Positions 1 through 31,743 of a DNA stretch of 31,743 nt are shown here, in pieces. Position 1 is the first letter of the stretch, and each line of letters begins with the position of its first letter. The stretch is from a virus. The position numbers and the translations under genes were made by a program. The notes beneath the pieces were generated by a model. That model was given only the letters and a program-made list of their open reading frames with translations. It was not told the DNA's origin and made no database searches. The stretch spans positions 1 to 31,743 of IMG/VR virus record IMGVR_UViG_3300037485_000488. One strand, given 5' to 3'.

Positions 1-127
1 GAAACGGCGTTACAGTATTTGCAAAAAACGATAGATACGGAATTAACCCCGTTGGATATTGCAATTTAAAGCAAGCGAACGCAAGGCAAATCAAACTTCA
101 GGCAATGGGCGTAGATTGTTTCGTTTA
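1..127. repeat. Terminal direct repeat, left copy
   Basis: These 127 bases are identical to the last 127 of the window. The repeat starts and stops inside one small gene, which is not how a biological terminal repeat would normally fall, and 127 is a common maximum k-mer of short-read assemblers. The simplest reading is an assembly overlap showing that the contig is circular, with a unit length of 31,616 bp. A true short terminal redundancy is possible but less likely. Confidence 0.95.
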
Positions 128-176
128 TCGCACCCCTTGTAATCAAAGCGTTACTTTTATTGCAATAAATAATTAA
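1..176 (+). CDS. Small early protein, 3' part of a gene crossing the circular join
   Basis: Reading across the join (31586-31616, then 1-176) gives a complete 68-residue protein that starts MTTQILTFKLRNG and ends FIAINN. The codon frame in this copy begins at base 3 and the stop is TAA at 174-176. It is the first gene after promoter P1. I do not recognise the family: it is small, mildly basic, and has a possible strand-rich fold with two cysteines. A GC hairpin follows immediately, and the next gene starts at 217. Confidence 0.8.
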   Translation, partial: NGVTVFAKNDRYGINPVGYCNLKQANARQIKLQAMGVDCFVYRTPCNQSVTFIAINN

Positions 177-182
177 TCAATC

Positions 183-200
183 GGGCGGGTAAAACCGCCC
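183..200 (+). promoter_or_regulatory. GGGCGG/CCGCCC hairpin after the first early gene
   Basis: GGGCGG (183-188) pairs perfectly with CCGCCC (195-200) around the loop GTAAAA. No U-tract follows, so it is probably an attenuator, processing site or mRNA stabiliser rather than a full terminator. A near-identical hairpin lies in the same place in the second early operon, at 2530-2548. Confidence 0.6.
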
Positions 201-204
201 ACAA

Positions 205-210
205 AACCCC
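205..210 (+). promoter_or_regulatory. AACCCC leader element (gene at 217)
   Basis: AACCCC ends 6 nt before the ATG at 217. The same element at about the same spacing precedes other early genes (2576, 3011, 3394, 31586). It is not a Shine-Dalgarno sequence; a role in translation control is inferred. Confidence 0.4.
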
Positions 211-216
211 GATTTA

Positions 217-393
217 ATGAAAAACAAAACACTTAATTTAATAATCGATAATTACAAAGCACAATTATTCCAATTAATGCAGCTCGATTATTTAACCAGC
301 GAACAGAGAAATGAAGCAAATAATTTAATCGAAGCCCTAACCGATTTAACAAACGCGCGGGTTGTTTATGAGCGATTTTATGCAGCCGCTTAG
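217..393 (+). CDS. Small hypothetical protein (58 aa)
   Basis: The ORF encodes 58 residues starting MKNKTLNLIIDNY and ending YERFYAAA. The central part (LTSEQRNEANNLIEAL) looks like two amphipathic helices. It begins 6 nt after an AACCCC leader element, and its 3' end overlaps the next gene by 26 nt in another frame, which suggests translational coupling. No family is recognised. I consider it real because of the leader, the tight packing and the matching strand. Confidence 0.65.
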   Translation: MKNKTLNLIIDNYKAQLFQLMQLDYLTSEQRNEANNLIEALTDLTNARVVYERFYAAA

Positions 394-817
394 ATACGAT
401 TTAAAAGAGCTTGCAAACGCGGTTAAATACTACTTTAGAAAACAAGGAAACGAAACGGTTGAATCGATTTCAAAAAAATTCAAGGTTCCCGTAGGTACAT
501 TAAACGTCCACATTTCAAACGAACTTAAACGAAAACAAAAATTAAAAATGGAAAATAGAAGCATAATATTTCAAGATCGTATGATTACGGTTTATTACAA
601 TTACGAATTTCATCCCGGCTTAATGTCGCACCCCGATTCAATCGAATTCGAATTTGGTTCGATAATTTTTAAGGGGCGAAATATTACATACTTACTTTCG
701 GTTGAAAGTTTAAACGAAATCGAAGAAAAGATTTTAGAGCTGGAAGAAAACGATCCTTCGGACGATGGACCCGACCCGGATTATTATTACGATATGAGAA
801 AAAACGGGGATATATGA
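368..817 (+). CDS. HTH-like early protein with acidic C-terminus
   Basis: The protein has 149 residues from the ATG at 368; an in-frame TTG at 362 is a less likely start. Around residues 28-55, the run TVESISKKFKVPVGTLNVHI reads like a helix-turn-helix (ISKKF = helix 2, turn at VPV, TLNVHI = recognition helix). The rest is strand-rich and the tail is very acidic (EENDPSDDGPDPD). It overlaps the preceding 58-aa gene and ends in an ATGA overlap with the XRE gene at 814. A DNA-binding early regulator is inferred; the exact family is unknown. Confidence 0.65.
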   Translation: MSDFMQPLRYDLKELANAVKYYFRKQGNETVESISKKFKVPVGTLNVHISNELKRKQKLKMENRSIIFQDRMITVYYNYEFHPGLMSHPDSIEFEFGSIIFKGRNITYLLSVESLNEIEEKILELEENDPSDDGPDPDYYYDMRKNGDI

Positions 818-1014
818 AAACGGAAAACGGAATGAAAATTAGAAAACTTCGGCGCGAATTGGATATAACGCAAAACGAATTAGGAAAGGAAATCGGACTT
901 CAAAACGGAAAATATATTTCCCACATTGAAAGCGGCTTTCGTAACTGTTCAAACGATTACGCAGAAATCATTTTAAACGCCTTAAACAAACTCAAATCTA
1001 AAAAATCAAAGTAA
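814..1014 (+). CDS. XRE/Cro-CI type HTH regulator (66 aa)
   Basis: This small protein is almost entirely one HTH_XRE domain: KIRKLRRELDITQNELGKEIG is helices 1-2, LQNGKYISHIESG is the turn and recognition helix, and a C-terminal helix follows (YAEIILNALNKL). The length suits a single-domain Cro-like repressor. The start codon overlaps the stop of the upstream gene (ATGA), so it is translationally coupled. It is the best candidate to bind the GATAG-N7-CTATC operators over promoters P1 and P2. That partnership is an inference from location and palindrome, not shown by the sequence. Confidence 0.85.
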   Translation: MKTENGMKIRKLRRELDITQNELGKEIGLQNGKYISHIESGFRNCSNDYAEIILNALNKLKSKKSK

Positions 1015-1415
1015 TGGACGCGCTAAATATTATAATCTATTCAGGGGCTGCAATTACGATAGCAGTTCAAACGATTCAAAACAACTATTTAAAAAACAAA
1101 AATTCAAAACTCAAAACAATGGAAAGCAATTTATTTTTAGAAAATGCCGAATTGAAAAAACACCGCGCGCATTTAAATTTCGTAATTAGTGAACAGGCGG
1201 AAACGATTTCCGATATACGTTCACAAATGGAAAACCAATTTATAAACGTGGATTATTTGAAAAACATTTTAGCAAAATACCAGCGTTTGAATAATGAGCT
1301 TTGCGACAAAATCGACACGCTAATAGATAAGCGAAAATTTAACGGCAAACAAAAAAAAGCAGTTCAAACAAAAACAGAAAAACCGATTTACGAATTCAAA
1401 ACTAAAACAAACTAA
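1014..1415 (+). CDS. Membrane-anchored coiled-coil protein
   Basis: The protein has 133 residues. Residues 4-22 (LNIIIYSGAAITIAVQTIQ) form a short hydrophobic N-terminal segment, followed by a long charged region with heptad-like spacing (about 30-110) and a basic tail. The start shares its A with the upstream stop (TAATG). The topology resembles small phage membrane-associated early proteins, but no family is recognised. It could act at the inner membrane, for example in superinfection exclusion or host takeover; this is speculation from topology alone. Confidence 0.6.
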   Translation: MDALNIIIYSGAAITIAVQTIQNNYLKNKNSKLKTMESNLFLENAELKKHRAHLNFVISEQAETISDIRSQMENQFINVDYLKNILAKYQRLNNELCDKIDTLIDKRKFNGKQKKAVQTKTEKPIYEFKTKTN

Positions 1416-1417
1416 AA

Positions 1418-1687
1418 ATGGAAATTCAAGGAACCTTAATTAAAATTTTACCGATTGAATCGGGATCTAAAAACGGCGGCGGGGAATGGAGCAGCCAAAC
1501 AATAATAGTTGAACAGGAAGGGCAATATCCGAAACCCGTTGCGGTTAATTTATTCGGGGATAAAATCAATCTGTTAAACGGAATTCAACTTAATGATAAA
1601 TTGAGCGTTTCGATTAATTTAGAAAGCCGGGAATACAACGATAAATATTTTACGAAGGCGAACGCGTGGAAAATCTCGAAGCTATGA
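1418..1687 (+). CDS. DUF3127 family OB-fold-like protein
   Basis: The protein has 89 residues. The opening MEIQGTLIKILPIESG, the central QYPKPVAVNLFGDK, and the closing SLESREYNDKYFTKANAWKI-type block (here NLESREYNDKYFTKANAWKI) match the pattern I know from Bacteroidota DUF3127 proteins. These are thought to be OB-fold, single-strand DNA-binding-like proteins, so a role in replication or recombination is plausible. The spacing from the previous stop is 2 nt, and the last codons overlap the next start by ATGA. Confidence 0.8.
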   Translation: MEIQGTLIKILPIESGSKNGGGEWSSQTIIVEQEGQYPKPVAVNLFGDKINLLNGIQLNDKLSVSINLESREYNDKYFTKANAWKISKL

Positions 1688-1977
1688 ACAAAGTAATAAT
1701 TAAACACAGTTTACCCCAAAACGATCAACGCTGGACGTTAAATGTTTTGCGCGGTTCGGTTTTCCTTTCTGCAATCATTAACGAACGGGACCAAACGATT
1801 TCGATTTATTATTTATGCGATCAGGAACCAAACGAAACAGAAATTCGAGTTATTGCGGATATTGGAACGGGCCGCCCGTTTAATAATTCCGATCCCGATT
1901 TATACTATAAGCACCTTGCAACATTAAGCCAGCACGAAGGGAATATAATTCATCATTTATTTGAAGTTATATGTTAG
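1684..1977 (+). CDS. DUF7352-like small phage protein
   Basis: The protein has 97 residues starting MNKVIIKHSLPQ. The start at 1684 is favoured over an upstream GTG because it forms an ATGA overlap with the preceding stop. The order basic start, RGSVFLSA, a strand-rich middle, GTGRPF, then HHLFEVI resembles the DUF7352 family of small phage proteins, whose members end in a GTG...H.FE pattern. The function of that family is unknown to me. Its C-terminal codons overlap a possible 28-residue membrane peptide. Confidence 0.65.
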   Translation: MNKVIIKHSLPQNDQRWTLNVLRGSVFLSAIINERDQTISIYYLCDQEPNETEIRVIADIGTGRPFNNSDPDLYYKHLATLSQHEGNIIHHLFEVIC

Positions 1978-2057
1978 CGTTCTTATTTGGTACATTTGCC
2001 GCGGCGGTTTCGATGTATTTTTTAACCGTACATTTAACAGATTTCGACACCGACTAA
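1971..2057 (+). CDS. 28-residue membrane peptide
   Basis: The ATG at 1971 overlaps the stop of the upstream gene and opens MLAFLFGTFAAAVSMYFLTV followed by HLTDFDTD and a stop at 2055-2057. It is one hydrophobic segment with an acidic tail, like small phage transmembrane peptides. The coupling to the upstream gene and the position directly before the operon terminator support it, but the short length makes chance possible. Confidence 0.45.
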   Translation: MLAFLFGTFAAAVSMYFLTVHLTDFDTD

Positions 2058-2086
2058 CCAAAAAACGCCGTTTTCGAACTGCATTG

Positions 2087-2120
2087 AAGCCCTAAAACCT
2101 AACCTTTTGGGGCTTTTTTT
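2087..2120 (+). terminator. Intrinsic terminator of the first early operon
   Basis: AAGCCCTAAAA (2087-2097) pairs with TTTTGGGGCTT (2105-2115; one T-G wobble) around CCTAACC and runs into a T7 tract ending at 2120. This is a strong Rho-independent terminator separating the P1 operon from promoter P2. Confidence 0.9.
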
Positions 2121-2193
2121 GGCTGCAAAACGAAATTAAACGCGCACATTTTCAGCACATTACAATTATTTTTAAATTATTTTTTGCGATGTG

Positions 2194-2222
2194 TTGTAAA
2201 TGATAGAATTTATCTATCTTTG
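2194..2222 (+). promoter_or_regulatory. Early promoter P2 with GATAG-N7-CTATC operator
   Basis: TTG (2194-2196), an 18-nt spacer and TATCTTTG (2215-2222) fit the Bacteroidota promoter pattern TTG-N17-23-TAnnTTTG. An inverted repeat, GATAG (2202-2206) and CTATC (2214-2218), overlaps the spacer and the -7 box. The same arrangement is present at P1 (31526-31558), which suggests that both are controlled by one repressor. It drives the recombination and replication genes. Confidence 0.8.
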
Positions 2223-2243
2223 AATATACCAAAACGGTAAAAG

Positions 2244-2257
2244 TTTAACCCCTTAAA
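2244..2257 (+). promoter_or_regulatory. AACCCC leader element in a small CCCC-loop hairpin (gene at 2268)
   Basis: TTTAA (2244-2248) and TTAAA (2253-2257) can form a weak stem with CCCC in the loop. TAACCCCTTA (2246-2255) is the exact reverse complement of TAAGGGGTTA at 9826-9835. The C-run here is 15 nt from the ATG, further than in the other leaders. Confidence 0.4.
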
Positions 2258-2267
2258 AAAACACAAA

Positions 2268-2522
2268 ATGGCAACTTTAACAAGCGCAATCAAAAAAGCA
2301 AAAAAAATTACAGGAATGGAACCGATTATTAGCGGTCAATTTTTTTACTTCGATTACAAAGGTTACGAAGTATCTTTTGCACAAAACGGAAACTCAGATT
2401 CAGCAACTTGTTTTTATACAAAACGAATCGGGCAAAAAGACGATTATCAAAGCGATTATTTTTGCGGAACATTTCACGATAATTTAACGCAAGCATTTAG
2501 ATTCTTAGATCGTAAAAACTAA
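2268..2522 (+). CDS. Small hypothetical early protein (84 aa), first gene of the P2 operon
   Basis: The protein has 84 residues starting MATLTSAIKKAKKITGMEP. A basic amphipathic helix at the N-terminus is followed by aromatic, strand-like segments (QFFYFDYKGYEVSFAQ, TCFYTKRIG). I do not recognise it. Its position mirrors the junction gene after P1: operator-bearing promoter, AACCCC leader, small basic protein, GC hairpin. The first codons after ATG also match (ACAACT and GCAACT). The two proteins are not clearly homologous beyond this. Confidence 0.75.
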   Translation: MATLTSAIKKAKKITGMEPIISGQFFYFDYKGYEVSFAQNGNSDSATCFYTKRIGQKDDYQSDYFCGTFHDNLTQAFRFLDRKN

Positions 2523-2529
2523 AACTAAC

Positions 2530-2548
2530 GGGCGGCTAATCCCCGCCC
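2530..2548 (+). promoter_or_regulatory. GGGCGG/CCGCCC hairpin in the P2 operon
   Basis: GGGCGG (2530-2535) pairs with CCGCCC (2543-2548) around CTAATCC, followed by ATTTT. It is a weak attenuator or processing hairpin. Stem sequence and position match the hairpin at 183-200. Confidence 0.6.
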
Positions 2549-2563
2549 ATTTTAAAACCTTTA

Positions 2564-2569
2564 AACCCC
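2564..2569 (+). promoter_or_regulatory. AACCCC leader element (gene at 2576)
   Basis: AACCCC lies 6 nt before the ATG at 2576. The 16-nt string AAACCCCTACAAAATG here (2563-2578) is identical to that in front of recT (3381-3396). Confidence 0.45.
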
Positions 2570-2575
2570 TACAAA

Positions 2576-2992
2576 ATGAAATCTTTATTTCTACTCACAG
2601 GAACCGCGCTTTTAATATTCGGCGGTATTTTAACGGCCCGATCTAAAAACAGAAAGCCGAAACCCCAAACAAGCTGCGACAAAGCAAACAAGTTTAAGGA
2701 ATGGATATATTTTAAATCCAATTCCAGCGAATTAAATTATTATGCTTATAACCCGATTTTAAAGCAGTTTATTGAGGTTATTAATATAATGGACCGCTAC
2801 GGGATAAACGTTCGAAATAGCAACGCAATGAATGCCGAACGGATTATAAAAGACTATTTCCACGAATGCCGTTTAGAGTTATTCAGGAACTACGAAAAAA
2901 CAACCGAAGCAAATTTTGTTCACGCGTTCAATTCGGTAAATATCGAAATCACAAAATCATTCGAACCAATTTTAAACAAACATTTTAATTAA
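2576..2992 (+). CDS. Putative membrane or exported protein (138 aa)
   Basis: The protein starts MKSLFLLTGTALLIFGGIL, a hydrophobic helix of about 18 residues followed by a very basic stretch (ARSKNRKPKPQ). This reads as an N-terminal membrane anchor with the rest in the cytoplasm. Residues 35-138 are mixed charged and aromatic helical sequence with a single early cysteine. No catalytic motif or family is recognised. The AACCCC leader 6 nt before the start links its control to the neighbouring early genes. Confidence 0.65.
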   Translation: MKSLFLLTGTALLIFGGILTARSKNRKPKPQTSCDKANKFKEWIYFKSNSSELNYYAYNPILKQFIEVINIMDRYGINVRNSNAMNAERIIKDYFHECRLELFRNYEKTTEANFVHAFNSVNIEITKSFEPILNKHFN

Positions 2993-2998
2993 AACCAA

Positions 2999-3004
2999 AA
3001 CCCC
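2999..3004 (+). promoter_or_regulatory. AACCCC leader element (gene at 3011)
   Basis: AACCCC ends 6 nt before the ATG at 3011, in the sequence AAAACCCCAAACAAATG. Confidence 0.4.
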
Positions 3005-3010
3005 AAACAA

Positions 3011-3373
3011 ATGAAAATTCAACAACTTGCCAGCGGTGAAATTCAGATTACATTTCGCCCCGATGAAATCGCAAATTTTCAAACGGCTTTACCGCTGGAT
3101 GAAATTGCAAACGTTAAACGATTTGAAGATTGTTTAAATAACATTCATCACAAAACCCGCGATTTTTTAAAAGACCTTCGGGATTATTACGGAATCGGAA
3201 TCGATATTAATAGACGCGATAAAAAAGTAAACGAACTCGGTTTCAAAAATCAAATTTCAGACGTTTCAAAGGTTCTTAAATTTCACGAAAAAAACGGCTT
3301 AATAACTGTTAAAAGAAATAACGAAATCTATGATACCACAACAAAAATCCTTACCTTTAAATTCAACTTTTAA
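3011..3373 (+). CDS. Hypothetical early protein (120 aa)
   Basis: The protein has 120 residues starting MKIQQLASGEIQITF. The N-terminal third looks strand-rich; the middle is helical and charged (HHKTRDFLKDLRDYYG). A segment near 85-105 (VSKVLKFHEKNGLITVKRN) could be the recognition part of a winged helix. It lies directly before recT and shares the AACCCC leader type, so a role in early DNA metabolism or its control is a context guess. Family not recognised. Confidence 0.6.
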   Translation: MKIQQLASGEIQITFRPDEIANFQTALPLDEIANVKRFEDCLNNIHHKTRDFLKDLRDYYGIGIDINRRDKKVNELGFKNQISDVSKVLKFHEKNGLITVKRNNEIYDTTTKILTFKFNF

Positions 3374-3381
3374 CAATTAAA

Positions 3382-3387
3382 AACCCC
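3382..3387 (+). promoter_or_regulatory. AACCCC leader element (recT)
   Basis: AACCCC lies 6 nt before the recT ATG at 3394, in the repeated 16-mer AAACCCCTACAAAATG. Confidence 0.45.
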
Positions 3388-3393
3388 TACAAA

Positions 3394-4254
3394 ATGGAAA
3401 ACAAAATTCCCGCAAAAATCGAAAATACTATTAAAACTTTTTTCGAAAAACCAGCCGTTAAGAATAAATTTCAGGAAGTAATAGGCAAACGTTCAACGCA
3501 GTTTATAAGCTCGATTTTGCAAATTACCGCGAATAATTCGATGCTAAAAAACGCGGATCCGATTTCGGTTTATAACGCCGCGTTAATGGCTGCAACTTTA
3601 GATTTGCCCATTAACCAAAATTTGGGCTTCGCGTGGATTGTACCCTACGGAAAAGCCGCGCAATTTCAATTAGGCGTTAAAGGTTTAGTTCAACTTGCGC
3701 AAAGATCTGGGCAGTATTTAAACATTAATGTAATTGAAGTTTACGAAAATCAATTCGAGAGCTTCAACACATTAACCGAAAACCTAAACGCAAAATTTGA
3801 TCTACCGGGCGAAGGAAAAATTATCGGTTATGCTGCGTATTTCAAGTTAATAAACGGATTCGAAAAAACTTGTTTTTGGACTACTGAAAAAGTAATCCAG
3901 CACGGCAAACGATATTCGAAATCTTTTAATAACGGGCCGTGGAAATCGGATTTCGATGCAATGGCAAAAAAGACCGTTCTAAAATCTACTTTAAGCAAGT
4001 GGGGTATATTATCGATTGAAATGCAAACCGCCGTTAAAATAGATCAATCGGTTATTAATGACGATCAGGGCGAAAGTGTAACATATGTAGATCACGAAGA
4101 AATAAAAGTAAACCCCGAAATCGAACGTTTAAAACAATTAATTGAAAGTTCCGAAACAATCGAAGAATTGGAATTTTATGAATGTTCAATTCCCGAAGAA
4201 CTTAGCCAGCTATTTCAGGAAAAATATATGAGTTTAACACCTTCGGAAAAATGA
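3394..4254 (+). CDS. recT: RecT-family single-strand annealing protein
   Basis: At 286 residues it has the usual RecT length. Hallmarks are the N-terminal NKFQEVIGKRSTQFISSIL block, the ISVYNAALMAATLDLPINQ helix, and the strand block GFAWIVPYGKAAQFQLGVKG followed by LVQLAQRSGQY. The end of the core is KSDFDAMAKKTVLKSTLSKWG. It anneals complementary single strands during phage recombination and works with a 5'-3' exonuclease. That partner follows at once, overlapping by ATGA (4251). The last 60 residues are acidic and variable, as is common in the family. Confidence 0.95.
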   Translation: MENKIPAKIENTIKTFFEKPAVKNKFQEVIGKRSTQFISSILQITANNSMLKNADPISVYNAALMAATLDLPINQNLGFAWIVPYGKAAQFQLGVKGLVQLAQRSGQYLNINVIEVYENQFESFNTLTENLNAKFDLPGEGKIIGYAAYFKLINGFEKTCFWTTEKVIQHGKRYSKSFNNGPWKSDFDAMAKKTVLKSTLSKWGILSIEMQTAVKIDQSVINDDQGESVTYVDHEEIKVNPEIERLKQLIESSETIEELEFYECSIPEELSQLFQEKYMSLTPSEK

Positions 4255-4943
4255 ATGCAAATAATATAAAATTCCGATGCAGTTCGCTAGGCGCGTTAAT
4301 GACGGAACCGAAAAAGAAAACCGAAACACTTTCTGAAACTTGTAAAAGTGAATTAATAAAGGTTTTTATTAACGAAAAATACGGGCGTTCAAAATCGATT
4401 CAAAACAAATATTTAGAAAAAGGTATTTCTCAGGAAGAAGAATCGATAACGCTTTATTCGAAGTTCAAAAAAAACTATTTCGTGAACAATAAAGCCCGAA
4501 TGTCAAACGAATTTATAACGGGCGAATGGGATATTTTAAAAAACGAAATAGTAACCGATATAAAAACAAGCTGGGATATATTTAGTTTTTTCAAAGCGAA
4601 AAACGAACCATTGAACAAAGATTATTATTTTCAATTACACGGTTATATGAGTTTAACGGGCGCGAAATCTTCAACGCTGGCATATTGTTTAGTCAATACC
4701 CCGCTAAATTTAATCGAACAGGAAAAAAAATCGTTATGGTTTAAAATGAATTGTCCCGATCTCGAATCAATTGAATATTTGGCAGCGTGCGAGGAAATAG
4801 AACGCCTTTCGATTTATGAAGATATACCCGTTAATGAGCGCGTTTTCGAGATTGAAATAGAACGGAATGAAGAAACTATCGAAGCAATAAACAAACGTGT
4901 TTTAGAGTGTCGTCAGTGGATGAACGAAAACCTTTTTAATTAA
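4251..4943 (+). CDS. YqaJ-like phage recombination exonuclease
   Basis: The protein has 230 residues. It carries a PD-(D/E)XK nuclease core: an acidic entry helix (KGISQEEESITLYS), then GEWDIL with the first metal-binding Asp (about residue 91-93) and VTDIKTSWD with the DxK pair (about 102-105). The helix YYFQLHGYMSLTG that follows is typical of YqaJ and lambda-exonuclease-like enzymes. It should resect double-strand ends for RecT, with which it is translationally coupled. A structured terminator follows 24 nt after the stop. Confidence 0.88.
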   Translation: MNANNIKFRCSSLGALMTEPKKKTETLSETCKSELIKVFINEKYGRSKSIQNKYLEKGISQEEESITLYSKFKKNYFVNNKARMSNEFITGEWDILKNEIVTDIKTSWDIFSFFKAKNEPLNKDYYFQLHGYMSLTGAKSSTLAYCLVNTPLNLIEQEKKSLWFKMNCPDLESIEYLAACEEIERLSIYEDIPVNERVFEIEIERNEETIEAINKRVLECRQWMNENLFN

Positions 4944-4967
4944 AAATATTGGCACGAAGTCAATGGG

Positions 4968-5026
4968 GCGCGGGGTTGTTAGAAATACAAAATAAATTAA
5001 GGGCCTAATTTAACCCCGCGCTTTTT
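4968..5026 (+). terminator. Bulged two-stem hairpin with U-tract
   Basis: GCGCGGGGT (4968-4976) pairs with ACCCCGCGC (5013-5021), followed by TTTTT (5022-5026). Inside the 36-nt loop, TAAATTA (4993-4999) pairs with TAATTTA (5006-5012) around AGGGCC. This leaves a one-sided 16-nt bulge (4977-4992). It can terminate after the exonuclease gene. The inner stem stacks directly on the outer one, an unusually elaborate structure for a plain terminator. Confidence 0.75.
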
Positions 5027-5038
5027 AAAAAAAATATA

Positions 5039-5374
5039 ATGAGCAAAAAAACATTTGAAATTGATATAAATTTATTTTGCCGCGCTTATAATTTGACACT
5101 TGCTCAGGAATTTCGTTTTGATACATCCCGCCGCTGGAAATCCGATTACTACATTTTAGAATTCAACTGTTTAATCGAATTCGAAGGAATGGGCGGGAAT
5201 CATTGGTCAGGAATGGGAGGGCATCAAACGCTTACGGGGTACACGGCAAATTGTGAAAAGTATAATCGGGCTTCATTAATGGGGTTTAAATTACTCAGGT
5301 ATACGGCGAAAAATTCAAAGGATTTAATTAACGATTTAAAAACATTACTCAATGAAAAAACAAACTGCGATTGA
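5039..5374 (+). CDS. PD-(D/E)XK-like nuclease (VRR-NUC/DUF559-like)
   Basis: The protein has 111 residues. The order FRFDTSRRWKSDYYI (Asp in the first strand), CLIEFEGMGGNHWSG (ExE-type second strand, then a Gly/His loop), GYTANCEKYNRASLMGFKLLRYT matches small phage nucleases of the VRR-NUC/DUF559 type that end in ...DCEKYN.A...GW..LR.T. Such proteins are thought to cut branched or mismatched DNA, which would fit next to RecT and the exonuclease. The start has an A-rich leader right after the bulged terminator hairpin. Confidence 0.7.
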   Translation: MSKKTFEIDINLFCRAYNLTLAQEFRFDTSRRWKSDYYILEFNCLIEFEGMGGNHWSGMGGHQTLTGYTANCEKYNRASLMGFKLLRYTAKNSKDLINDLKTLLNEKTNCD

Positions 5375-5531
5375 AAATATCAAAGCAAGATTTTTAGCTA
5401 AACGATATGACATTTACAAAGAACAAATAATTGAAAAAGGGAATGATGGATATTTTATTTACAATGATAAAATTTACTATGGTAATAGATTTGGAGTTTT
5501 CATTTATTCACAACTAAATCGATACAAATGA
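5352..5531 (+). CDS. Small hypothetical protein (59 aa)
   Basis: The ATG at 5352 lies inside the 3' end of the upstream nuclease gene. The protein opens MKKQTAIENIKARFLAK and ends YSQLNRYK, and its stop forms an ATGA overlap with the next gene. The opening resembles that of the next protein (MKNKTAVEWLNDA), so the two may be diverged copies of the small phage family that starts with QTA.EWL. Function unknown. Confidence 0.65.
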   Translation: MKKQTAIENIKARFLAKRYDIYKEQIIEKGNDGYFIYNDKIYYGNRFGVFIYSQLNRYK

Positions 5532-5734
5532 AAAATAAAACGGCGGTCGAATGGTTAAACGACGCAATAAATAAAAAATTAAATAATGATTTAGGACCGT
5601 CTTTTACGGATCTATTTAATGAAGCCAAAAAATTAGAACGCGAACAAATTATAAACGCTTACGATGCTGGAACTTTTTATTTAGAAGGCGGTTTGTATTA
5701 TAAAGAAACATTTGAAAATGAAAGCGGAATTTGA
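5528..5734 (+). CDS. Small phage protein of the 'TAVEWL...EREQIINAYDAG' type (68 aa)
   Basis: The protein has 68 residues starting MKNKTAVEWLNDAINKK. The second helix, AKKLEREQIINAYDAG, followed by YYKETF, is a pattern I have often seen in short proteins of Bacteroidota phages and prophages. No function is known to me. It is coupled at both ends: ATGA with the gene before, and a 17-nt overlap with the one after. Confidence 0.7.
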   Translation: MKNKTAVEWLNDAINKKLNNDLGPSFTDLFNEAKKLEREQIINAYDAGTFYLEGGLYYKETFENESGI

Positions 5735-5954
5735 AAACTATTTATTGAAGCACAAAACCGAACCTTTTGTAATGCTGGACGAAATCGATTTAAACTTTGA
5801 ACAGTTTTGTGAATTATACGAACGGGATTATGCTTTTCAGCAAATGTGGAAAATTGGATGCGATTTTACGTATTACGATATTCGGGCGGGTAAATGTGAA
5901 AACGCAAAAGTAGTTCACGGAAAAATATTTTGCAGCTTGAAAGGTTGTAATTGA
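5718..5954 (+). CDS. Small hypothetical protein (78 aa)
   Basis: Starting at the ATG at 5718 (an in-frame TTG at 5712 is less likely), the protein reads MKAEFENYLLKHKTEPFVM and ends KIFCSLKGCN. It is acidic and aromatic in the first half, with four cysteines in the second half, so a small metal-binding or disulphide-free knuckle is conceivable. Family not recognised. It ends 8 nt before the promoter-like box of the structured RNA. Confidence 0.6.
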   Translation: MKAEFENYLLKHKTEPFVMLDEIDLNFEQFCELYERDYAFQQMWKIGCDFTYYDIRAGKCENAKVVHGKIFCSLKGCN

Positions 5955-5970
5955 AAAATAAGTATATTTG
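5937..5970 (+). promoter_or_regulatory. Candidate promoter for the structured RNA
   Basis: TATATTTG (5963-5970) matches the TAnnTTTG -7 box. An upstream TTG (5937-5939) gives a 23-nt spacer, the long end of the accepted range. Transcription would start near 5977, just before the 8-nt element that forms the crossing pairing. Confidence 0.55.
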
Positions 5971-5976
5971 TAAACG

Positions 5977-6083
5977 TTTGGAAGTGAGACCCCGAACAAG
6001 GAAAAATATTTTGCCCTAATGGGCTTGCGAGGAATAAACTTTTATTCCGGTCTCACCGCAAGTCGATTAGGGCTTTTTTATTT
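5977..6083 (+). ncRNA. Candidate pseudoknotted small RNA
   Basis: The main helix pairs 6013-6029 with 6057-6073: GCCCTAAT/ATTAGGGC, one G-G mismatch, then GGCTTGCG/CGCAAGTC with one G-U. Inside it GGAATAA (6031-6037) pairs with TTATTCC (6042-6048) around ACTT. Immediately 3' of this hairpin, GGTCTCAC (6049-6056) is the exact complement of GTGAGACC (5984-5991), which lies outside the main helix, so the pairing crosses it (a pseudoknot). TTTTTTATTTT follows the helix as a termination tract. The promoter-like box upstream gives a transcript of about 105 nt. A fancy terminator is the modest alternative, but the 8-bp crossing match is not needed for termination. Confidence 0.7.
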
Positions 6084-6091
6084 TATAAAAT

Positions 6092-6628
6092 ATGAAAAGG
6101 AAAGGGATTTCAAAGAAACTTCGATTTGAAATATTTTCAAGGGACGGTTTTAAATGTGCTTATTGCGGAAATAAACCGCCCGATGCGATTCTTGAAATAG
6201 ACCATATTAACCCAGTAAGCAAAGGCGGTTTAAATGATGAAATGAATTTAATTACAAGTTGTTTTGGATGCAATAGGGGTAAATCTGATAAAACTATTAA
6301 TTCATCACCAAATCAATTTTTAATTAATAATGAAGAATTAAAATTAAGAGTTGAGCAAATGCAATTATATCAAAAACATTTAATGCAAATTGAAGAATCA
6401 AAAAAATATTTAATTGATTTAGTTGAAAGTAAGTTTGTTATGTTTTTTACAGATAGGTGCATAACAGATTCTTTTAAAGAATCAATTTATAAATTCATTA
6501 AAAAATTAGGTGTTGAGGTTGTTATGGAATCAATGACAATAGCTTGTAAAAAAATGGATACCCCTTCGAAATCGCTTGACTATTTTTGTGGTATATGCTG
6601 GAATAAAATAAGACAAAATGAAGAATGA
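6092..6628 (+). CDS. HNH endonuclease
   Basis: The protein has 178 residues. A basic start (MKRKGISKKLRFEIFSRDG) leads into the HNH-zinc module at about 20-65: CAYC knuckle, LEIDHINPVSKGG with the catalytic DH pair, the central Asn in MNLITSC, and the second knuckle CFGC followed by NRGKSDK. The remaining 110 residues are helical and unlike the usual McrA core. It could be a free-standing homing nuclease or a phage DNA-processing enzyme. From about 6290 on its codons are visibly richer in A/T than its neighbours, which suggests recent transfer. Its stop overlaps the next start by 11 nt. Confidence 0.88.
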   Translation: MKRKGISKKLRFEIFSRDGFKCAYCGNKPPDAILEIDHINPVSKGGLNDEMNLITSCFGCNRGKSDKTINSSPNQFLINNEELKLRVEQMQLYQKHLMQIEESKKYLIDLVESKFVMFFTDRCITDSFKESIYKFIKKLGVEVVMESMTIACKKMDTPSKSLDYFCGICWNKIRQNEE

Positions 6629-7385
6629 CGGTTATAAATTAACGCGGGCGTGGTTTGACTTTGCCTACGAAAAAAAGGAAGCTAAATCGATTCATACGGC
6701 TTTATATTTATGGATCGTTGAAGTAAATAATAAATGCGCGTGGAAAGACGAATTCGGGTTACCTACTTCGCACGCAATGGAGGTACTTTCAATCGCTAAT
6801 AAAAAAACGTATTACGATACATTAAAAGACCTTCAAACGTTTGGATTTGTTACCATAGTGCAAGAATCACAAAACCAATTTACCGCCTGTATTGTATCAA
6901 TAAAAAAAGAAAATGGTGAAGTAAAAAACCGTTCGGCACTATCTTCGGCAATGTTCCAGCAACCCATTGAGCAATGTTCCAGCACTATCGACGGCACCCC
7001 CTTCGGCATTGTACCCATAGATAAACCTTTAAACCTTCAACCTTTAAACCAATTAAACTATTTAAACGGGGAAATTGAAATTTCAATTGATGTTTCTAAA
7101 AAAAATCAAAACGATTTATCAAAATGGTTTAAGCGGTGCAATGAAGCCGAATTTATAAACGAAGTTCAAAAGTTTAAAAGTGAACACCCCGAACACGGTT
7201 ACCCTGAAATCCTTTTCAAAGATTTTATAAACCATTACACAACCCCAAACGAAAACGGGGGAATTAGAGTAAATCAATTTTCAAGTTTCGGAATTAAAAA
7301 CAAACTTTACGAATGGAAAGAAGATATTAAACACGCTGGAAAATACGAAATCAAAACCCCTAAAAAGAAATTGCACTATGAATAA
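6618..7385 (+). CDS. Phage replication initiator / helicase-loader-like protein
   Basis: The protein has 255 residues. The N-terminal ~95 look like a winged helix (TALYLWIVEVNNKCAW, SHAMEVLSIANKKTYYDTLKDL, FGFVTIVQES). A low-complexity linker follows (PLNLQPLNQLNYLN). The C-terminal part FKDFINHYTTPNENGG...FGIKNKLYEWKED resembles the conserved end of DnaT- and DnaD-like loader proteins. It overlaps the dnaB-like gene by 8 nt. The linker DNA contains short tandem TTTAAAC repeats that may be origin iterons. It likely opens the origin and loads the helicase; this is by analogy. Confidence 0.75.
   Translation: MKNDGYKLTRAWFDFAYEKKEAKSIHTALYLWIVEVNNKCAWKDEFGLPTSHAMEVLSIANKKTYYDTLKDLQTFGFVTIVQESQNQFTACIVSIKKENGEVKNRSALSSAMFQQPIEQCSSTIDGTPFGIVPIDKPLNLQPLNQLNYLNGEIEISIDVSKKNQNDLSKWFKRCNEAEFINEVQKFKSEHPEHGYPEILFKDFINHYTTPNENGGIRVNQFSSFGIKNKLYEWKEDIKHAGKYEIKTPKKKLHYE
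7024..7067 (+). repeat. Possible origin iterons inside the initiator gene
   Basis: AACCTTTAAACC occurs at 7024-7035 and again at 7039-7050, 15 bp apart, and TTAAAC recurs at 7053-7058 and 7062-7067. The block is AT-rich and sits in the linker of the initiator gene, like the lambda-type origin inside gene O. A simple coding explanation (repeats of Leu-Asn/Pro) is possible. Confidence 0.4.
7355..7361 (+). promoter_or_regulatory. AACCCCT site upstream of dnaB
   Basis: AACCCCT lies 16 nt before the helicase ATG, inside the end of the initiator gene. It matches the early leader element but at a different spacing, so it may be coincidental. Confidence 0.25.
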
Positions 7386-8775
7386 CCCCAATGATCAAAT
7401 CGAAAAAACCTTAATCGGAATCCTTTTAAGCCCGAATGAAATTTACAAAGAGGTAATTTCTCAAATCGGACCGCAACATTTCGAAAACGAACTTTGTAAA
7501 AAAACATTCTATTTCATAAAAAAAATATCGGATGAAAATAAACGGCCCGATCCCGTTTCACTTTTAACAACGTGGAAATCTTTTGAATCGTTTTCAATGG
7601 ATGAATACTTAGAAGCCCTTAAAACAAGTCAAAACGTAACTTATAACGAGAATATACCCGAACTAATAGAAACGCTACATAACGCCTTAATAACGCGAAA
7701 TATTACGAAAATCTATTATGAGGTCGGAATAGGATTGCACGAAAAAAAACCCGGTCGGGATATTGCCGAAGAAATGATTAAACGCCTAACCAAACTAACC
7801 GAAGAAGGTTCGGAGCTTCAAAAAATTGTTGAAATGCCCGAACTAACTACAAACGAACGCGAAGCATATTACAGGCGCGCTGAACTTGCAAAATCAGGGC
7901 AAACAAGCGGATTAGAAACGGGTATCGAATCGATTAATAAATTCACCGGCGGCTGGCAAAATGAATTTATTATTCTCGGTGCGCGTCCTTCAATGGGCAA
8001 AACCGCTTTAGCTTTGTTTTTCGGAATGCAAACACAAAAGCCCGGAATATATTTTAACCTTGAAATGTCGCAATCGCAATTAACGCAGCGTTTAATTCTC
8101 CAAAACGCAAATGAACGAATACGATCTTCGGCTTTAAGGGACGGCACGTTATCAAATGAAGAACTAACCCATTTTGAAAAAACAATTGGAATAGTCGAAA
8201 ACAAACCGTTTAAAATTTATGATAAAGCGGGCTGCGGGGTAAATGAAGCAATACGCATAATAAAACGACACGCGCGTTTAAATCAATGCGAGTGGGTAGT
8301 AATTGACTATTTGCAGTTAATGACGTTAGAGGGCTTTAAAGGGGGTAACAGGGAAGCCGAAGTTTCGCAAATATCCCGAACATTGAAAGCCGCGCAAAAG
8401 GAATTAAACATTCCCTTCATTGTTTTGGCTCAGTTAAATCGTAAATGCGAAGAAACGACAGATAAAAAACCTTCCCTTTCACATTTGCGCGAATCGGGAT
8501 CCATTGAACAGGACGCGGATACCGTTGCTTTTATTTGGCGGCCCGAATACTATGATTTAAAAAATGAAGATACGGGCGCGCCTTACACAAATGAAATATT
8601 TTTACTATTCGAAAAGCACAGGCAAGGCGCAACGGGTTCCGTAGGTTTTCGGCACAATTCCACAATGAGCAGTTTTTTTGGAATGAATGACACGCCGAAC
8701 CAATTTCCCGAATTAAAAACTAATTTGCAGCCGAATAAAAACTTTTACGAAGTCGATCGAGAATTACCATTTTAA
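7378..8775 (+). CDS. dnaB: Replicative DNA helicase, DnaB family
   Basis: At 465 residues it is full length. The N-terminal DnaB domain (EKTLIGILLSPNEIYKEV...HFENELCKKTFYFIKKI) precedes a RecA-like ATPase. Walker A GARPSMGKTA lies at about 201-210, a sensor region is in FNLEMSQSQLTQRL, Walker B is VVIDYLQLM at about 307-315, and LSHLRESGSIEQDAD and FEKHRQGATG (Arg finger and DNA-loop region) are typical of DnaB. It unwinds the fork as a hexamer. The start overlaps the initiator gene by 8 nt, so the two are coexpressed. Confidence 0.97.
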   Translation: MNNPNDQIEKTLIGILLSPNEIYKEVISQIGPQHFENELCKKTFYFIKKISDENKRPDPVSLLTTWKSFESFSMDEYLEALKTSQNVTYNENIPELIETLHNALITRNITKIYYEVGIGLHEKKPGRDIAEEMIKRLTKLTEEGSELQKIVEMPELTTNEREAYYRRAELAKSGQTSGLETGIESINKFTGGWQNEFIILGARPSMGKTALALFFGMQTQKPGIYFNLEMSQSQLTQRLILQNANERIRSSALRDGTLSNEELTHFEKTIGIVENKPFKIYDKAGCGVNEAIRIIKRHARLNQCEWVVIDYLQLMTLEGFKGGNREAEVSQISRTLKAAQKELNIPFIVLAQLNRKCEETTDKKPSLSHLRESGSIEQDADTVAFIWRPEYYDLKNEDTGAPYTNEIFLLFEKHRQGATGSVGFRHNSTMSSFFGMNDTPNQFPELKTNLQPNKNFYEVDRELPF

Positions 8776-8787
8776 AAAAAAAATACT

Positions 8788-9024
8788 ATGAAAAACAAAA
8801 GCCCCAAATGTCCCGAAATTATTATTCCTGAAAATTATTCGATTGAATGTAATGATTATTTTAACACTTCAAAAGATTTTTTTAAAGACGGCAAATATTA
8901 CAGAAATGAAAAATATTTTGGAGATATAATTTACACCGATGAAAAAACAATTCAAGTCGAATGTAAAAATGGAAATATATTTATGGAAGGTCAAATTCTT
9001 ACAATTCATTTAGTCAATTCTTAA
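8788..9024 (+). CDS. Hypothetical protein (78 aa)
   Basis: The protein has 78 residues starting MKNKSPKCPEIIIPENYS, rich in Tyr, Asn and Lys, with strand-like alternation near the end (TIQVECKNGNIFMEGQILTIHLV). No motif or family is recognised. An A-run leader precedes it, 12 nt after the helicase stop. It is probably a minor member of the replication operon. Confidence 0.6.
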   Translation: MKNKSPKCPEIIIPENYSIECNDYFNTSKDFFKDGKYYRNEKYFGDIIYTDEKTIQVECKNGNIFMEGQILTIHLVNS

Positions 9025-9041
9025 AAACTAAAAAAAACAAT

Positions 9042-9464
9042 ATGAAAGCAAAACCAAACTTTAACAAACAGGAAAAAATAAAAGGCGCTCTGAAATTTAC
9101 CGCCGAAATTTACGGGAACGATTTACTTAAAACTAAATTAAAAGATAATCCCGATGCAATCGAAATACTTAATTCAACTCAGGAACAATACACCCGATTT
9201 GTAGAAAACGGAATTCGGGAAGCCCTGAAAAAAAACGGATTCGATTTTATCGATCACGACGCAATGATTGAATTTTTAACTACCCGTTGCGAAATAAGAC
9301 GGGATGAAACAGTAATATCGAAACACGGGAATTTAAACCCGCTAAACGTCCTTTATTTAGATTTCAGGACCGCAAACGAAACTTTAATTTGTAGCTGGAA
9401 TGATACGCCCGAAACTATCGATAATTTAGGAATGCAGCCGAAACCCGAAACATTCGATTTATGA
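9042..9464 (+). CDS. Hypothetical protein (140 aa)
   Basis: The protein has 140 residues. The first half is charged and helical (KIKGALKFTAEIYGNDLLKTK, EQYTRFVENGIREALKK). The second half has a DHDAMIEFL segment and an aliphatic strand (LNVLYLDFRTANETLICSW). No nuclease or HTH pattern is convincing. It ends in an ATGA overlap with the next gene, in the replication operon. Confidence 0.65.
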   Translation: MKAKPNFNKQEKIKGALKFTAEIYGNDLLKTKLKDNPDAIEILNSTQEQYTRFVENGIREALKKNGFDFIDHDAMIEFLTTRCEIRRDETVISKHGNLNPLNVLYLDFRTANETLICSWNDTPETIDNLGMQPKPETFDL

Positions 9465-9793
9465 AAGGGTACACAAAACAAAAATTAACATTTACTAAAA
9501 TCGAACTTATCCAGCAGCTCCAAAATTGGAATTGTAACCTAACCGATTTATTCGACGAGGATAAAATCGATATTGGAATTAAAGCACTTGCATTTAATAA
9601 ACTCGGAATCGATTTCCTTTTTAACTCAGATCAGGAATTTAAAAAAATATCCGATCGTTTGCACATTGAAATAAATTACTTTTTTTGCAACGGAAACCCT
9701 GATAGCGAATTAATTAACTTCGATTATTGTGAGGTGCAAATAGAAGTTTTCCCCGAAGAAAATTATTTAATTCGCGCCGCAATCGAAAATTAA
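9461..9793 (+). CDS. Hypothetical protein (110 aa), last gene of the replication operon
   Basis: The protein has 110 residues starting MKGYTKQKLTFTKIELIQQL and ending YLIRAAIEN. It is acidic and strand-rich in its C-terminal half. No family is recognised. The stop is followed within 3 nt by a TATATTTG box and then by two hairpins and a terminator. Confidence 0.65.
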   Translation: MKGYTKQKLTFTKIELIQQLQNWNCNLTDLFDEDKIDIGIKALAFNKLGIDFLFNSDQEFKKISDRLHIEINYFFCNGNPDSELINFDYCEVQIEVFPEENYLIRAAIEN

Positions 9794-9795
9794 AT

Positions 9796-9803
9796 TATAT
9801 TTG
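9796..9803 (+). promoter_or_regulatory. Possible -7 box for a small RNA
   Basis: TATATTTG matches TAnnTTTG and begins 2 nt after a stop codon, as with the box at 5963. I see no TTG at a proper distance upstream, so the promoter is uncertain. Confidence 0.35.
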
Positions 9804-9809
9804 TTTCGG

Positions 9810-9880
9810 GTTTTGATAATGCGTGTAAGGGGTTACACTTAGTTTCAAAAAGCCGGGCGTTAATTCGTTCGGCTTTTTTT
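9810..9880 (+). ncRNA. Candidate 3'-UTR or small RNA with a GGGG loop
   Basis: A perfect hairpin, GTGTAA (9823-9828) and TTACAC (9833-9838), exposes GGGG, and a strong terminator hairpin follows. The top of the hairpin, TAAGGGGTTA (9826-9835), is the exact reverse complement of TAACCCCTTA in the P2 leader (2246-2255). It also matches 8 nt of the P1 leader (AACCCCTT) and 6-7 nt of the other early leaders. It could be made from the box at 9796 or be released from the end of the replication mRNA. A role as a trans-acting regulator is inferred only from complementarity. Confidence 0.45.
9847..9880 (+). terminator. Intrinsic terminator after the replication operon
   Basis: AAAAAGCCGGGCG (9847-9859) pairs with CGTTCGGCTTTTT (9866-9878), with two G-U pairs, around TTAATT, and ends in T-rich sequence to 9880. 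It separates replication genes from packaging genes. Confidence 0.9.
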
Positions 9881-9883
9881 ATT

Positions 9884-9891
9884 TAACTTTG
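9884..9891 (+). promoter_or_regulatory. Possible late promoter -7 box
   Basis: TAACTTTG matches TAnnTTTG and lies directly after the terminator, 54 nt before the small-terminase ATG. No convincing TTG lies upstream, where the terminator stem sits, so if real it may need a phage activator. Confidence 0.4.
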
Positions 9892-9945
9892 TTTCAAAGA
9901 ACCAATATTATTTTTTTTCGTTTACAGAGAAAAAGCAATGAGAAA

Positions 9946-10287
9946 ATGGCAAATGAGCAAAATTTAAAACCGTTTCAAAAAGGTCAAAGCGGAAACCCAA
10001 AAGGCAAAGCAAAAGGAACTAAAAACCGATTGACTTTATTTCGTGAAAAAATGGAATTAATGCGTAAAAGTTTTAATTCATTAACAGGCGAAACCGAAGA
10101 AATGGAGATTCAGGAAGAAATGGTTATTCGTCAAATTGAAAAAGCATTGGAAGGGGATACCGCCGCTTTTAACGTTTGTATCGATTCATTACACGGAAAA
10201 CTAAACGATAAAGTAGAACACACAGGAAAAGACGGGGAACCGTTACGCGTTATTTTTACGAATATGAATGAAAGCCCTGAACGTTAA
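9946..10287 (+). CDS. Small terminase-like protein (DUF5681 type)
   Basis: The protein has 113 residues starting MANEQNLKPFQKGQSGNPKG. I chose the ATG at 9946 because the conserved KGQSGNPKGKAKGTKNR block of DUF5681 proteins follows at once; a longer reading from 9889 would add an unrelated hydrophobic stretch. The middle is helical (EEMVIRQIEKALEGD), and the end VEHTGKDGEPL is usual for proteins encoded directly before the large terminase. It should recognise phage DNA for packaging. The terminase gene overlaps its 3' end by 20 nt. Confidence 0.8.
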   Translation: MANEQNLKPFQKGQSGNPKGKAKGTKNRLTLFREKMELMRKSFNSLTGETEEMEIQEEMVIRQIEKALEGDTAAFNVCIDSLHGKLNDKVEHTGKDGEPLRVIFTNMNESPER

Positions 10288-11494
10288 TTCCGCTTACGTC
10301 GATTTGTATAGGGCAAAGAAGCGATATAAGCACCTTTTCGGAGGTCGCGGGGCTGGAAGGTCATTCGAAACGGCGCAATACGCTATAACGAAACTTTATA
10401 GCCCCGAATATTTCAGGGGAATTTTGGCCCGGCAACATTTCGCGGATATTCGCGGATCGAGCTTTCAACAAATAATCGACATAATCGAAGAAAAAGAACT
10501 TCAAAGCGATTTCCATATTTTGGAAAACACGATGCAAATTACCCATTTGAAAACAGGAAACAGAATTTTCGCAAAAGGGTTTCGGGCAGCTTCGGGAAAT
10601 TCAACCGCCAAAATGAAATCAATAACCGAAGCAACGTTTGTATGGATTGAGGAAGCGGACGAAGTTTCAAAGGACGATTTCGATAAGCTGGATAAATCTT
10701 TGCGATCTATGAAAGGCGCGGAATTGGAAATAATATTTACTTATAACACGGATAACGAAGATTGTTTTTTAAAATCTGAATTTCACGACAAAGTAAGGCC
10801 CGAAGACACGCTATTAATTCACGCCACGTACAAGGACAATTATAAAAACTTGCACCCCGACTACATTCGAGTTTTGGAACGAATGATAAAAGACGATCCC
10901 GAAGCGGCGCGGTCCGATGTTTTCGGATTTTGGGGCGGCGGTAAACGTGGAAAAGTTTTCGAAAATTGGCAAGCCGCCGAATCAATGCCCGATAATTTTA
11001 AAATGGAATGTTACGGGCTGGATTTTGGATTTACTAACGATCCATCCGCGCTTGTTCACATTCGACTTTCAGAGGGTGCAATTTACATTCAGGAATTAAT
11101 TTACGATTACGGATTAACGAACCCCGAAATTTGCAAACGAATGAGCGAAGCGGGTATAAAAAGAAACGATACTATTTTTGCGGATTCAGCCGAACCGAAA
11201 TCCATTCGGGAAATACTAACCAGCGGCTTTAATATTCAATCGACTATTAAAGGTCCCGATTCAATTATTCAGGGAATCCAAAAAATAAAACAATACCCCG
11301 TTTTTTTAGTTCGCAGTCCGAATATTCAAAAAGAAATAAAGAATTACATTTGGCAAATAGATAAGCAAGGAAAAACAATCAATAAACCCGTAGACCGATT
11401 TAACCACGCTTTAGATGCTATTCGATACGGGGTTGTTGGTTTGGTAGGAAAGAAAACAAAAGAATCATTTATCACAACACCCGGAAAACGATAA
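10268..11494 (+). CDS. terL: Terminase large subunit
   Basis: The protein has 408 residues, in the PBSX/Terminase_3 style. The ATPase half has a Walker A variant FGGRGAGRS (about 23-31), Walker B with the catalytic acid in FVWIEEADEV (about 124-133) and the coupling motif IIFTYNTDN. The RNase H-like nuclease half shows YGLDFGFTNDPSALV (about 248-262, first Asp), IFADSAEP (second Asp, about 302) and RFNHALDAIRYG (third, about 381). It drives ATP-powered DNA packaging and cuts the concatemer. Confidence 0.96.
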   Translation: MKALNVNSAYVDLYRAKKRYKHLFGGRGAGRSFETAQYAITKLYSPEYFRGILARQHFADIRGSSFQQIIDIIEEKELQSDFHILENTMQITHLKTGNRIFAKGFRAASGNSTAKMKSITEATFVWIEEADEVSKDDFDKLDKSLRSMKGAELEIIFTYNTDNEDCFLKSEFHDKVRPEDTLLIHATYKDNYKNLHPDYIRVLERMIKDDPEAARSDVFGFWGGGKRGKVFENWQAAESMPDNFKMECYGLDFGFTNDPSALVHIRLSEGAIYIQELIYDYGLTNPEICKRMSEAGIKRNDTIFADSAEPKSIREILTSGFNIQSTIKGPDSIIQGIQKIKQYPVFLVRSPNIQKEIKNYIWQIDKQGKTINKPVDRFNHALDAIRYGVVGLVGKKTKESFITTPGKR

Positions 11495-11503
11495 TAAACA
11501 TTT

Positions 11504-12175
11504 ATGAATTTACCTTTTGATTTAAACGGAAAAACTATTTTAATTGCTGGCAGTTGGGAGGATTTAACAGTAGGTCAAACAATCGATTTGCTGGAATGGG
11601 CTTCGGGCGATGAAAAAGATTTAGTAACCCTTGCAAGCATTGTTTCGACTATTGACAAATCCGAACTATTAGATTTGCCCTATGAGCTTATAACTAAAAT
11701 TGCCGCACCCGCTTATAACTTCATAATGGAAACGAAACTTGAAAAAGATGAATGGTTATGCCCTTCAGAATTTCGATGCGGGGAAAATGTTTATAAAACT
11801 TCTATGGATCCTGGATTAATGAATTACGGTTGCATGGAGATTTTCGAAAAAACAATTTCAAACGAACAAACCAACTTTTGCGAAAAAATACCTTTGATGC
11901 TGGCAAGTATGATTTACAAAGGAAAATTTCGAGATCGCGAAATTGAAGCTCGAAAAGATATTGAAGACATTGCAAACAATGAGGTTATGAATATGCCTGT
12001 TTATATTGCTTATCCTGTTTCCGCTTTTTTTTTGAACAAATTGCAGCATTCAGTTCAAAAACAACGGGAAGCAATGAAGGATATTCCGAACTCGAAACCC
12101 GCGCTGGAATTAAGCAGTTGGAAAAATTTGGTAAGTTCGGCACGATTTATTCGCTTTCAGAGGGCGATCCGTTAA
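11504..12175 (+). CDS. Putative tail assembly chaperone, unshifted form
   Basis: The protein has 223 residues starting MNLPFDLNGKTILIAGSW. It is mostly helical and acidic (SWEDLTVGQTIDLLEWASGDEKDLVTLASIV), with a cysteine-containing middle and a long basic helix at the end. I infer a tail chaperone from three things: it lies among tail genes upstream of the tape measure, a canonical -1 slippery heptamer sits near its end, and an overlapping -1 ORF follows. Without these I would call it unknown. Confidence 0.6.
   Translation: MNLPFDLNGKTILIAGSWEDLTVGQTIDLLEWASGDEKDLVTLASIVSTIDKSELLDLPYELITKIAAPAYNFIMETKLEKDEWLCPSEFRCGENVYKTSMDPGLMNYGCMEIFEKTISNEQTNFCEKIPLMLASMIYKGKFRDREIEARKDIEDIANNEVMNMPVYIAYPVSAFFLNKLQHSVQKQREAMKDIPNSKPALELSSWKNLVSSARFIRFQRAIR
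12124..12130 (+). other. -1 ribosomal frameshift site
   Basis: A AAT TTG fits the X XXY YYZ slippery heptamer in the reading frame of the upstream gene (AAT 12125-12127, TTG 12128-12130). Slippage gives AAA TTT, and the next codon is GGT at 12130. The -1 frame is then open to 12309. I see no strong downstream stem. Confidence 0.6.
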
Positions 12176-12309
12176 AATTTAGCGCGGTTATGGATTTAAC
12201 GATGTATGAAGTTAATTTAACTTTTAAAATGCGATCCGAATTAAGAAAGTTTAACCAGCGTTACGAAAAGTTAATAATGCAAGAACACGAACGAAAACAT
12301 AAAAAATAA
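12130..12309 (+). CDS. -1 frame extension of the putative tail chaperone
   Basis: In the -1 frame the sequence adds 59 residues, GKFGTIYSLSEGDPLKF onward to MQEHERKHKK, giving a 268-residue product in place of the 223-residue one. The pattern SL.EGDPLKF..V..L followed by charged helix reads like real coding sequence. Phage tail chaperone pairs (lambda gpG/gpGT) are made this way. A separate gene starting at the ATG at 12190 is the alternative, but it would be only 39 residues. Confidence 0.55.
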   Translation, partial: GKFGTIYSLSEGDPLKFSAVMDLTMYEVNLTFKMRSELRKFNQRYEKLIMQEHERKHKK

Positions 12310-12313
12310 TCAA

Positions 12314-13042
12314 ATGAGAATAGTTGAAATTTTAAAAAGTTGTTCAAATCCGATAATGGGCGCGGGCTTGTTTTATTCGGGTCCGAAGTGGCTTCAAAAC
12401 GTTCAGGCCGATAATGTTGTTTTGCCTTGCGTGTTTATGGATCAACCGATAGATTTTAAATTTATTCGGGTTTCAAAGTTTGCACAGATTAACGAACAAT
12501 ACCAACCTATAATTTTATTTTGCGATAAGTCCCAACCTGAATTTACACAGGAGCAGCACAATGAAATAATTGAAACACGGCGTTTAATTGCTTATCAATT
12601 TATTACGAATTTAATTTCTCATCCCGAAGTTTCCGAAGTTTTCGAAGTTTCTTTAAATGATGTTTTTAATTTCTTAGATCAAAATTTAACGGGCGTTGTT
12701 TTGCAATTTCAAGTGAAATTAATTCACGAAGAAGCTATTTGCCCGCAAGCTCCATTTTATTATTCAAACCCTGTAATTACTTCGATAGTTGGAACTTCGA
12801 TTTATCAGGGGCAAACATTAACTTTTACAATTAATGGAAGCGGTTTTGTTGACGGTGCAACAATTTCAATAAACGGAACTTTAATTACAATTAATTCAAC
12901 GGATTTTATTTCCGCAACTGAAATAGAAATAAACATTTCGGTAAACATTGCGGCTTTAGTTGGTACGCGTTCGGTAACGGTTACAAATCCCGATTCGATA
13001 CAATTTACTTTTGAAAATTGTTTAACTATTTTATTAGATTAA
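12314..13042 (+). CDS. Putative tail/neck protein with an Ig-like (IPT/TIG) domain
   Basis: The protein has 242 residues. The first ~150 (PCVFMDQPIDFKF, PIILFCDKSQPEFTQEQHN, DQNLTGVVLQFQVKL) look like a compact tail-terminator or completion protein. Residues about 155-230 form a separate domain: PVITSIVGTSIYQGQTLTF, GSGFVDGATISINGT, RSVTVTNPDS. This matches IPT/TIG Ig-like repeats, which phages often add to virion proteins to bind surface glycans weakly. It starts 4 nt after the preceding stop. Confidence 0.6.
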   Translation: MRIVEILKSCSNPIMGAGLFYSGPKWLQNVQADNVVLPCVFMDQPIDFKFIRVSKFAQINEQYQPIILFCDKSQPEFTQEQHNEIIETRRLIAYQFITNLISHPEVSEVFEVSLNDVFNFLDQNLTGVVLQFQVKLIHEEAICPQAPFYYSNPVITSIVGTSIYQGQTLTFTINGSGFVDGATISINGTLITINSTDFISATEIEINISVNIAALVGTRSVTVTNPDSIQFTFENCLTILLD

Positions 13043-13043
13043 A

Positions 13044-13544
13044 ATGAGTTTAACGCTGGATAAAAAAACGCTGGATGAATTCGATAAAAAATTAATTTCG
13101 GATTTACGCAAAAGTTTAGACGCGGCGGGAACAACGGCAAGCGGCAAAACGAAAGAAAGTTTAAATTCGGTTTATACTTTAAACTCTTATAAACTTTACG
13201 GGCGGGCTTTTATCTTCGGTTTAGAATACGGGCGAAAAAAAACCACGGGCGGCGGGAATGGAAGTTTAAAAGGAATAATTTTAAAATGGATAAATGATAA
13301 GGGAATAATTCCCCGCGATAAAATTTCTAAAAATACTTTAGCTTTTTTAATTGCGAGGAAAATACACGAAGAAGGGGATTTATTGCACAGGACAAAAAAA
13401 AACTTTCGCAAAATGAATGCACCCACAGGAATAATAAACAATGTTATCAATGATGGGAGAATTGAACAATTAAGTAAAAGATTAATTTTGGATTTTGTAA
13501 AAAGCGCAAAAACAGAAATATATGGCAACGGAAATAATATCTAA
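13044..13544 (+). CDS. Putative neck/tail completion protein (HK97 gp10-like)
   Basis: The protein has 166 residues. The segment FIFGLEYGRKKTTGGG, then LKGIILKWINDKGIIP and LAFLIARKIHEEGDLLH, resembles the FE.GR.P / I..WI..KGI / IA.KI...GT order of HK97 gp10-like proteins that join head and tail. It starts 1 nt after the preceding stop and overlaps the next gene by 23 nt. The assignment rests on this motif order and location, so it is moderate. Confidence 0.5.
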   Translation: MSLTLDKKTLDEFDKKLISDLRKSLDAAGTTASGKTKESLNSVYTLNSYKLYGRAFIFGLEYGRKKTTGGGNGSLKGIILKWINDKGIIPRDKISKNTLAFLIARKIHEEGDLLHRTKKNFRKMNAPTGIINNVINDGRIEQLSKRLILDFVKSAKTEIYGNGNNI

Positions 13545-15273
13545 CATTAATTCGGTACTTCAACAAAAAGGAATTCGAGTTTCTGCAAACTTTGTGCAAT
13601 CTACTTTTGCACCCGCTTTCTTTCAGTTTTTTTATGCAAGCCCCGGAGATTTAAACGTAGGGGATAAAGTTTTCGTTTTGTATGCAGTTAATAATTATAT
13701 CGAAGCTGAAATAACTAATATAACGGGTTCAAACGTAACAATAAACACTTTAATTTTTATTTTATACCCGCCAACATTTACGCGTTTTATTGTTTTGCCG
13801 CCAGCAACGGGCGAAACTAATATCGATGTTAATGTTGTTGCGGCTTTTAATCCCGTTGTTATTGTTATGCAACGTCAAGATTATTCCGATAATACTTTGC
13901 AAAGTACGTGGAACGGAACGTATGTTTCTATTCCGTGCGGCGTTGTTTATTTGGGTGAATGGGTAGTAAATCCGGGGTATGAAGTGGGCGCAATTATTCA
14001 GGTAATAAGTGAATCGGGCGTTGCGGCAAATTATGAAATTTTAAATATTTCAAGTTCGGGCGGTATTTTATACGCTACCTTCGATAAGGTTTGGAGCGCG
14101 TTTAATCCTTTCTTTTTAGCAATTGTTAATATTTTAAGTCGATTAAACTTTTACGTAATTTTAAAAATTACCGATAACGCAGTAGTTAATCCACAAACAA
14201 GGGAATTAAGATTCACACCTGATGCCAGCGGAATGATGCGCTGCGAAATTTCGGGGGCTTTACGCAGCTTGTTAAATTTGAATTTTACGGATTATCAAAT
14301 TTCAGTAGATGAAATTCGAACCGAAGAAACAAATTTATATTCGCCTTTTTATTTTGCAACGAAAGATAATTGGATTGGAAGCTCCGAAAGTTTTATAACT
14401 TATTACGATCCCGAAGACGTAAAATATGCAATAGCGGGCGCGTTTCAAATCGGGGACCCTAACAACGGTTATTATAATAAATATTTTGGAAATACCGAAG
14501 GAACTTTAGTTTATCCTGAATTAATGCCGCAATGGGTTACACAATTTGAAAACCCTGTTTACTTTTACGGATTTCCGTTTTCGCTTTCATTTTTGGGAAA
14601 TTCTCAAATGGATACTTTCGGGGGTTATTTTGTTAGATGCAAATTCACTCAAGCAAATGGAACCGTTGACACATTGTTAACGTCATCTATTATTTTCACC
14701 CCGTTTATTTCTTTAGCCCGTTTAAATATTGCAGTAATTTTAAACGATCCAATTTTTGCACCTTATACCCAAAATTCCAAAAAAATCGAAATTCGTTTTG
14801 GTCGCGGGGAATCTGGTTTGTTTTTGGATGCTTTCGCCCCGATTACGATTAACGTTAAACGCGCAATAGAGCAATCTTGTAACACTTTTTACGTGCGCTG
14901 GATAAATACCTTAGGCGGGTGGGATTATTGGTTATTTGAGGGGAAAATTTACGAAGGGTTAAAAGTTGAAAACGGGAATAATTACGAAAGTTATTTTGAT
15001 AATATTTCGGATATTTCAGATTTTGAAAATGTAACTTTTAAAAATGTTACGCCCGTTGTTCAGGTTGGTTCTAGCACGTTGACAAAAAACGAATCCGAAG
15101 GGTTGAAAATATTAACAACGTCCCCGAAAATTTATTGGTACAATGAAGAACTTTCGAAATGGATCGGGGTTCGTGTTGAACCGGGAACATTTAACATCCG
15201 TTCAACTAAGGACGATTATTTCAATGTCGAATTAACTTTTGTTAAACCGAAATATTTTAATCAATTCGCGTAA
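13522..15273 (+). CDS. Large tail structural protein (583 aa)
   Basis: The protein has 583 residues and is strand-rich throughout, with many aromatic and Asn-rich loops. There is no signal peptide, membrane segment or enzyme motif. N-terminal blocks (DLNVGDKVFVLYAVNNYIEA, YEVGAIIQVISESG) read like small beta-barrels, and a Trp-rich patch (FYVRWINTLGGWDYWLFEG) is striking. It is probably a tail-tip or baseplate component, since the next gene is a large tail protein and then the tape measure. The exact family is not recognised. Confidence 0.55.
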   Translation: MATEIISNINSVLQQKGIRVSANFVQSTFAPAFFQFFYASPGDLNVGDKVFVLYAVNNYIEAEITNITGSNVTINTLIFILYPPTFTRFIVLPPATGETNIDVNVVAAFNPVVIVMQRQDYSDNTLQSTWNGTYVSIPCGVVYLGEWVVNPGYEVGAIIQVISESGVAANYEILNISSSGGILYATFDKVWSAFNPFFLAIVNILSRLNFYVILKITDNAVVNPQTRELRFTPDASGMMRCEISGALRSLLNLNFTDYQISVDEIRTEETNLYSPFYFATKDNWIGSSESFITYYDPEDVKYAIAGAFQIGDPNNGYYNKYFGNTEGTLVYPELMPQWVTQFENPVYFYGFPFSLSFLGNSQMDTFGGYFVRCKFTQANGTVDTLLTSSIIFTPFISLARLNIAVILNDPIFAPYTQNSKKIEIRFGRGESGLFLDAFAPITINVKRAIEQSCNTFYVRWINTLGGWDYWLFEGKIYEGLKVENGNNYESYFDNISDISDFENVTFKNVTPVVQVGSSTLTKNESEGLKILTTSPKIYWYNEELSKWIGVRVEPGTFNIRSTKDDYFNVELTFVKPKYFNQFA

Positions 15274-17279
15274 TGAATCAGGTAATTAAAATCGGGGACA
15301 CGGCTTTAGATTTAGATTCGGGAACGGTTATTTCTACGACTAAGCGCGTGGCGAATATTGGAACTTTAGAACGGCAATCGAGTTTTACAAACAAACTTAA
15401 CTTACCAGCAACGGCAAACAATTTGGCTGCAATTGGAATGGTACAAGGGAGCGACAATTCAACAAAGAAATATATTAAACAATTAGGAACGGTTGCGGCA
15501 AATGGAATAGAAATAATGAACGCCGCGCAATTTAGTTTTGAAAGTTTAGGGGAACGAATAGAGGTTTTAATTAATTCAGATAACGCGGTTTTCTTTGATG
15601 CGATTAAAAAAACAAATTTGCGCGAAATTGATTTAAGTGATTTAGATCATTTGTGGACAAAAGCCGAAGTAATTAACTCAATCGGAAATACATTCGAAGA
15701 CGGTTACATTTACGCGTTACACGATTCAGGTTATCAATCTCAATTTAACGGATCATTAAATTGTTACGGAATAGTTCCTTCGGTTTTCGTTAAATACTTA
15801 TTTCAAAAAATAGGGGAAAATTTCGGATATACTTTTACGGGAAATGTTTATAATGAAAGTTATTTTGAAAGTTTATTAATTCCAGCGGTCAATTGCTATG
15901 TAGGAGCGCGTAATATTGAAGAACTAAAATGTAATTTCATAACAAACACCCCCGTTTTATTACCTAATACGGGGCTTTCTTTTGAATTTTATAATTTCTT
16001 TGATGTTGTTGAAAATTCAACGGGCGGGGCTTTTGTTGACAAATGGAATGTTAATTTTGCGGGTCAAGGTTATTATATACAAATTCCCGGAACTTATAAA
16101 ATAGTATTAACTTATAATACAAATGTTTCGCCCGTAACCGTTGGGGATAGTGTCGGGGCTGCATTTAAAATTAAAGCCGTTCAAACTTTAAATAACGAAA
16201 CAACTATTATTGCTGAACAAACAATAACAACGGCTTTTAGTGGAACTTTTGCGGGCGAATTAGTTTTAAATGTAAACTTTGATGCTTTTGTTGAAACAAC
16301 TTTAAACCCAAACGCAACGGGATCCGAAACAACTATTATAAGCATTTATTTAGAGTATTTGAGCGTCGATTTTGGGCTTACTCATACAAATCTAAATGTT
16401 ATTGATTTGAGTTTAAATATCGAAGAAATAACAAACGCGCCTGTTTCGCATTATAACCGTTTATTTAATATACAGGCAAATTTGCCGAATTGGACGTGCG
16501 GAAAGTTTATAAAAGAAATTTCAAATTTGTTTGGAATAATTCCCGTTGTTAATGAATTCACAAAAGAAATTAATTTAATTACTTTAAATGAAATCGCGGA
16601 AAACAAACCCATTGCGAAAGAGTGGCAGAGTAAAATAGATTTGTCAAATGATATAAATTACACTTTTAAAATTGAGGGTTACGGGCAAAGAAATAATTTC
16701 CAATATTCACCTGATGAAATTTTTGGTTATTCAATTGATATAGAAAACGAAAGTTTACCAAAAGAAATTAATTACGTAAAATCTGAATTTCATTATTCAA
16801 ACTTTTCAAACATTTTAAGAAAAACATTTAATACAGTTTTTTTAGATAATTACAATCAAGAAACGGATTTGAATTCGGATTATACTTATTCGAATATGCT
16901 TTCATTTAATGGAAATCCCCGAATCTGTTTTTTATTTACTCAAAATACTGAATTAATTTATTCGAGTTTTGGTGAATCAAATGTTATTGAAAATACAAAC
17001 ATTCCGTTTTTAGGTTTTGAATCTCAAAGTATTTTTACATTCAATCTTGAATGGCAATATTTATACGAAAGATTTTATCAAAGTTTATTTAACGGAATTA
17101 CTGATAACATTTTAAAAATTGAATTAGAATTTCGTTTAACCGAATTCGATATTCAGGATTTTGATTTTTCGATTCCTATTTATTTGGAAAATCCTTCGGG
17201 GTTTTATTACGTTCAAGAAATAAAAGATTTTACCAGCTCGTCCGAATCGACTTCGGTTGAGTTATTACGAATTGGATAA
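15273..17279 (+). CDS. Large tail protein, Bacteroidota phage type (668 aa)
   Basis: The start shares its A with the preceding stop (TAATG). The N-terminal motif RQSSFTNKLNLPATANNLAA resembles a block (S.TF.LPAT..N...L) seen in large tail proteins of Bacteroidota phages. The rest is beta-rich, with a segment (FNIQANLPNWTCGKFIKEISNLFGIIPVV) that looks like a baseplate hub domain, ending SSSESTSVELLRIG. A tail-tip/baseplate role next to the tape measure is likely. No peptidoglycan-cleaving motif is visible. Confidence 0.6.
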   Translation: MNQVIKIGDTALDLDSGTVISTTKRVANIGTLERQSSFTNKLNLPATANNLAAIGMVQGSDNSTKKYIKQLGTVAANGIEIMNAAQFSFESLGERIEVLINSDNAVFFDAIKKTNLREIDLSDLDHLWTKAEVINSIGNTFEDGYIYALHDSGYQSQFNGSLNCYGIVPSVFVKYLFQKIGENFGYTFTGNVYNESYFESLLIPAVNCYVGARNIEELKCNFITNTPVLLPNTGLSFEFYNFFDVVENSTGGAFVDKWNVNFAGQGYYIQIPGTYKIVLTYNTNVSPVTVGDSVGAAFKIKAVQTLNNETTIIAEQTITTAFSGTFAGELVLNVNFDAFVETTLNPNATGSETTIISIYLEYLSVDFGLTHTNLNVIDLSLNIEEITNAPVSHYNRLFNIQANLPNWTCGKFIKEISNLFGIIPVVNEFTKEINLITLNEIAENKPIAKEWQSKIDLSNDINYTFKIEGYGQRNNFQYSPDEIFGYSIDIENESLPKEINYVKSEFHYSNFSNILRKTFNTVFLDNYNQETDLNSDYTYSNMLSFNGNPRICFLFTQNTELIYSSFGESNVIENTNIPFLGFESQSIFTFNLEWQYLYERFYQSLFNGITDNILKIELEFRLTEFDIQDFDFSIPIYLENPSGFYYVQEIKDFTSSSESTSVELLRIG

Positions 17280-17297
17280 TTTAAAACATTTAAAAAA

Positions 17298-20219
17298 ATG
17301 GCAGAAACTCAAACGTTAATTTTAGATATTCAATTTAAATCTGAGGACGTAATTAAAAAAACCGCGGAATTAAAAAATCAGGTTGCGGGATTAAAAAGCG
17401 CGAACGCCGAACTATTAAAAAGCGAAGGCGAGGTAACGGATGCCTACGTAAAAACCGCAACGGAAATAAAGTTTCTAACAAAAGAAATAGCGAATAACGA
17501 ACGTCAATTATTAGTGCAAGCGCAAGCGGTAAACGCGAACGCTGGAAGCTACGAACAGTTATTAAGAAATTTCCAGCTTGCCGAAGTTGAATTAAAAAAT
17601 TTAACGGGAACGCTTCAACAAAATGCAGATGGTACGACTGAATTTACACAGGCATATTTTAACGCAAAGAAACAAGTTGATGATGCTAAACAAGGTATTT
17701 TATTATTTAATTCTGGAATTAGTGTAGGAACGCAAAATGTCGGGAATTACGGGAATACTTTGGAGGGGATGCGGGCAAAGTTGGGAGATTTACAAAAAGT
17801 AATTCAAACAACAAATGTCGATTCCATACAATTTAAAGAAGCAAAAACCGAAGCGGAAAATTTAGGTTTGGCGATTGGACAATTGGAAGGTAAGTTGGAC
17901 GAATTCGGAAATAAAGAACCGAAGAATCCAGCGAAAAGAACTTTTGAAGATACGATTGCAACGGCGGGCGCGGCGGCTTCGGCTTCGCAATTAGTAACGC
18001 TGGCGTTTAGTGATAATAAAAACGTTACCGAAGCACTCGCACAAAGCACGAAAGCCCTTGCAATCGGGCAACAAGTGGCAAACATTGTAAAAGAAAAAGG
18101 CGCAATTATAGATACTTTTGCTTTAATTTCTCAAAAGGGTTTGATAGCTGGAAATGCTATTTTAAGTTTTGGCACTACGGTATTAACGGGAATTACAACG
18201 GCGTTCGGGGTTGCTTCGGGCGTTGCGTGGGCTATTGCAACGGCGGGCGTTGCTTTATTAATTGCGGGAATTGCTGGTTTAATTGTTTATTTTGATGATA
18301 TTAAAAATTCAATTACGGATTTTTTAGGATTAACAAGCGAACAGGAACGCGCCGCCGCCGCAACCGCTGAACAATACAACAAACAAGCCGCCGCAATTGA
18401 AAGCGCGCGGGATGCTTACGACCGTTATTCTACTATCGTGGGCGCTTCATACGATCGAGAAATTAAATTAGCTTCAGCGGCGGGAAAAAATACTATTGAT
18501 TTAGAAAAACGAAAAGCAAAAAGTTTTGAAGATTCAACAAACAAACTTATTTTACAATTACAGGCGCAATTGGCATTAGGGCAAGCGGCAAATGTTAGTG
18601 CAAAAGAACAAATTGCGTTGAGCCGTCAAATTCAAGATTTGCAAGGCAAAGTTTTAGATTCAAAAACGGAAACGGCTGCAAAGGAAATCGCAACGGAAAC
18701 GGAAAAAAACCAAAAAATTGCAGCGGATAACAAAGCCGCGGGCGAAAAAGCCGCCGCCGCACGAAAAAAATATAATGAAGATTTAGCGAATTTAGAAACC
18801 GAATTTAATTTAACGGCGCGTGAAAAATTAGCAAAAACTTTTGAAGATAAAGCCGCAGTTTTAACAGGCAATGGAGAAAAAGAAATTAAACTTCGGGCAA
18901 AAATAGAAGCGGATAAAAAAACCGCTTTAGAAAAATTTGATGAAGATTTAGTAAAAGCGGAAAACGAAAAAGCGCAAAAGGTAATCGATAACGCTTTGGC
19001 GGTCGAATCTCAATTGTTAGCTATTCAAACGGATTCTTTAGCAAATAGATTAGCTATTCAGGCGAACGCTTTTAAACAAAGGGAAACGGCGTTAAAAGCA
19101 CAAGGCGCAACGGAAGCGGAAATAGAAAAAATCAAACAAGCGGAAATACAAAAAATAAAAGATGCTTACACGGCCGAAGATTATAACAATCAAATTGCAG
19201 CTTTAAACGCACAATTAAAGTTAGATCAGGACGCCGTAGATTTAAGCACCCAAACCGAAGCGGAAAAGCAAACGGCAAAACTCGATTTACAAATAAAAGC
19301 ATTAGAACAACAATTGGCGTTGACACTTGCTTTTTTAGGTCCCGAAGGCGCAACAACAAAAGCGGAATTACAAGGAATTGAAACAATTAAAAACGCTTTA
19401 GCAGCCGCGCGTAAAGGATTAGGCGAAGTTAAGCCCGACCAACCGACATTCGGGGGGGCGCTGGGATTAGATCCCGAAGGCGTTGAACAAGCCCAAAAAG
19501 CGGTTGAAACAATTGGTAAAGGATTATCCGATATAGAAAATATTGTTAATTTAAGATTTGAAGCGCAAAAAAACTTAATCGATGCAAACGAACAGGCCGA
19601 AATTGAAGCCGTTAATAATTCAACTTTAAACGAAGCGCAAAAAGCAAAACGAATAAAAGAGATCGAGCAAAAAGCAGCGAAAGAACGTTACGAAATTGCG
19701 AAAAAAGAATTCGAATCACAAAAGGCGTTTCAAATCGGACAGGCGTTAATCGGTGCGGCTCAAGGTATTATTCAGGCGTTTCAACTCGGACCGATTGCGG
19801 GGGCAATTGCAGCTATTATCGTAGGAGCTACAACCGCCGCACAAATTGCAGCAATTAGATCACAGAAACCGCCAGCGGCTCCGGGCTTTGCAAAAGGGGT
19901 TATCGGGCTTAATGGATCGGGAACGGAAACGAGTGATTCAATACCCGCAATGCTTTCGAAAGGGGAATCCGTTATTACGGCAAGCGGAACGAATTTCGCG
20001 CAATCTAACTATCCGGGCTTATTGGAATTCCTAAATACACGAAACCGCTTTGCAACGGGCGTTATTAATTTTGGCGGGGCAAGTGTACCAACAAGCGTAA
20101 ACGATTCAACAGAACGCCTTATTTCGGCTATTTCGGGCATTTCTCCTGTGGTTAAGGTTACCGATATTAATAAAAAACAATCTGATTATTCAGAGGTTCG
20201 AGTAAATGGAACAATTTAA
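17298..20219 (+). CDS. Tape measure protein
   Basis: This is the longest gene (973 residues). Ala/Lys/Glu/Gln-rich coiled coil dominates (about 15-130, 345-700 and 750-810). There are two hydrophobic regions: about 280-332 (LIAGNAILSFG...AGVALLIAGIAGLIVYF) and about 811-854 (IGQALIGAAQGIIQAF...). The C-terminal part has FAKGVIGLNGSGTETSDS followed by IPAMLSKGESVI, a block typical of tape measures. By the usual 0.15 nm per residue rule the tail would be about 145 nm. No lytic domain is seen. Its 3' end overlaps the next gene by 14 nt. Confidence 0.95.
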   Translation: MAETQTLILDIQFKSEDVIKKTAELKNQVAGLKSANAELLKSEGEVTDAYVKTATEIKFLTKEIANNERQLLVQAQAVNANAGSYEQLLRNFQLAEVELKNLTGTLQQNADGTTEFTQAYFNAKKQVDDAKQGILLFNSGISVGTQNVGNYGNTLEGMRAKLGDLQKVIQTTNVDSIQFKEAKTEAENLGLAIGQLEGKLDEFGNKEPKNPAKRTFEDTIATAGAAASASQLVTLAFSDNKNVTEALAQSTKALAIGQQVANIVKEKGAIIDTFALISQKGLIAGNAILSFGTTVLTGITTAFGVASGVAWAIATAGVALLIAGIAGLIVYFDDIKNSITDFLGLTSEQERAAAATAEQYNKQAAAIESARDAYDRYSTIVGASYDREIKLASAAGKNTIDLEKRKAKSFEDSTNKLILQLQAQLALGQAANVSAKEQIALSRQIQDLQGKVLDSKTETAAKEIATETEKNQKIAADNKAAGEKAAAARKKYNEDLANLETEFNLTAREKLAKTFEDKAAVLTGNGEKEIKLRAKIEADKKTALEKFDEDLVKAENEKAQKVIDNALAVESQLLAIQTDSLANRLAIQANAFKQRETALKAQGATEAEIEKIKQAEIQKIKDAYTAEDYNNQIAALNAQLKLDQDAVDLSTQTEAEKQTAKLDLQIKALEQQLALTLAFLGPEGATTKAELQGIETIKNALAAARKGLGEVKPDQPTFGGALGLDPEGVEQAQKAVETIGKGLSDIENIVNLRFEAQKNLIDANEQAEIEAVNNSTLNEAQKAKRIKEIEQKAAKERYEIAKKEFESQKAFQIGQALIGAAQGIIQAFQLGPIAGAIAAIIVGATTAAQIAAIRSQKPPAAPGFAKGVIGLNGSGTETSDSIPAMLSKGESVITASGTNFAQSNYPGLLEFLNTRNRFATGVINFGGASVPTSVNDSTERLISAISGISPVVKVTDINKKQSDYSEVRVNGTI

Positions 20220-20457
20220 ACACGAAACCCGCTTAGAAATGATTAAACGCCTAAGTGATTCGGGCGAAATAATTAGTTTGTATAAAGCTGGATTAATAGA
20301 ACCTTTTGCGATTAAATACCGAAACATTTATTTCGATGTTGACGCATACCAAAAAATCGGTCAAACGCGAATGGATGCAATTTATAACGCTGCAAATAAA
20401 TACAAGTGCGGAATTCAAACTATTTACCGCGCGTTGAAATGGATTTCCGAAAAATGA
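20206..20457 (+). CDS. Small HTH-like protein (83 aa)
   Basis: The protein has 83 residues. The C-terminal part AIYNAANKYKCGIQTIYRALKWI fits a helix-turn-helix: AANKYK as the first helix, CGI the turn, QTIYRALKWI the recognition helix. Similar short proteins with ...VST.YR...M endings are common in Bacteroidota phages. Its place between tail and head genes is odd for a regulator; it could time head-gene expression or be a structural chaperone. It overlaps the tape-measure gene. Confidence 0.6.
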   Translation: MEQFKHETRLEMIKRLSDSGEIISLYKAGLIEPFAIKYRNIYFDVDAYQKIGQTRMDAIYNAANKYKCGIQTIYRALKWISEK

Positions 20458-20510
20458 TTTACAACTAAAATGATAAACTTTCAATTTAACTATTAAAATA
20501 CTTTTACCAA

Positions 20511-21578
20511 ATGAATCATCACATTTACTTATACGGCGTAATCGGTCAAGACGTTTTTTTAAAAAATGTTATTGAACAAATGGGCGCGGTACATTCAGGG
20601 GAAACGGTAACGGCTCACATTCATTCGCCGGGCGGTTTTGTTTCGGAGGGTTATGCGATTTACGATTACTTAGTTTCACAATCCAAACAATTAGGTTTTA
20701 ATTTAGAAACAATTGCAGAAGGTGAATGTAAATCCATTGCAACGGTTATTTTTTTAGCGGCACCCGTTCGAAAGATTACCAGCAATTCCGAATTTATGAT
20801 CCATAACCCGTGGGGCGCAAATGAAGGGGACGCGGCTTCGATGCAAAAATATGCTTCGATGTTAAAAGAAGAAGAAAAAATGTTAGCTAAATTCTATTCC
20901 AAAAAAATAGGAATTGATATTAACGACATTTTACAATGGATGAAAACAGAAACTTATTATTCAGCGGGTGAAGCCGTTAAAATGGGTTTTGCTACCGAAG
21001 TAATAGACACTATGAAAGCGGTCGCATTATATAACGAAAACAATTCAAATAATAATCTAACAAAAACAAAAATGAACAAGCCAAACTTTAATTTACAAAA
21101 CTTTAAGGCAATTGCAAAACGTGCTTTAAAAGCCCTTTCAGGTGAAGCGGTTAAAAATCTCGATGCTTTCTTAGAAGACGGGACCGCTATTTTTATTCAA
21201 ACAGAAGCAGCGGAACCAGCAATCGGGGACGAAGTTTATTTGGTTGAAACGGGCGAATATGCACCCGATGGAACGCATACATTAGATTCAGGTTTAGTAA
21301 TCGTAACAGTTAGCGGTTTAATTACCGAAATTAACCCCGTTGCGGCGCAATCTGTTGAACAATTGCAAGCGCGCATTGTAGAACTTGAAACGGCTTTAGC
21401 TGAAGTTCAACCGATCATTGCAAACCTTTCAAACATTACGGGCGAATTTACACCAACTGCAAAAGCACAAAGAACCGTTCAAACAGGACCGGGCCGCGCT
21501 GAAGGTGCAAGTAAAACAAAAGCGGTTTCAACGTTTGACAAAAGTCAAATTAAACCAAATCAAAGAGCAAAAAACTAA
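20511..21578 (+). CDS. ClpP-like (S14) prohead protease fused to a scaffold-like C-terminus
   Basis: The protein has 355 residues. Residues 1-170 are a ClpP-type protease: HIHSPGGFVSEGYAIYDYL, nucleophile region GECKSIATVIFLAAP with Ser75, FMIHNPW with His98, and the SAGEAVKMGFATEV end block. The position expected for the catalytic Asp (49 residues after His, as in E. coli ClpP) holds Glu147. Residues about 188-355 are a different module: a helical start, a small beta domain (PAIGDEVYLVETGEYAPDG), a coiled coil and a basic tail. This suits a cleavable scaffold. The capsid gene follows. Confidence 0.88.
   Translation: MNHHIYLYGVIGQDVFLKNVIEQMGAVHSGETVTAHIHSPGGFVSEGYAIYDYLVSQSKQLGFNLETIAEGECKSIATVIFLAAPVRKITSNSEFMIHNPWGANEGDAASMQKYASMLKEEEKMLAKFYSKKIGIDINDILQWMKTETYYSAGEAVKMGFATEVIDTMKAVALYNENNSNNNLTKTKMNKPNFNLQNFKAIAKRALKALSGEAVKNLDAFLEDGTAIFIQTEAAEPAIGDEVYLVETGEYAPDGTHTLDSGLVIVTVSGLITEINPVAAQSVEQLQARIVELETALAEVQPIIANLSNITGEFTPTAKAQRTVQTGPGRAEGASKTKAVSTFDKSQIKPNQRAKN
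21072..21578 (+). CDS. Possible nested scaffold protein (internal start)
   Basis: An in-frame ATG at 21072 (Met188 of the protease) begins MNKPNFNLQNFKAIAKRALK. It follows an A-rich stretch (CAAAAACAAAA) that resembles real start leaders in this genome. The product would be the 168-residue scaffold part alone, as in lambda C/Nu3. The alternative is that the ATG is simply an internal Met at a linker. Confidence 0.35.
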   Translation: MNKPNFNLQNFKAIAKRALKALSGEAVKNLDAFLEDGTAIFIQTEAAEPAIGDEVYLVETGEYAPDGTHTLDSGLVIVTVSGLITEINPVAAQSVEQLQARIVELETALAEVQPIIANLSNITGEFTPTAKAQRTVQTGPGRAEGASKTKAVSTFDKSQIKPNQRAKN

Positions 21579-21611
21579 TTCAATTCAACTAACTTTTAAA
21601 TAAATAAAAAA

Positions 21612-22664
21612 ATGATTTTAGATCCTTCAGATTTGACCTTCAACGGTCAAGAGGCAAAAGACATAGGCGAAGCCGTAATAGAAAGCATTTTCGAAAATCC
21701 AGCGGTTGCGGATTTAATGACGGTTTATGATGGAATTGTTACTAAAAAACAAATTCCGTTTTTAGGTACTTTGTCAAAAATTACAAAGAAAGACGCGGGT
21801 TGCGGTTCGGGTGTTTCCGCGAATAATATTCCAATGACTGAAAAGTTTTGGGAACCTGAAAACCTTAAAATTTGGTTGCAACTTTGCGCCGAAGATTTAT
21901 TGAATTCATTTTGGGTTTACGCTCAACGTTTAGGAATGGATCGTTCGGACGTTACAGGAACTACAATCGCATCGTTTGTTGTTGAACGTATGACGGCGGC
22001 GGCTCAAGAAGATTTACTTCGTATCATTTGGTTTAATGATAAGGACGCGGATAATGTTTCGGGTGGCGGTGTAATTAAAAACGGCGTTTCTTTAACCGAT
22101 TACAATATTATCGATGGTTTATGGAAACAAATTTTCGCGGTTGTTGCTGCAAGTCCAGCGCGTTTAACTGCAATTTCTGAAAATGCGGGTGCAAATAAAG
22201 CGGCTCAATTAAACTTAGCAGCATCAAAAGCGTTTTCAACTTTCCAAAAAATGATGGCAGCGGCGGATTCACGTTTAAAAAGCGCGCCCGATAAAATTCT
22301 ACTTTGTACTACTACTTTGTTAGAAAATTACGCGGTTTATTTAGAAAGTCAAGGGACGGATGCTTCGTTTATTCGCATTGAAAACGGATATTCTACGCTT
22401 CGTTTTCGTAACGTTACGATTTACGGAATTGATTTTTGGGATCGTACAATCCAAGCGGATTTCGATAATGGTACAACCTACGATTTGCCAAACCGCGCGT
22501 TACTTACAACTAAAATGAATTTAGCGGTTGGTAGCGATAAATTAGCGGATGCCGAAACTTTCAAAGTTTATTATTCCGAAGATACTGAGCTAAATAATTT
22601 CAAGGGCAAGTATCGTGTAGATGCAAAACTTTTGCAAGATTATTTAATTCAAGCAGCTTATTAA
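21612..22664 (+). CDS. Major capsid protein
   Basis: The protein has 350 residues and no cysteine-rich or enzyme motifs. It lies directly after the protease/scaffold gene and is followed by its own strong terminator, both usual for capsid genes. The N-terminal arm (NGQEAKDIGEAVIESIFENPAV, QIPFLGTLSKITKK) and the middle (KILLCTTTLLENYAVYLES, YGIDFWDRTIQADF, RALLTTKMNLAVG) read like an HK97-fold capsid of the Bacteroidota phage type. It forms the icosahedral shell. Confidence 0.88.
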   Translation: MILDPSDLTFNGQEAKDIGEAVIESIFENPAVADLMTVYDGIVTKKQIPFLGTLSKITKKDAGCGSGVSANNIPMTEKFWEPENLKIWLQLCAEDLLNSFWVYAQRLGMDRSDVTGTTIASFVVERMTAAAQEDLLRIIWFNDKDADNVSGGGVIKNGVSLTDYNIIDGLWKQIFAVVAASPARLTAISENAGANKAAQLNLAASKAFSTFQKMMAAADSRLKSAPDKILLCTTTLLENYAVYLESQGTDASFIRIENGYSTLRFRNVTIYGIDFWDRTIQADFDNGTTYDLPNRALLTTKMNLAVGSDKLADAETFKVYYSEDTELNNFKGKYRVDAKLLQDYLIQAAY

Positions 22665-22671
22665 TTAATTC

Positions 22672-22700
22672 GCGGGGGAATTAACTTTTCCCCGCTTTTT
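22672..22700 (+). terminator. Intrinsic terminator after the capsid gene
   Basis: GCGGGG (22672-22677) pairs with CCCCGC (22690-22695), extended by G-U and A-T pairs, then TTTTT to 22700. It probably sets a high capsid-to-downstream ratio by partial termination. Confidence 0.88.
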
Positions 22701-22725
22701 ATTCACAAATAAAAAAAATAAAACT

Positions 22726-23310
22726 ATGCCAAGCGTAAGTTGTCCCGGTATTAATGCCGACATTTTTTTAGATTGCACAAAGCCGATTTCGGCGGGTGTA
22801 AAAGATATGTTATATTTAGTGAATTTCGCTGATATAGCTACGATTGTAGAAGATATTGCAAACCCGAATTTAATTGAAAGTTTTACGCTTGCGGCGGGTG
22901 CTTTTCTTTATAGAGTTGAGGGGAAAAATAATTCAATCGATCCGACTGCTTCTTTAGTAAAAGCGCGTTATTCAAACACGTTTAATCACGAATGTATTTT
23001 CAGAGTTTTTGATAATGCAAGTGATATAAAACAACAGTTGGAATTTATGACGAACGTTAAAATGGTTGCAATCGTTGAAAACAATTTCAAAGGTTCGAGC
23101 GGGGAAGTTCCTTTCGAAATCTATGGTTTGCGTTCAGGATTAACAATTAATGTTTTAACACGCGTTGTAAACGATGCGGAAACGCAAGGGGCTTATACGA
23201 TTACTTTAAGCAGTTCAGAACAAATCAAAGAACCATATTTGCCAGCAACGTTATTCGATACGGATTACGCGACTACAAAAGCGTTTTTAGAGAATTTATT
23301 TACACCGTGA
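22726..23310 (+). CDS. Putative major tail tube protein
   Basis: The protein has 194 residues and is strand-rich. The run VAIVENNFKGSSGEVPFEIYG, then NDAETQGAYTITLSS and LPATLFDTDYATTKAFLENL, matches an abundant structural protein type I associate with Bacteroidota siphoviruses, most likely the tail tube. Its place directly after the capsid gene is consistent with a highly expressed virion protein. A head decoration protein is the main alternative. Confidence 0.55.
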   Translation: MPSVSCPGINADIFLDCTKPISAGVKDMLYLVNFADIATIVEDIANPNLIESFTLAAGAFLYRVEGKNNSIDPTASLVKARYSNTFNHECIFRVFDNASDIKQQLEFMTNVKMVAIVENNFKGSSGEVPFEIYGLRSGLTINVLTRVVNDAETQGAYTITLSSSEQIKEPYLPATLFDTDYATTKAFLENLFTP

Positions 23311-23870
23311 TTTTAAGCCAGCTAATTTCGGAGCTGGACGAATTAAAAAGCCCTTTGCTGCAATCTCGAAAAGGGGATGCAATGCAAAGGGTTTTTGTAA
23401 TTTATAAAGCTATTACAGGACGCGAACCGAGGGGCGCACGATGTTTTCAATGTGCGGTGGATGCTTACTTTGAATTAAAGAAAATTTCGACAATGGGCGA
23501 GGGTTGGGATAATTCAGTAAATTTGATTCCAGAATTAAAACAATTAAATAAAAAACCTATGGGAAGTTTAAAGAAATACAAAATGCTTACAACACGTTTT
23601 AGAATGTTTGGAAGCCCCGATACTATTACACAAGAAAACGCAACTGATGAAAAAATTGATGCGATTTTAAAAATTAACCCGCAATTTTCAAAGTTTTTTC
23701 AATTGATTGAGAAACCAACAAAAAAAGAAATTGAAACCGAAACTTTAAGCGAAGAAACAACGCCCGAAGTAATTGAAGAAACTGAAATTGATTCAAGTAA
23801 ATTTGAAGCTCCAAAACTTTCAAAGATTACAAAAAAAAGGGGCGGGCGTTTAGCAAAAAAAACAAATTAA
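23307..23870 (+). CDS. Hypothetical virion-region protein (187 aa)
   Basis: The only plausible start is GTG at 23307, overlapping the upstream stop as GTGA. The N-terminal 120 residues are helical, with ARCFQCAVDAYFEL, a CxxC pair that may bind metal. The tail is very acidic and then basic (EETTPEVIEETEID ... ITKKRGGRLAKK). It lies between the putative tail tube and portal genes. Function unknown; a chaperone or head-tail accessory role would fit. Confidence 0.6.
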   Translation: MILSQLISELDELKSPLLQSRKGDAMQRVFVIYKAITGREPRGARCFQCAVDAYFELKKISTMGEGWDNSVNLIPELKQLNKKPMGSLKKYKMLTTRFRMFGSPDTITQENATDEKIDAILKINPQFSKFFQLIEKPTKKEIETETLSEETTPEVIEETEIDSSKFEAPKLSKITKKRGGRLAKKTN

Positions 23871-23889
23871 TTAAATTACTATTTTCGAA

Positions 23890-25239
23890 ATGGAACACGG
23901 CAGCCGAATAACAATCCCGCGAAGTAATAAAAGATTAATTATAACTTCATTAAAACAGGAGAAAATTCTCGGTTGGGATTCCGATAATAGTTACCCGCAA
24001 AGAATGGTCGATTTAATAGCGTGTTCAGGTGTTGCGACACGTTGCGTAAATCGATTTAGAAGATTTATCGTTGGGCGCGGTTTTTCCGATCCATTAATTT
24101 ATAAATCCGTTACAAATCGAAACGGGGTTACAATGGATAAACTTTTGAATTTATGCGCGAATGATTACGCGGCCCTTTATGGTTTCGCAATTCACGTTAA
24201 ATACAACGGTTTAGGGCAAATTATCGAACGAAATTATATGCCGTTTCAGGATACGCGTTTGGCTTTAAATGGACAAATTGCATATTATAATAATTGGGAC
24301 GGTTCGAGCCAAACAAGTAAGTTTAACAGGGCGGATATTGTTTATTTAAACCGCTTCGATCCTTTGAAAGTAATTGAAGAAATAAACGAACTTGAAGGCG
24401 CAAATTATGCAGAAAAAGCCGCAAAATATCCGGGGCAAGTTTTATGGTATTCACAAGCTGGATTTAATACTTATCCCGTTGGGTTAGCGGATCCCGTGGC
24501 CGAAGATATTGAAACAGATTATCAGGCGAAATTATATAAAAACAAAAACATTCGAACTTCGTTTACAAGTTCAGGAATGTATATCGATTTCGGGGTTTCG
24601 GAATCTGAAAAAGCACGTTTTGAAAAGCAACAAGTTTTAACGGAATTTCAAGGCGCGGACGGGGCGGGAAATATTATGTACGTTGAAGTAGAACCAGGGC
24701 AACAAGCCCCAACTTTTACGCCTTTTAATGCGGGTTCGGGCGTGGATAATCGTTTCGAATATCACGAAAAAAGCGTAGAGCAAGCAATAGTTAAATGTTT
24801 TGCTATTCCTAATATTTTAGCGGGTGTATTGCAGCCGGGTAGTTTAGCAACATCCAGCGAATTAATAGAAGCATATATTATTTACAATTCCGAAACCGAA
24901 CCCGATCGAATTGTTTTCGAAGAACAGTTTTCGAGATTAATCGGAAAACCCGTTTTTATTTTACCGCTGGAATTGAACACGGGGGCAAATGTTCAAACAA
25001 ACGTTTTAACGGCTCAAAATAATAATTCAATACAGAATATCGAAACGGAAACGAAAACGCCGCAAAACGCATTAAATCGCGTTCAAATCAATTTATTGAC
25101 TGATATATTAACGAACGTTGCAAACGGGGTTTACCCTTTTGAAACTGCAAAGGCAATTATCGGGGCTTCGTTTCCAATTTTAGCGAATGAGCAAATCGAA
25201 CAAATTTTAAATCCATTCAGACAAAATGCAAACAATTAA
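23890..25239 (+). CDS. Portal protein
   Basis: The protein has 449 residues. The order GWDSDNSYPQRMVDLIACSG, CVNRFRRFIVGRGFSD, DYAALYGFAIHVKYNG, FQDTRLALNG, DIVYLNRFDP and a helical C-terminus (SVEQAIVKCFAIPNILAGVL, ATSSELIEAYIIYNSE, FEEQFSRLIGKPVFIL) follows the portal fold. It forms the dodecameric DNA channel at one capsid vertex. It overlaps the connector gene by 14 nt. Confidence 0.87.
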   Translation: MEHGSRITIPRSNKRLIITSLKQEKILGWDSDNSYPQRMVDLIACSGVATRCVNRFRRFIVGRGFSDPLIYKSVTNRNGVTMDKLLNLCANDYAALYGFAIHVKYNGLGQIIERNYMPFQDTRLALNGQIAYYNNWDGSSQTSKFNRADIVYLNRFDPLKVIEEINELEGANYAEKAAKYPGQVLWYSQAGFNTYPVGLADPVAEDIETDYQAKLYKNKNIRTSFTSSGMYIDFGVSESEKARFEKQQVLTEFQGADGAGNIMYVEVEPGQQAPTFTPFNAGSGVDNRFEYHEKSVEQAIVKCFAIPNILAGVLQPGSLATSSELIEAYIIYNSETEPDRIVFEEQFSRLIGKPVFILPLELNTGANVQTNVLTAQNNNSIQNIETETKTPQNALNRVQINLLTDILTNVANGVYPFETAKAIIGASFPILANEQIEQILNPFRQNANN

Positions 25240-25765
25240 ATTAATTTCGGTTTCGGATATTCAATTATTTAGGGCCATTTCGGATAATGTACCCGATGCG
25301 CGTTTGGATCCGTATATTTTAGAAGCTCAGGAAATGGATTTGTACGAACTTTTGGGCAAAGATTTATATTTAAAACTTTTTACCGAAGTAGATCCCCCAA
25401 CGTTTCCAGCAACTTATTTTTACCCCGAATTGAAAGACCATTACGCGGGGTTTCTTTGTTATTCGGCTTATGCGCGTTTACTTTCGCAAAATCAAACAAC
25501 GGTTACCGCGTATGGGGTTGTTTCTAAGAAGACGGATTTTTCAGATTTAGTACCCGAACCAACTTTGCAAAGGACCATTCAAGCGGCGCGGGGATCGGCT
25601 CAGGAATACGCGAAAAGATTAATTGATTTCTTAAATGATAATTCGGAAACATACCCCGAATGGTTGCAAAGTTGTAATTATCGCGGTCGAATAAACAAGA
25701 CGGGAACGGCTTATTTAGGCGCGGTGCGTGGAAATAGAAGTATTTTCAATCGAAACATTTTTTAA
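25226..25765 (+). CDS. Head-tail connector, DUF6712-like
   Basis: The protein has 179 residues. The helical N-terminal part ARLDPYILEAQEMDLYELLG followed by DLYLKLF, then AGFLCYSAYARLLSQNQ and the end FNDNSETYPEW-type segment (here FLNDNSETYPEW), matches the DUF6712/gp6-like adaptor pattern encoded after portals in Bacteroidota phages. It would form a ring below the portal. The start overlaps the portal gene. Confidence 0.75.
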   Translation: MQTIKLISVSDIQLFRAISDNVPDARLDPYILEAQEMDLYELLGKDLYLKLFTEVDPPTFPATYFYPELKDHYAGFLCYSAYARLLSQNQTTVTAYGVVSKKTDFSDLVPEPTLQRTIQAARGSAQEYAKRLIDFLNDNSETYPEWLQSCNYRGRINKTGTAYLGAVRGNRSIFNRNIF

Positions 25766-27049
25766 ATGGACGTTACAATAACGAATGCGGGCGGTCGAAT
25801 TGAAATAATCGATCTAAGAAACGATTTGACTAATAATTACGATGTTTTAAAGGACGGTTTGCGTTTGTTTAATTTGGGCGATATAGTTCGAATAACTTTC
25901 ATTAACCGAAGAAACATTGAAATCAATTATAACGAAGTTGAATTAATTAACGGGGCTACTTCTATTTTGCCTGTTTCGGGCGTGGATTTCCTAAATGAAT
26001 TAAATACTTTATTAGGGGATTTCGGCGCGGGCGGTGGTGCAACTGAATTAAATGATTTAACAGACGTCTTAATAACAACGCCTTTAAATACGCAAGTTTT
26101 AAATTATGATTCCGCAACGTCAAAATGGATTAATTCAAACGCTTCGGGCGGCGGGGATATGTTTAAATCAGTTTACGACACCGATAACGACGGCAACGTA
26201 GACAAAGCCGAAACGGTGCAAATTATCGCGCGTAATTCAACGGGCGTAACGCTTACGAAGGGGCAAATAGTTTATTTATCGGGCGCAACGGGAAACCGTC
26301 CGAACGCGGTTTTAGCTCAAGCAAATAATGTAAATTCTAAAAAAAGTATTGGATGGGTAACGGCGAACATTGCAAATAATTCGGACGGGTTCGTAGCGGT
26401 TTCAGGTAGTGCGCACGATTTAGATACTTCGGCATTTACGGCGGGGGATTTACTTTATTTATCTTCAACGGTTGCGGGCGGTTTAACTAATATTATTCCA
26501 GCACATCCAAACTATGAAATATTTATAGGATTTTGCGCCCGCGCTCATCCAAACTTCGGGCGAATTATTTATAAAATACAAGAAGTTTTAGAAATTGAAA
26601 GTTTACACGATGTTTCAATAACTTCGGTTGCAAATAATGAAGCATTAATTTATGAAAGTTCAACTTCGCTTTGGAAAAATAAACAAATTACAGAAAGGTT
26701 TGAATTAATTGTAGCGGCTTCGGACGAAACAACCGCGTTAACAATTGGAACGAATAAAGTTATTTTTCGAATGCCCCGCGCAGTTACATTAACTTCGGTT
26801 CGTGCTTCATTAACAACGGCACAAGCCAGCGGAACGATTTTTACCGTAGATATTAACGAAAACGGAACTTCCATTTTAAGTACAAAAATAACAATTGATA
26901 ACACAGAAAAAACAAGTACAACGGCTGCAACTTTGCCGGTTATTTCGGATTCAAGTTTAGCGGACGATTCCGAAATTTCTATTGATATAGATCAAATCGG
27001 AAACGGAACGGCAAAGGGTTTAAAAGTTTATTTAATCGGAACTTATTAA
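25766..27049 (+). CDS. Virion fibre protein (head or tail fibre)
   Basis: The protein has 427 residues in modules: a small N-terminal domain (about 1-75), a Gly-rich linker, and a motif found twice (LNDLTDVLITTPLNTQVLNY...W and LHDVSITSVANNEALIYESS...W). Between them lies a beta domain (LTKGQIVYLSGATGNRP). The C-terminal jelly-roll-like domain (LTIGTNKVIFRMPRAVTLTS, GTIFTVDINENGTSIL, ending VYLIGTY) is common on phage fibres. The modular build and position suggest a host- or glycan-binding fibre. Confidence 0.75.
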   Translation: MDVTITNAGGRIEIIDLRNDLTNNYDVLKDGLRLFNLGDIVRITFINRRNIEINYNEVELINGATSILPVSGVDFLNELNTLLGDFGAGGGATELNDLTDVLITTPLNTQVLNYDSATSKWINSNASGGGDMFKSVYDTDNDGNVDKAETVQIIARNSTGVTLTKGQIVYLSGATGNRPNAVLAQANNVNSKKSIGWVTANIANNSDGFVAVSGSAHDLDTSAFTAGDLLYLSSTVAGGLTNIIPAHPNYEIFIGFCARAHPNFGRIIYKIQEVLEIESLHDVSITSVANNEALIYESSTSLWKNKQITERFELIVAASDETTALTIGTNKVIFRMPRAVTLTSVRASLTTAQASGTIFTVDINENGTSILSTKITIDNTEKTSTTAATLPVISDSSLADDSEISIDIDQIGNGTAKGLKVYLIGTY

Positions 27050-27050
27050 A

Positions 27051-27845
27051 ATGATTTTTTTAAATTCAAATTGGTTTAATGTTGGTTGTTCGGATCCTGA
27101 TGTAATTGATTTTATTAATGCAACGGGAATAACTGATGCAACTATTATAAGCGCGGTTTGTACCCTTACAACTTCGTTAAAAAACAATGGTTTGTGGAAT
27201 AAAATGAACGCAATTTATCCAATGGTAGGGGGAAGCGGATTTTCTCATAAATTTAATTTAAAAAATGCTACGGATACTAACCCCGCCTTTAGATTATTAT
27301 TTTCAGGGGGCTGGGTACATTCTAGCGGGGGCGCTTTACCAAATGGCGTTAATGCCTATGCAAATACTTTATTTAATCCGCTTGCAAATTCTTTACAAAA
27401 TTCACATCATTTAAGTTATTATTCGAGGACTAATTCAAATTTATCTGAAGTTGAAATGGGTTCTTTCAATACTAGCAGTAATGGTTCTTTGATTGAAATT
27501 AGAACGGGAAATATTAGTTATTTTAGAATAAATAACGGTGTTGGTAGTATAACTTTTGCGGATACTGATTCAAGGGCTTTTTATATTTCAAATAGAACAG
27601 CATCCAATTTAATAAATGCGTGGAGAAATTCAACAAAATCAGTTCAAAGCACAACTTTAATAAGTACAACTTTATCAAATGTAAATTATTTTATAGGCGC
27701 ATTTAGTAATAGTGGTGTAGGGAATTTTTATTCACGTAAACAATGCGCTTTTGCATCTATTGGAACGGGTTTAACGGATACCGAAGCAATAAACTTTTAT
27801 AATATTGTGCAAGCATTTCAAACAACTTTAGGACGAAACGTGTAA
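27051..27845 (+). CDS. Receptor-binding fibre-type protein
   Basis: The protein has 264 residues. A short helical opening (PDVIDFINATGITDATIISAV) leads into a Gly/Ser/Asn-rich, lectin-like beta region (FRLLFSGGWVHSSGG, LSYYSRTNSNLSE, YFIGAFSNSG). The end, FASIGTGLTDTEAINFYNIV, is a block I associate with phage fibre proteins that have a laminin-G-like fold. Codon use is more AT-rich than in the preceding genes, which suits a swapped host-range gene. Confidence 0.7.
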   Translation: MIFLNSNWFNVGCSDPDVIDFINATGITDATIISAVCTLTTSLKNNGLWNKMNAIYPMVGGSGFSHKFNLKNATDTNPAFRLLFSGGWVHSSGGALPNGVNAYANTLFNPLANSLQNSHHLSYYSRTNSNLSEVEMGSFNTSSNGSLIEIRTGNISYFRINNGVGSITFADTDSRAFYISNRTASNLINAWRNSTKSVQSTTLISTTLSNVNYFIGAFSNSGVGNFYSRKQCAFASIGTGLTDTEAINFYNIVQAFQTTLGRNV

Positions 27846-28051
27846 TGAAAGTTTATTTATTAACCGAAGAACAAGCCGCTTTATTAATTGGTTTAGAATT
27901 TATCCCTGATAATTATTTTAATCCAATTAAGGACGCAAATAATAACTTTATTATTAGCATTGAAGAAGTTGAACAATGTTCGATTGAATGGGTTAAAAAT
28001 TTAGAATTAATTGATTATTTACCTATAAATAATTTTGAAAATGAAAATTAG
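27845..28051 (+). CDS. Small fibre-associated protein (68 aa)
   Basis: The protein has 68 residues starting MKVYLLTEEQAALLIGLEF, then PDNYFNPIKDANNNFIISI and EEVEQC. Short proteins with this order often follow fibre genes in Bacteroidota phages; a fibre chaperone or tip-associated protein is a guess. The start overlaps the fibre stop, and its end overlaps the endolysin start by 11 nt. Confidence 0.65.
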   Translation: MKVYLLTEEQAALLIGLEFIPDNYFNPIKDANNNFIISIEEVEQCSIEWVKNLELIDYLPINNFENEN

Positions 28052-28490
28052 TCAAACGGGAATCGATTTAATTAAAAGTTTTGAGGGGTTGAAATTAAAC
28101 GCGTACAAATGCCCCGCGGGTATTGTTACAATCGGGTATGGTTCGACTTTTTACGCGGATAAAAGCCCTATTAAAATGGGAGATAAATTAAAAGATAAAA
28201 TAGCGGCCGAAGAACTTTTGAAAGTAACTATATTAACTTTTGAAAGCACAATAAACGGTTTGTTTTATAATGTTACTTTAAATCAAAATCAATTTGATGC
28301 GCTGGTTTGTTTTGTTTTTAATATTGGTCCGAACGCTTTTGCGGCTTCAACTTTATTAAAGAAAGCAAAAGTAAATCCAAACGATAAAACAATTGAATTA
28401 GAGTTTAACAGATGGGTTAACGGCGGCGGTGTAAAATTACCCGGATTAGTTAAGCGAAGAAAAGCCGAATCGAAACTTTACTTTATGTAA
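28041..28490 (+). CDS. GH24 lysozyme (endolysin)
   Basis: The protein has 149 residues from the ATG at 28041; a TTG at 28035 is less likely. It is a T4-lysozyme-type glycosidase: Glu15 in SFEGLKLNAY, Cys24 and Thr30 in KCPAGIVTIGYG give the E-x8-C-x5-T triad, the Cys variant of the Asp seen in T4. QFDALVCFVFNIGPNAF and FNRWVNGGGVKLPGLVKRRKAE complete the family pattern. No signal peptide is present, so release needs a holin. It cuts the glycan strands of host peptidoglycan. Confidence 0.95.
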   Translation: MKISQTGIDLIKSFEGLKLNAYKCPAGIVTIGYGSTFYADKSPIKMGDKLKDKIAAEELLKVTILTFESTINGLFYNVTLNQNQFDALVCFVFNIGPNAFAASTLLKKAKVNPNDKTIELEFNRWVNGGGVKLPGLVKRRKAESKLYFM

Positions 28491-28543
28491 TTAAAAACAT
28501 AAAAAGTAATAAACCCGAATGCGATTAAGTTCGTAAACGGGGT

Positions 28544-29320
28544 ATGAAAAACCTACTTACTTTATTCGCCTTATTAACTTTTGCAAACTACGGAAACGCT
28601 CAATGCGATTCGGCAAAGGTTGTAAAATCATTTTGGGGATTCCCTTCTTTTAATTCATTAAACAACACGGGGCAATGTATTTCCGCAAATATAACCGACA
28701 CAACAATTTGTGTAAAAGTTAAACAGATTTTAGCAACTCAACAGGCAAGGTTTAGTTATAGCAGCCCATTTGGCAGCCCATTAATAGTTAATGAGATTCG
28801 GCAATATAATTCGGATTGTATTTTTATAGGATACGGAAATTTAATCGATGCTGGAATTGATAGCGTTGTAATATGTTACGATATTTCGTCCGAATTAATC
28901 GATAACTTTTGCCCGTATGCGTTAATCATTTCGCCTTTAGCGGTTGAATTTTGCGGGCTTAGTGCGGTAATGGGCGAAGAACTTTTAAGGGTTGAATTTA
29001 AAACGTGTTCAAATGCAAATACTGATCGTTTCGAATTAATTATTTCAAAGGATTTAATAAGCTGGAATGTTGCGGAAACTATCCAGCCGCAAATAGAAAA
29101 TAATTCAAGTCAAAGCGTTTATAATATCGAAACAAATAATTTCGATAATGGAATTAATTATTTAGCAATTCGGGAAATTGATTTAAACGGGAATGTAACG
29201 CTTTCGGATATTGCTTATTTCGAATGCAGAAACAAAAAAGAAACTATTAAAAGTTTTTATGATTTATCGGGGCGTTCGGTTTCAGGGAATACACAATTTA
29301 AAATCGTTCGAAATGATTGA
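28544..29320 (+). CDS. Secreted protein with T9SS-like C-terminal region
   Basis: The protein has 258 residues. It has a Sec signal peptide, MKNLLTLFALLTFANYGNA, with cleavage likely before QCD. The middle is strand-rich with several Cys. From about 150 on, RFELIISKDLISWN..., YNIETNNFDNGINYLAIREI, DLNGNVTLSDIAYF and FYDLSGRSVSG match the end of many Bacteroidota proteins exported by type IX secretion (a ...YYRLKQVD.DG... block, then a YDLLGR type-A sorting motif). The sorting domain is shorter than usual. It may be an accessory surface protein acquired from a host. Confidence 0.65.
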   Translation: MKNLLTLFALLTFANYGNAQCDSAKVVKSFWGFPSFNSLNNTGQCISANITDTTICVKVKQILATQQARFSYSSPFGSPLIVNEIRQYNSDCIFIGYGNLIDAGIDSVVICYDISSELIDNFCPYALIISPLAVEFCGLSAVMGEELLRVEFKTCSNANTDRFELIISKDLISWNVAETIQPQIENNSSQSVYNIETNNFDNGINYLAIREIDLNGNVTLSDIAYFECRNKKETIKSFYDLSGRSVSGNTQFKIVRND

Positions 29321-29519
29321 GCCGCGAAAATTCAAAAGTATTTTAAACATTATCTTTGAATATTGGAATTATTGCATCGGATCAATGGCAATAATAACCG
29401 GCTTTTGGTTATTCTTTTTAAAGCAAATAGATAAAGAAACATTCGCGTACATTATAGGGGCTGTAATTACTTTAAAATGGGTTTGGAAGCCAAAAGAAAA
29501 GGGGGTACAAAATGATTAA
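29313..29519 (+). CDS. Holin candidate (68 aa, two membrane segments)
   Basis: The protein has 68 residues. The ATG at 29313, overlapping the upstream gene by 8 nt, is the sensible start. Two hydrophobic segments (CIGSMAIITGFWLFFL and FAYIIGAVITLKWVW) flank a short charged turn (KQIDKET), and the end is charged (KPKEKGVQND). Size, topology and proximity to the lysozyme gene fit a class II holin. There is no family motif, so this is inferred. Confidence 0.55.
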   Translation: MIEPRKFKSILNIIFEYWNYCIGSMAIITGFWLFFLKQIDKETFAYIIGAVITLKWVWKPKEKGVQND

Positions 29520-29988
29520 GGAAACGCGGGATTCAATAGTACAAATTTCAAATGATACGCTTTTATCATATCATTTTTCGGATATTTCACACGGTTACAT
29601 TTCGGACTTAGATAATATTTATTCGAATCAAAATTTTGATTTAAAAAATAATTACTTTATTTCGGAAACGGGGCAAATCTTTTTTACTGAAAAAGAAACA
29701 ACCGCCGTTAATTATAATTTTGAAATCCCGAAAGCCGTTATTCGGTTTTCCGATACATTAAAACTTAATGATTTGAAACACTTAAAACAAGGGGATACAC
29801 GCAGCGCAAATGAATTAATAGTATTACATCCCCAAAAGGAAACGATAAGCGTTAAAAACGACTTAAACGGGCTTTGTTTGGGTGTTGAATTTAGTTTTAT
29901 GCTTGTTTGCACTATAGTTTATTTGTTAAACTCTTTTAATTCGTGGTTTACAATGTTTTCAAAAATTAACTTTGCATTGAAATCGTAA
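29512..29988 (+). CDS. Membrane protein with one C-terminal segment (158 aa)
   Basis: The protein has 158 residues. The soluble N-terminal ~120 are polar and strand-rich (YHFSDISHGYISDLDN, ELIVLHPQKETISV). Then comes one hydrophobic helix, LGVEFSFMLVCTIVYLL, and a short tail. It overlaps the holin candidate by 8 nt, so it may belong to the lysis group, perhaps as an antiholin or envelope factor. Family not recognised. Confidence 0.55.
   Translation: MIKETRDSIVQISNDTLLSYHFSDISHGYISDLDNIYSNQNFDLKNNYFISETGQIFFTEKETTAVNYNFEIPKAVIRFSDTLKLNDLKHLKQGDTRSANELIVLHPQKETISVKNDLNGLCLGVEFSFMLVCTIVYLLNSFNSWFTMFSKINFALKS
29967..29974 (+). promoter_or_regulatory. Possible -7 box upstream of the PAS-DHp gene
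   Basis: TAACTTTG matches TAnnTTTG and lies 60 nt before the ATG at 30035, inside the end of the upstream gene. No good TTG is present, so the site is weak. The same box sequence occurs at 9884. Confidence 0.3.
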
Positions 29989-30034
29989 ACAATTAATATT
30001 TAATTAAATTAATTTGCGCCTTTATTGTAAATAA

Positions 30035-30604
30035 ATGAGCGCGAGATATATTTTAACAAATTCAATTGATTTATTTTATCTAGTAACGGATGAAAGCGGC
30101 GTTATTATTGGAAGTAATGATTTGTTTAAAGAATATACAAGCCACATTAAGCCAAAAAATGTTTCTGAAATAATTTCGGACGATTCCGATTTTGGCGAAT
30201 TTTCGGATTCAGTTAAAAGAGCAAAGGAACGGGCGCCGTTACCGATTCGATTTTACGCAAAGACGAAACAAAAAAACGGTTCGATGCGCTGGAATTTATG
30301 GAATATTTATTTTATTCTAAATTCTTTGCATTTTGTCGGTTTACCTATTACCGATGTAACGTCTATTACTTCGCACGATTACGAAAAGCAAAAACAACTT
30401 TTAGAAGATTTCCGCTTTATGCTTTCGCACGAATTAAGGCAGCCGTTAACCAGCATTGCGGGACTTGTTAAAATGTTAATTGAAAAAGATTATTCAGATA
30501 CAACCGAAGAAAATATTAAATTGCTCGAAATGGTGGATTTATCGGTTGAGCAATTAGATAAATCAATTCAAAACTTGTTAAAAAAAGCAACGCGGCAAAT
30601 TTAA
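30035..30604 (+). CDS. PAS + histidine-kinase dimerisation (DHp) protein without ATPase domain
   Basis: The protein has 189 residues. Residues 10-115 resemble a PAS sensor fold (DLFYLVTDESGVIIGSN, then a strand block FYAKTKQKNGSMRWNLWNIYF). Then DFRFMLSHELRQPLTSIAGL is a canonical HisKA H-box with the phospho-acceptor His132, followed by the second DHp helix (KLLEMVDLSVEQLDKSIQNLL). The protein stops there: no N, G1, F or G2 box, and two consecutive stop codons follow. It can dimerise and maybe accept or drain phosphate, but cannot autophosphorylate by itself. Phage modulation of a host two-component pathway is inferred. Confidence 0.8.
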   Translation: MSARYILTNSIDLFYLVTDESGVIIGSNDLFKEYTSHIKPKNVSEIISDDSDFGEFSDSVKRAKERAPLPIRFYAKTKQKNGSMRWNLWNIYFILNSLHFVGLPITDVTSITSHDYEKQKQLLEDFRFMLSHELRQPLTSIAGLVKMLIEKDYSDTTEENIKLLEMVDLSVEQLDKSIQNLLKKATRQI

Positions 30605-30608
30605 TAAA

Positions 30609-30806
30609 ATGGAGCTTGAAAACTTTTTACCAAAAACCGATTCCGAAGCGGACGAACGTTTAATAATGGTTGTTTCAAATTACGTAATCGAAAAGGAAAT
30701 GCCTTTAAGTTTTGCAAAAAAAGTTTTGGAAAATAATCTTCGGAATAAAAATGAGTTTGCGAAATTTTGGATGCAACTTTTACTAATAACTCAATGCAAT
30801 GTATAA
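30609..30806 (+). CDS. Small hypothetical protein (65 aa)
   Basis: The protein has 65 residues starting MELENFLPKTDSEADERL. It is helical, with an acidic start and a more hydrophobic end (FWMQLLLITQCNV). It starts 4 nt after the PAS-DHp stop and overlaps the next gene by 8 nt, so the three genes are coexpressed. Not a response-regulator or HATPase domain; function unknown. Confidence 0.6.
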   Translation: MELENFLPKTDSEADERLIMVVSNYVIEKEMPLSFAKKVLENNLRNKNEFAKFWMQLLLITQCNV

Positions 30807-31470
30807 AGGAATTAATTTAGTTTTAATTGCGTGCTTTATTTTAATTGTGCTTTTGTTTCGAAGCTGCAGTTTAAACCGTGAATATATTTCCGAACTAAAA
30901 AAACAAGATTCCGAAATTGAAAGTTTTAAAATTTCCCGGTTGCTGGATTCAAGTTTAATTTATAGTCAAGTTCAAAATATTAAAATCAAAGATTCAGAGC
31001 TGCAAAAAAACGAACAGGAAATTTTTGCGCTCCGGGTTATGAAGATAAAAAAGCCGAAAGAGGTAATTCAATTTAAGACGCGTTACATTATTAAAACAGA
31101 AATCCCGATCGCAGAAATTGAACAAATCGATTCGGTTAATTATTTACGCGTCCCCGTTTCGTTTTCAAAGGGCGAACGTTGGTTTTCTATAAATGGTCAA
31201 ATTTTGTCCAATGGAACTCTTTTAATCGATTCTTTAATTGCGCCCGCACAATTTACCTATTCAGTCGGGGACACGCTTCGAAACGGCTTTATAAATCGTT
31301 TATTTAATAAAACCGATCAGGTGGTACGGTTGCACATTGATAACCCAAACATCCAGCTTCAGGGAATGTCGAATATCTATATTAAGGACCGCAAAAAATG
31401 GTTCGAAACAACCGGCTTTAAAATCGCTTTCGGGGCTTTCTTAGGTTTCGGCCTTGCTTCGGCAAAATAA
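30799..31470 (+). CDS. Envelope protein with N- and C-terminal membrane segments (spanin-like topology)
   Basis: The protein has 223 residues. An N-terminal anchor, INLVLIACFILIVLLF, is followed by a coiled coil (about 28-80, including EYISELKKQDSEIESFKISR), a strand-rich domain (RYIIKTEIPIAEIEQ, RWFSINGQILSNG), and a final hydrophobic segment FKIAFGAFLGFGLASA. A protein held at both ends with a long periplasmic part is what a unimolecular spanin would look like. There is no proper lipobox (FRSC is poor), so the role is a guess. It is the last gene before P1. Confidence 0.5.
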   Translation: MYKGINLVLIACFILIVLLFRSCSLNREYISELKKQDSEIESFKISRLLDSSLIYSQVQNIKIKDSELQKNEQEIFALRVMKIKKPKEVIQFKTRYIIKTEIPIAEIEQIDSVNYLRVPVSFSKGERWFSINGQILSNGTLLIDSLIAPAQFTYSVGDTLRNGFINRLFNKTDQVVRLHIDNPNIQLQGMSNIYIKDRKKWFETTGFKIAFGAFLGFGLASAK

Positions 31471-31525
31471 TTTTATCAGTATTTACGGGCTTTACAGAAC
31501 AAAATGCAATATTTTATAAAATAAA

Positions 31526-31558
31526 TTTGGTTTATTAGATAGTATTTATCTATCTTTG
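31526..31558 (+). promoter_or_regulatory. Early promoter P1 with GATAG-N7-CTATC operator
   Basis: TTTG (31526-31529), 21 nt, TATCTTTG (31551-31558). The inverted repeat GATAG (31538-31542) / CTATC (31550-31554), extendable by one A-T pair, overlaps spacer and -7 box as at P2. Sixteen of the 17 bases of the repeat block are the same at the two promoters. It drives the junction gene and the first early operon. Confidence 0.82.
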
Positions 31559-31572
31559 TTGAAACAAAAACA

Positions 31573-31578
31573 AACCCC
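31573..31578 (+). promoter_or_regulatory. AACCCC leader element (junction gene)
   Basis: AACCCC ends 7 nt before the ATG at 31586; with the next two bases it reads AACCCCTT, the reverse complement of AAGGGGTT at 9827-9834. Confidence 0.45.
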
Positions 31579-31585
31579 TTATAAA

Positions 31586-31743
31586 ATGACAACTCAAATT
31601 TTAACATTCAAACTTAGAAACGGCGTTACAGTATTTGCAAAAAACGATAGATACGGAATTAACCCCGTTGGATATTGCAATTTAAAGCAAGCGAACGCAA
31701 GGCAAATCAAACTTCAGGCAATGGGCGTAGATTGTTTCGTTTA
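31586..31743 (+). CDS. Small early protein, 5' part of a gene crossing the circular join
   Basis: ATG at 31586, with an AACCCC leader and promoter P1 upstream. This copy is cut by the contig end after 52 codons; the full 68-residue reading continues in the identical sequence at the window start, with its stop at 174-176. The two partial entries are one gene. Confidence 0.8.
   Translation, partial: MTTQILTFKLRNGVTVFAKNDRYGINPVGYCNLKQANARQIKLQAMGVDCFV
31617..31743. repeat. Terminal direct repeat, right copy
   Basis: Identical to bases 1-127. It closes the genome into a 31,616-bp circle or permuted unit. Confidence 0.95.

Follow-up and report, generated by a model that had tools for sequence, protein, structure and literature searches.

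The window analysed here (the whole stretch of 31,743 nucleotides from IMG/VR virus record IMGVR_UViG_3300037485_000488) carries on its plus strand a replication operon headed by a structured RNA. The first operon gene in this phage encodes an HNH endonuclease (6092-6628; PF01844, E 6e-12), which lies outside the conserved unit, and is followed by genes for a replication initiator-like protein (6618-7385) and the DnaB replicative helicase (7378-8775; PF03796, E 8e-73), all on the plus strand. The initiator-like protein has no direct Pfam or PHROG match; it belongs to cluster c2, whose members match DUF6291 or the phage O-like initiation family. Upstream of these genes, the covariance model R1 matches a leader RNA with a pseudoknot at 5974-6081 on the plus strand (96.2 bits, E 2e-17), whose transcription would start near position 5974. 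It is preceded at 5963-5970 by TATATTTG, a predicted -7 promoter box of Bacteroidota type with the motif TAnnTT(TG/TA/AG), and its terminator ends in a U-tract at 6074-6079, 12 nt before the HNH start codon at 6092. Because the genes from HNH to DnaB (6092-8775) overlap or nearly abut, RNA polymerase must pass this terminator to reach DnaB. The preliminary description of this DNA had proposed a compact pseudoknotted RNA with its own promoter-like box and U-tract, and this reading is supported by our analysis; both flanking signals lie where it had placed them. It understates the case: the window RNA belongs to a conserved family with members of ~108 nt.

The RNA begins with a hairpin, P1 (5976-5981 paired with 5992-5997), which was absent from the elements listed previously and which encloses in its loop the 5' strand of the pseudoknot helix (GTGAGACC, 5984-5991). 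An unpaired linker, first A-rich and then U-rich (5998-6012; 14-19 nt across the family, with conserved A residues), leads to the P2 terminator stem (6013-6029/6057-6073), within which lie the P3 hairpin (6031-6048; 7 bp and a 4-nt loop) and the 3' strand of the pseudoknot helix (GGTCTCAC, 6049-6056), the latter directly abutting the P2 3' strand. P2 in the window contains one G-U pair and one G.G mismatch, the single mismatch previously reported for the main helix, and the inner tetraloop hairpin and the exact 8-nt crossing pairing had also been described correctly. GTGAGACC and GGTCTCAC are exact complements, and each occurs only once within the window. Because residues of the P1 loop (the 5' arm) form the crossing helix with a segment outside the hairpin, the structure is a classic H-type pseudoknot. 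The crossing helix is separated by 2 nt from the P1 5' strand, by 0 nt from the P1 3' strand and by 0 nt from P2, and these spacings are constant across the family, suggesting that P1, the pseudoknot and P2 may stack into a single rod. The folding z-score is -4.8 for 5963-6090 and -4.5 for the RNA alone, and no shuffled sequence equalled it. By our own estimate, a single exact 8-nt crossing complement arises by chance in roughly 10% of cases per ~110 nt, which is not rare; thus the complement in the window alone could be fortuitous, and the crossing helix is considered real because its homologues keep it.

Homologues were collected with the small gene that lies 5' of the RNA as bait, which yielded 73 viral loci, about 15 of them containing the RNA according to a profile search. 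Pattern scans provided further viral contigs with the RNA, and R1 was built from 23 copies, with the crossing helix left out of the model. R1 was also run on DnaB-bearing contigs gathered independently of the RNA, in which the RNA was found upstream of DnaB in 57 of 77 loci; most of the other 20 loci are cut by the contig end, and at least two are genuine absences. The resulting family comprises 82 copies (70 distinct), all in uncultured phage contigs. No close relative was detected among phage isolates, whose best DnaB matches are about 33% identical, and the host, for which the promoter type is the one indication, may belong to Bacteroidota. A pattern scan of bacterial genomes returned two matches, both attributable to chance; since the pattern recovers only 4 of 53 divergent copies, this absence holds for the window-like subgroup only. 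The plasmid search gave nothing useful. Two kinds of additional match were rejected: model matches on the opposite strand, which reflect a self-complementary stem, and a putative second copy at 21600-21647 on the minus strand of the window, a chance match inside the coding sequence of ORF 21612-22664 that recurs in relatives. With Rfam 15, no family matched the window at the gathering threshold (the best permissive matches were far below it) and none matched the RNA in six relatives, in agreement with the earlier view that it could not be assigned to a known class, and we found no description of the pseudoknotted leader RNA in the open-access full-text literature.

Comparison of these copies provides the main evidence for the fold. 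The crossing helix consists of eight Watson-Crick pairs out of eight in all 82 copies, represented by 17 different 8-mers without any G-U pair. This count is free of alignment bias because R1 did not include this helix, and the 53 copies derived from DnaB contigs, which were found without reference to the RNA, all have a fully Watson-Crick crossing helix (15 alleles). Among the 70 distinct rows, it is 100% paired and covaries at 5/8 pairs; the top three covarying column pairs of the whole alignment are pseudoknot pairs, and ranks one to eight are all model pairs. P1 is paired in 96.1% of cells, with 6/7 pairs changed on both sides, P2 is also 96.1% paired, with double changes in 12/17 pairs, and the outer pairs of P3 covary; its length is variable in the family. 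For the stems, shifting the partners by one base reduces pairing from 94% to about 40%. Hence the compensatory changes that the preliminary description had suggested seeking with a covariance model and homologues are present in the crossing helix, P1 and P2, and the outcome that would have spoken against it, homologues that keep the terminator helix but lose the crossing complement, was seen in 0/82 copies. Between close relatives (less than 6% apart elsewhere), differences per site amount to 0.048 in the pseudoknot, 0.032 in P1 and 0.014 in P2, showing that the pseudoknot evolves faster than the other stems without acquiring a mismatch or a G-U pair. Several pseudoknot alleles recur in different lineages, and identical RNAs precede different initiator genes (L190/L201 vs L193; L172 vs L175). 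Selection on a type tag would be one explanation of such an allele pattern, and convergence, if only a few sequences are permitted, would be another.

At the sequence level, the last position of a TAnnTT(TG/TA/AG) box is 1-4 nt upstream of the RNA in 78/78 distinct contexts, where chance would provide one in about 3% per context. The distance from the aligned RNA end to a start codon on the same strand is -2 to 17 nt in all 78; this codon often comes right after the U-tract, which itself follows P2 in all aligned copies. The layout of an intrinsic-terminator leader (promoter box, stem with U-tract, same-strand gene) was therefore found in every one of the 78 contexts, and there is no space for another complete promoter because the ATG sits directly behind the RNA. 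From this arrangement, the replication operon's 5' untranslated leader is predicted to consist almost wholly of the RNA, and an operon leader is more likely than a stand-alone RNA gene. In one lineage (L172, L166, L160 and others; 22/78 contexts), TAnnTTAG followed by CA replaces TAnnTTTG, and this variant may possibly represent a different promoter class.

By examining the genes behind the RNA, we found that the first one varies: it may encode a ~67-aa protein, an HNH endonuclease, a Mom-family protein, a methyltransferase, nucleases or the initiator itself. The preliminary description correctly placed an HNH gene 3' of the RNA, but HNH is the first gene in the window only, and the association is regarded as incidental: what the RNA heads is the replication operon, with a first gene that varies. 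A homing RNA linked to HNH (intron, HEARO or omega RNA) was rejected since other copies adjoin other genes, and the RNA was not found in five whole records with HNH relatives. At L010, the replication operon opens with a Mom-family DNA-modification gene (PF25680, E 2e-31). Behind the first gene follow the initiator-like gene and DnaB, or, in lineage C, a VapE/BT4734-type primase-helicase; as the lineage C RNA heads the operon of the latter, the position of the RNA is kept despite unrelated replication genes. The genes behind a riboswitch would be expected to serve one pathway; here the operon is always one of replication, and its first gene varies. In two contigs without the RNA, the upstream stop codon overlaps the initiator start (L136) or the upstream gene reaches within a few bases of it (L133), implying that the RNA unit is a discrete cassette and is not indispensable. 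There is one RNA copy per record except in two contigs, G077 (an IMG/VR contig of 52227 bases; L205, L206) and G014 (L118, L119), which have two copies each, 35-38 kb apart. In G077 as in G014, each RNA copy stands ahead of a separate initiator gene and DnaB is present twice, so each contig probably represents two related phages joined. The two DnaB starts in G077 are identical while the pseudoknot alleles differ.

Considering that promoter, fully structured leader, terminator and start codon follow each other in this order, we lean towards the reading that the RNA is a cis-acting structured leader, or attenuator, in which a terminated short RNA is the main product and read-through yields the mRNA. 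Transcription would start at the TAnnTTTG promoter just upstream of P1, P1 would fold first, and the emerging 3' pseudoknot strand would pair with the P1 loop, so that the pseudoknot helix stacks directly onto the growing P2 terminator stem, which ends in the U-tract. The pseudoknot probably aids formation of P2 because it sets the P2 3' strand beside a preformed helix. The majority of transcripts would then end at the U-tract as a stable RNA of ~105 nt whose two ends are base-paired. A minority would continue past it to give the replication mRNA, with a frequency that depends on how the fold is formed or bound; a signal or factor may alter this read-through. Being in all likelihood the whole untranslated start of the operon, the RNA probably sets the level at which the replication machinery is produced. 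Several observations count against attenuation: no competing helix, such as an alternative antiterminator helix, is found among the strongest covarying pairs, the same RNA precedes different first genes, and simple attenuation leaves the rapid but perfectly compensated change of the pseudoknot unexplained. An H-type pseudoknot is also present in the preQ1-I, fluoride and ZTP riboswitches, in which aptamer and terminator strands compete. The leader RNA resembles them in that its pseudoknot, too, adjoins an intrinsic terminator within a 5' leader, but differs in that pseudoknot and terminator stem are interleaved and can form together.

A distinctly less probable reading is that the ~105-nt terminated transcript is a trans-acting small RNA, the actual product, directed at host or phage targets, and that the operon merely receives read-through. 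The own promoter-like box, the helix-closed ends, the terminator in all copies, the essentially single copy per phage and the constancy of the RNA while first genes change would all fit this, and IsrK of Gifsy-1 is a precedent, as a short RNA from a prophage promoter ends there at an intrinsic terminator and downstream genes are expressed by read-through (PMC4825925). The leader RNA shares with IsrK this arrangement of phage promoter, short terminator-ended RNA and (here predicted) read-through; however, IsrK belongs to a different host phylum, the gene downstream of it is an antiterminator locus rather than a replication gene, and no pseudoknot is mentioned for it (PMC4825925). Moreover, a pure small RNA gene needs neither a same-strand start codon within ~20 nt, found in 78/78 contexts, nor constant placement at the replication operon, and, with its variable linker, the RNA lacks a conserved unpaired seed of any great length. 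With IsrK and P4 CI as precedents (PMC4825925), the terminated form of a cis-acting leader may act in trans as well.

A device for immunity or copy control resembling P4 CI or P1 C4, in which the 8-nt arm of the short RNA pairs with the leader of another phage and stops its replication operon, appears unlikely. The pseudoknot sequence would then be a specificity type, which would suit the 17 perfectly matched 8-mers, several of them recurrent across lineages and none with G-U, as well as the faster change of the pseudoknot (0.048 vs 0.014-0.032 differences per site in the other stems). Like P4 CI and P1 C4, the leader RNA lies at the head of a replication operon, has short complementary segments and is associated with (here predicted) premature termination (P4 according to PMC4825925). 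On the other hand, CI arises by processing of a longer transcript and acts by pairing in trans, whereas the pairing in the leader RNA is built for one molecule, in keeping with the fixed spacing (2, 0, 0 nt). Few letters are allowed per position, and the recurrence of alleles may thus be convergence; no signs of lysogeny were seen in a partial search. The C4 antisense family is included in Rfam 15, and yet whole-library scans of the window and six relatives gave no C4 match. It is similarly improbable that the 8-mer is a phage type tag by which terminated leader RNAs recognise the replication leader of any phage carrying an identical tag and close it, an RNA-only exclusion among lytic Bacteroidota phages in which selection would keep the tags diverse.

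Slightly more doubtful still is a mobile cassette of promoter and terminator located where genes are exchanged, with the fold serving termination only. PeSLs of T4-like phages are cassettes of a promoter and a simple stem-loop that occur in several places at variable intergenic junctions. The leader RNA is likewise a promoter and stem-loop unit at variable junctions, with clean empty sites in two relatives and variable neighbour genes; but it is one pseudoknotted RNA in a single place per phage, always at replication operons, and several copies per genome at different junctions were not observed save in the two probable double-phage contigs. P1 and the perfectly kept crossing helix would also be superfluous for a terminator. 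Finally, a type III toxin-antitoxin RNA was rejected (no repeats, first genes not toxin-like), a phi29-type packaging RNA is unlikely as the phage encodes a terminase large subunit, and an origin or primer RNA is weakened by one relative, a 34-kb contig, without the RNA.

The timing of phage replication operons is usually credited to proteins and promoters. Here one RNA fold lies between the promoter and the replication genes and is kept across phages with unrelated replication enzymes; if it attenuates, it would be a widespread RNA switch acting on the DNA-replication decision in a phage group without a close cultured relative in the searched collections. It also offers a clean natural case of a terminator-interleaved pseudoknot, with 17 ready compensatory variants for study.

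Two other features of the window were observed. The gene at 30035-30604 matches kinase families and resembles the sensor and dimerisation part of a histidine kinase, with no obvious catalytic domain. The region 9796-9883 contains a second promoter-like box (TATATTTG), a ~75-nt fold (z -4.1), the hairpin GTGTAAGGGGTTACAC and a strong intrinsic terminator, after which a further -7-like box lies ahead of the packaging genes; this element is kept in 15 relatives, including both that are without the pseudoknot RNA.
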